Assembly: GCA_902826615.1 (NCBI GenBank)
Contig: CADEFN010000002.1
Span: forward strand, 310,001-374,000
Source of the DNA: an uncultured Gemmatimonadota bacterium
Lineage (GTDB): Bacteria; Gemmatimonadota; Gemmatimonadetes; Gemmatimonadales; Gemmatimonadaceae
DNA: 64,000 nucleotides
Reading direction: 5' to 3'
Part shown: positions 1-64,000 of the stretch, one piece after another
How positions within the stretch are numbered: position 1 is the first letter of the stretch
How the letters are laid out: each line of letters starts with the position of its first letter
Translations under genes and position numbers: made by a program
Notes under the pieces: model-generated
Seen by the model: only the letters and a program-made list of their open reading frames with translations
Databases searched by the model: none
What the model was told of the DNA's origin: nothing

Positions 1-627
1 GCGGCGCTCCTGCACATCGGCGATCCCGGTGTGATCGACGCCCGCCTCATCGAACTTCCCAACAATCGCATCGTCTCCCGCTCCATCGATGACCGCATCG
101 GAGCCTTTGTGATTGCCGAAGCACTCCGTCGCTATTCGGAGAATCCTGGCGAAGCTCGTGTGGTCGCCGTCGCGACGACCCAGGAGGAGATTGGCTTCCA
201 TGGGGGTGGCGCCCTGCCCGCGGCAGCACGCCTCATTCCGGCGATGGCCATCGCGGTCGACGTCACCTTTGCCTCCGATCATCCAGGCGTCGAAAAGAAG
301 GAGCATGGCGACCATCGGCTGGGCGGGGGCCCGGTACTGGCCCGCGGATCGGTGATTTCACCGGTCGTCTTCGGGATGATGAAGGAGTCGTGTACGGCCC
401 TCTCCATCCCCTACTCGGTGCACGCCGTGGCGCGCGACACCGCCACTGACGCGGACTTCATCCACCTCGCGCGCGAGGGCGTCGCAACAGGGCTGGTCTC
501 CATCCCCAATCGGTACATGCACTCACCGAATGAGATGGTGAGTCTGGACGACGTCGATCACGCGGCTACCTTGATCGCGGACGTGTGCCGTCGGGTGACC
601 CGCGCGACGGACTTCACCGTCCGGTAG
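1..627 (+). CDS. M42 family metallopeptidase, C-terminal part
   Basis: The reading frame is open from the left edge, so the N-terminus is missing. The visible part carries the M42 (glutamyl aminopeptidase/endoglucanase-like) signatures: SRSIDDRIG with a metal-binding Asp, TTQEEIG with the catalytic Glu pair, AVDVTFASD, and the C-terminal IPNRYMHSPNEMV segment with the last metal-ligand His. The family forms large cytosolic dodecameric di-metal aminopeptidases that degrade peptides. It is followed after 25 bases by a co-directional lipoprotein hydrolase. The family assignment is firm; the substrate is not known. Confidence 0.9.
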   Translation, partial: AALLHIGDPGVIDARLIELPNNRIVSRSIDDRIGAFVIAEALRRYSENPGEARVVAVATTQEEIGFHGGGALPAAARLIPAMAIAVDVTFASDHPGVEKKEHGDHRLGGGPVLARGSVISPVVFGMMKESCTALSIPYSVHAVARDTATDADFIHLAREGVATGLVSIPNRYMHSPNEMVSLDDVDHAATLIADVCRRVTRATDFTVR

Positions 628-652
628 TCCCTCCCCGAGACGAGCTTCCCCC

Positions 653-2068
653 ATGCTCACCGCCCCACGGCGCGCCTCGGCGCGCCTTCTTGTGCTGGCT
701 GTTTCCCTCACCGCATGCTCCGGCAGCCAAGGCGCGGCGGGCAACTCCGCCGCTAGCTCCGGCTCCGGCGCCAGCAGTGGCACCGCCGCGCGTATCGACG
801 CCATCGCAGCCAACGTCCTGAAAAGCGGCCACGTCGCCGGCTTCTCCATCGGGGCCATGAAAGGCAATGACACGATCGCCATGAAGGGCTATGGCTCTGC
901 CGACCTCGAACTCGACGTCCCGACCCCCTCGCATGCGATCTACGAAATCGGGTCGGTCACCAAACAGTTCACAGCGGCCGCCATCATGCAGCTGCGCGAC
1001 GACGGCAAACTCAACCTCGACGACGACTTCACCAAGTACGTCCCGGGATATCCCACCAAGGGGAACACGATCAGCGTGCGGCGGCTGCTCGACCACACGT
1101 CTGGCATCAAGGGCTACACCGAGATGCCGAAGTTCGGCGAAATCCTCGCGCTCGACCTCCCACGCGACACGCTCATCGCGATGTTCCGGAACGCGCCGTT
1201 CAACTTCAAGACCGGCGATGCGATGATCTACAACAACTCGGCGTACTTTCTGGCCGGGCTCGTGATCGAGAAGGTGTCCGGCATGTCCTACGCCGACTAT
1301 CTCCAGAAGACCTTCTTTGACAAACTGGGGATGAAGGACACCCACTACTGCTCCGAAGCGAAGATCATGAAGGGCAAGGTGAAGGGGTACGACATGAACC
1401 CCGACAGCACCCTGCGCAACAAGCGCTTCCTCGCCCACGTCTATCCCTACGCCGCGGGCTCCATCTGCTCGTCGGTCAACGACATGGTCACGTGGAATCG
1501 CGCCCTGCACAACGGCAAGGTCCTTTCCCCGGCCAGCTACACCGAAATGATCACGCCAGGCGTGCTGAACGATGGCACCAAACTCCGCTATGGCACGGGG
1601 CTCGCCATGCGGGATAAAAGTGGTCACCGCCTCATCGAACATGGCGGCGGCATCAACGGGTTTGTGTCGGCATCGGGGTATTATCCCGATGATTCGCTCA
1701 CCGTGGTGGTGCTGCTCAACACCGCCGGCATCGTGTCAGCCGACGACGTGGCCGACTCCGTGGCGACGGCAATCCTCGGACGCACGGAAACGAAGGATTC
1801 CGTGTTTGCGGGCGACCTCGCGACGCTCACGGGCACCTTCGGCGGCGTCGACCGAGGCGGGAACGCCAACTTCACCGTCAAGGCCGAGGGCACGTCGCTG
1901 GTACTTACCAACTCTCAGTCACCAAGGGTGGACACCCTGCGCTTTGCCGGCGGCAACATGTGGCGGCGTGGCGAAGGGACCCTCACCTTCGACATGAGTG
2001 GCGGGAAGGCGTCGGTGCTGCGCGTCGACGACATCTACGGCTACGCGTACCTGCGCCGAAAGAACTGA
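653..2068 (+). CDS. Serine hydrolase, beta-lactamase/PBP4 (class C-like) family lipoprotein
   Basis: 471 aa. The N-terminus has a signal peptide ending in a lipobox (LTAC, Cys22), then a Ser/Gly/Ala-rich linker, so it should be a membrane-anchored periplasmic protein. The catalytic domain shows SVTK (SxxK, Ser101-Lys104), a YNN motif near residue 193 and an EHGGGINGF segment (the KTG/HGG-equivalent) near residue 325. Family members include esterases, D-aminopeptidases and penicillin-binding-like enzymes; which activity applies cannot be read from sequence. A beta-barrel-like C-terminal domain of about 90 residues follows the catalytic part. The gene converges on the HEAT-repeat gene, with a strong hairpin between them. 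Confidence 0.88.
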   Translation: MLTAPRRASARLLVLAVSLTACSGSQGAAGNSAASSGSGASSGTAARIDAIAANVLKSGHVAGFSIGAMKGNDTIAMKGYGSADLELDVPTPSHAIYEIGSVTKQFTAAAIMQLRDDGKLNLDDDFTKYVPGYPTKGNTISVRRLLDHTSGIKGYTEMPKFGEILALDLPRDTLIAMFRNAPFNFKTGDAMIYNNSAYFLAGLVIEKVSGMSYADYLQKTFFDKLGMKDTHYCSEAKIMKGKVKGYDMNPDSTLRNKRFLAHVYPYAAGSICSSVNDMVTWNRALHNGKVLSPASYTEMITPGVLNDGTKLRYGTGLAMRDKSGHRLIEHGGGINGFVSASGYYPDDSLTVVVLLNTAGIVSADDVADSVATAILGRTETKDSVFAGDLATLTGTFGGVDRGGNANFTVKAEGTSLVLTNSQSPRVDTLRFAGGNMWRRGEGTLTFDMSGGKASVLRVDDIYGYAYLRRKN

Positions 2069-2077
2069 GTGCCGCAT

Positions 2078-2104
2078 GGCGGGTGGGGACGGCTCCCACC
2101 CGCC
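2078..2104. terminator. Hairpin between convergent genes (possible bidirectional terminator)
   Basis: A perfect 10-bp stem (GGCGGGTGGG/CCCACCCGCC) with a 7-nt loop starts 9 bases after the serine hydrolase stop codon and lies before the end of the convergent HEAT-repeat gene. There is no U-tract on either side, so terminator function is a guess from position and stability. Confidence 0.45.
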
Positions 2105-2121
2105 ACCACTACTGGCGCGAC

Positions 2122-3708
2122 CTAAGCGTTTACAGCTCCCTGGACGTTCAGGGCGCGGGCCGCGTGCTCCCGGACGCTGGTCTCGCGATCCTTCGCCAGA
2201 CCGCGCAACGCCGTGAGGGCGCTGTGGCTGGCGATCTCGCCTAACGCGCTCACCGCCGCAAGACGCCGCGGCACCGGACGCCGCTTGAGCAGTGAACCCG
2301 GCCCGGCTTCCTTCACGAGGCGTGTCACCACCTCATCGGCGGGATGTTTGCCCAGGCTGTGCAGCATGGCCACCAGGATATCCTGATCCTGCTCGCTGTC
2401 GAGCGCGGTCAGCAGGGCCTGCGTGGCCCGCGGATTTCGCACATTCGCCAAACCCTGCGCTGCCTTGAGACGTACGGCCGCATCGCTGTCCTGCAGGGCA
2501 TGGACGATGGTGTGCAGCGCGCGGGGAGTACCCAAACGGATGAGCGCCAGCGTGGCCGCACGGCGCACCCGTGTGTCCTTGTGCCGCAGGATGTTGATCA
2601 GTTCCTGATCGGCCGACGTCGCGTTCATTTCGCCGAGCAACTCCGCCGCGTTGCGCACCACAAACCAGCGGTGGTCCCTCAACAAGTGTTGCAGGGGCTC
2701 GGCGGCCTCCGGACACTGGACGATGGCGTCGCGATACGCACGCCGCTCGGTGGACGCCTCGGCAGAGACCAGGAGGTCGACGAGGACGTCGGCCGCAGGA
2801 GCGCCCTGCCGCAGAATGAACGCCATCGCGGCTTCGCGTGCATCGCGACGCGACACCAGGAGCTGCGCCACGCCCTTCAGGATCGCTGGCTTGGCGAGAC
2901 GGCGAAGCTGCACTCCAAATACCCGCTTCACGTCGGGCTGTGTGACGATGGCCTCGCGCTCGATCATCTTGCTGGCCACATCCACCACGGTCACCCAGTG
3001 GCCCAAACGCGCCGACTCCTCGAGTGATCGTCCCACTTCGTCGAGGAGAATGGGGGCCTCTTCCGCCGTGAGGTCGCGACGGAGACGCATCACCAGGTCG
3101 TTGGCCGGGCGCTCTCCCGTACTCGTCATGATGGCATCGGCCATCATCCGCGGATTTTCGTTGCCCAGGCGTTTTACCGCCGCGGGGACAGGAGCCGAGG
3201 CGACCGCCTCAGCAAGCGGGGGGAGTCCTCCGGGCGGCGTCAGTGCCGGGCGAGATCCAATCGCCCGGATTCCGGCCGGGGGTGTTGGCGTTCGGACAAA
3301 GCCGTCGCGACCCAAATGGACGGCCAAGGTCTGAGGGCCGAGTGCAACGACTTCGGCGTCGAACGCTTTGCCGCCGTCCTGCTGGCTCTGCATGGCCAGC
3401 GCACGCGCCAGACCGAGAACCTCGCTCGCTTTTGCCTTTGCCTGGAACTCCACCAGGCGAACGCTGTGCTGCGCCATCCGGGTGGCCAGCTCCATCAGCC
3501 AGGGAGCGTCGTCGGGACGTGGCGTAACGTTCGCGATTTTCGACGCCTCAACCGCGAGTTCATTCTGGCTCACTCGTTGCCCCTGGGTCTTCGCCTCTTG
3601 CAAGGCGGCCCGTAGGGCACGTTTCTGGTCGTCGAGGTGCTGGGGCCGATAGACCAGGAGCCACACCAAGCGAGCAAATTCGCGGCTGAACAACGCGGAC
3701 GATGACAT
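2122..3708 (-). CDS. HEAT-repeat domain protein
   Basis: 528 aa, no signal peptide. The C-terminal half (about residues 320-525) is a series of HEAT/PBS-lyase-like repeats, visible as recurring units such as AAELLGEM, DTRVRRAATLALIRLG and DAAVRLKAAQGLANV, each a pair of helices ending in an R-A-A-L-x-L-G-like turn. The N-terminal 300 residues are alanine- and leucine-rich helical sequence without a recognised catalytic motif. HEAT solenoids act as protein-binding scaffolds; no partner is suggested by the neighbours. One CGTTAGGC octamer sits in the repeat region (Leu-Gly). Confidence 0.8.
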   Translation of the reverse strand: MSSSALFSREFARLVWLLVYRPQHLDDQKRALRAALQEAKTQGQRVSQNELAVEASKIANVTPRPDDAPWLMELATRMAQHSVRLVEFQAKAKASEVLGLARALAMQSQQDGGKAFDAEVVALGPQTLAVHLGRDGFVRTPTPPAGIRAIGSRPALTPPGGLPPLAEAVASAPVPAAVKRLGNENPRMMADAIMTSTGERPANDLVMRLRRDLTAEEAPILLDEVGRSLEESARLGHWVTVVDVASKMIEREAIVTQPDVKRVFGVQLRRLAKPAILKGVAQLLVSRRDAREAAMAFILRQGAPAADVLVDLLVSAEASTERRAYRDAIVQCPEAAEPLQHLLRDHRWFVVRNAAELLGEMNATSADQELINILRHKDTRVRRAATLALIRLGTPRALHTIVHALQDSDAAVRLKAAQGLANVRNPRATQALLTALDSEQDQDILVAMLHSLGKHPADEVVTRLVKEAGPGSLLKRRPVPRRLAAVSALGEIASHSALTALRGLAKDRETSVREHAARALNVQGAVNA

Positions 3709-3905
3709 GGTTGGAGTCAGGGAATTCCTACCTTAACTGACGCCCTCCCCCGAGCCGGGGAAACGCAAATCCAGGCCCTTGTTGCGGGGCTTACCTTCGT
3801 CCAACCCCGCCCCTCCCTCTGTCTCGCCGCCTCCTCGCCTGGAGTTCTGCCCGGTACGCCATTCCACTGCCGGACGGACACCGCTTCCCGATCGCGAAGT
3901 ACGCG

Positions 3906-4718
3906 ATGCTGCGGGAGGTGGTGGAGTCCCGGGGTTTGGCCGCCGTCCGGGAGCCGGATCGCGCCCGCCGGGCCGACATCCTGCGGGTGCATTCAGAGGA
4001 CTACATCGACCGGCTGGAGTCGGGGCGGCTGACTGACGCCGAGCTTCGGCGCCTTGGCTTCCCCTGGTCGGAGCATCTGGTGGAGCGCTCCTACCGGGCA
4101 GTGGGGGGCACGGTTGAAGCCGCCGAGGCTGCCCTTCACGCGGGGCTCACCATCAACCTGGCCGGTGGCACACACCACGCCTTCCCGGACCACGGTGAAG
4201 GGTTCTGTGTCCTCAACGACGTCGCCATCGCGCTTCATGCGCTGATGGCAGCTGGCCGGGTGAGTCGCGCCGCCGTAATCGATCTCGATGTGCACCAGGG
4301 GAACGGCACCAATTTCATTTTCGCTGGCGACGAGCGGGTCTTCACCTTCAACATGCACGGCGGCCGGAACTACCCCTTTCACAAGGTGCCCGGTGATCTC
4401 GACATCGAGCTGGACGATGGCACCGGCGACGACGCGTACCTCGAGGCGTTAGGCGCGGCGCTCCCCGTGGTGCTGCACCGGGCGCGCCCCGACCTGGTGG
4501 TCTACCTCGCCGGTGCCGACCCACACGAAGGAGACGCCCTCGGCCGGCTCAAGCTGACCTTCGACGGACTGGCCCGGCGCGACGATCTGGTGATCAGTAG
4601 CTGTCGCGAGGTAGGTCTGCCCACGGTCATCACCATCGCCGGTGGATACGGACGGGATATCGCGTCCACGGTCGAGGTGCATCGCCGCACGGTGGAAGTG
4701 GCGCGCGGCCACCTGTAG
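3906..4718 (+). CDS. Histone deacetylase family protein (AcuC/HDAC11-like)
   Basis: 270 aa from the first ATG. Arginase-fold zinc deacetylase: tandem catalytic His (GGTHHAF, His90-His91), zinc ligands in DLDVHQGNG (Asp128, His130) and AGADPHEGD (Asp205), and the GGYGR glycine-rich C-terminal turn. Bacterial members deacetylate acetyl-lysine or small acetylamines. The ATG at 3906 falls inside a conserved segment: in the same frame the upstream codons read LPDGHRFPIAKYAM, which is typical HDAC N-terminus and continues to about 3820. The true start is therefore probably upstream at a non-ATG codon (CTG at 3819 is one option). Adjacent to, and convergent with, a secreted hypothetical gene. Confidence 0.9.
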   Translation: MLREVVESRGLAAVREPDRARRADILRVHSEDYIDRLESGRLTDAELRRLGFPWSEHLVERSYRAVGGTVEAAEAALHAGLTINLAGGTHHAFPDHGEGFCVLNDVAIALHALMAAGRVSRAAVIDLDVHQGNGTNFIFAGDERVFTFNMHGGRNYPFHKVPGDLDIELDDGTGDDAYLEALGAALPVVLHRARPDLVVYLAGADPHEGDALGRLKLTFDGLARRDDLVISSCREVGLPTVITIAGGYGRDIASTVEVHRRTVEVARGHL

Positions 4719-4724
4719 GGCGGG

Positions 4725-5393
4725 TCAGCGTCTTTCGATCGAGAACCCCGTCACCTCGAGGTCTGCGCCGCGGTCAGCGCGAAGACCGGCAATACCGTTG
4801 ATGGACTCGAGTTTTCCGGCCCCGACGAGCGATGGCGACGCGTATCCCCACACCTCGGCGCCATTCACCACGCACGCGGTCCGTTCCGGGGTCACCCGCC
4901 ACCCCACCTGATTCGATCCACGTCCTTCGGCACTGGCCTTTTTGACGGCGGCGTGCATCGTGCGGCCCGCCAGCTCATGCACCTCGTCGCCAATACGATG
5001 GAACACGACAAACGTGCCGTTGCCGGCGACGGCGCAATACAGATAGTTCACGGCCGCCCCTTCCAGCTGCGAGCCCCCCATGAACACGCCCGCGTACACC
5101 GGTTGTGTGCCGCGCCGCTGCGTGATGGTGGCGAACACCTGGTACCGCCCCGTCACCGTGTCTGCGACGCTGAAATAGACCGCAGGTGCGGTGCTCGTGA
5201 GCTGGAGCGTTTCGCGGGTGCCGGTGAGCTGCGCATCAGCCGGTTTGGCCCCACTGCGCTCCGCCGAGGGATCGATGCGCATCATCCACCCGTCGACTTG
5301 AGTGGCATGGGCAAGTTTTGGGGCGCGCCGTGATTGCCCTGCCAAGGGGCACGCAATCACGACAGTCAGCACACACCCGATCAGTACACGCAT
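4725..5393 (-). CDS. Secreted protein of unknown function, concanavalin/LamG-like
   Basis: 222 aa with a clear signal peptide (MRVLIGCVLTVVIACPLAGQ, cleavage after about residue 20). The mature part is beta-rich with alternating hydrophobic strands, and contains VYFSVADTVTGRYQVFATITQ and LESINGIAGLRADRGADLEV. Such patterns resemble the jelly-roll fold of DUF1080/LamG domains, but no family signature is decisive. It ends 7 bases from the end of the convergent deacetylase gene. Predicted periplasmic or exported; function unknown. Confidence 0.7.
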   Translation of the reverse strand: MRVLIGCVLTVVIACPLAGQSRRAPKLAHATQVDGWMMRIDPSAERSGAKPADAQLTGTRETLQLTSTAPAVYFSVADTVTGRYQVFATITQRRGTQPVYAGVFMGGSQLEGAAVNYLYCAVAGNGTFVVFHRIGDEVHELAGRTMHAAVKKASAEGRGSNQVGWRVTPERTACVVNGAEVWGYASPSLVGAGKLESINGIAGLRADRGADLEVTGFSIERR

Positions 5394-5475
5394 TTCCAGC
5401 CTCCTCCAGTCTCGCTTTCAGCTTACAAGCGGCCCGGTGCATCGGCCACCCGCTCCTTCCCGGCTACTTTGCGTC

Positions 5476-6357
5476 ATGCCGCTACCCATCCCATCACCAC
5501 GCAACTCGGGGGCCACTTCGAGCACCCCCGTCCCTCTTTACTGGGCACGGTACGGTCCGGCCGGTGTCGATCCCCTGGTCATCCTGCATGGCGGCCCTGG
5601 AGCACATCACGACTACCTCCTCCCGCAAATGCTGCGTCTGGCCGCGACCCATGACCTGCTTTTTTATGACCAGCGCGGGGGTGGTCGCTCACGTACCGAC
5701 AACCCGGATCCCATCGGGTGGCAGACCCATGTGGACGACCTCGCTGAAGTGGTCGGCGAGCTGTCGAGTGGCCCACTGACCCTGGTTGGGTACTCCTGGG
5801 GCGCCATGCTCGCTCTGCTCTACACCGTCTCGGTGCACTCCGGAGGTCGTGGCACGCGACCAGCCCGCCTCGTGCTGATCGATCCCGCCCCACTCAATCG
5901 CGGCTACCGCCAGGCGTTCGAGACCGAGTTCCAGCGACGACAGAGTGGTGACGCCATCCAGAAGCTTCGCAGCGACCTCGCCGCGAGCGGGCTCCGCGAA
6001 CGCGACCCCGAAGCCTTCAAGCAACGACAGTTCGAGCTGTCGGTTGCCGGCTACTTCGCCGATCCGGCACGCGCCCACGACCTGACCCCGTTTCGGGTGA
6101 CCGGAAAAGTGCAGCAATCGGTGTGGGAAAGCCTTGGCGATTTTGACCTGCTCCCCCAGCTGAAATCGCTCGATCTGCCGACACTCATTGTGCACGGCTG
6201 GTCTGATCCGATTCCCGTGGACTCGTCGCTGGAAGCAGCTCGTGCCATGCGGGCCAGATGCGTCGTCCTAGAGGCGAGCGGTCACGTCCCGTATGTCGAA
6301 CAACCGGAGGCGCTCTTCGCCGCGATCGAGCAGTTCCTGAAGGACACTCGTACCTGA
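5476..6357 (+). CDS. Alpha/beta hydrolase, proline iminopeptidase-like (S33)
   Basis: 293 aa. The ATG at 5476 was chosen because the longer in-frame extension runs back through the divergent secreted gene and has no hydrolase similarity. Motifs: HGGPGAHHDY (oxyanion loop), YDQRGGGRS, the nucleophile elbow GYSWGAML (Ser), an acid in the WSDPIPVD region and the catalytic His in ASGHVPYVEQ. HGGPG and DQRG are typical of S33 prolyl iminopeptidases, cytosolic enzymes releasing N-terminal proline, although epoxide hydrolases and haloperoxidases share the fold. Its stop codon abuts the next gene's ATG (TGAATG), indicating translational coupling. Confidence 0.85.
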   Translation: MPLPIPSPRNSGATSSTPVPLYWARYGPAGVDPLVILHGGPGAHHDYLLPQMLRLAATHDLLFYDQRGGGRSRTDNPDPIGWQTHVDDLAEVVGELSSGPLTLVGYSWGAMLALLYTVSVHSGGRGTRPARLVLIDPAPLNRGYRQAFETEFQRRQSGDAIQKLRSDLAASGLRERDPEAFKQRQFELSVAGYFADPARAHDLTPFRVTGKVQQSVWESLGDFDLLPQLKSLDLPTLIVHGWSDPIPVDSSLEAARAMRARCVVLEASGHVPYVEQPEALFAAIEQFLKDTRT

Positions 6358-6831
6358 ATGGTGTACACCGTGAGCCTGGCAAGTCAGCTGGAAGAGCACC
6401 ACATCTCGGCGATTGATTTCGACGGTCGCTCCTACAACGTCACTGTGGGAATCGAGAACGACGGGATCGAGTTTGTCGGTCACATCTGGTTCACTGACGA
6501 GGCGTGGGAAGACGAGGGGATCCGCGACCATGGCGCCATTCCCGGCAAGTCTGCTGAACAGGTTCTGCAGCATGCACGCGCGCTCTCTGATCACGATCTG
6601 ACGCTTCGGTTCAGACGCGCCCAGGTCGACCAGCGACGATTCCACGGCCTGCGCAAGCTTACCGAACAGGTGCTGGACCGGATTCGGCATCTCAACAAAG
6701 TGTCGACGTCGATGCGGGCCGGGCTCCTCGAGGTGGACGAAGCGGCAAGCGAGATCGACGCGACCGAGCGGCAACTCCACGAGATGATCGACCAGCTGCG
6801 ACACTTTGCTGGCGTAACCACCCGAGATTGA
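6358..6831 (+). CDS. Conserved hypothetical protein, coupled to the hydrolase
   Basis: 157 aa, starting immediately after the stop of the alpha/beta hydrolase, so almost certainly co-translated. The N-terminal 80 residues look like a small alpha/beta domain (IDFDGRSYNVTVGIENDGIEFVG). The C-terminal 70 residues are amphipathic helix with heptad-like leucines and probable coiled coil (LRKLTEQVLDRIRHLNKV). No signal peptide and no catalytic motif. I do not recognise the family. A good intrinsic terminator follows. Confidence 0.7.
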   Translation: MVYTVSLASQLEEHHISAIDFDGRSYNVTVGIENDGIEFVGHIWFTDEAWEDEGIRDHGAIPGKSAEQVLQHARALSDHDLTLRFRRAQVDQRRFHGLRKLTEQVLDRIRHLNKVSTSMRAGLLEVDEAASEIDATERQLHEMIDQLRHFAGVTTRD

Positions 6832-6841
6832 GGCAACCGAG

Positions 6842-6866
6842 ACTCCCGCGACAGCGGGAGTTTTTG
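6842..6866 (+). terminator. Rho-independent terminator
   Basis: An 8-bp perfect stem ACTCCCGC/GCGGGAGT with a 4-nt loop (gaca), followed directly by TTTTTGTT. It ends the hydrolase/hypothetical transcription unit 10 bases after the stop codon. Confidence 0.9.
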
Positions 6867-6903
6867 TTGATTCACCCTTGTCGCCCCATAGCCGGGGCCA
6901 GCG

Positions 6904-7806
6904 ATGAGGAGTGACCGGATGGCGAAAGGAATGGGCGGGGCGCGACAACCGTTGGCTCGGCAACGGCCGAAGGTGGCCGCGGGCAAGAAGGCCCTTGGAC
7001 GGGTGGGTGCTGCGCCAACAAAAAAACGCACCACCGGGGGCCCCCCCCCGAAAGCGAAGGTACCGCCAAAACCGAAAACCTCCGCAACCATTCCGTCCCC
7101 GACCCTAACAAAATCCCGCAAAGCTGCCGCGGGCCCTGCGGCCAAACGCCGCCCCATCAAACAGCTTTCCGGCCAGGCCCTCACCGCCCACGCCACCGCC
7201 GTCTGGGATCACCTCGCCGCCCTCTACCCCGACGCCCATTGCGAGCTCGACTTCCGCTCGCCCTGGGAACTCCTCGTGGCCACCATCCTCTCCGCGCAGT
7301 GCACCGATAAGCGCGTGAACATGGTCACCCCGCACCTCTTCGCTGCCTACCCCACGCCCGCTGCCCTCGCCGCCGCGACCCCACAGGCCGTCGAAGAAAT
7401 CATCAAGAGCACCGGCTTCTTCCGCGCCAAGGCCAAATCGATCCTTGGCGCCGCCGCGGCCATAACAGACCGCCATCAGGGAGAAGTGCCCCCTCGGATG
7501 GAGGACCTCGTGGTGCTCCCCGGCGTCGGGCGAAAAACGGCCAATGTCGTGCTCGGCAATGCCTTCGACATCAACCACGGCGTCGTAGTCGACACCCACG
7601 TGGGCCGACTCGCCATCCGGCTCGGCCTAACGAGTGAGACCGATCCCGTGAAGGTGGAACAGCGTCTCATGCAGGCCTTCCCGCAGGAGCGCTGGACGCT
7701 CCTGTCGCACCTCCTCATCTGGCACGGACGCCGGGTCTGCGACGCCCGGAAACCCCGCTGCGGCGACTGCTCCCTGCGGCACATTTGCCCATCTTCCCTG
7801 GTGTAG
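6904..7806 (+). CDS. nth: Endonuclease III with basic N-terminal extension
   Basis: 300 aa. Base-excision repair DNA glycosylase/AP lyase acting on oxidised pyrimidines. Helix-hairpin-helix LPGVGRKTAN at residues 205-214 with the catalytic Lys211; catalytic Asp230 in VVVDTHVGR; [4Fe-4S] cluster ligands Cys279, 286, 289 and 295 in the expected Cx6Cx2Cx5C spacing. The core begins near residue 90; E. coli Nth has 211 aa, so the first 88 residues are an extra Lys/Pro/Ala/Arg-rich, probably disordered tail, possibly a DNA-binding extension. Downstream in-frame starts exist, so the tail might be shorter. The enzyme call is secure. Confidence 0.95.
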   Translation: MRSDRMAKGMGGARQPLARQRPKVAAGKKALGRVGAAPTKKRTTGGPPPKAKVPPKPKTSATIPSPTLTKSRKAAAGPAAKRRPIKQLSGQALTAHATAVWDHLAALYPDAHCELDFRSPWELLVATILSAQCTDKRVNMVTPHLFAAYPTPAALAAATPQAVEEIIKSTGFFRAKAKSILGAAAAITDRHQGEVPPRMEDLVVLPGVGRKTANVVLGNAFDINHGVVVDTHVGRLAIRLGLTSETDPVKVEQRLMQAFPQERWTLLSHLLIWHGRRVCDARKPRCGDCSLRHICPSSLV

Positions 7807-7881
7807 CCAGTGGAGGTCTCCCCGCTCCGCGCTTAAGCTTCCGGGCAGCGTGCACTTCCGTCTTCCCTCCCGACTCCCAGA

Positions 7882-8340
7882 ATGAAGACCGCCACCATCG
7901 TCACCTCCCGAGGCACCGTCGTCGCCGAGCTCTACGATGACGCCGCCCCGATCACGGTTGCCAACTTCGAGAAACTCGCCAACGAAGGTTTCTACGACGG
8001 CACCCGCTTCCACCGCGTGATCCCCGACTTCGTCGTGCAGGGCGGCGATCCCTACTCCAAGGGCGGTCCGGCTGCCAAAGGCCCACCAGGAACCGGTGGC
8101 CCGGGCTGGACCATCAAGTGCGAAACCAAGGGCAATCCCCACAAGCACAAGGTCGGCGCCCTCTCCATGGCGCACGCCGGCAAGGACACCGGCGGCTCAC
8201 AGTTCTTCATGGTCCTGAGCGAGTCCAACACGCGGCACCTCGACGGCGTACACACGGTCTTCGGCAACATCACACAGGGACTCGAACTGCTTCCTGACAT
8301 CCGGCAGAACGACGAACTGGTCTCGGCTCGCGTCGAGTAA
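7882..8340 (+). CDS. Cyclophilin-type peptidyl-prolyl cis-trans isomerase
   Basis: 152 aa, complete single cyclophilin domain. Key segments: [17 protein letters not shown] (catalytic Arg and Gln), a short proline/glycine insert ([10 protein letters not shown]), [18 protein letters not shown] with the core active-site residues and [12 protein letters not shown]. There is no signal peptide, so it is cytosolic (PpiB type). It catalyses proline isomerisation during folding. A 53-aa membrane protein gene follows at 18 bases. Confidence 0.95.
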
Positions 8341-8357
8341 CCCTCACTCCCTCTCAC

Positions 8358-8519
8358 ATGTCTGCCCCCCAGCACAACGACCAGCCCGCCGCCTTCAAGG
8401 GCATGATCATCACCGCCCTGGCGCTTGCCATCATGTGTTACGTGATTGTGCAGCTCACCAACCGACAGTTTGCCGGCCACGAAGGAACACCCGCTGCCGC
8501 TGGAGCTGCAAAGCACTAG
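8358..8519 (+). CDS. Small single-span membrane protein
   Basis: 53 aa, ATG to TAG. The hydrophilic N-terminus (MSAPQHNDQPAAFKG) is followed by one hydrophobic helix (MIITALALAIMCYVIVQL, residues 16-33) and an Ala-rich tail. It lies 18 bases after the cyclophilin gene and directly before a strong terminator, which supports its being a translated part of that unit. Short proteins like this are easily missed by gene callers. Function unknown. Confidence 0.6.
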   Translation: MSAPQHNDQPAAFKGMIITALALAIMCYVIVQLTNRQFAGHEGTPAAAGAAKH

Positions 8520-8541
8520 GCCGCAGCCAAACAGCAGCAAA

Positions 8542-8577
8542 CAGGGGCCCCGGTGTACGCCGGGGCCCCTGTCGTTT
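8542..8577 (+). terminator. Rho-independent terminator
   Basis: A 12-bp perfect stem CAGGGGCCCCGG/CCGGGGCCCCTG with a 6-nt loop, followed by TCGTTTT. It closes the cyclophilin/small membrane protein unit and also sits just past the end of the convergent DUF4097 gene. Confidence 0.9.
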
Positions 8578-8590
8578 TCCCACCGTGTGG

Positions 8591-9670
8591 TCAGCGCGCC
8601 GGCGACGAGGGACGGATGCGCACACCACCCGATCCCGTATCGATGGTGATACGCCCGGCTCCGTCACCAAGCACACCTTGCAGCAGACGTCGTTCATTGC
8701 GGGTGATACGGATCGGCACATCCACGTCGATCCCACCGCTCCCGGAGTCGATCTGGAGTCGCGCACCTAACGATGCCGGGACTCCCAGGGTCACTCCCCC
8801 CGAGCCACTGTCGACGATCAGCCGTTCCACATCGGCGTCCAGATCAATTTCCACCGACCCGCTGCCCGAATCGATCGAAAGGTCGGGGGCGCTCACGCCA
8901 CGCAGGCTCACCTGCCCCGATCCGCTGTCGAGCCCCAACCGGTCCACCGCCACGCGACGCAAGGTCAACCCGCCAGATCCGGTGTCCATCTTCAGAACAC
9001 TGCCTCGCACCCCTTCAACCGTCACGTCGCCGGAGCCCGTGTCGAGGTAAAGCTCCCCCTCGGCCTCACGAACGCGCACTTCGCCGCTGCCCGTGTCGAG
9101 GTCGAGTCGCCCGCGGGTGCCCGAGGTCTCCACGTCCGCCGCCTGCACATCCAGGGAGATATCACCGTCGACGTTGCGGATCACCGCCTTGCCAGCGGCA
9201 AGGTTGAGGTCGATAGACTTTCCCTTCGGCACCGTCACCCGCAGGTCCGCCGAGGCCTCCAACCCACTGCCCCGGGTGGAGATCTCAACCCGACGCCCAT
9301 CGCCCGAATCCCAGCCCCCGCCAAAGCGGCCGTCGTCCCGTACCCGCAGCCGCGTGATGGTCGATGAGCCCCAGCCCCGCCCACCCCGCTCCCCCTGGTA
9401 CACCACGCGGTCCCCGGGGAAGATCACGCGAAGCGTCTCTCGACCCTCAATCGACCCCGACTCCACCTTGAGCCGAGAACCGTCGGAACCACGACGCGTC
9501 ACCTGGACCCGCACATCGGAGCCACTCCCCCCCTCCACCAGCAACTCCCCGACCAGGTTGTAGATCGAAACCTCCTGTCCCCGGAGCACCACGTCCTGTT
9601 GCGCCTGGAGCAAGCCAGCACCGCCCACGCTGAGGAGGGTGAAAGTCAGAGCCGGAATTCGTCTTGGCAT
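8591..9670 (-). CDS. Secreted DUF4097-family repeat protein (putative beta-helix)
   Basis: 359 aa with a signal peptide (MPRRIPALTFTLLSVGGAGLLQAQ). From about residue 190 on it is built of at least eight near-regular units of about 20 residues, each holding a D-(S/T)-G-S-G-x-(V/I/L)-x-(V/I/L) core: LDTGSGEVRV, LDTGSGDVTV, MDTGSGGLTL, LDSGSGQVSL, IDSGSGSVEI, VDSGSGGVTL, IDSGSGGIDV, IDTGSGGVRI. This is the hallmark of DUF4097-type right-handed beta-helices. Predicted periplasmic or surface protein. In other bacteria DUF4097 genes often sit with ECF sigma/anti-sigma or PspC genes; here an ECF sigma gene lies about 800 bases away in divergent orientation. Confidence 0.82.
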   Translation of the reverse strand: MPRRIPALTFTLLSVGGAGLLQAQQDVVLRGQEVSIYNLVGELLVEGGSGSDVRVQVTRRGSDGSRLKVESGSIEGRETLRVIFPGDRVVYQGERGGRGWGSSTITRLRVRDDGRFGGGWDSGDGRRVEISTRGSGLEASADLRVTVPKGKSIDLNLAAGKAVIRNVDGDISLDVQAADVETSGTRGRLDLDTGSGEVRVREAEGELYLDTGSGDVTVEGVRGSVLKMDTGSGGLTLRRVAVDRLGLDSGSGQVSLRGVSAPDLSIDSGSGSVEIDLDADVERLIVDSGSGGVTLGVPASLGARLQIDSGSGGIDVDVPIRITRNERRLLQGVLGDGAGRITIDTGSGGVRIRPSSPAR

Positions 9671-9797
9671 GAAAGGGCAGCCGTTGAAGTCAGCGGTGAG
9701 ACACCGCGAGAGCGGCTCTGGTTTGGACGCCTGCTACGGTGCATTCTCCGAATGGTGAGCCCAAAGCGCCCCACCTTTCCCATCCGTCCAGACACAA

Positions 9798-10397
9798 ATG
9801 TCCCTCCCCTCCCGAGATGACGCGCACGCGCTGATGTGCGAGTACACCCAGAGTGACTCACTCCGGAAGCACATGTACTCCGTCGAGTGCGCCATGCGCG
9901 CCTACGCCGCTCACTTTGGAGAAGAGGTGGAGAGCTGGGGACTGGCCGGCCTCATGCATGACTTCGACTACGAGCGCTGGCCCAATGCCGCACATAGCCC
10001 CGACGAGGAACATCCCGCCGAGGGGGTCCGTTTGCTCCGAAGCCGCGGCTATCCGGAAGACGTCCTCGAGGCCATCCTCGGCCACGCGAACTACTCCGGT
10101 GTGCCCCGGGTATCCCTGATGGCCAGGGCGCTCTTTGCCGTCGACGAGCTGACCGGTTTGATCACCGCGACCGCGCTGGTGAAGCCCACCCGGAGCGTGC
10201 ATGATGTTGATGCTCGCTCGGTGCTCAAGAAGATGAAGGACAAGGGCTTCGCTCGGGGGGTCAACCGGGACGACGTCACCAGCGGGGCGGCCGACCTGGG
10301 GGTCGAGCTGGAACCCCATGTGCAGTTTGTGATCGCCGCAATGCAGGGCGAGGCAGCACGCATTGGATTGGCCGGCGTCCCGGCCGCCCCGGCATGA
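9798..10397 (+). CDS. HD-domain hydrolase (HDIG type)
   Basis: 199 aa. Metal-binding pattern: H (RKHMYSVECAMRAY), HD (GLMHDFDYERW), H (EEHPAEGV), H (ILGHANYSG) and a later D (FAVDELTG). The order H-HD-H-H-D is that of the HDIG subgroup of phosphohydrolases. Small cytosolic members without fused domains are widespread and mostly uncharacterised; they may hydrolyse nucleotides. The neighbours give no further clue. Confidence 0.85.
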   Translation: MSLPSRDDAHALMCEYTQSDSLRKHMYSVECAMRAYAAHFGEEVESWGLAGLMHDFDYERWPNAAHSPDEEHPAEGVRLLRSRGYPEDVLEAILGHANYSGVPRVSLMARALFAVDELTGLITATALVKPTRSVHDVDARSVLKKMKDKGFARGVNRDDVTSGAADLGVELEPHVQFVIAAMQGEAARIGLAGVPAAPA

Positions 10398-10463
10398 GGG
10401 GATTGCGACGTCAACACTGAGCGCGGGACCCGCGTTCTAGGAGCAACGACACACTGAGACGGC

Positions 10464-11078
10464 GTGACGACTGCCATCGTGCCCATTGCAGGGATCTCCA
10501 CCGAATCACCCATGAGAGTTCGGCTCATGGGTGACGCGGTCGATCGCATGCAGGAGCACAGCTATGTCGTCGCCGCACAACGCGGGGAGAGCGAGGCCTT
10601 CGCGCAGCTGGTCCGGCTGCACCAGCGTCGCGCGTACGCCGTGGCACGCGCCATCGTGCTCACGCACGAAGATGCGGAAGACGCCGTGCAGGAAGGATTT
10701 CTGCATGCGTACCGCGCGCTCGATCGCTTTCTCCCCGATCAGGCCTTTGGCGCCTGGCTGCATCGCATTGTTGCCAACGCCGCCCTCGACATCACCCGCC
10801 GGAAAAAGGTGCGCGATGCCGAAACTCTCGCTGACACCATCGCATCACCGTTCCGCGACCCGGGCGAGTCTGACGAGTTGCGGCGACGGCTCAATGCGGC
10901 TCTTGCCGCCCTGGGTGAACGTCAGCGCTCGGTGATCGTGCTGCATGACGTGGAAGGATTCAAACACGCAGAAATCGGCCGCATGCTCGGTATCCCCGAG
11001 GGTACGGCCCGGTCGGATTTGCATCACGCTCGCGCCAGGCTTCGTCAGGCGCTGAGCGCTCTCCGGAGTCATCTATGA
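10464..11078 (+). CDS. ECF-type RNA polymerase sigma factor
   Basis: 204 aa from a GTG start (an internal ATG at 10512 is an alternative). Sigma region 2 is visible in FAQLVRLHQRRAYAVARAIV and HEDAEDAVQEGFLHAYRALDRF (the DAEDxxQ core), and region 4 in ALAALGERQRSVIVLHDVEGFKHAEIG with the recognition helix IPEGTARSDLHHAR. It overlaps the next gene by 4 bases (ATGA), and five more co-directional genes follow to 16201, ending in efflux components. It probably directs transcription of this unit, including itself, but no promoter motif was identified. Confidence 0.93.
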   Translation: MTTAIVPIAGISTESPMRVRLMGDAVDRMQEHSYVVAAQRGESEAFAQLVRLHQRRAYAVARAIVLTHEDAEDAVQEGFLHAYRALDRFLPDQAFGAWLHRIVANAALDITRRKKVRDAETLADTIASPFRDPGESDELRRRLNAALAALGERQRSVIVLHDVEGFKHAEIGRMLGIPEGTARSDLHHARARLRQALSALRSHL

Positions 11079-11449
11079 ACATCATCCCTGGCAACAATCG
11101 TGAGTGGAGCGAAGGCGAGCTGCAGCAGACCCTCGCATCGCACTACCGCTCCAACCTTGACGAGTCCTACTGGTCCGGCCTCGAAGGCCGCATCCTGGAG
11201 CGCATCCGCGGCGAAAATGTCCGCGAGTGGTGGTCGTGGTTCCCCGGCTGGGTGCGATACGGAGTTGCCGCCGCCGCCGGTGCTGCCATTCTCGCCAGTG
11301 TCGCCACCTGGCAGTCACGGGTGACACAGGAACGCATCGCCTACCGCGAGTTGCTCGGCACACCCACCGAAGTTCCGATTCTTTCCGAGCGGACGACACC
11401 GGTGGACCAGGACCGCGAGCACACGCTCCGCTACCTCCTCACACACTGA
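11075..11449 (+). CDS. Small membrane protein, candidate anti-sigma factor
   Basis: 124 aa, overlapping the sigma gene by 4 bases. A cytosolic N-terminal helical region of about 65 residues (ELQQTLASHYRSNLDESYW) precedes one transmembrane helix (YGVAAAAGAAILASVATW) and an outside tail of about 40 residues. Topology, size and coupling to an ECF sigma gene match anti-sigma factors. The classic HxxxCxxC zinc motif is absent, so the call rests mainly on context. Confidence 0.65.
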   Translation: MNIIPGNNREWSEGELQQTLASHYRSNLDESYWSGLEGRILERIRGENVREWWSWFPGWVRYGVAAAAGAAILASVATWQSRVTQERIAYRELLGTPTEVPILSERTTPVDQDREHTLRYLLTH

Positions 11450-11457
11450 GGTTTCTC

Positions 11458-11835
11458 GTGAAGCAATCAAAGAACGTGGCGATGGCCTTCCTCCTTGGCA
11501 CCTTCCTCACCGGAGGTGTGCTGGGGTTCAGCGCCAACCGCTACATGTCGCGAGACGAGGTCTGTGGCGCCAAGGGGTCCACCACGCTGGTCGCGGTGCT
11601 CGCGAACCGCCTCGGCCTCAGCACCGAGCAGAGTGCGCGTGTCGACTCCATCCTCGACAACCGGTCAGTGCAGTACAAGAAGGCCATGGCCCCACTGCGC
11701 CCGCAGCTCGATTCCATCAAGCTCAACGCGCGCGAGCAAATCCGGCAGACGCTGACTGACCAGCAGCGCCCGGCATTCGAGGCCCTGCTTCAGGATCTTA
11801 ACGATTCAACACGGAAAGACGACGAACAGTCATGA
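11458..11835 (+). CDS. Spy/CpxP-like periplasmic protein
   Basis: 125 aa from a GTG start at 11458, 8 bases after the previous stop. An N-terminal signal/anchor helix (VAMAFLLGTFLTGGVLGF) is followed by an all-helical domain with LSTEQSARVDSIL and LTDQQRPAF, the LTxxQ motif of the CpxP/Spy/zinc-resistance-associated group. These are periplasmic chaperone-like stress sensors often encoded next to ECF sigma or two-component systems. Overlaps the TolC gene by 4 bases (ATGA), so expression is coupled. Confidence 0.78.
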   Translation: MKQSKNVAMAFLLGTFLTGGVLGFSANRYMSRDEVCGAKGSTTLVAVLANRLGLSTEQSARVDSILDNRSVQYKKAMAPLRPQLDSIKLNAREQIRQTLTDQQRPAFEALLQDLNDSTRKDDEQS

Positions 11836-13133
11836 AACGCTTCTGGCTCGTTGTTCTCCTTCCGGTCGCACTCCGGGCACAGGGCGCCACAGAAAATGGC
11901 GCCCGACCTGTTTCGCTGGATGAAGCCGTTCGGTTGGCACAACGCAACTCGCCACTGACGGTCCAGGCCCGCGGCCAGCTGCGCACCAGTGACGCAGCCA
12001 TCCGCACGGCCTTCGGCACATACATCCCCACCCTCAGCATGTCGGCGGGCGCGTCCAGCTCCGAAGGGCAGAACCTTCAGCCCAATGGCCGCCTTACCGA
12101 CATCACCACACCGTGGAACTTCAATCGCGGTGTCAACACAAACCTCGAGCTCTTCGACGGCGGTCGCCGGTATTTCAACCTGCAAAGCGCCCGGGCCGAC
12201 CAGGACGCCGCTGAGGCCAACGAACGGCTGCAGAACTACCGCGTCGCGCTCGATGTCAGCCAGCAGTACTTCAACATCCTGGCGGCGCGCGAGTCCCGCG
12301 CCGCCGCGCAGGCCCAGTTTGCCCAGGCCGACCAGCAGCTCAAGGTGGCCAGCGCCCGCGTGGCTGCCGGGGCCGCCACCCTCTCTGATTCGCTTCGGTC
12401 GGTCATCGCCGTCGGCAATGCGCAGCTCTCCATCCTGAGTGCCGAAAACAACATCCGGGTTGCATCTGCCAACCTCACACGGCTGGTCGGCACCAATACC
12501 GAAGTGACCGCTTCCAACGAGGAGGGACGCGAGATCCCGGTCGTGAGTATCGACTCCACGCAGATCCGCTCTCTCATCGACCAGGCGCCAAGCATCGTGT
12601 CGGCGCGGCACCAGGTCAACGCCGCCATCCAGTCGCGCCGCGCCACCCGCACCTCGTACCTGCCGACCATGAGCATGGGGTACGGATACTCGGGGAATCG
12701 CACAGACGAGGCCTTTGCCCCAGGCGGTGGTCCGTTCAGCAGCCTGCGAACCCTGCGCCTCAACTTCAACTACCAGCTGTTTGGCGGGTTGCAGCGCGAA
12801 GAAAACGTGGCCCGTGCACAGGTGGCCGAGTCCAACGCCGCAGCGCAGCTCCGTGACGCGCGACTCTCCGTCGAACAGCAGGTGACACAACTCCTTGGAA
12901 GCCTGCGCCTCGCCGAAGCACGCATTGGCATTCAGCTCTCATCGGTGAGCGCCGGCGAGGAAGACCTGCGTGTGCAGAACCAGCGTTATGCCCTCGGCTC
13001 CTCCACGTTGCTCGACGTTCTCACGTCGCAAAGCACTCTCAACCAGGCCCGCTTCTCCCTGATCCAGGCCCGGTACGACGCTCGTCTCGCCAAAGCCCAG
13101 ATCGAAGCGCTCATCGGGCGCGACATCCCCTGA
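11832..13133 (+). CDS. TolC-family outer membrane efflux protein
   Basis: 433 aa with a signal peptide (MKRFWLVVLLPVALRAQG). Two similar halves carry the OEP pattern: SLDEAVRLAQRNSP near residue 30, a long coiled-coil helix segment (ADQDAAEANERLQNYRVALDVSQ) and the second half ending LEVLTS-like LLDVLTSQSTLNQARFSLIQARYDARLA. TolC trimers form the outer membrane duct for tripartite exporters. It is followed 32 bases on by the periplasmic adaptor, so the three parts of an efflux pump except the ATPase are together. Confidence 0.92.
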   Translation: MKRFWLVVLLPVALRAQGATENGARPVSLDEAVRLAQRNSPLTVQARGQLRTSDAAIRTAFGTYIPTLSMSAGASSSEGQNLQPNGRLTDITTPWNFNRGVNTNLELFDGGRRYFNLQSARADQDAAEANERLQNYRVALDVSQQYFNILAARESRAAAQAQFAQADQQLKVASARVAAGAATLSDSLRSVIAVGNAQLSILSAENNIRVASANLTRLVGTNTEVTASNEEGREIPVVSIDSTQIRSLIDQAPSIVSARHQVNAAIQSRRATRTSYLPTMSMGYGYSGNRTDEAFAPGGGPFSSLRTLRLNFNYQLFGGLQREENVARAQVAESNAAAQLRDARLSVEQQVTQLLGSLRLAEARIGIQLSSVSAGEEDLRVQNQRYALGSSTLLDVLTSQSTLNQARFSLIQARYDARLAKAQIEALIGRDIP

Positions 13134-13165
13134 GCCGGTTCCCGGCCCTTTCGACGGTCCCCCCT

Positions 13166-14962
13166 GTGAAACGTCATACTTTTCTCCTGTTGTCCCTCGC
13201 CGTGCTCGCCGCCTGCAAAAAGGAAGAGCAGCAGGTGATCACCATTCCCACGGCCGCGGTCGCCCGCCGCACGCTGGTGCTCGACGCCACGGCGTCGGGT
13301 TCCGTCGAACCGATCAACGTCGTCGAGGTGAAGTCCAAGTCCTCGGGACAGATCGTGCAGATGACGGTCGAAACCGGGAGCATGGTGCGGAACGGTGAGC
13401 TGCTGGTGCAGCTCGAAACCCGCGACGTGCAGAATCAGTTTGACCAGACGAAAGCAGACCTTAACGCCGCCGAAGCGCGACTCCAGATGTCTGACGCGCA
13501 GAAGAAGCGCTCCGACGGTCTCTTCGCGCAACGGATCATCACGGCCCAGGAAAACGAAACCGCGCAGCTCGACTATGCCAACGCGCAGGCCCAGGTGATT
13601 CGCGCGCGCACCTCGCTCGACCTGGCGCAGCAGCGCCTCGACGATGCCACCGTCCGCGCCCCATCGGGCGGCACCGTCATCGAAAAGACCGTCTCGTTAG
13701 GCCAGGTGATCACCTCGGCCACCAGTGGTGTGGGTGGTGGTACCACCCTGCTCAAGATGGCGGATCTCACCAAGGTGCGGATGCGCGCCCTCTTCAACGA
13801 AACAGACATCGGCAGTGTCTCCGCCGGCCAGCAGGCCACCGTCACGGTTGACGCCTTCCCCGACCGCCCCTTCCGCGGCACCGTGGAGAAGATCGAGCCG
13901 CAAGCCGTGGTGCAGCAGAGTGTCACCATGTTCCCGGTGCTCATCTCGCTCGACAACCGCGAAGGACTCCTCAAGCCGGGAATGAACGGCGAAGCCGCCG
14001 TGCTCGTCGATCGCCGCGAAAACGTGCTGGCCGTGCCAAACGACGCCGTGCGTACCGCGCGTGAGGCCCCGATGATGGCCGGCGCCCTCGGTCTCTCCAC
14101 CGACTCCGTGAGCGCAGCCATCCAGGCACAGATGGCACAGTTTGGCGGCATGCGTGGGATGGGCGGGCGCGGCAATCAGGAAGGTGGACTCCCCAACATG
14201 GGTGGACCGCCACGTGGCATGCGCATGATGCCGGGTGATGTCGACCTCCCCCAGCAGCCGCAGGGACGTCCGCAGGGGCCCCCGCCAAGTGAGGCCGACT
14301 GCGCGAAGTACCGCGACGCCATTGCCAAGAAGCCGGAGGTCGCCGCCCAGCTGCAGGGACTGCGGCAGAAGATGATGAATGGCGAGATGGACTTTGCCGC
14401 CATGCGCGAGGAATCGCAGAAATTGTACGCCGCGTTAGGCGTCGACGCGTCGATCGCGCGCGGCTGTGGGGGCGGGGGACGTCCCGGCGGCGCTGGCGCA
14501 CCAGGGGGACAGGCACCGGGTGCCAACGCCGCGCCCCCCGGGATGGCTCAGAACCCGGGTGGCCAGGCCGCGCAGGGCGGTGCTCGCGGTCAGCGCGGGG
14601 ATCGCCCCCAGAGCGGTGGCGCGGTCCCAACGCAGGGTGGCGAGTTCCCGATGCGTGGCCGCACCCGGACCGGGGTGGTGTTCGTGGTGGCGAACGGGGT
14701 CTACACACCAAAAGTTATCCGGCTTGGCATTGCCAACTTCGATTACACCGAAGTGGTGTCCGGGCTCAACGAAGGCGATCAGGTTGCGCTCCTCGCAACC
14801 GCGGCCATCCAGGCCGCGCGTGATTCGAGCAATGCGCGTTTCCGTCAGATGACGGGCGGCGGCATGCCCGGCATGCAACGGCAGCAGCAGGGCGGCGCCC
14901 AGGGTGGCGGAGGCGGTGGTGGCGGCGCCCCCGGTGCTGGTGGTGGTCCCCCGCGTCAGTAG
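13166..14962 (+). CDS. HlyD/MacA-type periplasmic adaptor with large Gly/Pro/Met/Gln-rich insert
   Basis: 598 aa lipoprotein (GTG start; lipobox LAAC, Cys17). Barrel-sandwich/lipoyl halves at about 50-85 and 160-185 flank a helical hairpin (residues 92-160); a beta-barrel domain follows to about 290. The membrane-proximal domain starts at VLAVPNDAVRTARE (287-300) and resumes at TGVVFVVANGVYTPKVIRLG (502-521), interrupted by about 195 extra residues rich in Gly, Pro, Met and Gln, with a helical middle (375-425) and Cys379 and Cys434. A Gly/Gln-rich tail ends the protein. MacA is normally about 370 aa. The adaptor links the TolC duct upstream to the permease 15 bases downstream. Confidence 0.9.
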   Translation: MKRHTFLLLSLAVLAACKKEEQQVITIPTAAVARRTLVLDATASGSVEPINVVEVKSKSSGQIVQMTVETGSMVRNGELLVQLETRDVQNQFDQTKADLNAAEARLQMSDAQKKRSDGLFAQRIITAQENETAQLDYANAQAQVIRARTSLDLAQQRLDDATVRAPSGGTVIEKTVSLGQVITSATSGVGGGTTLLKMADLTKVRMRALFNETDIGSVSAGQQATVTVDAFPDRPFRGTVEKIEPQAVVQQSVTMFPVLISLDNREGLLKPGMNGEAAVLVDRRENVLAVPNDAVRTAREAPMMAGALGLSTDSVSAAIQAQMAQFGGMRGMGGRGNQEGGLPNMGGPPRGMRMMPGDVDLPQQPQGRPQGPPPSEADCAKYRDAIAKKPEVAAQLQGLRQKMMNGEMDFAAMREESQKLYAALGVDASIARGCGGGGRPGGAGAPGGQAPGANAAPPGMAQNPGGQAAQGGARGQRGDRPQSGGAVPTQGGEFPMRGRTRTGVVFVVANGVYTPKVIRLGIANFDYTEVVSGLNEGDQVALLATAAIQAARDSSNARFRQMTGGGMPGMQRQQQGGAQGGGGGGGGAPGAGGGPPRQ

Positions 14963-14977
14963 CCCGGAGCCGATACC

Positions 14978-16201
14978 ATGGTCGTCGCCGAAATTTTTGC
15001 CGTCGCGTTAGGCGCGTTGCGCGCCAACAAACTCCGCTCGATGCTCACCATGCTGGGCATCGTCATCGGGGTGGCGGCCGTCATCGCCATGATTGCCCTT
15101 GGTCGCGGCGCACAGATGGCCGTCAAGGAGCGTATCGCCGCCCTCGGCACCACGCTCCTGACCGTCTCACCGGGGCAGCAGTTCGGCCGTGGCGGTGTCT
15201 TCTCGTTCAACGACCGCGCGCGCATGACCATGAAGGACGCCGTGGCCCTCGAGGAAAAGGGCCGCGGGATCGGCGCCATCCAGCCCGAGATGTCGAGTCA
15301 GCTGCAGGTGCAGTACCTGAACAAGAACACCGGCACCAGTGTGGTAGGCACCACAGCGAACTATCTCGAGGTGCGCAACTACAAGCTCTCTGCCGGGCGA
15401 TTTTTCACCTCGGCCGAGGATGCCGCAAAAGCACGGGTGGCCGTCGTGGGACCCGAGGTCGTGAAGAACATGGGACTCTCGTCACCCTATGCCATTCTCG
15501 ACGAGAACATCCGTATCCGCGGCATCCAGTTCACGGTGGTTGGGGTCCTCGAGTCGAAGGGACAGTCATCACCCTTCCAGAACCCCGATGACCAGCTGCT
15601 GATTCCGCTCCAGACGGCCCGCTACCGCGCCATTGGCACCGAGCGCATTCGCTCCATCTCGGTGCTCGCGACCTCGGAAGACAAGATTCCCGAAACGATG
15701 GCCGAGATTCAGCGGGTGCTGCGTCGCGAACACAAGATTCGGCAGGGACGCCCTGACGACTTCTCCATCCGCAACCAGTCTGACTTTCTCAGCACCTTCG
15801 CCGAAACCACTCAGGTATTCACCTACCTGCTCTCAGGCATCGCGGCTGTGTCGCTGCTGGTCGGTGGAATCGGCATCATGAACATCATGCTCGTCTCGGT
15901 CACTGAACGCACCCGTGAGATCGGCGTCCGCAAGGCGTTAGGCGCGACGAAGGGAAACATCCTCATTCAGTTCCTGATTGAGGCCGTGGTCCTTTGCCTC
16001 CTCGGAGGCCTGCTCGGCATTCTGCTGGGCAGCGGAATCGCACAGTGGCTCAGCTCTGCGTTCCAGTGGAACACCGCCGTCTCGGCGTCATCAGTCGGTC
16101 TGGCGTTCGGCTTCTCCGCGGTGGTCGGCGTGCTGTTCGGCGTCTGGCCGGCACGACGAGCCGCCAAGCTGGACCCGATCCTGGCGTTGCGGTACGAATA
16201 G
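14978..16201 (+). CDS. ABC transporter permease, MacB/FtsX type
   Basis: 407 aa. One N-terminal transmembrane helix (LTMLGIVIGVAAVIAMIALG), a periplasmic MacB_PCD-like domain (about residues 45-270), then three C-terminal helices of the FtsX domain, with the conserved cytosolic coupling segment TERTREIGVRKALGATKGNI. This is the membrane half of a MacB-type mechanotransmission ABC system. No ATP-binding subunit or domain is present in the operon. Two CGTTAGGC octamers encode Ala-Leu-Gly in this gene. Confidence 0.9.
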   Translation: MVVAEIFAVALGALRANKLRSMLTMLGIVIGVAAVIAMIALGRGAQMAVKERIAALGTTLLTVSPGQQFGRGGVFSFNDRARMTMKDAVALEEKGRGIGAIQPEMSSQLQVQYLNKNTGTSVVGTTANYLEVRNYKLSAGRFFTSAEDAAKARVAVVGPEVVKNMGLSSPYAILDENIRIRGIQFTVVGVLESKGQSSPFQNPDDQLLIPLQTARYRAIGTERIRSISVLATSEDKIPETMAEIQRVLRREHKIRQGRPDDFSIRNQSDFLSTFAETTQVFTYLLSGIAAVSLLVGGIGIMNIMLVSVTERTREIGVRKALGATKGNILIQFLIEAVVLCLLGGLLGILLGSGIAQWLSSAFQWNTAVSASSVGLAFGFSAVVGVLFGVWPARRAAKLDPILALRYE

Positions 16202-16207
16202 ACGGCA

Positions 16208-16231
16208 GACGGCAGCTGAAGTACTGCCGTC
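16208..16231 (+). terminator. Hairpin after the permease gene
   Basis: An 8-bp stem GACGGCAG/CTGCCGTC with an 8-nt loop begins 6 bases after the permease stop, followed by TCCATTTCTCC, which is only weakly U-rich. The left arm is the second copy of a tandem GACGGCA unit. It may attenuate or end the efflux transcript. Confidence 0.4.
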
Positions 16232-16259
16232 TCCATTTCTCCCGTTGCGCGCCACGACC

Positions 16260-16285
16260 AAAGATATATCTTTCGATACATCTTT
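16260..16285 (+). promoter_or_regulatory. Candidate PadR operator
   Basis: AAAGATATATCTTT (16260-16273) is a perfect 14-bp palindrome. It overlaps a direct repeat, GATATATCTTT at 16263-16273 and GATACATCTTT at 16275-16285 (10 of 11 identical, 12-bp period). This AT-rich block in a GC-rich background lies 17-42 bases upstream of the padR ATG. PadR family repressors bind similar AT-rich dyads in their own promoters, so autoregulation is likely by inference. Confidence 0.6.
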
Positions 16286-16301
16286 GAGTCGAGGTGCTCC
16301 T

Positions 16302-16913
16302 ATGTGGTATGGCCATTTTGACTGCAGCGATGACCGCGGGCGTCGCGGCAATCGCGGTGACTTCGGGTTCGGGGACTTCGGATTTCGGTGGGAGGGACAC
16401 AAAAAGCGGGGGCGCTGGGGCGGCCGCATGTTCGAGCAGGGTGACCTCAAGATGGTGATCCTCCAGCTCCTGGCTGAAAAGCCGAGGCATGGCTACGAGA
16501 TCATCAAGGCGCTCGAGGAGAGATCTGGCGGGGTGTACGCGCCGTCAGCGGGTGCGGTTTATCCCACACTGACCCTGCTGGAAGAGATGGGGCACGCCAC
16601 GGCGTCTGAGGATGGTGGCAAGAAGGTCTATACGATCACGGACGCGGGACGCGCCTACCTCGACGAGAACCGCAACACCGTCGACGACGTCTTTGAGAGG
16701 CTCTCCGACATCGGCGCTGCGGTTTTCAGTGACAGCATGAAGGAAGTGGGCAAGGCGTTCAGCCGGATCGTGCGCGCCACCTTCTATGCGTCACCAGAAC
16801 ACCTTCGCGACAGTGAAACGTCCAGGCGGATCGTAGACGTCCTGGAGCGCGCTTCCCGTGAAATCGACGAGATCCTCCGTGGCCCGGTGGGCGGTCCGGG
16901 GAAGACTGGGTAA
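16302..16913 (+). CDS. PadR family transcriptional regulator
   Basis: 203 aa. The ATG at 16302 is preceded by a ribosome site (GAGGTG) 11 bases upstream. A Gly/Arg/Asp/Phe-rich N-terminal 44 residues, with two CSD/FGFGDFGF-like stretches, precedes the winged helix: MVILQLLAEKPRHGYEIIKALEER, then AVYPTLTLLEEMGHATASEDGGKKVYTITDAGR, the family signature. A C-terminal helical dimerisation region completes it. These repressors commonly control adjacent ABC efflux genes; here it follows the permease and has its own operator-like repeat. Confidence 0.92.
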   Translation: MWYGHFDCSDDRGRRGNRGDFGFGDFGFRWEGHKKRGRWGGRMFEQGDLKMVILQLLAEKPRHGYEIIKALEERSGGVYAPSAGAVYPTLTLLEEMGHATASEDGGKKVYTITDAGRAYLDENRNTVDDVFERLSDIGAAVFSDSMKEVGKAFSRIVRATFYASPEHLRDSETSRRIVDVLERASREIDEILRGPVGGPGKTG

Positions 16914-16993
16914 CGAGCGATAGGCGGGCGAGTCCGGCGCGGCGCCAAAGATTCCGCTGGACGAGGGCAACGGACCCCATAAATTCGTGGGCG

Positions 16994-17023
16994 GGCTGCG
17001 GCGGTTGTCGCGGCCCGTTTTTC
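16994..17023 (+). terminator. Rho-independent terminator
   Basis: An 8-bp stem GGGCTGCG/CGCGGCCC (one T-G pair) with an 8-nt loop, followed by GTTTTT. It ends the padR transcript about 80 bases after its stop. Confidence 0.8.
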
Positions 17024-17098
17024 GTCGGGGTTGTTCGCCCGGCAGACCTCAATCGAAACAGCGTCATGCCGGGTCCCCCCGGCCGATGACGTTCACAT

Positions 17099-19090
17099 AT
17101 GGATCAAACCAACGCCCTCCCCCCGCAACCGGAGGGCGACAAACGCGGGGCCGCAGCGATGTCGTCCACGGTGACCGCCGAAATCCCGGTTCCGTTACAA
17201 CGGCATCACGCTGAGGCAGACCCCCATGGCAAGCGCCTCGCAATTCTGGCGTTCACCGCACTCGGGGTGGTCTACGGCGACATCGGTACGAGCCCGCTCT
17301 ACGCCATCCAGGATGCATTCAAGCCTGTCTATGGACTGACGCCCGAGCCGGAGCGCGTCTACGGGCTCCTGTCGCTCGTTGTCTGGTCGCTGGTGCTGGT
17401 TGTCACGGTCAAGTACGTCGGCTTCATCCTGCGTGCAGACAACAAGGGTGAGGGCGGTGTGTACGCCCTGCTTGCGCTCATCATGCGCAGCGAACGCAAA
17501 TCCGGACGCGGCGGCCGCACAGCCCTCATCATGCTTGGGCTCTTTGGGGGCGCGTTCCTCTACGGTGACGGCATCATCACACCCGCCATCTCGGTGCTCG
17601 GTGCGATGGAAGGGCTGAAGGTCATCAACCCGAATCTCACGAGCGCGGTTGTCCCGCTCTCGTTTGCCATCATCGCCGTGCTCTTTTACTTCCAGTACCA
17701 CGGCACCGCACGCATTGGCGGCCTGTTTGGCTGGATCATGCTGGCCTGGTTTGCCAGCATATCGGTGCTTGGTGTGCGCGGCATTCTCCTGCACCCGGAG
17801 ATCATTGGTGCGGTGAACCCGGCACACGCCTTCCAGTTTTTCTCGGGGCAACCGCTCAAGGCCTTCATCGTGCTCGGTGCGGTGGTGCTGGTGGTTACGG
17901 GCGGCGAAGCCCTGTACGCGGACATGGGGCATTTCGGACGGCGGCCCATTCGCGTCGCCTGGTTCGCACTCGTGCTCCCCGCCCTGCTGATCAACTACTT
18001 CGGCCAGGGCGCACTGATTCTGTCGGATCCCAGCGCCGTGGAGAATCCCTTCTACCGGCTGGCGCCCTCTTGGTGGGTGCTGCCGCAACTTGTCATCGCC
18101 ACGCTGGCGGCCATTGTGGCGTCACAGGCCCTGATCTCCGGTGCGTTCTCGCTCACCCAGCAAGCGGTGCAACTCGGCTACTCTCCGCGGGTCACCATCG
18201 TGCACACCTCCAAGACGGAGGCAGGCCAGATCTACATCCCCGAGATCAACATCGCCCTCGCACTGGGAACGTTGTTTCTCGTCGTTTGGGCAGGGAGCGT
18301 GGAGGCACTCGGCCAGATGTATGGCGTGGCCGTCACCGGAACCATGGCCATTACCAACCTGCTGTTCGTGTCGGTCGCTCGCGAACGCTTTGGCTGGGGG
18401 CGCACACAGTGCCTGGTGTTTCTGGTTGTCTTCATGGCAATCGATCTCACCTTCTTCCTGGCCAACCTGCTGAAGGTCCCCACGGGTGGGTGGGTACCAC
18501 TCGCGATCGCCGCGTCCGTCTTCGCCCTCATGAGCACATGGAAGCGCGGGCGCGATCTGCTGCGCAACATCCTGACAGAGCGTTCGCTCCCGGTGGAAGA
18601 CTTCGTGAAAAGCCTCGAGTCTGGCAGGACGGTGCGCGTTCCAGGCACCGCCATCTTCATGACCTCGGAGTTCGAAGGCACACCGGTAGTGTTGCTGCAT
18701 CATCTGAAGCACAACAAGGTGCTGCATCAGCAGGTCATCCTGCTCTCCGTGGTATCACGCGAGGTGCCGGAGGTCCCGGCTGCAGACCGGATCCGGCTGG
18801 AGTCACTCGCGCACGGAGTACATCGCGTCAAGGCGCTCTACGGGTTCATGGAGCAACCGAACGTGGAAGAGATCCGCGCGCGGCTCAATGAAGCCGGTCT
18901 CAAGACACGACGCATGGACACGACGTACTACCTGGGCCGAGAGCAGCTGATTCCCTCCAGTGGGATCGGGCTGGCCAAGTGGCGCAAGCGCTTGTTTGCC
19001 GTCATGTCGCGCAATGCCCGTTCTGCCACGGGCTACTTCAGCATCCCACCCAATCGCGTGGTCGAGCTGGGAGCACAGATAGAGTTCTAA
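17099..19090 (+). CDS. kup: KUP family potassium uptake protein
   Basis: 663 aa. A proton-coupled K+ importer of the inner membrane. The KUP signature is visible near the N-terminus (LGVVYGDIGTSPLYAIQDAF), followed by about twelve hydrophobic helices, including GGAFLYGDGIITPAISVLGAM and VVTGGEALYADMGHFGRRPI, and a C-terminal cytosolic domain (from about residue 480, VPGTAIFMTS). The ATG at 17099 gives a 20-residue hydrophilic leader; ATG 17159 is an alternative. There is no partner gene. It converges on the Rieske gene across an iterated repeat. Confidence 0.95.
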   Translation: MDQTNALPPQPEGDKRGAAAMSSTVTAEIPVPLQRHHAEADPHGKRLAILAFTALGVVYGDIGTSPLYAIQDAFKPVYGLTPEPERVYGLLSLVVWSLVLVVTVKYVGFILRADNKGEGGVYALLALIMRSERKSGRGGRTALIMLGLFGGAFLYGDGIITPAISVLGAMEGLKVINPNLTSAVVPLSFAIIAVLFYFQYHGTARIGGLFGWIMLAWFASISVLGVRGILLHPEIIGAVNPAHAFQFFSGQPLKAFIVLGAVVLVVTGGEALYADMGHFGRRPIRVAWFALVLPALLINYFGQGALILSDPSAVENPFYRLAPSWWVLPQLVIATLAAIVASQALISGAFSLTQQAVQLGYSPRVTIVHTSKTEAGQIYIPEINIALALGTLFLVVWAGSVEALGQMYGVAVTGTMAITNLLFVSVARERFGWGRTQCLVFLVVFMAIDLTFFLANLLKVPTGGWVPLAIAASVFALMSTWKRGRDLLRNILTERSLPVEDFVKSLESGRTVRVPGTAIFMTSEFEGTPVVLLHHLKHNKVLHQQVILLSVVSREVPEVPAADRIRLESLAHGVHRVKALYGFMEQPNVEEIRARLNEAGLKTRRMDTTYYLGREQLIPSSGIGLAKWRKRLFAVMSRNARSATGYFSIPPNRVVELGAQIEF

Positions 19091-19094
19091 CTAC

Positions 19095-19180
19095 AGAAGC
19101 ACGGGAAGCACGGGAAGCACGGGAGGCACGCCGTGCTACTCGTGCTTCTCGTGCCTCCCGTGCTTCTCGTTGTTCCCGTG
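19095..19180. repeat. Iterated 9-bp repeat with 17-bp inverted arms
   Basis: On the + strand AGCACGGGA is repeated about three times, then the inverse unit (CGTGCTTCT/CGTGCCTCC/CGTTGTTCC) about four times. The segment 19114-19130 is a perfect reverse complement of 19150-19166, making a 17-bp stem with a 19-nt loop. It lies between convergent genes. The left part is noncoding; the right part encodes the end of the Rieske protein (KHGRHEKHE). It could act as a bidirectional terminator and looks prone to slippage. Confidence 0.8.
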
Positions 19181-20290
19181 CATCCGCAGTAAATACTGCC
19201 TGTCCCACGCGGCCGGGATCGACTCGCGGGGCGAATATGGGCCGGGCTTGTAGGCACGTGACGACACCCCGGCCTGACTCATCTCGCAGATGTGCCAATC
19301 CTGTGCGTTCACGGTGTGCCACAATTCCACAGGCCCCTGTGGATCGTAGCCAGCTGACGATTCTGACGCGGGATGCATCATCCACTCGCAGGTGACCAGC
19401 GAGCGATCGGGCGAGAGGGGCCAGACGGCATACCAGTTGGCGTAGTCAGGATGCAGGCTCAGCATCATGTTCGGCCAGAATGAGTAGTAGTACGCGCGCC
19501 GCTTGTCCTCGTCAGGCAGGTCACCGAGATAGAGACCACAGCGGCGCCCGGTGACAGTCACACTCTCATTGGCCGCGGTGATGTCCATGTACCCGCCCAG
19601 AAACGCCCCATCGTGGAGATCGTTGGCGCCGCTGGTATATGGCAGCAGCTGGTTGAGCTCGGGGTGAATCGTGGGGCAATGCAGACACTCGTTGTAGTTC
19701 TGCATGATGAGCTTCCAGTTGGCCTTCACTTCATACTCGCGTCGCGCCACGCGGACCAGCGCGCCCACGCCAAACCGCCCGAAGCGATCGATGACCGGAC
19801 GGAAGACCTCATCGAAGGACGGCGGCGACGGATCGTGCGAGACAAAGACGAAACCCTCCCACAACGCCACCGGCACCGTGAGCAGCGGATGGTCGCGTTT
19901 CTCGAACCCCTCCACCTCGTGCATGTGAGGCGCACCAACGAGCTGCCCCTCGGTAGACCAGGTCCAGGCATGATACGGGCACTGGATCGTGCTGCTAAAA
20001 CGCCCGCTCACCGCTTCGCAGATCTTCGTGCCACGATGGCGGCAGATGTTGTGAAAGGCACGCACCACACCATCACGGCCGCGGACCACCATGATGCTGT
20101 CGCCAAAGCGTTCGTGCAGTACGTACGAGCCGGCTTCCTTCAGCTCTTCCTCGCGGCCCACACACATCCAGGTGCGACGGAACAGCTGCTCGATTTCGTC
20201 ATGTGAAATCGCCGGGCTGGTGTAGTACTCGCCCGCGAGTGTGTGCGCGCCCTGCTGATAGGTGGTGGTGGTTCGCGCGAATCCGGTCAT
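19136..20290 (-). CDS. Rieske-type ring-hydroxylating/demethylating oxygenase, alpha subunit
   Basis: 384 aa. The Rieske [2Fe-2S] ligands are Cys83-x-His85 (CRHRGT) and Cys104-xx-His107 (CPYH). The mononuclear iron motif is recognisable in MQNYNECLHCPTIHPELN (residues about 205-222). The arrangement resembles the carnitine/choline/glycine-betaine oxygenase branch, which oxidises methylated amines, as well as aromatic dioxygenases. It is the last gene of a four-gene minus-strand operon with two FAD oxidoreductases and a GcvT-like protein, 1 base after the preceding gene; a reductase partner is not encoded here. The C-terminal KHGRHEKHE tail comes from the 9-bp repeat. Confidence 0.88.
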   Translation of the reverse strand: MTGFARTTTTYQQGAHTLAGEYYTSPAISHDEIEQLFRRTWMCVGREEELKEAGSYVLHERFGDSIMVVRGRDGVVRAFHNICRHRGTKICEAVSGRFSSTIQCPYHAWTWSTEGQLVGAPHMHEVEGFEKRDHPLLTVPVALWEGFVFVSHDPSPPSFDEVFRPVIDRFGRFGVGALVRVARREYEVKANWKLIMQNYNECLHCPTIHPELNQLLPYTSGANDLHDGAFLGGYMDITAANESVTVTGRRCGLYLGDLPDEDKRRAYYYSFWPNMMLSLHPDYANWYAVWPLSPDRSLVTCEWMMHPASESSAGYDPQGPVELWHTVNAQDWHICEMSQAGVSSRAYKPGPYSPRESIPAAWDRQYLLRMHGNNEKHGRHEKHE

Positions 20291-20291
20291 A

Positions 20292-21866
20292 TCACTTCTT
20301 CTTCCAGGTGTTCATGACCTCGCGAGCGGCGAGCCACCCCGACGCACAGGCCGTACCGGCCCCGGGATGGACCGAGCTCCCGCATAACCAGAGTCCCGGG
20401 ATCGGCGTGGCATACCTCGCACACTCCGGCACGGGGCGCATGAAGAGAAACTGGTCGAGGGCCAGCTCGCCGTGAATCGTGCTCCCTTCGGTGACGAGGA
20501 ACTCGCGCTCCACATCTGCCGGTGTAAAACTCGCGACCTGCAACACGTGATCAGAGAGTCCGGGCATCCAGTTGTTGAGCTGCTGGAGCGTCGCCTCGAC
20601 CGCCAGGCGCTGCTGATCGGTTGTCCAGCCTCCCTGCTGCCGGTATGCCGCAAATTGCGCATGGACGGTCATGACATGTTTGCCGGCCGGCGCCATGCCG
20701 CTGTCATGGAGACTCGGGATGGTGACCTGCAGACAGGGGCGCGACGCGATGCCTCCATGTTTGGCGGCATCATACGCCTGTTCGATCTGCCCCATGTCGC
20801 CCGCCAGCGAGATCGTCCCGCCTAACGCTTCACGACTCCATGACGTGGCCGGCAGGCCATCGAGCGCCAGATGCAACCGCACGACCGGGCTTCGCATGCG
20901 CACATTGTGTGTCGCGCCAAGGAAGTCGGGGTCAAAGAGGCCGGGCTCCATCAGCATGCCGAACGTGCGGCGCACGTCGGCACTGCACATCACGACCGGT
21001 GCTTCGAGCTGCTCGCCATTCACCAGCACCACACCGCTGATCGCCGCATTCTTCGTGACAATCTGGATCACCTCGGCGTTCAGACGAATCTCGGCGCCCG
21101 CGGCCTTTGCCGCCGCGGCCAGCGCCAGCGGAAGCTGACCGACTCCTCCGGGCACCAACCGCCGCCCCCCCATGAGACCAGCGGGAATCCCGACGTGCTG
21201 ATTCAGGTAGACCAGCGTCGTGCCACCCGACATGGGGCCATGCTGCACGTCGCGGACTCCCCACATGGCCAGCGCGCCCTTGAGCTGTGGCGACTCGAAC
21301 CATTCGTCCAGGTAGTCAGCCACCGGCATCGGCACGGCCCGCAGGAAATCCACCATCCCGCGTTTGCCCAGACCACGCAGCCGCCTGCCTAACGCCAGGA
21401 GCGGCATGAGGTCGGCCATCGCCGGCCGTCCGATGACCGGTGTCCGTTCGTTGTACAACGCCTGCAACATGCCACTCAGCCGGTGCACCTGCCCGCAGAA
21501 TGCCTCCCATCGGGCGGCGTCGGCAGGCGCGTGGGTTCGCAACGCGGCCACGGCCTGTGCCGGTTGCGAAGGCAACATCACGGCCTCACCCGACTGCCCC
21601 GGAAAGACCGCGCCCACCGGCGCAAAGGCCGGCGTGTACCCGTGTGCCGCCAGGTTAAGGTCCTGTGCCACGTGCGCCGGCATCCAGCCCGGGTCGTCCA
21701 CGCACACATTGGCCCGAAAGCCGGGATGGAACTCCTGCGTGACACACACGCCACCTAACGACTTCTGCTGCTCCAGCACACCAACGCGCTTGCCGGTGCG
21801 CGCGAGATATGCAGCCGCCGTCAGCCCGTTCACGCCACCGCCGACAATGAGGACGTCGAATTTCAT
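20292..21866 (-). CDS. NAD(P)/FAD-dependent oxidoreductase (phytoene desaturase-like, COG1233)
   Basis: 524 aa. The ATG at 21866 overlaps the previous gene's stop by 4 bases (ATGA) and directly precedes the dinucleotide-binding motif FDVLIVGGGVNGLTAAAYLARTG. The C-terminal FAD motif is PIPGLWLCGSSVHPGAGTACASG. It is the second of two paralogous flavoproteins in the operon. Members of this group include carotenoid desaturases and many uncharacterised amine or alcohol oxidoreductases; the neighbourhood has no carotenoid genes, so a desaturase role is unlikely. Two CGTTAGGC octamers occur in it. Confidence 0.85.
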   Translation of the reverse strand: MKFDVLIVGGGVNGLTAAAYLARTGKRVGVLEQQKSLGGVCVTQEFHPGFRANVCVDDPGWMPAHVAQDLNLAAHGYTPAFAPVGAVFPGQSGEAVMLPSQPAQAVAALRTHAPADAARWEAFCGQVHRLSGMLQALYNERTPVIGRPAMADLMPLLALGRRLRGLGKRGMVDFLRAVPMPVADYLDEWFESPQLKGALAMWGVRDVQHGPMSGGTTLVYLNQHVGIPAGLMGGRRLVPGGVGQLPLALAAAAKAAGAEIRLNAEVIQIVTKNAAISGVVLVNGEQLEAPVVMCSADVRRTFGMLMEPGLFDPDFLGATHNVRMRSPVVRLHLALDGLPATSWSREALGGTISLAGDMGQIEQAYDAAKHGGIASRPCLQVTIPSLHDSGMAPAGKHVMTVHAQFAAYRQQGGWTTDQQRLAVEATLQQLNNWMPGLSDHVLQVASFTPADVEREFLVTEGSTIHGELALDQFLFMRPVPECARYATPIPGLWLCGSSVHPGAGTACASGWLAAREVMNTWKKK

Positions 21867-23458
21867 AGGCGGCTCCCGGTGTCCTTCAGGATCTCGAGCG
21901 CTGCGAGACGTCCCCCCGCTCCCATGATGCCTCCGCCCGGATGTGTACCGGAGCCACACTGATACAGTCCGGCAACAGGCGTCCGGAACTTTGCCCACCC
22001 GGGTGCCGGCCGCAGGAAGAAGAGCTGATGCAGCGCCAGCTCTCCCTGGAAGATGTTGCCCTCCGTAAGCCCGGTGATGTCCTCGATGTCCTGCGGCGTC
22101 AGCACCTGCCGATGCAGAATGAGGTCACGGATGTTGGGCGCAAAGGTCGCGATGGCGTCGATCACGGCGTCGCCGAAGGCTTCGCGTTTGGTGGCGTCCC
22201 ATCCCCCGGTGATGCTGGAGGGCGCGTACTGCACAAAGGCCGACATGACATGTTTGCCCGGAGGTGCCATCCCCGGATCGATCACCGACGGAAAGATGAT
22301 GTCGGCGTACGGACGCCGGCTGAAGTTTCCGTACTTGGCATCGTCGTAGGCACGTTCCACGTACTCCATGCTCGGACTGATCGAAACCGCGCCCCGATGC
22401 AGCGGACCTACACCGGGGAGACAGGTAAACTCCGGGAGGCCAGACAGCGCCAGATTCACCTTGCCTGACGAGCCACGAATTTTGTAGCGCTTGATGTCCT
22501 CGACAAATTCCGCCGGCAGATCAGACGGCGAGAGCATCTTGAGAAAGGTGCGCTTGGGGTCGAGCGACGTCACCACCACGGGGGCGTGATACTCGTTGCC
22601 GTTTTCCAGGGCGACCCCAGTCGCCTTTCCGCCTTTGACAATCACGTGCGTCACCGGCGCTTCGAGCCGCACCTCTGCGCCAAACGACCGCGCCGCACTG
22701 GCAATCGATTCGGAGATGGCACCGGTCCCGCCTTTGGCAAAACCCCACGCGCGAAAAGCACCATCAATTTCGCCCATGTAGTGATGCAGCAGCACGTAGG
22801 CCGAACCCGGAGTACGTGGGCCCATGAAGGTCCCGATGATGCCGCTCGCCGAACGCGTCGCCTTGATGACGTCGGTCTCGAACCACTCGTCGAGAAAGTC
22901 GCCGGCGCTCATGGTCATGAGCTTGTAGAGCGCATGAAAGTGCTTGGGGCTCAGGTCGGCAAAGTGTTTCCCGAGTTTGAGCAACCCGCGCAGATCGCTG
23001 GGCGCCAGCGACGTGGGGTCTGGCGGCACCATGGCGAGAATGGGCTTCACTGCCATCGCCATGTGGTGCATCAGCTTGCCGTATTCATCGTAGGCATCGG
23101 CGTCGCGTCGCGAATGCCGCACATACTCGGCGCGGGTTTTATCATGGTCGGCCCACCCCGCGAGGTAGTCGCCATTGAACATCGGAGTCACGGTGCTCTC
23201 GAGGGGCAGAATTTCGAGCCCATGCCCCGGCAGATTGAGGTCACGAATGACTTCGGGTCGCAGCAGCGACACCACATACGAAAAGACGGAGAACTTGAAC
23301 CCGGGGTAGATCTCCTCGGTCACCGCAGCGCCACCCACCAGGTGACGGCGCTCGAGCACCACCACCTTCTTGCCTGCACGCGCAAGGTAGGCCGCGTTCA
23401 CCAGCCCGTTGTGTCCGCCCCCGATGACAATGACGTCATACCGATGTGTCTGGCTCAT
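21863..23458 (-). CDS. NAD(P)/FAD-dependent oxidoreductase (COG1233), first paralog
   Basis: 531 aa. N-terminal Rossmann motif DVIVIGGGHNGLVNAAYLARAG followed by the ERRHLVGGAAVTEE segment; C-terminal FAD-binding TPVAGLYQCGSGTHPGGGIMGAGG. Overlaps the GcvT-like gene upstream by 4 bases and the second paralog downstream by 4 bases, so the three are translationally coupled. It shares domain layout with the next gene but is clearly diverged. Substrate unknown; flavin-linked oxidation of a small molecule also handled by the Rieske and folate-type proteins is the best inference. Confidence 0.86.
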   Translation of the reverse strand: MSQTHRYDVIVIGGGHNGLVNAAYLARAGKKVVVLERRHLVGGAAVTEEIYPGFKFSVFSYVVSLLRPEVIRDLNLPGHGLEILPLESTVTPMFNGDYLAGWADHDKTRAEYVRHSRRDADAYDEYGKLMHHMAMAVKPILAMVPPDPTSLAPSDLRGLLKLGKHFADLSPKHFHALYKLMTMSAGDFLDEWFETDVIKATRSASGIIGTFMGPRTPGSAYVLLHHYMGEIDGAFRAWGFAKGGTGAISESIASAARSFGAEVRLEAPVTHVIVKGGKATGVALENGNEYHAPVVVTSLDPKRTFLKMLSPSDLPAEFVEDIKRYKIRGSSGKVNLALSGLPEFTCLPGVGPLHRGAVSISPSMEYVERAYDDAKYGNFSRRPYADIIFPSVIDPGMAPPGKHVMSAFVQYAPSSITGGWDATKREAFGDAVIDAIATFAPNIRDLILHRQVLTPQDIEDITGLTEGNIFQGELALHQLFFLRPAPGWAKFRTPVAGLYQCGSGTHPGGGIMGAGGRLAALEILKDTGSRL

Positions 23459-24648
23459 GCGCGTTTCCTCGGCGGATCGAAGAACGGCAATCGCCGCACA
23501 TGGGCGAGGGCGCGTTTCCGGTGGTGCTCCACCGTGACCTCCATGTGCAGTCGCGTGTCGGGTGTGGCAAAGCGCGCCTGCAGGTGAGCAAGACCGATGT
23601 AGCGCTTGAGAATGGGTGACCAGCAGGTGCTCGACGCATAGCCCGCCTGCTCACCGCTGTTGATATCGTACAGAGGAATGCTGGCGCGCACGGCCTGTGC
23701 CGGGAGTCGCGGGGCGAGCCCTTTCGCGGCGAAGAGTTCCTCGAGCGATGGCCAGTCCACCTCGATCCCGACAAACTTCCACTCGGCGCCACGTTTGGCC
23801 TCGGCGCGCATGGCGCGGTGACCGTTGAACGACTCCTTGAGCTCGGACACACTCCAGCCAAGCCCGAGCTCCATCGGGGTCGACTTCTGGGGCTCGATCA
23901 GCGCCCGGCGTGCCGACACGTAGTCCACATCGAGCAGCAACAGACCGGCCTCGATGCGGGCAATGTCGAGGGCGAGCAGCCCTGTCGGTACGATCCCGTG
24001 GGGCGCTCCCTCGGCCATGAGCGCATCCCACACCGCCAGCGCCCCGGCGTTGTCGAGCCAGATTTCATAGCCGAGGTCACCCGTGTAGCCCGTGCGTGTG
24101 ATGGTCACCGGCACACCGTTGATGACCGCGGTGGTGAGTCGAAAGAACTTGAGCGCCGCGAGCGAAGCACCGGTTGCCGCCTCGAGGATCACTCGCGCGT
24201 TAGGTCCCTGCAGCGCCAGGGCTGCAATCGTATCCGACACATCGTCGATGTCCACGGCCAGACCGCGAGCGTTGTCCCCGAGCCATCGATAGTTGGGATC
24301 GGCGGCGGTGAGGCGGAAGCGATCATCGCCAAGTCGCGCCACCGTGCCGTCGTCGAGCACCTTTCCGTCGCCGTCGCACCAGGTGGTATACAGCACCTGC
24401 CCCTCAGCGGCACGCCCCACGTCGCGGGTCACCACCCGATCGAGGAGTCGCGCGGCATCGGGTCCGGTGACGTGATACTTGTACAGCGGGGACACATCCA
24501 GCAGCGCCGCCGAGTTGCGAATGGCGAAATACTCTCGCTCGTGCGTGAGGTCGTAGGAACTCGCCGCGACGTACCCCGCCCACCGGCGCCAGTTTTGTCC
24601 CTCGCACAATGCCGATGTGCGGGGGTGAAAGGGCGTCGTCTTCAGCAT
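23455..24648 (-). CDS. Aminomethyltransferase (GcvT)-family protein
   Basis: 397 aa from the ATG at 24648 (a start 33 bases upstream is possible). GcvT/YgfZ fold: LLDVSPLYKYHVTGPDAARLLD, the loop GYTGDLGYEIWL, and a C-terminal GCV_T_C barrel with SGEQAGYASSTCWSPILKRYIGLAHL. The family uses tetrahydrofolate to accept one-carbon units from aminomethyl donors (glycine cleavage, dimethylglycine, sarcosine) or demethylates aromatics. No glycine-cleavage H or P genes are nearby; it heads an operon with two flavoproteins and a Rieske oxygenase, suggesting demethylation of a methylated compound. Confidence 0.87.
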   Translation of the reverse strand: MLKTTPFHPRTSALCEGQNWRRWAGYVAASSYDLTHEREYFAIRNSAALLDVSPLYKYHVTGPDAARLLDRVVTRDVGRAAEGQVLYTTWCDGDGKVLDDGTVARLGDDRFRLTAADPNYRWLGDNARGLAVDIDDVSDTIAALALQGPNARVILEAATGASLAALKFFRLTTAVINGVPVTITRTGYTGDLGYEIWLDNAGALAVWDALMAEGAPHGIVPTGLLALDIARIEAGLLLLDVDYVSARRALIEPQKSTPMELGLGWSVSELKESFNGHRAMRAEAKRGAEWKFVGIEVDWPSLEELFAAKGLAPRLPAQAVRASIPLYDINSGEQAGYASSTCWSPILKRYIGLAHLQARFATPDTRLHMEVTVEHHRKRALAHVRRLPFFDPPRKRA

Positions 24649-24793
24649 GCGCGGGGTCGCTTCCGCCAGTGCGTAGAGCACTGGTCGGGCCGGCTGACAG
24701 GGCGCACAGGCGGTTGCTGCGTGAAAGGGCTCAAGAACGGGACCGGATCGGGAAGCCGGAAAACTCTCGGCCTAGCGCCCGTTCCGCAAACTC

Positions 24794-25090
24794 CTAATCA
24801 GGCCACTGCCACCCTCGGAGTTGGTAGTAGCGGCGCCGCGGGGTCGCATGCAGGGGGTGGATACCGTTCCGTCGGCACCACACAAAGTGAAAGACCAGCC
24901 CGGCAACGCCGAGTGTCAGGGGGATCACCAGTGCCCAGTGGCCAATGCGGCCATGCGAAAACAGGGTAAGGCCGACCACAAGACTCCACTTCAGCGCCTT
25001 TCGCCATGGGGCCACTTCGACCTCGAAAACGGCGAAGGTGGAGGTACCAAGAATCATGACGCCGAGCAGCACCAGGAGCTCGAGTTCCAT
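24794..25090 (-). CDS. Small membrane protein of unknown function
   Basis: 98 aa. About three hydrophobic segments: LVLLGVMILGTSTFAVF, ALKWSLVVGLTLF and LVIPLTLGVAGLVFHFVW, then a basic C-terminus (RRNGIHPLHATPRRRYYQL). It starts 4 bases downstream of the TonB receptor gene's end and is probably its co-transcribed partner. I do not recognise the family. Confidence 0.6.
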   Translation of the reverse strand: MELELLVLLGVMILGTSTFAVFEVEVAPWRKALKWSLVVGLTLFSHGRIGHWALVIPLTLGVAGLVFHFVWCRRNGIHPLHATPRRRYYQLRGWQWPD

Positions 25091-25094
25091 GGAA

Positions 25095-27311
25095 TTACCA
25101 GGTGAGCCGGTACGAAAGGGAGAGGCTGCGGCCCGGATTTGGCGCGAAGTCCTTGGCGCGGCTTGTGGCGTCTCGCGACCAGCGGTCAGCGGCGTTGTCG
25201 ACTCGGAGCATGACATGGTGGACGCTGCCGCCGGCACCGAACTGAAGGCCGGCCCACAGGTCCGTGAGGAGAAAGCCCCCGGTCGCCACCTCGGATGGTG
25301 CGACGTCCGTTTGGCCAAAGACATAACGAGTGGCTGTGCCCAACTGCCAGCGTTTGGTGTCCCAGCGGGTGGTGGCGCCAAGACGCACGGGGGGCATGAA
25401 GGGAAGCGCCTCACCCGATGCATCCCGGGCGATGACCACATCACCGGTTCCCCCGATCACAAGTGATCCGATGGAACGCTCGGCCAGGAGTTCGGTGCCC
25501 GAGAGGCGTGCGGGCACCTGACTGATCATGAAAAGCGGCAAGTCCTTGGTGACACCCCCGGCGACAATCGCGGTGTCGCGCCCGGAGGGGTACATGCCAA
25601 TCCAGCCGTTCACCCGCGAGTGAAAAGCAGCAACCTGCACTCGCAGCTGTGGCCGGTCGACGCGCCAGACGGCATCGAGCCCCTGGGTGATCTCGCCGCT
25701 CAGGCCGGGATTGCCGATCTCAAACGCTCCTGTGCCGGCGTGACCGGCGCGAGAAAAAAGCTCCTCGGCGCTGGGGGCGCGCACCGCCCTGGCGGCGTTG
25801 AGTGCGAGGGTGGACCCGTGACCGACCGGGATCACCAGGCCACCCGAAAAAGAGAGGGCGTCGAATCGCCGGGCCACCGAGGGGCCGAAGGCCGCGGTGG
25901 TGCGACTCGTCATGTCCGTGCGCTCGAGACGCACTGCGAGGGGCACACGAATGCGCCCGGATCGGGAGGGCGCGATGTCCTGGAACGCAACCAACCCGAG
26001 CGTGAATGCATCGCTGGGAGGCGTCAGCGCCTGTTCACCCTGCACACCATTCACCCGGCGGAGCATGCTGGCACCAAAGGCACCACCAGCCAGCACACCT
26101 CGCGAGCGCGTGGTGGCGATCGCCTGCAATTGCTGTGTGGTGAGTGCCAGCGCCGTCGCCACTTCACCATTGGTGAGGACTTCGTCGTGATCGTACCACT
26201 GTGCCGTTCCTTCCACACGCAGTTGCTGCAACCCGCGTGGCTGATCGGCCTGCCAGCGACCAGTGAGCTCGTGGCGACCCCCGCGCAGACGCACACCACC
26301 GGCGGGGTCATCGCGCACCGGCAAGCCATACTCAAAGGCGTAGTGGCGATAGGCCATGCCCGCCGATACCGAGGGAGCGGCATACCCCAGCCCTGCCACA
26401 AACGATCGGTTGCGGGCACTGGTGTTGATGAGCACACCGTCGGCTCCGCCCAGGCCCTGATTGCCGTGCGAGCGTCCCCCGCCTTTCAGCAAGACCGCGA
26501 CGCGTTCACCCACGGGCTGCGTCACCTCGAGGAGGGTCCCACCCCCTCCCGTGACCGTCTCACCCGAGAGGGAAAGCGTCGTGAGGCGTGCCGCGGGAAT
26601 GAGCCGGGGAATGTCACCCGAGATGACATTGACCACGCCGCCTAACGCGTTGCTCCCATACAGAAGCGCAGCAGGGCCGCGGACGACCTCGATCTCCCGC
26701 GCCGAGAGGGGATCGATGGTGACACCGTGATCGGAAGCCGACGACGCGAGATCGGCGGTCCGCTGCCCGTCATGCAAGACGACGATGCGATCACCGGTGA
26801 GTCCCCGAATGATGGGCATGGCAGCGGCCGGACCCTGGGAACGCATGGTGATGCCAGGCTCCCGGGCGAGAGTACCGGCCAGCGTGGAGCCCAGGGATCG
26901 TTCGATATCACGCGACGAGAGAACAGAGACTGGCGCCGCCACGTCCCCGATTCCGCGTCCCGATGGGGCGGCCGTCACGGTCACCGCGGAGAGCGAAAGT
27001 GCGGTGCGCTCCAGCTGAATGGTCGTGTCTGCGACACCAGCCGTGAGCTGAATCGTGCGGGGGGCAAACCCGAGCGCCGAGACGACCACGGCCTCACGCC
27101 CCTGCCCGACCGCCAGGGAAAAGCGCCCATTGGCCGCGGTCAACACGCCGCGACCGGCTGGGGAGACCTCCACTCGGGCTCCGCGAATCGGAGCGCCCGA
27201 TTCCCGGTCGACCACGACACCCTGCGCCACTGCGGACTGCGCGCCAAGCGCCGGTCCGCCCAGGAGGGCGGCCGCAGTGAAAAGGAGAGCTTTGATGGTC
27301 CGAGTAGCCAT
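25095..27311 (-). CDS. TonB-dependent outer membrane receptor
   Basis: 738 aa. A signal peptide (about 24 residues) is followed by a carboxypeptidase-regulatory-like beta-sandwich (about 27-110, VVDRESGAPIRGARVEV), the plug domain (VAAPVSVLSSRDIERSLGSTLAGTL with PIIRGLTGDRIVVLHDGQ, and LYGSNALGGVVNVISG) and a 22-strand barrel ending in an aromatic residue (SLSYRLTW), as expected for barrel assembly. The plug resembles receptors for metals or siderophores, but the ligand is not evident. Upstream, AAATCAGATTT (27342-27352) is a possible operator. Confidence 0.92.
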   Translation of the reverse strand: MATRTIKALLFTAAALLGGPALGAQSAVAQGVVVDRESGAPIRGARVEVSPAGRGVLTAANGRFSLAVGQGREAVVVSALGFAPRTIQLTAGVADTTIQLERTALSLSAVTVTAAPSGRGIGDVAAPVSVLSSRDIERSLGSTLAGTLAREPGITMRSQGPAAAMPIIRGLTGDRIVVLHDGQRTADLASSASDHGVTIDPLSAREIEVVRGPAALLYGSNALGGVVNVISGDIPRLIPAARLTTLSLSGETVTGGGGTLLEVTQPVGERVAVLLKGGGRSHGNQGLGGADGVLINTSARNRSFVAGLGYAAPSVSAGMAYRHYAFEYGLPVRDDPAGGVRLRGGRHELTGRWQADQPRGLQQLRVEGTAQWYDHDEVLTNGEVATALALTTQQLQAIATTRSRGVLAGGAFGASMLRRVNGVQGEQALTPPSDAFTLGLVAFQDIAPSRSGRIRVPLAVRLERTDMTSRTTAAFGPSVARRFDALSFSGGLVIPVGHGSTLALNAARAVRAPSAEELFSRAGHAGTGAFEIGNPGLSGEITQGLDAVWRVDRPQLRVQVAAFHSRVNGWIGMYPSGRDTAIVAGGVTKDLPLFMISQVPARLSGTELLAERSIGSLVIGGTGDVVIARDASGEALPFMPPVRLGATTRWDTKRWQLGTATRYVFGQTDVAPSEVATGGFLLTDLWAGLQFGAGGSVHHVMLRVDNAADRWSRDATSRAKDFAPNPGRSLSLSYRLTW

Positions 27312-27367
27312 GTGGCAACAAAAGAGTTAGCTGAACCTAAATCAGATTTCAGCCAGTGGCAACCCGG

Positions 27368-27401
27368 CAAAAGCAAAGGCCGGGGGAAGAGTCCCCCGGC
27401 C
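27368..27401 (-). terminator. Rho-independent terminator (minus strand)
   Basis: A perfect 10-bp stem GGCCGGGGGA/TCCCCCGGCC with a 4-nt loop at 27378-27401. On the minus strand it is followed by TTTGCTTTT, so it terminates the PDZ gene transcript before the TonB receptor promoter. Confidence 0.8.
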
Positions 27402-27414
27402 CGCCTCGAAGTCC

Positions 27415-27510
27415 ACCTCTGCCATCTGCCATCCAAGAAGACCCTGGACCCTGACTTTCGTCAGGGCGCGTCGTCGCGTTCGCTCCGCGCGTCTGCCATC
27501 TGCCGTCTGC
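27415..27510. repeat. Short CTGCC(A/G)T tandem units
   Basis: Two clusters of a 7-bp unit, CTCTGCCATCTGCCATC at 27417-27433 and CTGCCATCTGCCGTCTGC at 27492-27509, flank the noncoding space after the PDZ gene. The same unit, inverted, is at 16201-16215 (GACGGCAGACGGCAG). Nothing else is seen in this gap except the terminator. Confidence 0.45.
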
Positions 27511-27521
27511 GGTACAGCCCC

Positions 27522-28679
27522 TTACGCCGCCGGCGACCCAGCCCGCTCCCGAGGCTGGGCGGCGCTCGGTCCCTCGATGATCTGGACCCTGCTCCGCGGC
27601 CGGACAATCACCTGCCCATCATTGAACCGACGGAGCATCTCACCGACCCGACCCTCGATTTCGGCGCGTCGTTCGGGTGAAAGGCGCATGCGGGTGGAGC
27701 CATCGTCGCCGCGATCGAAGAACATGAGGTTGCTGCCGTCGAAGTCTGGCGGATTGATCCGGATGGATCCGCGACCCTCGGGCATGGAGAAGGAGAAGCC
27801 GTTGCCACCCTCTCCGAAGAAGGAGCCGTCACCCCCGATGCTGATGCCACCGCTTTTCGGGAGGTCCTTCGCTGCCACCGCTTTGACGCGGACGGTGCGG
27901 CTCTGGCCGCCGCGCACCAGCCGCAGCTCCACTTCATCACCCGCCTTGGCCTTCTCCATCTCTCGCATCAGACGACGCATGCGGCTGCTGCTGATGGCCC
28001 AGTCTCCCACGTCGGCCGAGGGCACACGGAGATCGACACCATTGATCGACGCGATACGGTCCCCTTCCTCGACTTTCGCCTTGTCGGCCGGGCCGTCGTC
28101 GACCACACTCGAAACGAGAATACCGAGGGTGTCGCGGCGCGAATTGCTGCCACCGAGCCCGATACCTAACGAGGCGCGGGTCTCGCGCTCACGCGAGGTA
28201 GTGGCCACCGAAATGCGCTCGGGTTCCAGCGACTCCAGGCTCACCGTCGGCACCTTGACGGAGCGTGTCTGGCCCTCGCGGTACACACGCAGGTCGGCCA
28301 CATCGCCGATCTTCATCTTGCCGAGCTCGCGAATGAGTCTGCGGCTCGCGACACCGGCCATCTCCTCGTCATCCACATCGGAGGGGGCAATGCGCAAGCT
28401 GACGCCATTGACGGAGACAAGACGATCCCCTTCTTCGATACCGGCTTTGGCGGCAGGCCCGTCTTTCGTGACGTCGCTTACCAGAAGGCCGAGTGTATCG
28501 CGGGAACTACCCGCTGAGGTGGCAACACCCAAGCGCGGGCGCTCGTCGTCACGCGTCGAGAGTGTGTAGGTGCGGCCCTGGGCATCGGCACCGGTACGTG
28601 TGCGGATCTGCTGAGCGGATGCGTCGGTGCCGACGAAAACAAGCGACGCCGCAGCAAGGATGATTCGTGATTTCGGCAT
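27522..28679 (-). CDS. Secreted protein with two PDZ domains
   Basis: 385 aa from the ATG at 28679, which gives a signal peptide (MPKSRIILAAASLVFVGTDASAQ). Two PDZ domains are recognisable by paired core sequences: LLVSDVTKDGPAAKAGIEEGDRLVSV near residue 65 and ILVSSVVDDGPADKAKVEEGDRIASI near residue 195, each followed by a RLxRELxKxKxGDxxxLxVxR segment. No protease domain is present. It ends in an acidic and glycine-rich region. Periplasmic adaptor or protease regulator is plausible. Transcribed divergently from the membrane ferritin gene. Confidence 0.85.
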   Translation of the reverse strand: MPKSRIILAAASLVFVGTDASAQQIRTRTGADAQGRTYTLSTRDDERPRLGVATSAGSSRDTLGLLVSDVTKDGPAAKAGIEEGDRLVSVNGVSLRIAPSDVDDEEMAGVASRRLIRELGKMKIGDVADLRVYREGQTRSVKVPTVSLESLEPERISVATTSRERETRASLGIGLGGSNSRRDTLGILVSSVVDDGPADKAKVEEGDRIASINGVDLRVPSADVGDWAISSSRMRRLMREMEKAKAGDEVELRLVRGGQSRTVRVKAVAAKDLPKSGGISIGGDGSFFGEGGNGFSFSMPEGRGSIRINPPDFDGSNLMFFDRGDDGSTRMRLSPERRAEIEGRVGEMLRRFNDGQVIVRPRSRVQIIEGPSAAQPRERAGSPAA

Positions 28680-28816
28680 GGGAGGGTTCGTGGTAGCAGT
28701 CATCCCGTCAGTCACGACTCCCCCCGGGAGGGTTTCCCGTGCGAGCCGTGATCGCCAGATTGCCTTGGACACGCGGGATGTACGACACCTGAGGCACACG
28801 CACTTCCTCCCCATCG

Positions 28817-29944
28817 ATGGCCAGCGCCGCACCCGATCTCGACGCATTTCGCGAACACTGGCAGGACGAGGGCGATGCCGCGTACCTCTACCACGCGCTC
28901 GCCGAAGTGGAGCCCGATGCGACACGTCGCGAGGTGTTCCGGAAGCTCGCCGCCGTTGAAGAAAGGCACGTGACGGTTTGGCAGGAGCTGCTCGAGAAAC
29001 ATGGGGCGGCTCCCGGAGCCCACACACCATCCCTGCGCACACGGCTCACGCGCACGTTAGGCATCCGGTTCGGGCCGCGGGCCGTACTCCCGGCCCTGTT
29101 GCGCGAGGAGGGACGTGAGGTCAAGCACTACCTCACGATGCATCGCGAGACGCCAACGGGTGTGGCCGGCAGCAACGAAGCGCTGCTCCTCGCCCGTGAA
29201 AGCGCCGAACATGCATTGGAGCTCTCCCGCCTTTCGGGCAAAACGGGGGAGCCATGGCATCGCGCAGAGTCGGGTGGTTTTCTGCGCAATGTTGTCTACG
29301 GCTTCAACGATGGGCTGACGGCCAACTTCGGACTGGTAGCAGGCGTACTCGGCGCGACGGCCACGCAGCAGCATGAAGCCGTTGTTGTAGCGGGTGTGGC
29401 TGGTCTGATCGCCGACGCCCTGTCCATGGGGTCGAGCGGCTATCTCGCGGCCAAAAGCGAGCAGGAGGTCTACGACCACGAAGTGGCGATGGAGCGCGAC
29501 GAAATCGCGCTGATGCCGGAGCTGGAGCAGGAGGAACTCGCGCTGCTCTACGAAGCGAAAGGCATGTCACCACGCGCAGCCCAGGAACTCGCGGCCGACG
29601 CGGCGCGCAATCCGGAGCGCATGCTCAGGGAAAAAGCACAGCTCGAGCTCGGGATATCGGGAGAGGCCGCGTCGCCGATGCGTGAGGGCTGGATCACGGG
29701 AACGGCCACTGCCGTTGGCGCCCTGATTCCCGTCTTCCCCTTCTTCGTGACCTCGGGGATGGTGGCCATCGTCCTCTCGTTCGCCTTCTCGATGTTTGCG
29801 CACTTCCTCGTCGGCGCGGCCCGGTCGTTGTTCACGGGGCGAGGTGTCATCCGCTCCGGCATCGACATGTTTGTCGTGGGACTGGGTGTGGCCGTGGCCG
29901 GATACTATGCGGGGGAGTGGATTTCGAGGGTGGTGTTCAACTAG
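28817..29944 (+). CDS. Membrane-bound ferritin (MbfA-like): ferritin-like domain fused to VIT1 transporter
   Basis: 375 aa. The N-terminal 130 residues form a ferritin-like four-helix bundle with metal-ligand motifs AVEERHVTVW and LREEGREVKHYLTMHRE. The C-terminal part is a VIT1/CCC1 iron transporter: FLRNVVYGFNDGLTANFGLVAG, the cytosolic metal-binding helices rich in Glu/Met (EVAMERDEIALMPELEQEE) and the final helices GMVAIVLSFAFSMFAHFLVGA and MFVVGLGVAVAGYYAGEW. MbfA exports iron from the cytosol and protects against peroxide in Alphaproteobacteria. Same layout here, so the same role is likely. Confidence 0.9.
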   Translation: MASAAPDLDAFREHWQDEGDAAYLYHALAEVEPDATRREVFRKLAAVEERHVTVWQELLEKHGAAPGAHTPSLRTRLTRTLGIRFGPRAVLPALLREEGREVKHYLTMHRETPTGVAGSNEALLLARESAEHALELSRLSGKTGEPWHRAESGGFLRNVVYGFNDGLTANFGLVAGVLGATATQQHEAVVVAGVAGLIADALSMGSSGYLAAKSEQEVYDHEVAMERDEIALMPELEQEELALLYEAKGMSPRAAQELAADAARNPERMLREKAQLELGISGEAASPMREGWITGTATAVGALIPVFPFFVTSGMVAIVLSFAFSMFAHFLVGAARSLFTGRGVIRSGIDMFVVGLGVAVAGYYAGEWISRVVFN

Positions 29945-29958
29945 GAACAACGCGCCGT

Positions 29959-30918
29959 TCAGGGGACTCCGCCGCCGAGAATGACCTGGAGGCGCGCGAT
30001 GTCGATGTTGCCGCCTGACACTACACACACTACGCGCCCCGTGCCCGCCTTGCCCGTGAGGGCTGCGGCGACCGATGCTGCGCCGGCGCCTTCTGCGACA
30101 ACACGGGCCCGTTCCACCAGCAGTCGTATGGCGCTCGCAACCTCTTCGAGCGATACGACAATCGCCCCGGCAAGAAGTGTAGACGCCAGGGGCCACATCT
30201 CCGCCAGCACACTGCGGCCGCCCATGCCGTCGACAAAACTCGGAGTGTGATTGATCTCCACGGCCCGCCCCGCCGCGAATGACGCAGTGAGTGGCGCCGC
30301 TGTTGCCACCTCCGCAGCAAACACAGGAATGCCTTTCGCGTGTACCGCGCTCGCGATGCCACAGGCCAGCCCGCCGCCACCGTACGGCACGACGACAGCA
30401 TCCGCGTCAGGAAGATCCTCGGCGATCTCCAGCCCCACGGTGCCGTTCCCGGCAATGACACCCGCGTCGGCCACCGGATGGACGAAAACTCCCTCGTATC
30501 CCGGGGCACCATGATCAACCAGTATCTGCCACCACTCCGCGTACGGCACGCGCACGACCTTACCGCCAAGTCGTTCGACGGCTGCGATCTTGGTGGCTGG
30601 TGCGTTTTCGGGAACGACCACCGTGCACGGAATCCCGCGCTCACGTGCACACCAGGCAACGCCTTGCGCCATGTTACCTGCACTGGCGGTCCACACACCG
30701 CGTGCCAGTACGGCTGGATCGGCCAATGCAATGGCGTTGGCCGCGCCACGAATCTTGAACGAGGCGATAGGCTGCAGGTTCTCCAGCTTGAGCCAGAGCT
30801 CGCACGGCGAATCGATGTGGAGCCGAATGAGTGGGGTGCGAACAGCGAACTCCCTGATGCGCTCGCGGGCAGACGCGATGTCGGCTGCTGGCACGGGGAC
30901 CGGCAACACCGGCGTCAT
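29959..30918 (-). CDS. PLP-dependent serine/threonine dehydratase-like enzyme
   Basis: 319 aa from the ATG at 30918, which overlaps the OCD-family stop by 4 bases; a longer start at 30942 is less likely. Fold-type II PLP enzyme: ASFKIRGAANAI holds the PLP Lys, SAGNMAQGVAW binds substrate and phosphate, GGGGLACGIA is the glycine loop, and a C-terminal CVVSGGNID completes PLP binding. Paired with an OCD-family reductase/lyase gene as in EutB-EutC (ectoine use) and BhcB-BhcD (beta-hydroxyaspartate cycle). The other genes of those pathways are not nearby, so substrate remains open. Confidence 0.87.
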   Translation of the reverse strand: MTPVLPVPVPAADIASARERIREFAVRTPLIRLHIDSPCELWLKLENLQPIASFKIRGAANAIALADPAVLARGVWTASAGNMAQGVAWCARERGIPCTVVVPENAPATKIAAVERLGGKVVRVPYAEWWQILVDHGAPGYEGVFVHPVADAGVIAGNGTVGLEIAEDLPDADAVVVPYGGGGLACGIASAVHAKGIPVFAAEVATAAPLTASFAAGRAVEINHTPSFVDGMGGRSVLAEMWPLASTLLAGAIVVSLEEVASAIRLLVERARVVAEGAGAASVAAALTGKAGTGRVVCVVSGGNIDIARLQVILGGGVP

Positions 30919-31913
30919 CGCAACCCGCCGATCTCCAGCCACGTGCCATCACCCGACGACCTGGCACGCTCGTAGATGAACCTGGCGCTGGCGATATCCT
31001 CGACGGCCAGCCCTAACGACTTGAAGATCGTCACCTGCTCGGGATGCTCACGTCCGGGCACACGACCCAGCACCACATCGCCGAGTTCACCACGAATGTG
31101 TTCGGTGGTGATGTCGCCGTCGTTGAGCGGAATCAGGAAGTCGCCCGATTCGGCCATCGCCGATTCCCGTCGATCGACGATGAGTCGTGCACGCTGAACC
31201 GCTGCGGTGTCGAGTTCTCTCGTGGTGCGCTGTGACGCCCCGACCGCGTTGATATGTGCGCCGGGAGCGAGCCAATCACCCAGCAGAATGGGCTCGCGTG
31301 CGGAGGTCGTCGTGCAAATGACGTGGGCACCACGCACAGCCGCTTCGGCGGTCGGCGTCGACTCCACCGGAACCCCAAATCGCTTGTGCGCCTGCTCGGC
31401 GAACGTAACGGCGTTCTGCTGGTGCCGGCTCCAGACACGCACCTGTGTGATCGGCCGAACGCAGAGCACCGCCTCCAGGTGTGTCATCGCTTGCACGCCG
31501 CTCCCGAGGATGGCGAGTTCGCTGGCATCTTCGCGTGCCATGAGTCGTGTCGCGAGCCCCGACACCGCGGCCGTGCGAATGGCGGTCACCGATGACGCGT
31601 CGATGATGGCTTGCAGGCGGCCATGTTGCGGCTCGAAGTACAGCACCACACCGATATGCGACTCGTAAGGTGTGCCCTCGTTGCCCGGGAAGACGGTGAT
31701 GACCTTTGCACCGATCGACTCGCCGAGTACCGCGGGCATGGCGGCGAAGAGGTTCTTGCCGTCCGGCAGGCGGATGATGGTGCGCAGCGGCAGCAGCGCA
31801 TCGCCACGTGTGAGCGTGGCCAGCGTCTCCCCCATGAGGTCGATACAGTCGGCCATGGGGAGGAGACGCTGCACTTCTGCGTGCGAGACCACCAGCGTTC
31901 GTGTGTCAGACAT
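30915..31913 (-). CDS. Ornithine cyclodeaminase/mu-crystallin family protein
   Basis: 332 aa. The NAD(P)-binding motif is LAILGSGVQAMTHLEAV near residue 130; other family landmarks are AAMPAVLGESIGAKVITVFPGN, the SSVTAIRTAAVSGLATRLMA segment, HVICTTTSAREPIL and HINAVGAS. The family covers ornithine cyclodeaminase, alanine dehydrogenase, ketimine and iminosuccinate reductases. First gene of a two-gene unit with the dehydratase-like enzyme (ATGA overlap), so the two probably act in sequence on one amino acid derivative. Confidence 0.87.
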   Translation of the reverse strand: MSDTRTLVVSHAEVQRLLPMADCIDLMGETLATLTRGDALLPLRTIIRLPDGKNLFAAMPAVLGESIGAKVITVFPGNEGTPYESHIGVVLYFEPQHGRLQAIIDASSVTAIRTAAVSGLATRLMAREDASELAILGSGVQAMTHLEAVLCVRPITQVRVWSRHQQNAVTFAEQAHKRFGVPVESTPTAEAAVRGAHVICTTTSAREPILLGDWLAPGAHINAVGASQRTTRELDTAAVQRARLIVDRRESAMAESGDFLIPLNDGDITTEHIRGELGDVVLGRVPGREHPEQVTIFKSLGLAVEDIASARFIYERARSSGDGTWLEIGGLR

Positions 31914-31976
31914 GTCGATTTGGAGATGTACGAGTGATGTCCCTGTACCACGCTACGGGCCCCGCTGCGCTTGCTG

Positions 31977-34430
31977 CTACACCACGATATTGAGCAGGCG
32001 CCCCGGCACAAAGATGACCTTCCTGATTGCACCGGTGACAAACTTGGCGATGTTTGCCTCGGCCTGTGCCAGCGCGAGTGCCTCGTCTTGCGTGATGCCG
32101 ACGGGCACCGTGAGTGTGCCACGCAGCTTGCCATTCACCTGAACCGCGAGCTGCACGCTGTCTTCGCGTGCGAGTGATTCGTCAAACGACGGCCAGCCGG
32201 AATCGAAGACACTTTTGCTGTGCCCCAGCTGCTCCCAGAGTTCCTCGGCCACATGCGGCGCAAAGGGTGACACCATCTGCACCACCGGCTCCACCTCGGC
32301 GTGATGCGGGCTGCGCTCGCCCTTGCGCAGCGTGTTCATGTACTCCATGAGCGCGGCAATGGCCGTGTTGTACGACAGCCGCGGAATGTCCACGCCCACC
32401 TTGCGAATGGTCTGATGCAGCTTGCGCATCACCCCTTCGTCGGGAGCGCCATCCTTTGTTGCCTCCGTGGTGGCCAGCCAGAGCCGGTCGAGAAAGCGGC
32501 GCACGCCACTGATGCCGGCGTCGCGGAAATCGCCCCCTTCCTCGTAGGGCCCGAGGAACATGAGGTAGGTGCGGAAGGCGTCGGCTCCCCACCGGTCCAT
32601 GAACTGGTCGGGGTTCACCACGTTGCCCTTGGTCTTCGACATCTTGGCCCCTTCCTTGATGATGAGGCCATGCGCCCGAAACTTCGTGAACGGCTCCTCG
32701 AAGCCGATGTGCTTCATGTCATGCAGCACCATGGTGATGAAACGCGAGTACAGCAGGTGCAACACGGCGTGTTCGTTTCCGCCGATGTAGGTGTTCACCG
32801 GCAGCCACTTCCTGGTGATTTCGGCATCAAAGGCCACGTCACCACGCGTCGCGCTCGGATACCGCAGGAAGTACCAGCCGCTGTCGAGAAAGGTGTCCGA
32901 CACATCGGTCTCGCGCCGACCCTGCTTTCCGCACTTGGGGCACGCCACGTGATACCACTCGGCGTGACGCGCCAGCGGTGAGATGCCCGAGTCGTCGGGC
33001 CGGTAGTCTTCGATGTCGGGGAGGACGACGGGGAGGTCCTTCTCCGGCACCGGCTGCGCGCCACAGGCATCGCAGTAGATGATGGGAATCGGGGGACCCC
33101 AGTAGCGCTGCCGAGAGATGCACCAGTCATGCAACCGGTAGTTCACCACGGACTTGCCGGCACCCTGCTCACCCAGCCAGGCTGTTATCGCCCGTTTGGC
33201 ATCGGCCACGGTCTGTCCATCAAAGGAGGCGCTGTTGACCAGGCGTCCCTTTTCGTTCTCGACAAAGGCCGTAGCGAGCGGGGTCGCGGCGTCTTCGCCC
33301 TCCCCCGCAACCACGCGCACAATCGGCAGTCCGAACACCGTCGCGAACTCGAAGTCACGCTCGTCGTGACCGGGCACGGCCATGATCGCCCCCGTGCCGT
33401 AGTCCATCAGCACGTAGTCGGCAATCCAGACCGGGATCGGCTGCCCGGTGGCCGGATTGATGGCATGACTTCCGGTAAAGACGCCGGTTTTCTCCTTGTT
33501 GACCCGTCTGGCCACCAGATCCTGCTTTGATGCGCGCAGGCGATAGGCCTCCACGTCGGCGCGCTGGGCGGGCGTGGTCAGGGCGTCCACCATCGGGTGC
33601 TCGGGCGCCAGCACCATGTAGGTAGCGCCAAAGACCGTATCGGGACGTGTCGTGAAGACTTCGATGTGACCCGCCGTTCCTGCCGCAAAGCGCAGTTCGG
33701 CACCCTCACTCTTCCCGATCCAGTTGCGCTGGGCAGTGCGTGTGGTGTCCGACCAATCGAGGGTGCTCAGATTGTTGAGCAGCCGCTCGGCGTAGTCACT
33801 GATGCGGAAGAACCACTGCTCCAGGAGACGCTGTTCCACCAGCGTTCCGCAGCGCTCACAGGCGCCCGCCACCACCTGCTCGTTGGCCAGCACCGTCTTG
33901 CAGCTCGGGCACCAGTTGACGGCCGCTTTCTTCTTGTAGGCCAGCCCATGATTGTAGAGCTGCAGAAAGACCCACTGCGTCCACTTGTAGTACGACGGAT
34001 CGGTGGTATCCACCGACTGCGACCAGTCCACCATGAGCCCGGCGCGGTCGAGCTGGCGCCGGAAGTTGGCAATGTTGCGCGGAATCAGGCGCATGGGGTG
34101 GAGCCCCACCTTGATCGCGTAATTCTCCGAGTGGATGCCGAAGGCGTCGTAGCCCAGGGGCTGAAAAACCGTGTGACCCTGCAGACGCCGGAACCGGGCG
34201 TGGATGTCGCTCCCCGTAAAGGCAAAGAGATTCCCCACATGCAGCCCCTCGGCCGAGGGGTAGGGGAACATCATCAGCTGATAGAAGGGGCGTTCACCAC
34301 CGGCCAGGTCGACCCGGTTGGTGGCGCGTTCGGTCCAGCGCGCCCGCCATTTCTCCTCGACGGCGGCGGGATCGTAGCCTACGGGTGCCCCCCCCTCGCC
34401 GGCTGGGGGCATGGGGTCGTGTGCGGTCAT
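31977..34430 (-). CDS. leuS: Leucine-tRNA ligase
   Basis: 817 aa from the ATG at 34430. Class I synthetase: HIGH-equivalent PSAEGLHVGN near residue 53, the zinc-finger-like CPSC and CERC pair (NWCPSCKTVL, ACERCGTLVE), the CP1 editing domain with MAVPGHDERDFEF, the WYFLRYPS segment, and KMSKTKGNVVNPD as the KMSKS loop. A short anticodon and C-terminal region ends LNIVV. Essential cytosolic enzyme charging tRNA-Leu. Faces a chemoreceptor-like gene divergently. Confidence 0.97.
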   Translation of the reverse strand: MTAHDPMPPAGEGGAPVGYDPAAVEEKWRARWTERATNRVDLAGGERPFYQLMMFPYPSAEGLHVGNLFAFTGSDIHARFRRLQGHTVFQPLGYDAFGIHSENYAIKVGLHPMRLIPRNIANFRRQLDRAGLMVDWSQSVDTTDPSYYKWTQWVFLQLYNHGLAYKKKAAVNWCPSCKTVLANEQVVAGACERCGTLVEQRLLEQWFFRISDYAERLLNNLSTLDWSDTTRTAQRNWIGKSEGAELRFAAGTAGHIEVFTTRPDTVFGATYMVLAPEHPMVDALTTPAQRADVEAYRLRASKQDLVARRVNKEKTGVFTGSHAINPATGQPIPVWIADYVLMDYGTGAIMAVPGHDERDFEFATVFGLPIVRVVAGEGEDAATPLATAFVENEKGRLVNSASFDGQTVADAKRAITAWLGEQGAGKSVVNYRLHDWCISRQRYWGPPIPIIYCDACGAQPVPEKDLPVVLPDIEDYRPDDSGISPLARHAEWYHVACPKCGKQGRRETDVSDTFLDSGWYFLRYPSATRGDVAFDAEITRKWLPVNTYIGGNEHAVLHLLYSRFITMVLHDMKHIGFEEPFTKFRAHGLIIKEGAKMSKTKGNVVNPDQFMDRWGADAFRTYLMFLGPYEEGGDFRDAGISGVRRFLDRLWLATTEATKDGAPDEGVMRKLHQTIRKVGVDIPRLSYNTAIAALMEYMNTLRKGERSPHHAEVEPVVQMVSPFAPHVAEELWEQLGHSKSVFDSGWPSFDESLAREDSVQLAVQVNGKLRGTLTVPVGITQDEALALAQAEANIAKFVTGAIRKVIFVPGRLLNIVV

Positions 34431-34519
34431 TAAGCGGCTGGAATGGAGTCGCGGACCCGCGCCCGCCAAGGGCTGAGTCCGATTGGGCAATCTAGCAGGG
34501 TGCGGGAGGGGGTAACGGC

Positions 34520-35926
34520 GTGCCGTGCGGCGGCAGATGGTCGTCAAAAGAGGTCTCTCTTCCCTTCTCCGTGAACGCCCCAGACACCTCCCAGCAGGCT
34601 GGACTGCGCGCCCGGCCGTCGTCGTCGGCCCTGGCGCTGTGGCTGGCGCTTGGCGGAGTGGCCATGCTCGGGACGGGGTCGTGGATTGGCGCGCGGGCCG
34701 TCCTTCGGCTCGGCCCCCTGATGGCGGGTGGCGTTTTGGTCGCGGCCCTCGGCGCGGGCGCCTTGCTGGCGGCTGCCCTGATCGCGCTCCTGGTCCCTGC
34801 CCATGTCGACGACGAAGCGCAGATCCTGGCGCTGCATCTGGATTCGGTGGGACGTGGCGACCTCACTCGTGCGGCCGGTGACATTGCGTCATCGAGTGTG
34901 CTGGCGCCGGTCGCGAGCGCCTTCACACGCGCGATCCATCAGCTGCGATCAGCGTTAGGCCCGGCACGCAGCGCCGCGCGCGAAGCCTCGGTTCGGGCCG
35001 ACGACTTTGTCACCCAATGTTCGGCAGCGCATGTCTCAGCACAGCGCACGGCAGAGCAAGGGGCGCATGTGGCCGAGCAGGCGGCACGCGGTGCCGAATC
35101 GACCACGCGCTGTCTCGAAGGGATGCACGAGCTCCTCACCGGCGTGCGTGAGCTGGAGAGCCGGTATCGCGCCATGACTGATGGTGCCACCACCATGGCC
35201 GACCGTTCGCGCCGCGCCGTGCACGACCTCGCGCAGAGTGGCGAGGCCCTCGACGATCTCACGCAGCGCTTCGGGACAGCCACCACCCACCTGGCCGAAC
35301 TTGGGAAAGCAGTTGAGGAAGTGCGCGAGTTCGTGACCCTGGTACGCAAGATGGCACGTCAGTCCAAGTTGCTCTCGCTCAACGCCGCCATGGAAGCGGC
35401 GCGGGCCGGTGAACAGGGGAGCGGATTTGGCGTGGTGGCCGGCGAAGTACGGCGGCTCGCCAAGAGTTCATCCGAAGCGGCCGATCGCACGGAGAAGCTC
35501 TTGCAGGAGCTTGTTGGAGGTGTTGAGCTGGCGTACGAGGGTGCGCGTGAATCACTCGCCCTGGCACGTGCCGGCAAGGTGTCGCTGGACCAGTCGCGCG
35601 AAGAGCTGGAATCGCTGCGGGAACAGGTGCCCGGGGTGTACAACCTCTCCGAACTCCCGGCAGCACAGTCAGCCGCGCTGGCCGCACACGTTGAGCAGTT
35701 GCAGGCCGAGTTCACCGGACTTGCCCAGGCGGCAAAAGACGCGCGTCTCGCAGGAAGTGCGCAGGTGGCGCGGCTCCAGGACCTCAGCGCCGCCGCTCAC
35801 TCACTCAGCCGCAGCGCCGCCCGCAGCGCAAGCGCCCTGCAGCACCTGCGGCTCGAAGGCCCCGAAGCCGGCAGCTCGGCGAACCCCGCTGCGACTACCG
35901 AGGCCGTGGCCGCCTACGGCACCTAA
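34520..35926 (+). CDS. Methyl-accepting chemotaxis protein-like membrane protein
   Basis: 468 aa from a GTG with a good ribosome site (GGGAGGGGG). Two closely spaced transmembrane helices (ALALWLALGGVAMLGTG and MAGGVLVAALGAGALLAAAL) leave almost no sensor loop. A HAMP-like stretch (HLDSVGRGDLTRAAGDI) and a long cytosolic coiled coil follow, with the conserved signalling tip around KLLSLNAAMEAARAGEQGSG and FGVVAGEVRRLAKSSSEAAD. Signals probably come from the membrane or cytosol. No che genes are in the window. Its stop (ACC TAA CG) overlaps the convergent asparaginase gene by 4 bases. Confidence 0.85.
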   Translation: MPCGGRWSSKEVSLPFSVNAPDTSQQAGLRARPSSSALALWLALGGVAMLGTGSWIGARAVLRLGPLMAGGVLVAALGAGALLAAALIALLVPAHVDDEAQILALHLDSVGRGDLTRAAGDIASSSVLAPVASAFTRAIHQLRSALGPARSAAREASVRADDFVTQCSAAHVSAQRTAEQGAHVAEQAARGAESTTRCLEGMHELLTGVRELESRYRAMTDGATTMADRSRRAVHDLAQSGEALDDLTQRFGTATTHLAELGKAVEEVREFVTLVRKMARQSKLLSLNAAMEAARAGEQGSGFGVVAGEVRRLAKSSSEAADRTEKLLQELVGGVELAYEGARESLALARAGKVSLDQSREELESLREQVPGVYNLSELPAAQSAALAAHVEQLQAEFTGLAQAAKDARLAGSAQVARLQDLSAAAHSLSRSAARSASALQHLRLEGPEAGSSANPAATTEAVAAYGT

Positions 35927-36966
35927 CGACGCGGACGTTCGCTGGCTTTGTAGAGATAGGCCGACGTCATCACGCGAGGTCCCGCGCTGTCACAGACCGC
36001 AAAGGTGCCTCCCTCATAACAGCTCACCCCGGCAAAGCGGCCATCCTTGTGGATGGCGTAGAAATCCAGGTCAAAGAGGGGACGCCCGTTATCGCCGAGG
36101 AGACGTTTCTCGGTCATGGCGATAACCCGTTCGACCACATGGAGCAGCGCCTGCTCGGGTGACTTGCCCATGCGCATCTGCTCCACTGCGAGAAAGGCGC
36201 CACAGACCTTGATGTTGGCCTCACCACGTCCCGTGGATCCTGCGGCACCGACGGTGTTGTCACAGTACTGACCGGCGCCGATGATCGGCGAGTCGCCCAC
36301 ACGACCGGGCACCTTCCACGCCATGCCACTGGTGGTGGTGACGGAGGAAACATCACCGCCCGCGTTCACCGCGTTCATGTTGATGGTGCCGGTGGTGAAC
36401 TTGATCTTCACATCGTCGTCATGGTTGAGCCAGGCGTCGCCCGGATTGAGACGTGCCTTCCAGCGCAGCCAATCCTGCCGCGATTTCTCGGTGAGCAGGT
36501 TCTGCGTCTTGAAGCCCATCTGGATGGCAAACTTCCGGGCATCGTCACCCACAAGCATGATGTGGTCGGTGTAGTCCATGATGGCCTTGGCCACCAACGA
36601 CGGAGTGGCGATGTCTTCGAGACACCCCACACTCCCGGCTCGGCGGGTTGGGCCGTGCATACACGACGCATCGAGCTGCACCACGCCATCGGCGTTAGGC
36701 AACCCGCCCAGACCCACTGACTGGTCGTCGGGATCGAGTTCCTGGATGTTCACCCCGGCAATGATGGCGTCGAGGGTGTCTTCCCCCGCGACAATGCGGT
36801 CCCACGCCACCTTCACTCCGCGAATGCCGTTGGACGACGCAATCACAACGGGGAGCGCCGCCTTATGCCCCGGGGCCTCAGCCGCGAGCGCGGGCACGGA
36901 GCCGAGCGCTGCACCAGCGGTGGCGGTGGCCGTGGAAGTGAGAAACTCGCGGCGAGAGAAGGTCAT
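35923..36966 (-). CDS. Glycosylasparaginase (N4-beta-N-acetylglucosaminyl-L-asparaginase) family, Tat-exported
   Basis: 347 aa. A twin-arginine signal (MTFSRREFLTSTATATAGAA) is followed by an Ntn-hydrolase precursor. The autoprocessing site is expected at the Thr of TTGTINM, corresponding to the (H)DTIGM motif of the family, and substrate-binding residues are in GRVGDSPIIGAGQYCDNTVGA and GSTGRGEANIKV. The enzyme hydrolyses the GlcNAc-Asn bond or related beta-aspartyl substrates after maturation in the periplasm. Residue Gly replaces Asp just before the nucleophile, a modest departure from characterised members. Confidence 0.88.
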   Translation of the reverse strand: MTFSRREFLTSTATATAGAALGSVPALAAEAPGHKAALPVVIASSNGIRGVKVAWDRIVAGEDTLDAIIAGVNIQELDPDDQSVGLGGLPNADGVVQLDASCMHGPTRRAGSVGCLEDIATPSLVAKAIMDYTDHIMLVGDDARKFAIQMGFKTQNLLTEKSRQDWLRWKARLNPGDAWLNHDDDVKIKFTTGTINMNAVNAGGDVSSVTTTSGMAWKVPGRVGDSPIIGAGQYCDNTVGAAGSTGRGEANIKVCGAFLAVEQMRMGKSPEQALLHVVERVIAMTEKRLLGDNGRPLFDLDFYAIHKDGRFAGVSCYEGGTFAVCDSAGPRVMTSAYLYKASERPRR

Positions 36967-37099
36967 GGGAGCTCCAGTGTTATGTTCGCGGACGTACGCC
37001 TGACTGCGAGAGCACTGCTACGGGTTCCGGGCGAAGGTACTTCGCAATTTGACCGCCGCCAGCGGTGCGCCTTTCGCTCGACACCGCTAAATTGACGCC

Positions 37100-37294
37100 G
37101 TGGAACGGTGCATTGCAGTATTCAGGGACCACGCAGCCGCAGCGGCGGCCGATGAGAAGGCGCTCGCTTCGATGTCCCCTCAGGAGCGCCTCGATCGTGC
37201 ACTCGACCTTCACGCTCGCTACCGTGAGGCCTTTGGTGAGGCTGGACAAGGACTTGCTCGAGTTGCTCGAGTTGCTTCGCTCCAGCGGCGTTGA
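37100..37294 (+). CDS. Small helical protein upstream of a nucleotidyltransferase gene
   Basis: 64 aa, GTG start. Mostly helical and charged (EKALASMSPQERLDRALDLHARY), with a C-terminal GLARVARVASL tail. It overlaps the nucleotidyltransferase start by about 70 bases in another frame, an arrangement seen in small two-gene modules where the short protein may be an antitoxin or specificity partner. Its reality rests on that arrangement and on coding-like composition, not on a recognised family. Confidence 0.5.
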   Translation: MERCIAVFRDHAAAAAADEKALASMSPQERLDRALDLHARYREAFGEAGQGLARVARVASLQRR

Positions 37295-37700
37295 TTTCCT
37301 CGTCGTCTGCGGCCACGCCGTTGCCTTCCATGGGCGCCCTCGCCTGACCGAGGACCTCGACCTGTTCGTCCGGCCCGAGAAGGCCAACGGGGAGCGGCTC
37401 ATCACCGCCTTGCGACAGTTCGGCTTCGGATCGCTCGATATTACCGCCACCGACTTCGAGGCCGACGATCGCGTAATCCAGCTTGGCCGCGTTCCCAATC
37501 GCGTGGACCTTCTCACACGACTGGACGGCGTGGAGTTCGCAGCGGCGTGGGAGCAACGAGTGCAAGCCCAGCTCGACGGTGTGCCTGTCTGGATGATCTC
37601 GCGCGAACACCTGATCCGAAACAAGCGCGCCACAGGACGCACGCAGGACCTGGCCGACGCGGAGTTTCTAGAAGCCCTCGGCCGCCAAGACTCACGGTAG
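37224..37700 (+). CDS. Nucleotidyltransferase-fold protein (DUF6036/MNT-AbiEii-like)
   Basis: 158 aa from GTG 37224 (GTG 37236 is an alternative). Nucleotidyltransferase core: VDFLVVCGHAVAFHGRPRLT, where the usual GG-(S/H)A is CGHA, then EDLDLFV with the DxD metal site. C-terminal elements are VPNRVDLLTRLDGVEF and a SREHLIRNKRATGRTQDLAD helix, typical of this family. Members often act in toxin-antitoxin-like or abortive infection pairs with small partners. Follows and overlaps a 64-aa gene. Confidence 0.75.
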   Translation: MRPLVRLDKDLLELLELLRSSGVDFLVVCGHAVAFHGRPRLTEDLDLFVRPEKANGERLITALRQFGFGSLDITATDFEADDRVIQLGRVPNRVDLLTRLDGVEFAAAWEQRVQAQLDGVPVWMISREHLIRNKRATGRTQDLADAEFLEALGRQDSR

Positions 37701-37729
37701 CCCTTGCCGACCGGTTGGATGTGGATCAT

Positions 37730-39301
37730 ATGATGACCACTCCTGACCCGCCCACAACAATGTTCTCTTCATATCGGCAGGGCGCCGGCCTCGTCGTCGC
37801 CGCGCTGCTCACGAGCTCCGTGCTTCTGACCGCGCAAACGCGTGCCAGCCGCGAGATCCCGGCCGCGCTCTCCCTCATCCGCGAAGCCGACCTCAAGCGC
37901 GACCTGTACGCCATGGCCGGTCCTGCCATGCGCGGGCGGGAGGGGGGCACACTCGACGAGATGACGGCGAGCGCCTGGGTGGCCGAGCAGTACCGGAAGA
38001 TCGGGTTGGTGCCGGCGGGCGAAGGGGGCACCTGGTATCAGTGGTTCAACATGACCCGCACGCGTGTCTCAATCCCCAACAGCAGCGCGAGCATCAGTGG
38101 CCGGCCACTCGGCGTCTTCCGGCAGATCATCCCGTTAGGCACCGTGCCCGTGGAGGCCAGCGGCCCGGTGTTCTGGGTGAACGATCCCACCGACACCACG
38201 GTGGACGTCCGCGGAAAGATTGTCGCGACCATGGCCCGTGTGCCGGCGGCGTCGAGCATTCGGCCGACGAGTTACACCTTTGCCGTGCGGTACAGCGACG
38301 CCGCGCTCAATGCGACCACTGGTCCGCTGGCGCGCCGCGGGGCGGCCGCGGTGATCGTGGTGGCCGACGCCGCGGTGGACAGCGCCTTTGACGCCATGAA
38401 CTCGGCGCGTTCGCGTGGTGCGTATGATGTGGCCAACGCCATGCCACGCACCGGGGGACCAGCGGTGCCCGTGGGCCCCATGCCCGCGTTAGGCACGGGC
38501 CAGGTGCCCGGCTTCCTTGTGCGAACGATGATGGGGGCCGCGCTGCGTGCCGCTCCGGTGGTGGAGCTGCACATCCGGCTCGAGCGTTTCGAGAGCCCGA
38601 GTGTGAACATCATCGGGATGGTCCGCGGGACCGATCGCAAGCTGCGCGATGAGTACGTGATTTTCTCGTCGCACCAGGATGCCAATGGCGTGCGCACCAC
38701 GACGGAAGGTGACTCCGTGCATGCCGGGGCGGACGACAATGGCTCGGTGACCGTCTCGCAGCTGGCGGCGGCACGGGCGTTCGTGCGGCAACCCGGCAAG
38801 CGCTCGGTGTTGTTCATCAATCATGGGTCGGAGGAGCGCGGGCTGCTGGGGAGTCGTTTTCACATTGCGCAGCCGGTGGTGCCGGTGTCGCAGATGGTGG
38901 CGGTGATCAATGGCGACATGATCGGCCGCAATCACCCCGATACGGCGTCGTTGTTAGGCGCGCAGCCTCCGCACCGCAATTCGACAGCGCTGGTGAACAT
39001 GGCCATGCGGGCCAACGCACTCGTTGGCAAGTTCACGCTGGATTCGTTGTGGGACCGGCCGACGCATCCGGAGGGGTGGTACTTCCGGAGTGATCATGTG
39101 CCGTATGCGCGAGCGAATGTGCCGGCGCTGATGTACTCCACCAATTTGCACGACGACTACCACACGCCGCGTGACACGCCGGAGCGGATTGACTATCCGA
39201 AGTTGTTGCGGATGGCGAGGTGGATGTATCTCACGGGGTGGTTTGTGGCAAACGCGGCGGAGCGGCCGGGGATCGATCCGGGGTTCAAGCTGGAGCGGTG
39301 A
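37730..39301 (+). CDS. Secreted M28 family metallopeptidase with PA domain
   Basis: 523 aa. The double ATG at 37730/37733 gives a signal peptide (QGAGLVVAALLTSSVLLTAQT). A protease-associated domain (about 130-290) precedes or interrupts the M28 core with di-zinc ligands: SSHQDANG (His), GADDNGSV (Asp), HGSEERG (Glu-Glu), INGDMIG (Asp) and LHDDYHTPRDT (His). These are exported aminopeptidases. Three CGTTAGGC-type octamers (two exact) are in the gene. It ends a GC-rich block; sequence character changes directly after it. Confidence 0.9.
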   Translation: MMTTPDPPTTMFSSYRQGAGLVVAALLTSSVLLTAQTRASREIPAALSLIREADLKRDLYAMAGPAMRGREGGTLDEMTASAWVAEQYRKIGLVPAGEGGTWYQWFNMTRTRVSIPNSSASISGRPLGVFRQIIPLGTVPVEASGPVFWVNDPTDTTVDVRGKIVATMARVPAASSIRPTSYTFAVRYSDAALNATTGPLARRGAAAVIVVADAAVDSAFDAMNSARSRGAYDVANAMPRTGGPAVPVGPMPALGTGQVPGFLVRTMMGAALRAAPVVELHIRLERFESPSVNIIGMVRGTDRKLRDEYVIFSSHQDANGVRTTTEGDSVHAGADDNGSVTVSQLAAARAFVRQPGKRSVLFINHGSEERGLLGSRFHIAQPVVPVSQMVAVINGDMIGRNHPDTASLLGAQPPHRNSTALVNMAMRANALVGKFTLDSLWDRPTHPEGWYFRSDHVPYARANVPALMYSTNLHDDYHTPRDTPERIDYPKLLRMARWMYLTGWFVANAAERPGIDPGFKLER

Positions 39302-39719
39302 GGGGGGGGTGATTGGGGTGGTACGGCGGCGGTGTTCGGTATTCGGTGGGGTTCCAGATGCGTCGTGTTTCGCGCCGTCGATTCCCACCCAGGTTCCGTC
39401 ATCTCATCAACACCACGGCAATAACGTTTGCTTCGTCCGTGCTCCGTCCTTGCACGATCCGAGGTGGGACCTCAGGCTACTGTCCGAGCTCGATTGGGCG
39501 ACGGGTCTCTGCGCTGCCCCAGCCAGCATATGGTGTCCAACCTACCCAGACCAAACCGAGCTAGCGCAGATCCCATTTTGAGGCCACACTCTCTCAAGTA
39601 CGAGATAGAAGGCCCCCCTAGGTACTTGCGCGCCCGCTCCGTAAATCCGAGTCCGTCGACACGGGCGCAAGTCTCTAGCATCTATCAGTCAGAGTACAAC
39701 TACCAGATGAGATACGACA
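39302..39719. other. Gene-free 418-base stretch at the left border of the low-GC island
   Basis: No convincing gene. It starts with a G-run (GGGGGGGG), and its base composition drops toward the ATPase gene. I see no tRNA, integrase remnant or terminal repeat. The right end holds an imperfect inverted repeat. It probably contains the promoter of the following operon, but I could not assign -35/-10 boxes with confidence. Confidence 0.5.
39624..39672 (+). promoter_or_regulatory. Imperfect inverted repeat upstream of the ATPase gene
   Basis: ACTTGCGCGCCCG (39624-39636) pairs with CGGGCGCAAGT (39662-39672), leaving a 2-nt bulge in the left arm and a 25-nt loop. It ends 47 bases before the GTG start. 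It could be an operator, a 5'-leader hairpin, or a remnant of an attC-like stem, because the CGCAAGT arm resembles those found at 43579 and 47947; the flanking core boxes are missing. Confidence 0.35.
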
Positions 39720-41882
39720 GTGAATAAGCGGAGCTTTTCCCGGATTGCCGAATCGCTGCGCCAGTATCGGCGCGCAGACCTGGGCGACTTCGAGGGCGAA
39801 GTCGCGGGAAATCCAGTCGACGCAACGTATGTTGATCCGCTGCCTGACGACGCCGTTCTCCAGCTCGCGCTGTCGGGCAATACGACCTTCCTTCTTGGCC
39901 GAAAGGGCACCGGGAAGAGTACGATTTTCGCACGGGCGCAGTCGGAGATCCGCGCGAGGAATAAGAACGTCTCCGTTTACGTGGATGTTAAGAGCCTTTA
40001 TGAGGTTCTGGCGTCGGATGAGGCTGCGATCTCGCAGATTGCCGACGCGACAATTCTTCCTACGGTCCTTCAAGCACATCGGCTGAGAAAGGCGTTCCTC
40101 GGCGCGGTACTTGCCGACTTACTGAAGGAGGTTGACGAGTCCTTCGAACGCCTCTCCCTTTTCGACCGATGGGTCGGGAGGCGGCGTGAATACAACGAAC
40201 TTCGTCGAAGCCTTGACGCCCTTCGAACGCGCGTCCGTGACGGGCGCCTGACAGAGCAGGAGGTACCAATCCTCCGAACGATCTCACTTAAGACCAAAGA
40301 ACGAACCCAGCTTCGCGAGCGACAGGACGCACAGACAACCGTCGGTGGCAGCATCTCGTCGAACGGACCCGCGATCTCCGCGAATCTCAAGGATTCGACG
40401 TTTGAGGAAACACTGTCAGACAACGAGGTCTACCAGGCCTATTCGAACGCCGTGCTTCGTTCCTTCCCATATGCGGATCTCATCGGTGAAGTGAAGGCTC
40501 TCCTGGACGAGATTGGGATGGGTCGCCTTATCGTATTCTTCGATGACTTTTCCGAGCTGTCCTGGCTAAATCAGCGCCTGTTTGTTGATGTAATCCTCGC
40601 GCCACTCAACAATTCAAGCGGAGAGCTCATCAAGCTAAAGGTTGCCGCCTACCCGGGTCGCGTGTACTACGGCTCGATTGACCCAGGTAAGGTCGATACG
40701 GTGAATCTTGACTTCTATGTACTGTACAAGAGTCACGATCTGCAGAGCACAGAAGCGTCTGCTGTCGATTACTCGACACGATTACTCGAGCAAAGGTTCG
40801 CAGCATTCGGTGTCTCTGTTGCTGACTACTTGGACCCCGCCCTTACGACGCCAGAATTCATGAGGCTCATGTTCGAGGTAACGTTTAACGTGCCTCGGCT
40901 CATGGGGTACATACTTCACTATTGCTATCTAGATCGAATCGCGAAGAGCGATCCTATCACCCTGACAGCTGTAAGGCTCGCGGCGCAGAAATACTACGAT
41001 CACGTGCTACTTCGCTACTTTGATCGAATGAACAGGTTCGCTCTGGAGCCCTTCGAGCGAAAGCTTGATCGTCAAGCGCAGCGCGAACTTCTCAGAGCGA
41101 TTATAGACGATGCAAAGTCCACTCGTAGAAAGATCATCGCAGGGGAAGTAGGCGGAGAGTATTTCAAAGGGCTGAAGAATCCGCCATTGAGTCACTTCGC
41201 GGTAAGTCCCGATATGGAGAAGATTCTGTCCAGTCTCGAAATGAACTTTCTAGTTTCGAAGTACCATTCACTTCGCGACAAAGACCAGAAGGAGGTTTCG
41301 ATCTATGCGCTGCACTATGGACTCACCGAGACCGAACGGCTCGGATGGGGGTATCCGCGAGAAAGACGACTAGATCGAAACTACTTCATTCAACGCTGCT
41401 TCAATTTCAACACTACGATCCACACGTTTCTGTCCAAGCGACAGACTATTCGCTGCCCCGAATGCAACGCCTCCTTCGGATTGGACGAACAGAAGAGCCT
41501 AGAGCGGTACGGATGGCTGTGTCCCGAATGCCGGCTTGGCACCTGCGAAGTGGTCAGGCTTGGTTCCGAAGTTGGAGCTGATCTGTCCGCGCTAAATCGG
41601 CAGATTATGCTGGACCCGGTCGAACTTGAGATCCTCAGCACACTTGAGGAAGAGGAACGCCCGATGCGCGCCGGAGAGATCGCCTCCCTAATTGACGTCA
41701 AGTACCAGCTTGTTGGCCGTCGTACGAGCAAACTCAGGGAATCAGGCCTCGTCCGTAAGCTCGAGATTGACGGACACATGCGAAGTTCGATTACCCCGAA
41801 GGCGGAGTCAGTGTACTTCGATAAGTCCGGCGACGTCGAGTCGCCTGACGCAGATGTCGATCTCCCGGAGTCGGCGACCTAA
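39720..41882 (+). CDS. P-loop ATPase with C-terminal zinc ribbon and winged helix
   Basis: 720 aa, GTG start. Walker A FLLGRKGTGKST (residues 57-68) and Walker B LIVFFDD (270-276) define an AAA/STAND-like ATPase, followed by a helical region. About residues 579-604 hold a zinc ribbon, CPEC...CPEC (Cys579, 582, 601, 604). Residues 628-700 form a winged-helix domain (EILSTLEEEERPMRAGEIASLI, KYQLVGRRTSKLRESGLVRK). This suggests an NTP-driven protein binding nucleic acid. It may belong to the Sll1717-type P-loop ATPases, which I cannot verify here. It heads a low-GC operon with the DUF5131 and TcmP genes. Its codon use is more AT-rich than the neighbours. Function unknown. Confidence 0.85.
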   Translation: MNKRSFSRIAESLRQYRRADLGDFEGEVAGNPVDATYVDPLPDDAVLQLALSGNTTFLLGRKGTGKSTIFARAQSEIRARNKNVSVYVDVKSLYEVLASDEAAISQIADATILPTVLQAHRLRKAFLGAVLADLLKEVDESFERLSLFDRWVGRRREYNELRRSLDALRTRVRDGRLTEQEVPILRTISLKTKERTQLRERQDAQTTVGGSISSNGPAISANLKDSTFEETLSDNEVYQAYSNAVLRSFPYADLIGEVKALLDEIGMGRLIVFFDDFSELSWLNQRLFVDVILAPLNNSSGELIKLKVAAYPGRVYYGSIDPGKVDTVNLDFYVLYKSHDLQSTEASAVDYSTRLLEQRFAAFGVSVADYLDPALTTPEFMRLMFEVTFNVPRLMGYILHYCYLDRIAKSDPITLTAVRLAAQKYYDHVLLRYFDRMNRFALEPFERKLDRQAQRELLRAIIDDAKSTRRKIIAGEVGGEYFKGLKNPPLSHFAVSPDMEKILSSLEMNFLVSKYHSLRDKDQKEVSIYALHYGLTETERLGWGYPRERRLDRNYFIQRCFNFNTTIHTFLSKRQTIRCPECNASFGLDEQKSLERYGWLCPECRLGTCEVVRLGSEVGADLSALNRQIMLDPVELEILSTLEEEERPMRAGEIASLIDVKYQLVGRRTSKLRESGLVRKLEIDGHMRSSITPKAESVYFDKSGDVESPDADVDLPESAT

Positions 41883-41946
41883 CGTTGTGTTGGTGCATAC
41901 AGCCTGGACAGCTAGAGAAATCGTACACGTCTATTTGGAGGGATTG

Positions 41947-42723
41947 GTGGCAGACAATACAGGCATTGAGTGGACGGACGCGACGTGGAACCCAGTCACG
42001 GGTTGCACGCGTGTAAGCGCCGGATGCGACAACTGCTACGCAGCGACCCTTGCTAGCAGGCTTCTCTCCGAGCAGTACCGCAAGCGCGCCCCGGTGTCGC
42101 AGTCGCCGGAGGCGCGTAAGGACCCTTTCGCCGTGCGCCTTTGGCCTGAACGTCTCCTTGACCCGCTCCACTGGGCGCAGTCGCGCATGATCTTCGTCAA
42201 CAGCATGAGCGACCTCTTTCATCAGGACATTCCTGATGACTATGTGCGTCGGGTCTTCGAGATCATGCTCGAGGCTGATCACCATGTCTACCAAGTCCTC
42301 ACAAAACGTCCGGCGCGCGCGCTGCGCTTCTACAAGCGGAACCGCGACCTCTTCGGACAAACTGGGCAGATTCCAGAGCATATCTGGATGGGGGCGTCGG
42401 TCGAGAACCAGCGCGCGGTCTTCAGAGTCGACCAGCTCCGCCGACTGCCAGCTTGCATCCGCTTTCTTTCCTGCGAACCGCTGCTGGGCCCGCTCGCCCT
42501 TGATCTCAACGACGTGCACTGGGTCATCGCCGGAGGTGAAAGTGGCATTGTGCACAGGCCTTTGGACCTCGACTGGGCGCGGCTTGTACGGGACCAATGT
42601 CAGGCCCAAGGAACCGCATTCTTCTTCAAGCAAGTGGGGGGTCGGACGCCGAAGGCGCACGGCCGAATGCTCGACAACCGGACGTGGGAGGAATACCCCG
42701 CGCTCGTCGCGCAGCTGGCATAG
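41947..42723 (+). CDS. Phage Gp37/Gp68 (DUF5131) family protein, three-Cys motif
   Basis: 258 aa. The GTG at 41947 has a ribosome site GGAGGG 4 bases upstream and begins right where the family begins (GIEWTDATWNPVTGC). A Cx6Cx2C motif (Cys20, Cys27, Cys30; GCTRVSAGCDNCYA) may bind an iron-sulphur cluster, as in radical-SAM-like proteins. Later family segments are MIFVNSMSDLFHQ, YQVLTKRPARAL, IWMGASVENQ, RFLSCEPLLGP and WVIAGGESG, compatible with a TIM barrel. DUF5131 genes are known to occur beside tcmP genes, as here (3-base gap). The biochemical activity is unknown. Confidence 0.9.
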   Translation: MADNTGIEWTDATWNPVTGCTRVSAGCDNCYAATLASRLLSEQYRKRAPVSQSPEARKDPFAVRLWPERLLDPLHWAQSRMIFVNSMSDLFHQDIPDDYVRRVFEIMLEADHHVYQVLTKRPARALRFYKRNRDLFGQTGQIPEHIWMGASVENQRAVFRVDQLRRLPACIRFLSCEPLLGPLALDLNDVHWVIAGGESGIVHRPLDLDWARLVRDQCQAQGTAFFFKQVGGRTPKAHGRMLDNRTWEEYPALVAQLA

Positions 42724-42726
42724 CCA

Positions 42727-43575
42727 ATGGCAACCGACACCTTCCTCCGGCAGCTTTCGGACGACGGTCTGCATCTGCCTGAGATCAAGCTCCATTCGCT
42801 TGAGAAGCTCCAGCGCCACAACTACTACGCGCGAGTTTTCGCGACAGCAATGCGCAAGAAGTGGCCTCAGCTCGCGTACGTGGGCCTGTACTCCGGCGCT
42901 GGCCGAGCTCGAGTAGTTCCAGAAGGTGAAATCGTTGAGACGACGGCGATGTCCGTGCTCCGACTCCCGGACCCGTTCACCCACTACATTTTTGTCGATA
43001 GCGACCCCGACTGCGTCTCAGCACTCAAGCAAAGGGTCGCAGTTGTGCCAAGACGGAACGTTCAGGTAATTCACGGGGACGTCGCAGCTACGGCTTCAAC
43101 TGTGCGACAGGCACTACCGAGCTACGGCCCAGGGCGTGGGCTACTGTCCTTCTGCTTCATCGATCCATTCTCGACGGACTTCAAGTTCGACGTCATTCGA
43201 CAGCTGGGCGACCTGCGGATGGATTTCCTTATCCTGCTCATGCTCGGATGGGATGCGCGGGTCAACTTCACGCGCTACTACGAGGATACGCAGTCAACGC
43301 GAATCGCAGACCTCATAGACTGTCCTAACTGGCGAGCGGAATGGAAATCCCAAGGCTCTACTGATGTGGTCGGCTTTCTTTTGCGCAAATTCAACGAAGC
43401 GATGGTGCGGGTGGGCTACTTACCTGCCCCTGAGTCAGCACTGCACAGGGTGACTGCGTCAGGTAAGAATGTCTTTCAGTACGTGCTGGCCTTCTTCTCG
43501 AAGCACCAGCTCGGTCAAGACTTCTGGAAGGAGACCCTTGCTGGCAACAGCGACCAAATGGGGCTCGGACTGTGA
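42727..43575 (+). CDS. tcmP: Three-Cys-motif partner protein TcmP
   Basis: 282 aa, ATG 3 bases after the DUF5131 stop, so the two are coupled. N-terminal KLHSLEKLQRHNYYARVFATAM is the TcmP opening. A Rossmann-like core resembles SAM methyltransferases: VGLYSGAGRAR (glycine loop), YIFVDSDPDC (acidic after beta 2), VIHGDV, and FCFIDPFSTDF where DPF sits at the position of a catalytic DPPY-like motif. The family is defined by its genomic pairing with the three-Cys DUF5131 protein; its reaction is not established. An attC-like element starts 4 bases after the stop. Confidence 0.88.
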   Translation: MATDTFLRQLSDDGLHLPEIKLHSLEKLQRHNYYARVFATAMRKKWPQLAYVGLYSGAGRARVVPEGEIVETTAMSVLRLPDPFTHYIFVDSDPDCVSALKQRVAVVPRRNVQVIHGDVAATASTVRQALPSYGPGRGLLSFCFIDPFSTDFKFDVIRQLGDLRMDFLILLMLGWDARVNFTRYYEDTQSTRIADLIDCPNWRAEWKSQGSTDVVGFLLRKFNEAMVRVGYLPAPESALHRVTASGKNVFQYVLAFFSKHQLGQDFWKETLAGNSDQMGLGL

Positions 43576-43578
43576 GCT

Positions 43579-43712
43579 ATCTAACAGCGTGTTGCACTTG
43601 GCGGACCTGTCTGGGGTGGCCGACCCGCCGGGAACGTGTCACGATGCGACATGTTTGGCCCACGCGGGTCAGCCTTTGTTTGCTGGCCCGCAAGTGAACA
43701 CGGTCGCTGGAC
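43579..43712 (+). repeat. attC-like element A (integron recombination site candidate)
   Basis: Starts with ATCTAAC (fits the R'' box RYYYAAC), a 5-nt spacer, then TGTTGCACTTGGCGGACC, which pairs with GGCCCGCAAGTGAAC at 43685-43699 leaving two unpaired G bases. Extrahelical bases in an otherwise complementary stem are a hallmark of attC sites. After a 6-nt spacer, GCTGGAC (43706-43712) matches the R' box GTTRRRY except at one position. It begins 4 bases after the tcmP stop and ends 8 bases before the next gene. Confidence 0.6.
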
Positions 43713-43719
43713 GGACCAC

Positions 43720-44430
43720 ATGACGGTCCTCTACCGGCTGATCAGGATGCGCCTCTTGGGCATTGTCATCGTCACAGCCCTCCCCCCCCTCCTCACCGGC
43801 TGTACCTCGTTCGCGACCGTCCGCTCCGCCGAGATCCAGCCCGGCCCCTCCCTCGCGATCCAGGCGTCGGCGAGCACACCGCCGGGCGAGGTGGCTTACT
43901 GGTTCTGGTCGTACGACTGCGCGCAGGACTGCGACTACCCGGTACTCGGCGGTGACGTGGGGCTCACCTACGGTTGGGCGCGCCACCAAGGCCCCGGTGC
44001 CTTCGCCCTCGGTGTCGGCCTGAACGGCATTCACCCCTATGTGGACGGCTATCTCCAGCTCGGGACGGGACGTCGGCCCTTCGGGGTCGGGGCGCGGGTC
44101 GGGCCGTTGTGGAACTGGCGGGAGCACCAGCTCTATGGGCGTTTCGACGTGCCCCTGAGTGGGACTACACGGCTGCTGCTCAACCCGGCGCTGTTCATCC
44201 ACGAGGGCCGAGCCGCGAACGGCCAGATCCCTGGGTCGTTCATCGGGTTCGTTCAGGGCATCGGGCTGCTGCTCGAGGGGGATCATGTCACGTGGACGCC
44301 CGCCATCGCGCTCGTCGCAGGGCGGGCGCAGCGCAACAGCTATGGCGAGCAATTCGGGCCCGAGCGGTCGGTGTTCGGCGCGGCGTCGCTCGGCGTGACA
44401 TTCCACCGGCAGCGCATACCCACGCCCTGA
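43720..44430 (+). CDS. Lipoprotein of unknown function
   Basis: 236 aa from the ATG at 43720 (ATG 43747 also possible). Signal peptide with lipobox LLTGC, then beta-rich, glycine- and aromatic-rich sequence (GGDVGLTYGWARHQGPGAFALGV, GFVQGIGLLLEGDHVTWTPAIALVAG) of the kind found in small outer-membrane barrels. A CAQDCDYPV pair of cysteines could form a disulphide. It starts 8 bases after attC-like element A. No family recognised. Confidence 0.65.
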   Translation: MTVLYRLIRMRLLGIVIVTALPPLLTGCTSFATVRSAEIQPGPSLAIQASASTPPGEVAYWFWSYDCAQDCDYPVLGGDVGLTYGWARHQGPGAFALGVGLNGIHPYVDGYLQLGTGRRPFGVGARVGPLWNWREHQLYGRFDVPLSGTTRLLLNPALFIHEGRAANGQIPGSFIGFVQGIGLLLEGDHVTWTPAIALVAGRAQRNSYGEQFGPERSVFGAASLGVTFHRQRIPTP

Positions 44431-44456
44431 CGCTGTGGGGGACCTCCTCCCACGAC

Positions 44457-46127
44457 CTACACCGCGAAAGCCATCCCACACCGCCGCGGATCGGCACACG
44501 CCGACGCCACACGCGTGGCCGAGTCGATGTGGATCCCCTCGTACGTCCCGTTCATGAAGTGCCACGGCGACGTCACGAACCAGCGCGCCCCCAGCTTCGC
44601 CGCCGCGTCGCGCACCTTCTCATCGACATCCACCTCAATGTAGTTGGCACCAGGCACTGTGGTCGAGGGGCCGCCGAAGCGCGGACGCAGCACCGATTCC
44701 TCCACCGGCACACCGAAGTCAAGGATGTTCACCGTGTTTTGGATGATGTTCTGCAGCAGCCCCACACTCGGGCTCCCGGCCGCCAGCACTGGACGCCCCT
44801 CCTTCAAGATCATCGTCGGCGCCACGTAAACCGTCGCCCGCTCACCCGGCAGGGGCATGATGCGGAAGAAGTGGGCGCCTGACGCAGCAATGCTCACCCC
44901 CTTGGCGAAGAGCCCGTTCTGCCACGGGAGCGACATCACCGAATGCAGGATCGTGGCCACGTTGCCGCGCTTGTCGATGACCGTGACATGGTTGCTCCCG
45001 GGGGGCGGTGCTGGTGAGACCGGCTTGGGCGGTGTCATGCGCATCAGCTTGAGACGCATTGCCGCATATTCCTTGGAGACGATGAAGTCCACCGGCACGT
45101 CGTGTGTTGCCGGATCGGTGTGCTTCGCCCCTTCGAGATACGTCTCGTTGACGATCCGGTTCATCCAGTACAGCGTCTCGCCGGAGGCCGTGGGAGGGCC
45201 CATACGCTGCAGGTCGAGCTGCTCCAGCATGTTGAGCGACTCGATGATGTGCGTGCCGCCATTGTCAGGCGGCGGCGATCCGTAGACGTCGTACCCCCGG
45301 TAGGTGCCATGCGCGGGCTCCACCCACCGCACCTCATAGCGTTCGTAATCCTCAGGCGTGATCACGCCGCCTGCCTTCTTCACCGCCTCGCTGTAGGCGC
45401 GCGCGAACTCCCCCTTCCAATAACGATTCCCCTCCGCCGCCAGCCGCTCGAGCGTCTCTGCGGCCTCGACCTGCTTGAGGATCGCGCCCGGCGGGAGCAA
45501 CGCGCCCTGCGGCATATAGATGCTGCGCCCAGTTGGTGTCATGCCGATCGTGTCGAGCATGGCGAACATCTCGGCGTACAAGAACGGATAGATCGGGAAG
45601 CCGTCGCGCGCGTAACTGATCGCGGCGCGCATGAGCTCGGGGCGCGGACGCGAACCAAACCGCGCGTGCGCCGCTTCGAATCCTCCCCACCATCCCGGAA
45701 CGCCAGCGCCTCGTCCCGTCGCCAGGTCGCCCGGCGACCATCCCACAAGCGGCGCGAGCGGGGCGTTCATGCCACCGTTGAGATAGGAGAGCTTTCCCGA
45801 CGCGGCGTCGAAGTACAGCATGCTCAGCATGCCGGTGATCGTCGTCATGTGCGGCTCGGTCACCGTCTGCACGACCGATGCAGCGAGCGCCGCATCGCAG
45901 GCGTTGCCGCCTGCTTTCAGGATGTCGATGGCGGCCTGCGACGCATGCGGGTTCGACGTGACCGCGACTCCATCGGTGCCACGCGCCAACGGCTTGCGGC
46001 CAAAATACGGCGTGACGATCTCTCCCGGCGCCGCCGTCAGCGTCTCTCCCCTGGCCTCCCGGGCGGTCGCGAGCGCGAGCGCTGTGGCACCTGCGGTCTG
46101 GAGAAAATCTCGGCGGCTGGCGGGCAT
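44457..46127 (-). CDS. Gamma-glutamyltransferase-family Ntn hydrolase with Ser at the nucleophile position
   Basis: 556 aa, Tat-type signal (MPASRRDFLQTAGATALALA). GGT fold: NPHASQAAIDILKAGGNACDAALA near the N-terminus, GAGVPGWWGGFEAAH, a cleavage region, and DFGVPVEESVLRPRFGG at the C-terminus. The processing site of GGTs reads TTH with the first Thr as nucleophile; here it is SNH (Ser378-Asn379-His380, GSNHVTVIDKRGN). The GSPGG loop is GSPSVG. Ser can serve as an Ntn nucleophile, so activity is possible, but transpeptidation should not be assumed. Homologs include cephalosporin acylases. Confidence 0.85.
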   Translation of the reverse strand: MPASRRDFLQTAGATALALATAREARGETLTAAPGEIVTPYFGRKPLARGTDGVAVTSNPHASQAAIDILKAGGNACDAALAASVVQTVTEPHMTTITGMLSMLYFDAASGKLSYLNGGMNAPLAPLVGWSPGDLATGRGAGVPGWWGGFEAAHARFGSRPRPELMRAAISYARDGFPIYPFLYAEMFAMLDTIGMTPTGRSIYMPQGALLPPGAILKQVEAAETLERLAAEGNRYWKGEFARAYSEAVKKAGGVITPEDYERYEVRWVEPAHGTYRGYDVYGSPPPDNGGTHIIESLNMLEQLDLQRMGPPTASGETLYWMNRIVNETYLEGAKHTDPATHDVPVDFIVSKEYAAMRLKLMRMTPPKPVSPAPPPGSNHVTVIDKRGNVATILHSVMSLPWQNGLFAKGVSIAASGAHFFRIMPLPGERATVYVAPTMILKEGRPVLAAGSPSVGLLQNIIQNTVNILDFGVPVEESVLRPRFGGPSTTVPGANYIEVDVDEKVRDAAAKLGARWFVTSPWHFMNGTYEGIHIDSATRVASACADPRRCGMAFAV

Positions 46128-46276
46128 GGGCGACTCACTGGCAGCGGTTGGCGAGAACTTATCCCGCGCAGCAGGAGCCGTCGATGATCTGACGACCCAC
46201 AACCACGTGCGCGGCCATGGGTCCCAGCCCCACACTGGCCTTTCCGCCCCCCGCCGAGGCTGAGTACAATGTCCTC

Positions 46277-47458
46277 ATGACACGCCGACCCTCCTTCTCC
46301 GCAGTCGCCCTCGCGTTACTCGTTGCTTCGTCGCTCGGCGCACAGGCAACATCACTGGCGTGGCCCACGTCGACCCCGTCGAAGGTCGGTCTCAATCCCG
46401 CTGTTCTCGACAGCCTCCACGCGGAGATCACCGCCGGGAAGTACGGCAACATCGACCGCATGCTCGTCATTCGTCGCGGTCGAGTCGTGATGGACAAGAA
46501 ATATCCGCGCGACTACGACAAGATCTACGGCGACTCGGCGCGCGCCGCGTCGTCGCTGAACAACTCGCACGATCCCACCGGGCCCTTCAACTACTTCAAC
46601 CCCTGGTGGCACCCGACGTATCGGCGGGGCACGCTGCACACCCTGCAGTCCGTCTCCAAGACAGTGGCATCAGCGGTCATCGGTGTGGCGGTCACCCGCG
46701 GTGAATTCCCCGCACTCGACACGCCGATTCTCAAATACTGGGATACCACCGCTGTCGCAAACCTCGACGATCGCAAGCGACGCATCACCATCCGTCACTT
46801 GCTCACCATGACGGGCGGATTCGACTGGAACGAGAGCATTCCGTATAGCGATCCGAACAACACGGCCGGCGCGCTCGAGGCCAGCCCGGACTGGGGGAAG
46901 TTCACCATCGACCGGCCGATGATGCGCGAGCCGGGGACACAGTTCAACTACAGCAGCGGTGAAAGTGCGCTCCTCGCACACATCTTCTTCCGCGCCACCG
47001 GCGTAGACATCGAGGAGTACGCGGCGCGTCATCTCTTCACGCCACTCGGCATCACCAACTGGCACTGGAAGCGCTCAACCTCGGGCAGCGTCGACACCGA
47101 GGGTGGTTTGTATCTCGAAGCGACCGACCTGGCGCGCATCTGGCAGCTCTGGCTGCAGGGCGGCCGCTGGAATGGCAAGACTGTCGTGTCGGAACAGTGG
47201 GTGCGTGAATCCGTGACACCGCACATCGCGACCAGCGCGCGCGCCGGCGCGCCCAAGTACGGGTACAAGTGGTGGCTCTACAACAATCCGTTGCAGCCGG
47301 ACAAGTTCATCTGGGCCGGCTCCGGATATGGCGGTCAGTTCCCGATGGCCTTTCCCGATCAGGAGATGGTGGTGGTCTTCAATGCGTGGAACATCAGCAG
47401 CGGACCCACGCTGCCACTGCGTGCGGTGCAGGAACGGCTGATCAGGGCGGCGAAGTAG
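46277..47458 (+). CDS. Secreted serine hydrolase, beta-lactamase/PBP family
   Basis: 393 aa from the ATG at 46277, which gives a signal peptide (RPSFSAVALALLVASSLGAQ). Active-site Ser in SVSK (SxxK), a YSS tyrosine motif (FNYSSGESALLAHIF) and a C-terminal SGYGGQFPMAFP in place of the KTG/HGG motif. Conserved tryptophan-rich GYKWWLYNN precedes it. Similar to other exported class C-like esterases/peptidases; not a classical lactamase. Divergent from the GGT gene. Confidence 0.86.
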   Translation: MTRRPSFSAVALALLVASSLGAQATSLAWPTSTPSKVGLNPAVLDSLHAEITAGKYGNIDRMLVIRRGRVVMDKKYPRDYDKIYGDSARAASSLNNSHDPTGPFNYFNPWWHPTYRRGTLHTLQSVSKTVASAVIGVAVTRGEFPALDTPILKYWDTTAVANLDDRKRRITIRHLLTMTGGFDWNESIPYSDPNNTAGALEASPDWGKFTIDRPMMREPGTQFNYSSGESALLAHIFFRATGVDIEEYAARHLFTPLGITNWHWKRSTSGSVDTEGGLYLEATDLARIWQLWLQGGRWNGKTVVSEQWVRESVTPHIATSARAGAPKYGYKWWLYNNPLQPDKFIWAGSGYGGQFPMAFPDQEMVVVFNAWNISSGPTLPLRAVQERLIRAAK

Positions 47459-47493
47459 GAAGTCGGCTGTCGTTCACGGCCAGGAGCGCGGAC

Positions 47494-47937
47494 ATGAGGA
47501 TATCGCGACGCTCCCTGCTCGAGGCGATCGGCGCGGCGGCGCTGGTCACTGTTGTGACGACAGGGCTGCTGTGGCTGTTGATCGACGCCTTAGGGACGCC
47601 ATCGGCAGGGCCCCGGAGCGGCCACGGTGTCGGGGCCGATTTCGTACTCTATTTCATTCTTTGCTTTCCCTTGGCGTTCCTGTCGCTGAGCGTGTGCGCG
47701 CCGGTGTACCTACGCCTGCGGGCCGCCGGGCGCGCTACGGCGCAGGCGATCATGATTCTCGGCGCGCTAAGCGGGGTACTCACGATGGTTCTCTTCTGGA
47801 GCGTCCTGATGCGGGCGCGGCCCGAAGGGTCTTTGTTGGTGCAGTGCGCCCTGGTTGGGGCGCTCGGAGGCGCCGTCGCGGGGCTGACACTGACCCACGT
47901 GCATCGTGACCGCGCGGAACGGAAGGGTGAGCGCTAG
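47494..47937 (+). CDS. Four-helix membrane protein of unknown function
   Basis: 147 aa. Four hydrophobic helices (about 10-30, 48-72, 84-105 and 114-132), with short loops and a basic C-terminus (HVHRDRAERKGER). No cofactor or transport signature. attC-like element B begins 9 bases after its stop, as cassette genes are arranged in integrons, so it may be mobile cargo. Function unknown. Confidence 0.65.
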   Translation: MRISRRSLLEAIGAAALVTVVTTGLLWLLIDALGTPSAGPRSGHGVGADFVLYFILCFPLAFLSLSVCAPVYLRLRAAGRATAQAIMILGALSGVLTMVLFWSVLMRARPEGSLLVQCALVGALGGAVAGLTLTHVHRDRAERKGER

Positions 47938-47946
47938 CGGGTGGCC

Positions 47947-48087
47947 GTCTAACAACCTGTTGCACTTGGCGGACCCGTTCCTGGTCTGGCCGACCCGCCC
48001 AGGCCATCGTAGACTTCCCACATGGGTCGGCCCGGGCGGGTCGACCTCTCGTTCGCTCGGTCCGCAAGTGAACGGGAAACGTCATAC
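47947..48087 (+). repeat. attC-like element B (integron recombination site candidate)
   Basis: GTCTAAC (R'' consensus RYYYAAC), 5-nt spacer, then TGTTGCACTTGGCGGACC, identical over 18 bases to element A. It pairs with GGTCCGCAAGTGAAC (48059-48073), again with two unpaired bases. An inner stem joins GGCCGACCCGCCC with GGGCGGGTCGACC. The right core box is poor (GTCATAC at 48081-48087 against GTTRRRY). Its right arm overlaps the likely GTG start of the methyltransferase gene. Confidence 0.6.
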
Positions 48088-48925
48088 CGTTGACAAGGAG
48101 TGCGTTGCCGATGGAGTCGCGAGACCTTGTGAGGGCGCGACGGAAGCCGCGTGGGATCGCGCGGCCGCCAAGTATCGCGCCGAATTCGATCACGATGTCG
48201 CGCTGTTGCGCGCTGGAGGGCATGCGCTGTTGGCGCCGGAGCTCGAGTTGCTGGGCGACCTCACCCGCTGCGAGGTCGCGATCCATTTGCAGTGTTCGCA
48301 CGGGCTCGACGCGCTGTCCCTCGCCAATCTCGGGGTGACCACCATCATCGGTGTGGATGTGAGCCGCGAGATGCTTGCCCTCGCAACGCGCAAGGCGGCA
48401 GCGGTTGGTCGGGCGGCGCGCTGGATTCACGCCGAGGTCCTGGCCCTCCCGGCGGAACTCGACGCCACCGCAGACCTGGTGTACACCGGCAAAGGCGCCA
48501 TCCCCTGGGTCTCAGACCTGGGGCGTTGGGCCGGCGGCATCTTTCGCATACTCCGCCCCGGCGGCCGACTCTTTGTGCATGAGGGGCATCCCCTGAATTG
48601 GGTGTGGGACCCGGCCGCGCCGCACCATGAGCTGAGCGCGGATGGCCGTGGCTACTTTGACGCGGCGCCGAGGGCCAACGATGACTTTCCCGCTCGCGCC
48701 GTCGAGGCGCATACCCCGGCGGGGGAGGCGGTCCCACAGGCGTGGGAATACCAATGGACGCTGGGCCAGGTGGTGACGGCACTCAGCGAGGCGGGCCTCC
48801 GCATCGAGCGCCTCGCGGAACACGGTGCTCACTTCTGGCCGCAGTTTGCCACAATCCCGCAGGCCGAGCAGGCACGCCTCCCGCACAGCTACTCAGTGCT
48901 TGCGCGCCGCCCGGTCTCGACATAA
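48068..48925 (+). CDS. Class I SAM-dependent methyltransferase
   Basis: 285 aa from the GTG at 48068, which lies in the right arm of attC-like element B; the exact start is uncertain. Motif I is degenerate but placed as expected: VAIHLQCSHGLDALSLANLG, followed by TIIGVDVSREMLALA (acidic post-I loop) and a RILRPGGRLFVHEGHPLNWV post-motif. The C-terminal half (WEYQWTLGQVVTALSEAGLRIERLAEH) resembles small-molecule methyltransferases of the UbiE/Methyltransf_11/25 type. Substrate unknown. Confidence 0.8.
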   Translation: MNGKRHTVDKECVADGVARPCEGATEAAWDRAAAKYRAEFDHDVALLRAGGHALLAPELELLGDLTRCEVAIHLQCSHGLDALSLANLGVTTIIGVDVSREMLALATRKAAAVGRAARWIHAEVLALPAELDATADLVYTGKGAIPWVSDLGRWAGGIFRILRPGGRLFVHEGHPLNWVWDPAAPHHELSADGRGYFDAAPRANDDFPARAVEAHTPAGEAVPQAWEYQWTLGQVVTALSEAGLRIERLAEHGAHFWPQFATIPQAEQARLPHSYSVLARRPVST

Positions 48926-48990
48926 CCGTGGGTTGCATCGGGCGTGGCGGTCGTGAAGGCCGCTATGCTTGCAACCACACCCGGCAGTCG

Positions 48991-50418
48991 TTAGGCGGTC
49001 GACCCTCCCGGTGTGCCCATCATCCACGTGACGACATCGGCGGCCGTGTACGACGTGCGCCCGTTGAGCATGGCCTGCAACGCCTCGAGTTCGCTCCCCG
49101 ACGTGATAAAGGGTGGCTCCACTCCCTCGGACCGCCGCTGGCCGTACCCGATGGTGGCCAGCAGCCCGTTGCACAGGCATTGCCGCCCGGTCGTGTCTTC
49201 TTCCACGCCACCTTTCGCGATGTAGTCATCCACTGGCTCGGCTGGACACCGATATCCCAGTCGGCCGTCAGCCTGGGCGAAGGGAGTCCTGAGGTAACCC
49301 AGGTCGCATACGCGCTCCCGCTGGTGGCCCGCGCCTTCCTCATCCATGCGGACCACCTTGAACGGGTACCCGGTGGGAGAGGCCCGGGGATCGGTCGCCA
49401 CACGGACACCTCCGGCACCAAGCGCCGAGAGCACACGCGACTTGAGCGAGCGCTCGATGCCTGATTCGTCGCAAAAGGCGAACAGCGTGCCGACCTGCAC
49501 CCCACGTGCACCCTGCGCCTGTGCACTGGCGAGCGCCTCTGGTGACCCGGCGCCTCCCGCAACCCAAAACGGGAGCCCCAGCTCGGCGAGTTTGGCCAGA
49601 TCCACCATGTCGCGATCGCCATACACCGGCTCGCCCTGGGCATCGAGTGTCATCGTGCCACGCGGAGGAGCGTTGTGCCCGCCCGCAGTGGGGCCTTCGA
49701 CCACAAATCCATCCACGCGGCCGTTGGCCTTGCGGGCGAGTGTGGTGGCGAGCGAGTTGGCCGAAATGATGGGGAGAAACAGAGGCCGCTGAAGTTCGTT
49801 TGTCGGCGGACCATGATCGGACGGTGTGAGCGAGGTGGTGGTGCTTTCTCCGGCCGGGAGCCCCTCGACGTCGAGCCGCAGCTCGGTGCGTTCGTGCCGA
49901 GCCAGCTGGTCGAGCGCGCCGGGAATGTCGCGGGGGATACCTGCACCCATGAGGACCACATCAACCCCGGCGAGCATGGCGCCATACAACGTGGCCAGGT
50001 TGGGAAGCTGGACCTTGGTCAGCAGGTTCATGCCGATAGGTCCCGAGTGTCCCTCACGCGCCAGCGTGACTTCCACGAATGCGGCCAGCATCGCCACCTG
50101 CTCCCTGAACTTGCTGACATTCTGCCGCCACATGGGGAGGAGCGGAAATGCCTCGCCCGGAGCGAGCCCCTCGGACCGGAAGTAGCGACGCAGCACCTCG
50201 TCGGCGACACCGGGGAGCGGAAAGCGGGCCATGGCCCGCCGCATCGATCCGCAGGGGTCTCCCGTGGCCAGCCGGCGCAGCAGCAAGGTGTCGAGCACTG
50301 TGCCAGACACGACACCTAGCTGACCGCAGCGGGCCACTGCATTCGCGAGAGACCAGTTGGAGACTCCAACACCCATGCCACCCTGGATGAGGGGAGGCAA
50401 GACGAGGGCAGCCGACAT
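48991..50418 (-). CDS. Nitronate monooxygenase-family flavoprotein
   Basis: 475 aa. FMN-binding TIM barrel of the 2-nitropropane dioxygenase group: PLIQGGMGVGVSNWSLA at the N-terminus, the catalytic His and substrate region in VVEGPTAGGHNAPPRG, and FMN phosphate-binding FWVAGGAGSPEALA and GARGVQVGTLFAFCDES. The long C-terminal part contains cysteines (RCPAEPVDDYIAKGG, RQCLCNGLLA), seen in the subclass related to enoyl-reductase-like proteins of unknown function. Its stop codon TAA lies within a CGTTAGGC octamer. Confidence 0.85.
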   Translation of the reverse strand: MSAALVLPPLIQGGMGVGVSNWSLANAVARCGQLGVVSGTVLDTLLLRRLATGDPCGSMRRAMARFPLPGVADEVLRRYFRSEGLAPGEAFPLLPMWRQNVSKFREQVAMLAAFVEVTLAREGHSGPIGMNLLTKVQLPNLATLYGAMLAGVDVVLMGAGIPRDIPGALDQLARHERTELRLDVEGLPAGESTTTSLTPSDHGPPTNELQRPLFLPIISANSLATTLARKANGRVDGFVVEGPTAGGHNAPPRGTMTLDAQGEPVYGDRDMVDLAKLAELGLPFWVAGGAGSPEALASAQAQGARGVQVGTLFAFCDESGIERSLKSRVLSALGAGGVRVATDPRASPTGYPFKVVRMDEEGAGHQRERVCDLGYLRTPFAQADGRLGYRCPAEPVDDYIAKGGVEEDTTGRQCLCNGLLATIGYGQRRSEGVEPPFITSGSELEALQAMLNGRTSYTAADVVTWMMGTPGGSTA

Positions 50419-50552
50419 GAATGCTCCGGTAAGGAACCGTGCTGAAGCTGGCGCATGGCGCGACCGCTGGCGATCCGGTCCTCCCTGATGCCGGTGTGGG
50501 AAAAACCCTGCTTGACGAGACGTGCACGCCGACTACCCGGCCTGACTTGAGC

Positions 50553-51344
50553 TCAGCGCACCACGCCTGATGCCGCCAGCCGGGCGATGGCGCGCAGTCC
50601 TTCGTCTCCGACATCGAGGCTCAGCTCGTTCACGTAGAGTTTGATGTGCTGGTCGCACACCTCGTCCGACATCTCCTGCGAGTGCTGCCGCACATACGCA
50701 CGGCTCGCCTGCGGATGATCAAAGGCGTATTGCACCGAGGCACGAATCGCACTCTCCGACTCGGCCACCAGCGCGGCGTCGAGATCGGCGCGTGCGCAGA
50801 TACCTGCCAGTGGGACGGGGAGCGCCGTCTCACCTTCCCACCACTCACCGAGGTCGATCACCTTGACCAAACCATGGTCTGCATAGGTGAAGCGGCCTTC
50901 GTGGATGATGAGCCCGGCGTCCACCTCACCAGAACTCACCGCCTTCAGAATCCGGTCATACCGCATTTCCACCACGTCGCCAAGGGAGGGCGTCGCGAGA
51001 CGCAGCAGCCGGTATGCGGTGGTCTCCTGACCGGGGATCGCGACTCGACCCTTGATCGCCTGCTCGAGCGTCAGGGGTGTGCGCGCGACCACCAGCGGGC
51101 CCACACCGTGGCCTAACGCGGCCCCGCTTCGCAGCATGCGGTACCTGGCACCAACGGCCGCAAAGGCTCCGACACTCAGCTTGGTGAGGTCGAACTCGCC
51201 GTGATGCGCCCGCCGGTTGAGCTCCTCGATGTCGAGCAACACCGGCCGCACGGTGAACGACGTCTGCACCAGGCCATGAGCGAGCGCGTGGAAGGCAAAG
51301 GTGTCGTTAGGGCACGGCGAATAGCCGAACGTCAGTTCACGCAC
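50553..51344 (-). CDS. mqnD: 1,4-dihydroxy-6-naphthoate synthase (futalosine pathway)
   Basis: 263 aa. Periplasmic-binding-protein fold used as a cytosolic enzyme; the N-terminal YSPCPNDTFAFHAL is the MqnD signature, with FDLTKLSVGAFAAVG and a GPLVVAR segment as in the family. It converts cyclic dehypoxanthine futalosine to 1,4-dihydroxy-6-naphthoate in menaquinone synthesis. It overlaps the end of mqnB by 13 bases in the same operon. Other mqn genes (A, C, E) are outside this window. Confidence 0.92.
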   Translation of the reverse strand: MRELTFGYSPCPNDTFAFHALAHGLVQTSFTVRPVLLDIEELNRRAHHGEFDLTKLSVGAFAAVGARYRMLRSGAALGHGVGPLVVARTPLTLEQAIKGRVAIPGQETTAYRLLRLATPSLGDVVEMRYDRILKAVSSGEVDAGLIIHEGRFTYADHGLVKVIDLGEWWEGETALPVPLAGICARADLDAALVAESESAIRASVQYAFDHPQASRAYVRQHSQEMSDEVCDQHIKLYVNELSLDVGDEGLRAIARLAASGVVR

Positions 51345-51904
51345 TGCACCAGCTCATCAACCAGAAGTGGAGTGGCCGCGACCACCGCGGCGAATGCTTC
51401 ATCAAAACGCCACAGGGCACGATCGGGTTCCTCGATGGCGTTGGCAATCGCGCGGACTTCGATGGCGGGAACACCCGCAAGTTGCGCTGCACGCAACACC
51501 CCGAACCCTTCCATGGCTTCCACCTCGCACTCGCTGCTCCCGCCTACGTGGGCACTGGTGCCGATGACACGCATTACCGCCGAGGGGAGCGCGCGACGTG
51601 CGGCCGTGAGCAGTGCGTCGCTCGCGGGAATCCGTCGTGGCGCCCATTCGGGTGGCACGTCGATGTCGCAGTAGAGTGATTCGATACCGATGACCAGCGT
51701 CGGTGGAGTGATCTCCGAGTGCCGGCGCGCGCCTGCGATGCCCACGTGCAACACCAGCTTTGGTTGCATGCGGGCGATGGCGGCGGCGGTGGAGGCCGCC
51801 GCTTCCACCGGACCTACGCCGCACAGCAGCGTGCGCCACCCGACAGCAACCGCAAGCTCTCTCTCGGTGGCAGCAACCACGAGAATCCCTGATCGACCAC
51901 TCAT
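51332..51904 (-). CDS. mqnB: Futalosine hydrolase
   Basis: 190 aa from the ATG at 51904, overlapping the OPT stop by 4 bases. Nucleoside phosphorylase/hydrolase fold: LVVAATERELAV at the start, LLCGVGPVEAAASTA, VLHVGIAGARRH, and the catalytic SSECEVEAMEGFGVLRAAQLAGVP with the EAME motif and a late Asp/Glu region. It removes hypoxanthine from futalosine. With mqnD it shows that menaquinone is made by the futalosine route. Confidence 0.9.
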   Translation of the reverse strand: MSGRSGILVVAATERELAVAVGWRTLLCGVGPVEAAASTAAAIARMQPKLVLHVGIAGARRHSEITPPTLVIGIESLYCDIDVPPEWAPRRIPASDALLTAARRALPSAVMRVIGTSAHVGGSSECEVEAMEGFGVLRAAQLAGVPAIEVRAIANAIEEPDRALWRFDEAFAAVVAATPLLVDELVQCVN

Positions 51905-53865
51905 CCTGCGCGACGAGCCACCACCGACGAGCGCTTGAGCATCCAGCCATACAATGCCACGATGCATCCCACAAAGCCGAGTACGCCCAGCACCTTGGCG
52001 AGTGCAAAGTCATCACCCACCAGCGCGATCGGCGCATCCTTCGAGAGGGCGACGAGGAGCCCGGCGTTCAGCACACCCCACAAACTCTCCCCAACAATCA
52101 ACCCTGAAGCCACGAGCGTGCCGAGCCGTTCTGCGCGTTGAGGATCGGGCATGGACTTGGAGCGCCCCTCGTACCAGCGCGAGACCAGAGCGCCCACCAC
52201 CACCGCGAACGTCGCCGACATGGGGAGATAGATCCCAAGCCCAACGGCAAGAGGTGGAATGCGCAGCTTCTTCATCGCGCCGAGCGCGGCATCCATGAGG
52301 ATGAGCACAACGCCTAACAAGGCGCCAATGCCGATCATCTTCCATTCCAGCGTGCCACCAATCACCCCTTGCGCCAGCGCCGAGATGAGTGTGGCCTGCG
52401 GAGCCGGAAGCGGATTGGGAGCGACCACTCCCACATTGGCCGCGCCGGCAAATCCGTACGCCTTGGCCAGCAGGTTGAGCACCGACGGAATCACCGAGGC
52501 TCCCGCAGCGACACCGACAATGAGTGCGATCTGCTGACGCATGGGCGATGCGCCCACCAGCTGACCCGTCTTGAGGTCTTGCAGGTTGTCGTTGGAGATG
52601 GTCGCGCAGGCAAAGACAATCGACGTAATGAAAAGAGCAAACGCCACCAGTGCGGGTGATGACTCGGGCGTCGCAGGTACCACCATCGCCACGAGTGATG
52701 CACACGCCACGATGGATAAAATCCCGACGCCGGAGATGGGAGAGTTGGAGGCGCCGATGAGCCCGGCCATGTAGCCGCAGATGCCCGCGATGAGAAAGCC
52801 CACCAGCAGCACAAAGGGGGCGGCCAGGAGGGTGAGGGATAAAGCACTCGAAGCCAGCACGGTGGAACTCGCGAAACTCCAGGCCAGCCACGACGCAATC
52901 GCAATGCAGACTGCGGTGAGTCCTATGATCCAGGGTGGCGAAATGTCCCGTTCGCGATCGTCGACCGCGGCCTTGGCGCGTGAGGGTGAGAGCGTGGTCA
53001 TCAGTCCACCGATGACGGGTCTGGAGAGCCGCGCCAGGGTGTAGATGGCGGCGACGGCAATTGCCCCCGCTCCGATAAAGCGCACCTGTGTGCGCCAGAT
53101 GGTGCCGGTATGGGCTGCCAGCTCCACACCGTCGGCCATCGGGGTCATCGAGGTGAGCCAGGGCACTGCAACACCCCACGCGATGATCAGCCCGGTGAGC
53201 ATGGCCATGCCGACCGAGATCCCGACGAGATGCCCGGCCCCAAGCAGCGCGAGCGACCAGGCCACGCTGTATCCGCTCGATGCCGTCGCACCAACGCTGA
53301 AGTAGCCCGCGAGTTCGGTGGCAGCAATGCGGGTGGCCCCGACGATCGCCAGCCCCGCCGAGGCCACCGAGCCAAGCACCACTGCACGCAGTCCTTCTTT
53401 GGCCTCGCTGGCATCGGTACCTGCCTCACCACGCGCCCCGGACCCGACCTTGAGAACTTCAGCGGCGGCAACACCCTCGGGATACGGAAGGTCGGAGTTT
53501 GTGACCAGTGCACGACGCAGCGGAATGGTGAACAACACGCCGAGCACACCACCGCTCAGACAAATGAGGAACGAGTGCCAGAACGGGAAGCCGGTCCACC
53601 ATCCCACGATCACCAGACCGGGGAGCACGAAGATGATCGCCGAGAGTGTGCCGGCCGCCGAGGCCACCGTTTGCACGATGTTGTTCTCGAGGATGGACGA
53701 GTCCTTCACCGTGCTCAGTATGGCCATCGAGATCACCGCCGCGGGAATTGATGACGCGAAGGTGAGACCGACCTTGAGGCCCAGATACACATTCGCCGCG
53801 GTAAAGACGAATGTGAGGAGTGCGCCCAGCACGAGGGCGCGGAGGGTGAGTTCTTTGGGGGGCAT
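51901..53865 (-). CDS. OPT family oligopeptide/metal-chelate transporter
   Basis: 654 aa with about 14-16 hydrophobic helices. Family landmarks: LTLRALVLGALLTFVFTAANVYLGLKVGLTF at the N-terminus (NVYLGLKVG is the bacterial OPT signature), TVASAAGTLSAI, and GVAAAEVLKVG. Bacterial OPT proteins carry peptides or metal chelates by proton symport. It is the first gene of a coupled unit with mqnB and mqnD; a link between transport and menaquinone synthesis is not obvious. A 7-bp hairpin (GGGGCTA/TAGCCCC, 53868-53884) lies directly upstream of the start. Confidence 0.9.
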   Translation of the reverse strand: MPPKELTLRALVLGALLTFVFTAANVYLGLKVGLTFASSIPAAVISMAILSTVKDSSILENNIVQTVASAAGTLSAIIFVLPGLVIVGWWTGFPFWHSFLICLSGGVLGVLFTIPLRRALVTNSDLPYPEGVAAAEVLKVGSGARGEAGTDASEAKEGLRAVVLGSVASAGLAIVGATRIAATELAGYFSVGATASSGYSVAWSLALLGAGHLVGISVGMAMLTGLIIAWGVAVPWLTSMTPMADGVELAAHTGTIWRTQVRFIGAGAIAVAAIYTLARLSRPVIGGLMTTLSPSRAKAAVDDRERDISPPWIIGLTAVCIAIASWLAWSFASSTVLASSALSLTLLAAPFVLLVGFLIAGICGYMAGLIGASNSPISGVGILSIVACASLVAMVVPATPESSPALVAFALFITSIVFACATISNDNLQDLKTGQLVGASPMRQQIALIVGVAAGASVIPSVLNLLAKAYGFAGAANVGVVAPNPLPAPQATLISALAQGVIGGTLEWKMIGIGALLGVVLILMDAALGAMKKLRIPPLAVGLGIYLPMSATFAVVVGALVSRWYEGRSKSMPDPQRAERLGTLVASGLIVGESLWGVLNAGLLVALSKDAPIALVGDDFALAKVLGVLGFVGCIVALYGWMLKRSSVVARRAG

Positions 53866-54025
53866 GGGGGGCTAAGGTAGCCCCATTTCGGCGGGGGTGA
53901 CTACCCCGGGCGTGTCGGACCGGCGTGGTGGTGCGTACTTTCGCCCTGTCCCACGCCAACATCCCTTCCCCCAGCCTGCCGCTCGGCGTCCTGACAGATG
54001 CCGTTCTCGCAACCGGTGGTACGAC

Positions 54026-54289
54026 ATGCTGTTCATGATCGTCGAGCACTTTCGCGGGGGCGACCCTGCTCCCGTCTACGCCCGCTTTCGCGAGCGCGGG
54101 CGATTGGCACCACCTGGAGTGGTCTACATCAACAGCTGGGTGACGGCGGATCTGACGACCTGTTATCAGGTGATGGAAAGCCCGACACGTGAGCTGCTCG
54201 ATGCGTGGATTGGCGCCTGGAGCGACCTGGTGGAGTTCGAGGTCATCCCCGTGATCACGTCCGCCGAGGCGGCCCAGGCGGTCCCGTAA
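54026..54289 (+). CDS. DUF3303 domain protein
   Basis: 87 aa from the ATG at 54026. The small ferredoxin-like alpha/beta domain starts MLFMIVEHFRGGD and continues with VVYINSWVTADLTTCYQVMES and WSDLVEFEVIPVI, all typical of DUF3303. Cytosolic, function unknown. It ends 3 bases from the end of the convergent amidohydrolase gene. Confidence 0.82.
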   Translation: MLFMIVEHFRGGDPAPVYARFRERGRLAPPGVVYINSWVTADLTTCYQVMESPTRELLDAWIGAWSDLVEFEVIPVITSAEAAQAVP

Positions 54290-54292
54290 GAC

Positions 54293-55978
54293 CTAACGCG
54301 GCGGTGGAAGCACCTTGCCCGGCAGTGCCCATGTAGGGGCGCCACGGGCGACGACCGCAGTGCCTCCCACCCAGACCCACTCGATCCCCTCGGGGAACTG
54401 ATGCGGATTGGTGAATGTCGCCTTGTCCGTGAGGCGCGCCAGATCGAGGACCACGAGATCGGCCATCATGCCCTCACGCACCTGCCCTCGATCACGCATG
54501 CCGAGTATCTGCGCCGGGAGCGAGGTCATGGAGCGGATCGCATTCTCAACCGAGAGCACACCACGCGTCATGGCGTAGTGCCGGATCTTGCGGGGAAAGG
54601 TGCCGTAGTAGCGCGCGTGGATTGCGGGCCCATCTTCGGGCAGGGCGATGCCGGCATCGGATGCGGTCGCAACCCAGGGCATCGCTGCATAGGCCTCGAT
54701 GTCCTTCTCGTCGAGCGAAAAACCGCGGACACGCCCCCCGCCCTGACGATCTGGACGTCCACGCAGCTGCAGCTGAATGGCGGCGTCGACCTCGGAGACT
54801 CCCCAGCGCTGCGCAACCTGTGCCAGGCTTCTGCCCACGGCACCGGTGTCCGGATGCTCGAAGACCAGCACCTGGGAGGCACCGCCGCGACGCTGGATTT
54901 CGTGAGTAATGTCCCGGCGTAGCTGTGCTTGCTTCGTCGGGTCAGCCATCACCCGTCGCAAGGCGGCATGATAGTCTGCGGCTCCACGCGCTCCATCCAC
55001 AGGTGCTTCGTCACGTGCCAGGGCCCAGGTGGGAATGAGCACCGTGTTCCCATCCGTGCCACTGGTCGCGTACGGGTATTGATCGGCCCACACATCGACG
55101 CCCCGGGTGCGGGCACGCTCGATGAGCTGGATGGCGGCCCCACTGCTTCCCCAGTAGTTGGCCCCCTTGGTCTTGATGTGCGAGGCTACAACGCGAATGC
55201 CCGTCTGTTCGCCGATCGCGATGGTCTCACGAATGGCGTCGAGCAGTGTGGGAGGACCGGCGCTATCCTGGCTCGGCCAGAACCACATGGGATCCTGACC
55301 CTCACTCCGTTCGTGCGAGATGTACACGCCGTGGAAAGGGGCGACTTCTGAGGCGAGGGCGATGACTTCATCCGGGGTACTCCACCGCCCCGGCGCGTAT
55401 TCAAGGCCCGCCGAGAGTCCCCAGGCGCCCTCCTGCATGTTCTGACGCACGATGGCGCGCATACGTTCGACCTCGTCCGGCCGTGCGGGACGCCGCACAT
55501 CGCGCCCCATCACCAGGCCACGGACGCTCCCGTGGCCCACCATCAGCGCCGCGTTAGGCCCGATCCCCAGCTGCGTGATCCGCGCCCGTTGTTCGGCCAC
55601 GGGGAGCGGTGACCGGCCGTCGTGGTTGACGACCACCGTGGTCACACCCTGCATGACCAGATTCGGGGCCGCCCTGCGTCGCGCGTTGGCATCGCGGAAA
55701 CCGCCGTCGGGCGAGGCCCCATCATCAGCATGCGAGTGCAGGTCGATGATACCCGGCATGATCACCTTGCCGGTCGCATCGATTCGCTCACGTGCCGGGG
55801 CATTCCCGAGGCGTCCGATGGCAACGATACGACCGTCTCGCACGGCCACATCCGCCGGGAAGGCCGGATTCCCCGTTCCGTCGTACACTCGCCCGTTGAC
55901 GATGAGGATGTCGTAGGGAGCCTGGGCACCTGCCACTGGCGCAATTGCCAGGGCAACGGCGAGGAAAAGAGATCGCAT
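54293..55978 (-). CDS. Secreted N-acyl-D-amino-acid deacylase-like amidohydrolase
   Basis: 561 aa with a signal peptide (MRSLFLAVALAIAPVAGAQA). Amidohydrolase fold: metal-binding DLHSHAD near residue 80, SHERSEG, SHIKTKG and ASDAG as later ligands, and a C-terminal composite beta-domain (GMMADLVVLDLARL). D-aminoacylases and related peptide-processing enzymes share this pattern; D-amino-acid specificity is a family-level inference. The stop codon TAG is part of a CGTTAGG word. Confidence 0.87.
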   Translation of the reverse strand: MRSLFLAVALAIAPVAGAQAPYDILIVNGRVYDGTGNPAFPADVAVRDGRIVAIGRLGNAPARERIDATGKVIMPGIIDLHSHADDGASPDGGFRDANARRRAAPNLVMQGVTTVVVNHDGRSPLPVAEQRARITQLGIGPNAALMVGHGSVRGLVMGRDVRRPARPDEVERMRAIVRQNMQEGAWGLSAGLEYAPGRWSTPDEVIALASEVAPFHGVYISHERSEGQDPMWFWPSQDSAGPPTLLDAIRETIAIGEQTGIRVVASHIKTKGANYWGSSGAAIQLIERARTRGVDVWADQYPYATSGTDGNTVLIPTWALARDEAPVDGARGAADYHAALRRVMADPTKQAQLRRDITHEIQRRGGASQVLVFEHPDTGAVGRSLAQVAQRWGVSEVDAAIQLQLRGRPDRQGGGRVRGFSLDEKDIEAYAAMPWVATASDAGIALPEDGPAIHARYYGTFPRKIRHYAMTRGVLSVENAIRSMTSLPAQILGMRDRGQVREGMMADLVVLDLARLTDKATFTNPHQFPEGIEWVWVGGTAVVARGAPTWALPGKVLPPPR

Positions 55979-56096
55979 GCTGTTGTATCGAGGGACGGGC
56001 GCGGAGGGCGGCAGCGTGTACGGTACGACGGCGGGCAGCCCCTTGCAACGAGTGGGACTCAGACGCGCACGTGGTGAACCGAGCTACGGGTGCGAC

Positions 56097-57194
56097 TCAG
56101 CCCTCCAGCACCTCGCGCTCCACCGCGGCCTTGAGGATGCTCATGAAGTCCTGCGCGTTGGTCACGACACCCACGGCCTGGTGCGTCCCGCGGTCCTTGA
56201 GTTTGCTCACCAGAAACTCGCTGGCATCCACACAAATGGTGGGGAGTTCACAAATGCCGCGCTGTGCATCCTCGTAGTACGCGGGGAGCATGTTCCCCAC
56301 GGCAATGGAATGCAGCGCCGTGGCGATCATCACGGCCATGGTGGCCTTGATGGTGTGCGCGCGCGTGGCGTCTTGCGCGGCAATGGCGTCGGTGTACACG
56401 TCGGGGAGCGGCCCGTCGTCGCGGATGGAGCCGCCCAGCACAAAGGGCACATCTTCCACCACACAGGCGTGCATGATACCGCTTGTGATGACACCGTCTT
56501 TCACCGCCCCGGCAATCGACCCGGCGCGACGCACGGCATTGATGGCCCGCATGTGTGCCGCGTGCCCGTTTTCAGTGGGCAACCCTTCGCTGGTCATGCC
56601 TAACGTCGTGCCTACCACGGCCGCCTCGATGTCGTGCACGGCGACCGCGTTGCCCGCCAGCAACGCCTGCACGTACCCGTTGCGGATAAACCAGACCAGG
56701 TTGTCGCGGGCGCGTGAATGCACCAGCGCGGGCCCTGTGACCCACAACGTGTACCCTCCCCGCCGCTTCTCCTCCACCAGCATCCTGGCAATCAGCTTGT
56801 AGTCGATCGGCTTCTCGCGGGACACCTGGCTCGACATGAAGTGGAAGTCACCCTGGGCGCCATCATCACCGCGGAACCCGCTGGCATGCACCAGCACCCC
56901 TTCGCTCCCATCCTCGGCGCTCCCCACCACGATCTCGTCACCACGTTTCACGCGCCGCCCTTCGCGCACCCACCAGGTGCCCGAGACATCACGCACCAGC
57001 ACGCCATCCATCCGCGGCTCCCGCGGCATGCTCCACTCACCGTCAGCTCCCTTGATGTAGGTGGGGAGGTTGGTGGTGGCAAAGAAATGGTCGGGCAACA
57101 CGCCATCCCGTTCGGCGACCGCGGTACGCGGCACCGGCGCTGCCCGCAGCGCGGGGGTGGTGAAATCGGGCGGGGTGTATCGCAGGGTGCTCAT
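56097..57194 (-). CDS. Archaeal-type ornithine cyclodeaminase (TIGR00300/LOR-SDH family)
   Basis: 365 aa. Sequence matches the family found in methanogens and as the C-terminal half of cyanobacterial arginine dihydrolase/ornithine cyclodeaminase: GYTLWVTGPALVHS, LVWFIRNGYVQALLAGNAVAVHDIEAA, GHAAHMRAINAVRRAGSI and the Rossmann-like VEDVPFVLGGSIRDDGPLP. It is unrelated in sequence to the mu-crystallin OCD at 30915. It follows the arginase gene by 7 bases, so the pair likely turns arginine into ornithine, then proline and ammonia. Called from homology and context. Confidence 0.8.
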   Translation of the reverse strand: MSTLRYTPPDFTTPALRAAPVPRTAVAERDGVLPDHFFATTNLPTYIKGADGEWSMPREPRMDGVLVRDVSGTWWVREGRRVKRGDEIVVGSAEDGSEGVLVHASGFRGDDGAQGDFHFMSSQVSREKPIDYKLIARMLVEEKRRGGYTLWVTGPALVHSRARDNLVWFIRNGYVQALLAGNAVAVHDIEAAVVGTTLGMTSEGLPTENGHAAHMRAINAVRRAGSIAGAVKDGVITSGIMHACVVEDVPFVLGGSIRDDGPLPDVYTDAIAAQDATRAHTIKATMAVMIATALHSIAVGNMLPAYYEDAQRGICELPTICVDASEFLVSKLKDRGTHQAVGVVTNAQDFMSILKAAVEREVLEG

Positions 57195-57201
57195 TGACCA
57201 A

Positions 57202-58113
57202 TCAGAGAATGCGTTTTCCGAATGCGCTCAGAATCAGCTCGCGCGCAATCTCGGCGGTGCGGTTGCGCTCGTCGAGCACGGGATTCACCTCGACCAGATC
57301 CATGCCCACCACCTTGCCCGTATCGGCCAGCATCTCCATCGCCAGATGCGCCTCACGATACGTCATCCCCCCGGGCACCGGCGTACCCACTCCCGGTGCC
57401 TCATCGGGATCGATCACATCCATGTCGAACGACACCCAGATGCCGGCGGTGGAGCGGGTGGCGATGGCGATGGCCTCTTCCATGACGGTCCGCACGCCGC
57501 GCTCATCGAGGGCACGCATGGTGAAGGCCGAGAGGTTCCACTTGCGGATGTTGGCCTGCTCGGACTCGTCGAGGTCGCGCAATCCGACCAGCGCCACATC
57601 ACTCGCGCGAATGGCTCCTTGCTTGCCTGCGATGCTGGACATCGCCTTGTCACCATGTCCCAGCAATGCAGCGAGGGGCATGCCGTGTACGTTGCCGGAG
57701 CGTGATGTTGCCGGCGTGTTGAGGTCGCCGTGCGCATCCACCCAGAGGACGCCGAGGTGTTTACCCGTAGCGGCAAGGTGTGCCGACGCCCCGGCGATCG
57801 ACCCGGCAGCGAGGGCATGGTCGCCGCCCAGCACCAGGGGCATCGCCCCTGCTTCGAGTGCCGCTCGCACCCGATTGGCGACCTCGGTGCATACCTCGGT
57901 GATCGCACCGAGATACCGCGCACCGCGTTGCGCTCCACGGGCGGCGTCTTCACGGAAGGGTACGTTCACATTCCCGGCGTCCTCGACCGTGCGGCCGAGG
58001 GCTTCGAGTTTCTCACGAACGTCAGTATACCGGACGGCGGATGGGCCCATGTCCACCCCGCGCCGCGAAGCGCCAAGATCCATGGGCACGCCAATAAGTC
58101 GGACAGAAGTCAT
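57202..58113 (-). CDS. rocF: Arginase
   Basis: 303 aa. Di-manganese ureohydrolase: GGDHALAAGSIAG (first His ligand), WVDAHGDLNTP (DAHxD), and SFDMDVIDPDEAPGVGTP (DxDxxDP) near residue 230. The N-terminus IGVPMDLGASRRGVDMGPSAVR is the arginase, rather than agmatinase, form. It hydrolyses arginine to ornithine and urea in the cytosol. First gene of a two-gene unit with an ornithine cyclodeaminase. Confidence 0.95.
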   Translation of the reverse strand: MTSVRLIGVPMDLGASRRGVDMGPSAVRYTDVREKLEALGRTVEDAGNVNVPFREDAARGAQRGARYLGAITEVCTEVANRVRAALEAGAMPLVLGGDHALAAGSIAGASAHLAATGKHLGVLWVDAHGDLNTPATSRSGNVHGMPLAALLGHGDKAMSSIAGKQGAIRASDVALVGLRDLDESEQANIRKWNLSAFTMRALDERGVRTVMEEAIAIATRSTAGIWVSFDMDVIDPDEAPGVGTPVPGGMTYREAHLAMEMLADTGKVVGMDLVEVNPVLDERNRTAEIARELILSAFGKRIL

Positions 58114-58214
58114 GGCTCAAGGCTAGTGACGCTCAGCCTAACGCGGAAGTGACACGCATGGACATGCAGACTATGCGACCGTCATGCGTCGCGCCGTGCA
58201 TATCCAGCCGCCCG

Positions 58215-59441
58215 TCACTCGATCTGGCGCTCCCCTGACCCGAAGGCGAGGTACACCAACGCCCCCACCACGCAGATCCCCGCCGTCAGCAGAAATGGCG
58301 CGTTGTAGCTTCCGGTGCGCTGCACAAGGAATCCGGTGATCGACACACCGATGATGCCAGGAAAAGTGCCGGCCGAATTGCTGATGCCCCAGATGACGTC
58401 GGCATACCGGGGCGCAATGTCGAAACTGTTCGGCCCAAACCCGGCGATGCAAAACGCCAGCGCGCTGGTCGTGCAGCACATGAGCACCACCGCCATCGTC
58501 GGTGTCGTCGCTCGGGGGAGCAGGACGAGGAAAAGTGCTCCGCCCAGAAAGGCGGGAGTGAGCAGCGTCTTCCGCACCCGTGTGGTCGGCATGCCGGAAC
58601 GCAGCAATCGATCCGCCACACTTCCTCCCACGTTGACCATGACGAAACTCGCGAGCCAGGGGGCGGCCGAAAGCCAGCCAGCGTTTGCCAGGCTGACATC
58701 GAACGTCGCCTTGAAGTAGCTCGGCAACCAGGCGAGCAGCACGTACAGCGCCCAGTTGTGAGCAAAGTGGACAGCAACAATGGCCCACACGGCCGGCGTG
58801 GCGAAAATGCGCCTCCACGGAACGGCGTTCCCTGCCGAGGCCACTTCCACTCCCTCGGCGCGCCCCTCGGGCACAGTGAAGAACCACAACGCACCCCAGA
58901 CGATGCCTAACGCGCCGAAGAGGTAGAATGACGCGGGCCACCCCCACTCGCGCACAATCCACGCGGTGAGGGGCAGCGCAATCACAGTGCCGAGTGCCAG
59001 ACCGCTGGAGAAGAGCGCCACCGCGCGGGAGCGGTGCTGCGGCAGGACCCAGCGGCCAATCATGTTGATGGAACCCGGAAACACGGCCGCCTCGCCGAGA
59101 CCGAGCGCAATGCGAGCCGCGATCAGCGCACCGAATGAGGCCAGCGCGGCCGGCGGCGTGAGGGCGGTGAACAGCGACCACCACAGCACCGCCACACCCA
59201 GCACGATCCGGCCTCCAAACTTGTTGGCCAGCGTGCCTGCCACCAGCTGCAGAAGAAGATACCCGACAAAAAACGAGCTGAGCACGACGCCCTTGGTGGC
59301 TTCATCCCAGCCCAGGTCCTGCTGCATCGCAATGGCTGCAACAGAGATGTTGGTGCGATCCAGATACGATATGAGGACGGCGGCAAAACAGAGAAGAACA
59401 ACCTTTGAGGCGTGCGGGCTGACCGTGGGAGTCCCGGTCAC
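58215..59441 (-). CDS. MFS transporter, anion:cation symporter-type
   Basis: 408 aa with 12 predicted helices. MFS signatures: LISYLDRTNISVAAIAMQQDLG at helix 1 (the DRTN motif is typical of the ACS/organic-acid family), NKFGGRIVLGVAVLWW after helix 2 and AALGLGEAAVFPGSINMIGRW at helix 4. The family imports organic acids such as glucarate, phthalate or hydroxy acids. Its start overlaps the hydroxy-acid oxidase stop by 4 bases, so uptake of that enzyme's substrate is the natural guess. Confidence 0.9.
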   Translation of the reverse strand: MTGTPTVSPHASKVVLLCFAAVLISYLDRTNISVAAIAMQQDLGWDEATKGVVLSSFFVGYLLLQLVAGTLANKFGGRIVLGVAVLWWSLFTALTPPAALASFGALIAARIALGLGEAAVFPGSINMIGRWVLPQHRSRAVALFSSGLALGTVIALPLTAWIVREWGWPASFYLFGALGIVWGALWFFTVPEGRAEGVEVASAGNAVPWRRIFATPAVWAIVAVHFAHNWALYVLLAWLPSYFKATFDVSLANAGWLSAAPWLASFVMVNVGGSVADRLLRSGMPTTRVRKTLLTPAFLGGALFLVLLPRATTPTMAVVLMCCTTSALAFCIAGFGPNSFDIAPRYADVIWGISNSAGTFPGIIGVSITGFLVQRTGSYNAPFLLTAGICVVGALVYLAFGSGERQIE

Positions 59442-60742
59442 GAAACCCTCGGGCCTCGGGCCACGACACGATCTTTCGAAATCCGCGCAATCGAGGTGGT
59501 TCCCGCCTGCTTCATGACCAGTTCCAGTTCACGCCGGAGCAGCAGAAGCACCGTCTCCACTCCCTCCTGTCCGAACGCGCCGAGCCCCCAGATGTAGGGG
59601 CGTCCGATGCCCACGGCACTCGCGCCTAACGCCAATCCCTTGAAGATGTCGGTGCCTCGGCGTACGCCACCGTCGAGCTCGACGGGGATCCGTCCCCGCA
59701 CCGCCGCCACCACCTCGGGGAGACTCTCGATGGTGCCGCGCAACGAGTTCTCGGCGCGCCCGCCGTGATTGGAGACAAACAAACCGTCCACACCATGTTG
59801 CACCGCGAGCGCCGCATCCTCGCCGGTCACAATCCCCTTGAGCAGCACCTTCATGGAGGTCGTGTCCTTGAGTCGCTTCACGAAGTCCCAGGTCGGTGTT
59901 CCCACCTCGGGGATGGGTGTCTCGGGAGCGAACTCGGCGATGTTGGGCTTGCGGCGATTGTCGCGGTCGTCGATGAGACCACTGATCCCCGGCGCCGGCT
60001 TGCCCCCCTTGTGACAGTTCGAGCACTCGCGGGTGTCCACCTGTTGTGCCCGCAGCAGCGTTTCGCGATTACTCCCGCCTAACAAGTCGACGGTAAAGGC
60101 GACAGCCGGGGCACCTGCGCGTTCCACGCGTTTCACCAGCTGACGGGTCTGCGCCCAGTCGAGGCGGTGATAGAGCTGCATCCACACCGGACCGCCGCGG
60201 GCCGCGATGACGTCCTCGATGGAGGTGGTGGCCACGGTCGACAACACCTGCAGGTGATTGCGCGCCTTGGCCGCCCGCGCCACCGCCAACTCGCCATCCG
60301 CGTGAAAGGCCTTCTGGCTGCCAACGGGACAGAGGACGATCGGCGTATCGAATCGGGTGCCGAACAACGACACCGAGGTGTCCACCTTGCTCACGTCGAC
60401 CAAACGACGCATGCGCATGGCCCAGCGCTGGTAGGCATCGCGATTGGCCTGGATGGTGCCGTCGTCGTCCGACCCCGTCATCAGGTAGCCCCAGTGCGCG
60501 ACGGGAATGTTCTTCTTCGCGACCGGCTCGAAGTCAAAAACGTTGATCGCCTGACCAGCGGCCGTAATCAGCGGGTCCTGCGCCACATCCTGCGCCAGTT
60601 CGAAGGCCTCGATCTGCTGGTCGTGCGGTCCAGCCAGGAGGGAACGGAAGTGCCGCAGATCGACGCCCGCGGCGGCCAGCAAAGGTGTGCCGGCCAGGAA
60701 GGCCAGAAATCGGCGTCGTGACTCGAACTCGCTTTCGGACAT
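59438..60742 (-). CDS. FMN-dependent alpha-hydroxy-acid oxidase with CxxCH motif, exported
   Basis: 434 aa from the ATG at 60742 (a start at 60775 adds 11 residues). The N-terminal SRRRFLAFLAGTPLLAAAG looks like a Tat signal. The TIM barrel resembles lactate oxidase/LldD: FDTPIVLCPVGSQKAFH, QLYHRLDW, active-site His in VSNHGGRAE, and VELDGGVRRGTDIFKGLALGA for FMN binding. In the loop after the LLGGSNRETL strand is CSNCH (residues 240-244), a c-type heme-attachment motif, with GG/P-rich flanks. Heme would allow electron passage to periplasmic acceptors. Coupled to an MFS gene downstream. Confidence 0.88.
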   Translation of the reverse strand: MSESEFESRRRFLAFLAGTPLLAAAGVDLRHFRSLLAGPHDQQIEAFELAQDVAQDPLITAAGQAINVFDFEPVAKKNIPVAHWGYLMTGSDDDGTIQANRDAYQRWAMRMRRLVDVSKVDTSVSLFGTRFDTPIVLCPVGSQKAFHADGELAVARAAKARNHLQVLSTVATTSIEDVIAARGGPVWMQLYHRLDWAQTRQLVKRVERAGAPAVAFTVDLLGGSNRETLLRAQQVDTRECSNCHKGGKPAPGISGLIDDRDNRRKPNIAEFAPETPIPEVGTPTWDFVKRLKDTTSMKVLLKGIVTGEDAALAVQHGVDGLFVSNHGGRAENSLRGTIESLPEVVAAVRGRIPVELDGGVRRGTDIFKGLALGASAVGIGRPYIWGLGAFGQEGVETVLLLLRRELELVMKQAGTTSIARISKDRVVARGPRVS

Positions 60743-60802
60743 GAGTTGGGGCAGGGGTGCGCAATTCTGCCCCACGATTCGCGCCGAGGGAAGTCGCGCG
60801 TG

Positions 60803-61462
60803 CTACTCCTCGGCGCCGTCGCGCAGCACGCTGGCGAAGTACGCCGGGAGATCGATCACCAGTGGCGCGCTCTCCGGCGCGGGCTGCCACTCGATTCGAT
60901 CGGTGCGGATGAGTGGTTCATCGCTGCCCGGAAGCCAATGCTCCAGGTGGCATTCGTCGAGATCGACGATCCAGTAGTCGCGGAGTCCGCGACGCTGAAA
61001 TTCTTCGCGCTTGATCACGCGGTCGGCGCGCCGTGAGTACGGTGACAACACCTCGATCGCGAGGACCATGTCACGCCCCTCGCCATACTTCATGCCGAGG
61101 ATGGTTTTGGGCCTCACGATAACCAGCACATCCGGCTGCACCTCGGTTTTCTCGGAGTACCTGATGGCGGTGGGCGCGACAAACACTTCGAGGCCCAGTC
61201 CCCCTGCGTAGTCGCGAAGGCGGAATGCGAGCGCGAGCGCCGCGCGCTGATGGACCATCGACGGGGCCGGGCTCACGAGCAGCTCCCCGTTGACGAGTTC
61301 GTATCGGTTGCCGTCGTCAGGCAGTGTTTGGAGCAACTCCACTGTCCACTCGAAGGGCCGAGGGATGGATTCGGCGGTCATGGCCATAGCGTGCGCTCGG
61401 CGCTGAGGGATGGATTCGGCGGGGCTGGCCATAGCGTACGCTCGGCGGGTTGGGTTGGGCAA
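60803..61462 (-). CDS. Uma2-family (DUF820) PD-(D/E)XK nuclease-like protein
   Basis: 219 aa from the most upstream ATG; starts at 61387 or 61381 are equally possible because a 45-bp tandem duplication covers the 5' end. Core: RYELVNGELLVSPAPS, then VQPDVLVIV (PD), MVLAIEVLSP (ExE/K region) and RDYWIVDLDECHLEHW. Uma2 proteins have a restriction-endonuclease fold; activity is mostly unproven. The family is common in bacteria with large accessory genomes. Confidence 0.85.
   Translation of the reverse strand: MPNPTRRAYAMASPAESIPQRRAHAMAMTAESIPRPFEWTVELLQTLPDDGNRYELVNGELLVSPAPSMVHQRAALALAFRLRDYAGGLGLEVFVAPTAIRYSEKTEVQPDVLVIVRPKTILGMKYGEGRDMVLAIEVLSPYSRRADRVIKREEFQRRGLRDYWIVDLDECHLEHWLPGSDEPLIRTDRIEWQPAPESAPLVIDLPAYFASVLRDGAEE
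61361..61450. repeat. 45-bp tandem duplication
   Basis: Two adjacent 45-bp copies (61361-61405 and 61406-61450), beginning AGGGATGGATTCGGCGG and ending GCTCGGCG, differ at only a handful of positions. 45 is a multiple of three, so the reading frame of the Uma2 gene is kept, duplicating its start region. Confidence 0.85.
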
Positions 61463-61556
61463 GCGAACATACGCCGAGAGTAGCAGCGCGTGTGTGTATG
61501 CCCATCATCATCCTGTCCCTTATCGCGTCATTTTTTGTGCACCGAGCTGATGCGCG

Positions 61557-62747
61557 TTAGACACGCGCCGTGTGGAGCCAGTGGAGCTGCCGCTCAGTTG
61601 CCACCTTGGGGATATTCTTCAGGGCGATGTTGCGCAGACGTCTGGCCCAGCGTGGTTTGAGGTGGGCGAGCCAGCCCAGATTGCGTGCGTCTCGCACAAT
61701 GCGCGCGACGCGTGCTCTGCGGACTCGTTCATAGCGTGCAAAGGCCTCGGCGTGCGTGGTGCATTGCGACAGCGCGCGGGCCAGGGCGAGTGCGTCTTCC
61801 ATGGCCTGTGCCCCTCCCTGTCCCAGGTTAGGGGTCATGGCGTGTGCGGCGTCGCCGGACAACACCACGCGTCCGCTCGACCAGGACCGCAGTGGTAGCA
61901 GGTCGTGGACGTCGGTGCGAATGATCTCCTGAACGGGGGTACGGGCGATGAGATCGGAAACAGGTGCCGGGAAGGCTGCATAACGATGACGGACCGCTTC
62001 CGCACGCTCGCTGCACGTTTCACTCGCGCCGGCGTGCGCAAGGAATGGTGCAAACCAGTAGACCTCATCGGGTGCAATTCGGCCGAAGCCAAAGCGGTTC
62101 TCCCCACCCCAGATTTCGCACGCCCGCTCGGGCAGCCGTGCGGACACACTCAGGCGTGCCACACCGCGATAGCAGCTTTGCCCGCTGTACCTCAGCGTGG
62201 CGTCGGGGAAGATCGACTGCCTGACGAGTGAATGGATTCCATCGGCACCCACCAGCACATCACACGTGACGTCGGTGCCGTCGTCAAAGTGTGCCGTGAC
62301 CCCAGCCGGTTGCTGCACCAGCGACCGGAACACTTTCCCCAGGTGTAGCGTGCCAGGCTGAAGGTGCCCGGCAAGTACGTGATGCAGCTGGGCCCGGTGG
62401 ATGAAGACCATCGGCTGACCGTGCGACTCGGGTCCCGCGTCAAATGTCGCGCGACTCAGCAGGTCGTCGCCCTCCCAGACCTCGGCGCCTTCGAGGACCA
62501 TCCCCGCACGACGCACCGACTCCGAGACGCCAAGCTGCGAGAGTACGTACATGGCGTTAGGCGGCACCCCAATGCCCGCCCCAACCGGCCTGAACTCGGC
62601 CGCGGCCTCGAACACCTCGGCGTGGATGCCATGCTGCTGCAGTGCAATCGCGGTCGTGAGCCCGCCAATGCCACCACCGATGATCACAACACGCACGAGC
62701 CCCTCCCGCTCCCGGACTGGGGGAGCAACCCGTCGCATGGTGTGCAC
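61557..62747 (-). CDS. FAD-dependent monooxygenase (salicylate/PHBH-like)
   Basis: 396 aa from 62747, or 379 aa from GTG 62696, which directly precedes the dinucleotide motif VVIIGGGIGGLTTAIAL. Group A flavin monooxygenase: DGTDVTCDVLVGADGIHS (DG motif), VVLSGDAAHAMTPNLGQGGAQAMEDALAL (GD motif). Members hydroxylate aromatics such as salicylate or 6-hydroxynicotinate, or act on antibiotics (TetX-like). No catabolic genes adjoin it. A CGTTAGGC octamer encodes Pro-Asn in antisense. Confidence 0.88.
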   Translation of the reverse strand: MHTMRRVAPPVREREGLVRVVIIGGGIGGLTTAIALQQHGIHAEVFEAAAEFRPVGAGIGVPPNAMYVLSQLGVSESVRRAGMVLEGAEVWEGDDLLSRATFDAGPESHGQPMVFIHRAQLHHVLAGHLQPGTLHLGKVFRSLVQQPAGVTAHFDDGTDVTCDVLVGADGIHSLVRQSIFPDATLRYSGQSCYRGVARLSVSARLPERACEIWGGENRFGFGRIAPDEVYWFAPFLAHAGASETCSERAEAVRHRYAAFPAPVSDLIARTPVQEIIRTDVHDLLPLRSWSSGRVVLSGDAAHAMTPNLGQGGAQAMEDALALARALSQCTTHAEAFARYERVRRARVARIVRDARNLGWLAHLKPRWARRLRNIALKNIPKVATERQLHWLHTARV

Positions 62748-63005
62748 GGGCGCAGCCCGGGCAATCCCGGGCGACTGATATTGATCATGTCCGTCATGGT
62801 TTCGTTTTTGAGCTACGCGGCCCTGGTGCCCGCCCGTTCATGTTATCGCCTCCCGAGACAGGCCACATGAACCGAAGGACCCGGGTCATCCGACCCTGAG
62901 GACTTGCCAGTCGCCTCTTTTCCCGGACCATTCGGCACCTGACCTGCTGCGCTTCCCGGTACCGGAGCACATCTTGGAGGCGTTCCCGTTCCCCGGACAT
63001 TGCCC

Positions 63006-64000
63006 ATGCGCTCAGCCGTACCGTTCCTTCTTCTGGCCCTTGCTGCGATCCCCGCGGCAGCCCAGCGCCCCATGACCATCGACGACATGATGGACCTCAA
63101 GAATGTGGGGTCTGTTCAGGTCTCACCCGATGGGTCTCGCATTCTCTACACCATCAGCGGCTGGGAGCATCCGGCCGCGAAGGACACCAGCAAGGGTGAC
63201 CGCCACGACATGCGATCGCATGTCTGGATGATCCGAAAGGATGGCACCGGCAACCGGCAGCTGACATTTGGAGAGCGTGGTGAGTCCGCGCCGACCTGGT
63301 CGCCGGATGGTCAGTACATCGCCTTTGTCACAGCGCGTGGTGCGGCGACGGGCGAGGACGGCCCTCGGCCGCAGATCTGGCTGATGCACGCCGATGGCGG
63401 CGAGGCCTTTGCTCTTACCACGGCTCGCGATGGTGTGGGCGGCTACACCTGGTCCCCGGACTCCCGCTCGATCGCCTATCTCACCACCGACTCGCTCACA
63501 CGCGAGGCCGAGGCCCGAACACGACGCCGCGATGACCCCAAGACGTTTGAAGGGGATCAGCGTATGTCGCACGCCTGGGTAATCAACGTGGCGAGCAAGC
63601 AGGCCTCCAAGATCACCAGTGGCGCTTTCTCAGTGGCGGGCACACCGGCGTGGGCCCCGGACAGCAAACGTCTCGCCGTGCTGACACGTCCCTCCACCCT
63701 CATTCGTGATGAACGACGTGAGGCGTGGATTGTGACGGTGGACAGCAAGGCCACCGAGAAGATTGCGGTACCGGCAAACGTGACGATGCAGGGTACGCCG
63801 GCCTGGTCACCCGATGGCCGCATGCTGGCCTTTGGCGGTCTGGCAGAAGACTGGAAGCCTAACGCTGACGGGATGTATCCCCGTTCACTGCGCAACACGA
63901 CGTTGTACCTGTACGATGTCGCCGCGAAGAGCTCGAAGAGTGCGGCCAGTCCACAGCTGGACAACTCGGTGGGCAACATGCGCTGGACCAAGGATGGAGG
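63006..64000 (+). CDS. S9 family peptidase, N-terminal part
   Basis: 331 codons visible, continuing past the right edge. The signal peptide (MRSAVPFLLLALAAIPAAAQ) is followed by a beta-propeller domain with repeated WSPDG/SPDG-type blades: VSPDGSRILYTISG, TWSPDGQYIAFV, TWSPDSRSIAYL, AWAPDSKRLAVL and AWSPDGRMLAFGG. This is the acylaminoacyl-peptidase/prolyl oligopeptidase layout; the catalytic alpha/beta hydrolase domain lies beyond the window. Exported peptidase. Includes a CCTAACG octamer as Pro-Asn. Confidence 0.88.
   Translation, partial: MRSAVPFLLLALAAIPAAAQRPMTIDDMMDLKNVGSVQVSPDGSRILYTISGWEHPAAKDTSKGDRHDMRSHVWMIRKDGTGNRQLTFGERGESAPTWSPDGQYIAFVTARGAATGEDGPRPQIWLMHADGGEAFALTTARDGVGGYTWSPDSRSIAYLTTDSLTREAEARTRRRDDPKTFEGDQRMSHAWVINVASKQASKITSGAFSVAGTPAWAPDSKRLAVLTRPSTLIRDERREAWIVTVDSKATEKIAVPANVTMQGTPAWSPDGRMLAFGGLAEDWKPNADGMYPRSLRNTTLYLYDVAAKSSKSAASPQLDNSVGNMRWTKDG

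Follow-up and report, generated by a model that had tools for sequence, protein, structure and literature searches.

The window analysed here, a stretch of 64 kb (C2:310001-374000), belongs to a genome of 5.92 Mb that is 99% complete and consists of 98 contigs. It contains a pair of homologous hairpin elements, named site 1 and site 2, each located downstream of a gene and separated from the other by a block of four genes (Table 1). Three genes precede site 1, with the left-end remnant of an insertion sequence (IS) of the IS110 family upstream of them, and a methyltransferase gene follows site 2.

Table 1. Features at and around the two elements; positions refer to the window.
Feature	Position	Strand	Evidence and remarks
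IS110-family left-end remnant	39361-39615	-	Non-coding region plus broken transposase start; homologous copies elsewhere
P-loop ATPase-like protein, 720 aa	39720-41882	+	ORF; opens the putative cassette that ends in site 1
DUF5131 protein (PADLOC PDC-M41B)	41848-42723	+	Pfam PF07505, E 1.1e-89; PADLOC, E 3.8e-90
TcmP-like protein (PADLOC PDC-M41A)	42727-43575	+	PADLOC, E 4.2e-13; stop just upstream of site 1
attC site 1	43579-43712	+	R'' ATCTAAC (43579-43585), spacer AGCGT, stem-loop, R' GCTGGAC (43706-43712, non-consensus)
Small lipoprotein/outer-membrane-like protein	43720-44430	+	ORF; starts 8 bp after R' of site 1
Gamma-glutamyltransferase	44457-46130	-	Pfam PF01019, E 1.1e-68
Serine beta-lactamase-family hydrolase	46277-47458	+	Pfam PF00144, E 4.9e-34
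Small membrane protein	47494-47937	+	Last gene before site 2
attC site 2	47947-48087	+	R'' GTCTAAC (47947-47953), spacer AACCT, stem-loop, R' GTCATAC (48081-48087, non-consensus)
SAM-dependent methyltransferase	48110-48925	+	Pfam PF13649, E 1.3e-11; directly downstream of site 2, accessory

Results

Genes at the two sites

The genes upstream of site 1 constitute a candidate anti-phage defence operon. In PDC-M41, a candidate system of PADLOC, the criterion is that M41A and M41B proteins are encoded by adjacent genes, and this is the arrangement of the DUF5131 and TcmP-like gene pair here, whereas the adjacent 720-aa ATPase-like protein is unmatched by any PDC-M41 model. The P-loop of this protein was read by eye; it had no Pfam match, and a search of 297 further genomes from the phylum (E <= 1e-30) found no relative of it. 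A homologue of the TcmP-like protein occurs in one of 147 other genomes of the family, there also beside DUF5131, and a search for the TcmP-like protein in the genome contigs found nothing. At 55-61%, the GC content of the operon genes is lower than that of their surroundings (63-69%).

The neighbours of both sites are accessory genes, rare or absent in relatives. Homologues of the lipoprotein-like protein behind site 1 exist only in G001 and G107 among the 147 other genomes, and no attC match was found on the contigs that carry them. Both the small membrane protein before site 2 and the methyltransferase behind it are absent from the 147 other family genomes. Within the genome, the former has a second copy (C8:746-1135) in a genuine array cassette, just before the attC at C8:1182-1316.

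Identity of the two elements

The first-pass annotation of the window had placed two homologous elements at the positions given in Table 1. These coordinates are right, and the words that it described as shared are real: a repeat search aligned stretches of 31, 19 and 15 nt with 90, 89 and 93% identity, in register at an offset of 4368-4374, and the in-register repeats (89-93% identity) span 43580-43699 and 47948-48073. Both elements start with RYYYAAC followed by a 5-nt spacer, and both right core boxes lie where they had first been read. Neither of them conforms to GTTRRRY; the G at the cleavage point remains, as does some of the pairing, and only the six bases after this G are off consensus, with the hairpin and R'' intact. 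Single-strand DNA folding, which the same annotation had proposed, gave -32.8 kcal/mol for site 1 (z = -2.86) and -34.0 kcal/mol for site 2 (z = -3.05), the z-scores being relative to dinucleotide shuffles. Two unpaired bases had been claimed for each outer stem; the minimum-energy fold of site 2 has them in the 5' arm, while that of site 1 has one. Such unpaired (extrahelical) bases on one arm are conserved in the attC consensus structure.

A search with site 2 alone returned about 20 clear relatives in its own genome. For a covariance model (R1), 26 attC sites were taken from this genome and two congeners, excluding the pair in the window. The consensus hairpin of the 26 aligned sites has 35 pairs, 22 of them with compensatory changes. 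Applied to the 64-kb window, R1 detected exactly the two elements, both at full length, site 2 with 106.2 bits (E 1e-22) and site 1 with 73.4 bits (E 4.8e-15); the next non-overlapping matches were at chance level (E 1.2 and 2.3). The first-pass annotation had taken low scores in such a search, or copies in the form of a transposon-linked palindromic repeat, as outcomes speaking against attC, and had looked to further copies in support. Both sites scored high instead, and the genome-wide R1 matches amounted to about 55 distinct attC-like places (73 rows, some being the same palindrome read on the opposite strand), grouped in arrays or in dispersed clusters, with copies in cassette arrays beside intI. 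Homology, structure and covariation thus all identify both elements as genuine attC sites.

Two other searches of the elements were less informative. Rfam contained no family matching them at gathering thresholds, and a generic scan for R''/R' patterns with folding did not single them out because it demanded near-complete R boxes. The stretch 48920-48996, which ends in GTTAGGC, was rejected as a candidate third attC: it scored 10.6 bits (E 2.3), a chance match in nearby coding sequence scores higher, and its GTTAGGC overlaps the stop codon of a convergent gene.

The substrate of the integron integrase is attC as a folded single strand, in which the cut falls behind the G of R'. In working arrays, the six bases after this G belong to the next cassette or downstream neighbour. 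Because these bases normally come from the neighbour, and because arrays also include GTTATGC, the window sites can be regarded as descendants of attC sites whose R' is non-canonical and which may be inactive.

Integron integrases in the genome

Two genes of the genome encode integron integrases above the curated NCBIfam cut-off for TIGR02249 (265 bits), at C2:944383-945321 (401.7 bits) and C16:10602-11408 (314.7 bits), and the translations of both match Phage_integrase. Each is followed by attC sites downstream on the same strand. The C2 gene, 586 kb from site 2 on the same contig, is the intI nearest to the pair. The initial statement that no integrase was in view is therefore correct for the 64-kb window and incorrect for the genome, and the divergent integrase suggested alongside it can be dropped, as with two integron integrases encoded in the genome neither a divergent nor a missing one is needed. 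An integrase above the cut-off was also found in 35 of 60 sampled relatives.

Class 1 integrons have a divergent arrangement of integrase and array. At C2:944383-946529 and C16:10602-16687, in contrast, the integrase gene points the same way as the attC array.

A CALIN-like reading had also been offered. It holds with regard to attC identity and the lack of a nearby integrase, and R1 found two attC sites, which is the minimum number for a CALIN (PMC9024848). The gap between the sites (43712 to 47947) is 4,234 bp, just over the rule of <4 kb between consecutive attC sites (PMC9668308), so that the pair is CALIN-like and not a strict CALIN; the term fits loosely. CALINs of Xanthomonas likewise have intI elsewhere in the genome (PMC12444791).

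Cassette ends in arrays and at the window sites

As a reference we used 24 array cassettes from this genome and one congener, each located between consecutive attC sites. These cassettes are 570-2,294 bp long (24 measured), and the R' box inside the arrays reads GTTA[GT][GC]C in 24/24. The bases after the R' G mostly pair with the R'' of the same cassette. This pairing extends beyond the box: a mean of 4.17 of the next six bases pair, compared to 2.30 with cassettes swapped (permutation p < 5e-5). The effect is weaker in three other genera (3.33 vs 2.15, p 5e-5). Complementarity of several bases past the R boxes at cassette ends was seen in arrays on C34, C36, C35, C40, C8, C16 and C4. Complementary ends of this kind would give the attC of the circular cassette a longer outer stem; we know of no description of complementarity past the R boxes at cassette ends.

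Cassette-end complementarity was then used as a tool for placing cassette ends, with an ungapped in-register test that replaced a gapped alignment, which was too noisy. Directly behind the G of site 1, the sequence CTGGACGGACCA agrees at 7 of 12 positions with the partner that site 2 should have (TTAGACGGCCAC), and 1.6% of the window positions match this partner as well as the flank of site 1 does. This is suggestive of a single cassette of 4,375 bp from 43707 to 48081, with four genes, one of them on the opposite strand, and about twice the length of the longest array cassette (2,294 bp). An upstream search for a left boundary of the type G|TTRRRY with complementarity to one or the other R'' was negative, and no convincing complementary boundary was found for the 5' end of the cassette ending at site 1; the flank on the IS110 side, AGGCCC, is unlike the R'' of site 1.

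No relative with an empty site at this locus was found. G002 was considered, where the M28 peptidase end and the nitronate-monooxygenase-like gene lie 2.67 kb apart, and rejected because of other genes between them. In 29 other genomes examined, the nitronate-monooxygenase-like gene has none of its window neighbours beside it.

Insertion sequences at attC sites

Copies of the IS110-family left end occur at C9:139120-139368, C3:635489-635667, G004:C8:253566-253685, G002:C87:4722-4820 and other places, and copies outside the window abut attC R' boxes. The C9 copy, located directly after an attC, keeps part of a DEDD_Tnp_IS110 transposase (Pfam E 4.6e-11), while in the window the broken start alone is left. 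At C3, the next attC has the R'' TTCTAAC, and the R' that this predicts is continued by the sequence following the IS end (AGAACGCGC); the IS thus appears to have inserted within an R' box. The outer flank of the left end is AGGC at C9 and in G002, and AGGC or AGAA in several copies, as though these had landed inside an attC R' box. These flanks and positions are consistent with an IS110-family group in the genus that possibly targets attC. An earlier reading of the 39361-39615 repeat as attI or cassette leader was rejected, as the repeat is absent beside intI and represents the left end of the IS110-family element.

Targeting of attC ends by ISs has been described for the IS1111 family (Tetu and Holmes 2008; Post and Hall 2009; both as cited in PMC11187229). 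Such ISs resemble the group seen here in their related DEDD transposase and in the insertion next to attC ends. In contrast, the window copy is a truncated left end, and target specificity in the group seen here is deduced from a few copies.

A second type of IS, with a DDE transposase containing DUF772, starts directly at an attC R' box (GTTCTAGGTGTAGAAAAAGC, GTTGAGGATGTAGAAAAAGC) at C4:238268 (L082:6261); a further copy at C6:214 (L077:206) was seen by its matching end sequence alone. Between an IS110 remnant and an attC on C3, a gene at L085:5691-6755 for a 354-aa protein, in which an Mrr-like restriction motif was recognized by eye, may be another defence cassette. At C6:968-3234 (L077), next to an attC, the genes for a hypothetical 456-aa protein and for an adenine methyltransferase of the D12 class (Pfam E 2e-14) are possibly a further defence-type cassette.

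Discussion

The two elements are very probably attC sites of the genome's own chromosomal integron family, each at the 3' end of a cassette brought by capture or rearrangement to a chromosomal locus far from the integrase. The cassette with the candidate defence operon (ATPase, DUF5131, TcmP-like) would end at site 1, and a segment with the small membrane protein gene as its last gene would end at site 2. The deviant six bases would mark an attC without an intact cassette downstream, either from the start, by insertion at a non-attC site, or later, by decay and loss of the neighbour. The integrase may still act in trans on both sites.

It is highly improbable that the elements are something other than attC, be it ordinary palindromic repeats, terminators or a repeat linked to a transposon. 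Both are strong hairpins behind genes and an IS remnant is close by, as such a reading would have it, but there is conservation of the R''/R' boxes and of the asymmetric unpaired bases, the IS repeat is distinct from the two elements, Rfam is without a match, and the homologous copies form arrays beside intI with one cassette between consecutive sites, an array context that already contradicts the reading.

For attC sites of the resident family, two alternative histories of arrival can be considered. The sites may be what remains of a stretch of at least two cassettes of an older array that rearrangement or IS activity left behind, with subsequent decay that extended to the R' boxes; this seems quite conceivable, if somewhat short of probable. 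It accords with the IS110-family left end at 39361-39615, copies of which abut attC R' boxes elsewhere, with the partial in-register complementarity between the sequence downstream of site 1 and that upstream of site 2 (6/9, 7/12), as would suit one cassette between the two, and with a methyltransferase gene behind site 2 that is accessory as well. A four-gene cassette of 4.4 kb, however, is far outside the range measured in arrays, and the GC content of 63-69% over 43720-47937 is chromosome-like. Alternatively, the genome's own integrase may have inserted one or two cassettes separately at non-attC (attG-like) positions, each R' then consisting of the G plus chromosomal flank, a history that we put forward only tentatively. 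Integron secondary sites follow the loose rule GNT. The G|CT of site 1 fits it, and G|CT recurs at the isolated sites C3:636790 (GCTAGAC) and G004:C8 (GCTCGGC); moreover, the deviation is limited to the six bases after the cleavage G, an integrase gene resides on the same contig, and off-target insertion by an IntI encoded elsewhere in the genome is one proposed origin of CALINs (PMC8618304). Against separate insertion stand the G|TC of site 2, which misfits GNT, and the lack of both a complementary left boundary upstream and an empty site in relatives. We consider it unlikely that the integrase delivers large multi-gene cassettes, here the three-gene candidate defence operon and the four-gene block, to non-attC positions hundreds of kilobases away, with attC-targeting IS110-family elements then fixing them.

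Compared to known systems, the sites resemble the attC sites of sedentary chromosomal integrons in the R'' box, the 5-nt spacer, the imperfect hairpin with unpaired bases on one arm and a central stem, in their position 3' of genes, and in belonging to a family conserved within an intI-bearing genome. They differ from those in an R' that is not GTTRRRY and in lying apart from the arrays. Insertion of cassettes at attG sites is reported by Loot et al. (Nat Microbiol 2024, as cited in PMC11023631). The likeness consists in cassette-type units outside the integron platform, whereas at the window neither a left boundary nor an empty site was found. The attC sites, CALINs, integrase-remote attC clusters, integron defence cassettes and attC-targeting ISs are all described (PMC9024848, PMC12444791, PMC11187229, PMC8618304), and integrons in the phylum Gemmatimonadota, where this genome may belong judging from its genes, are listed (PMC8618304). 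The pair is a known kind of dispersed integron fragment and not a new system.

The locus shows attC sites of a single family lying dispersed in a genome whose integrase is encoded at another place, in a group with little-described integrons. Here an attC site is associated with a candidate phage-defence operon and with an IS110-family element of a kind found abutting attC sites. In the case of off-target arrival, the cassettes would provide a natural counterpart to attG insertion in the laboratory.

Several contigs, including C2, C34, C36 and C35, end shortly behind a repeat that follows an attC (GTTAGGCAGAGTTCCTCACAGAAC...GGTCTCCGACTGC); this repeat is probably a multi-copy cassette that fragments the assembly.
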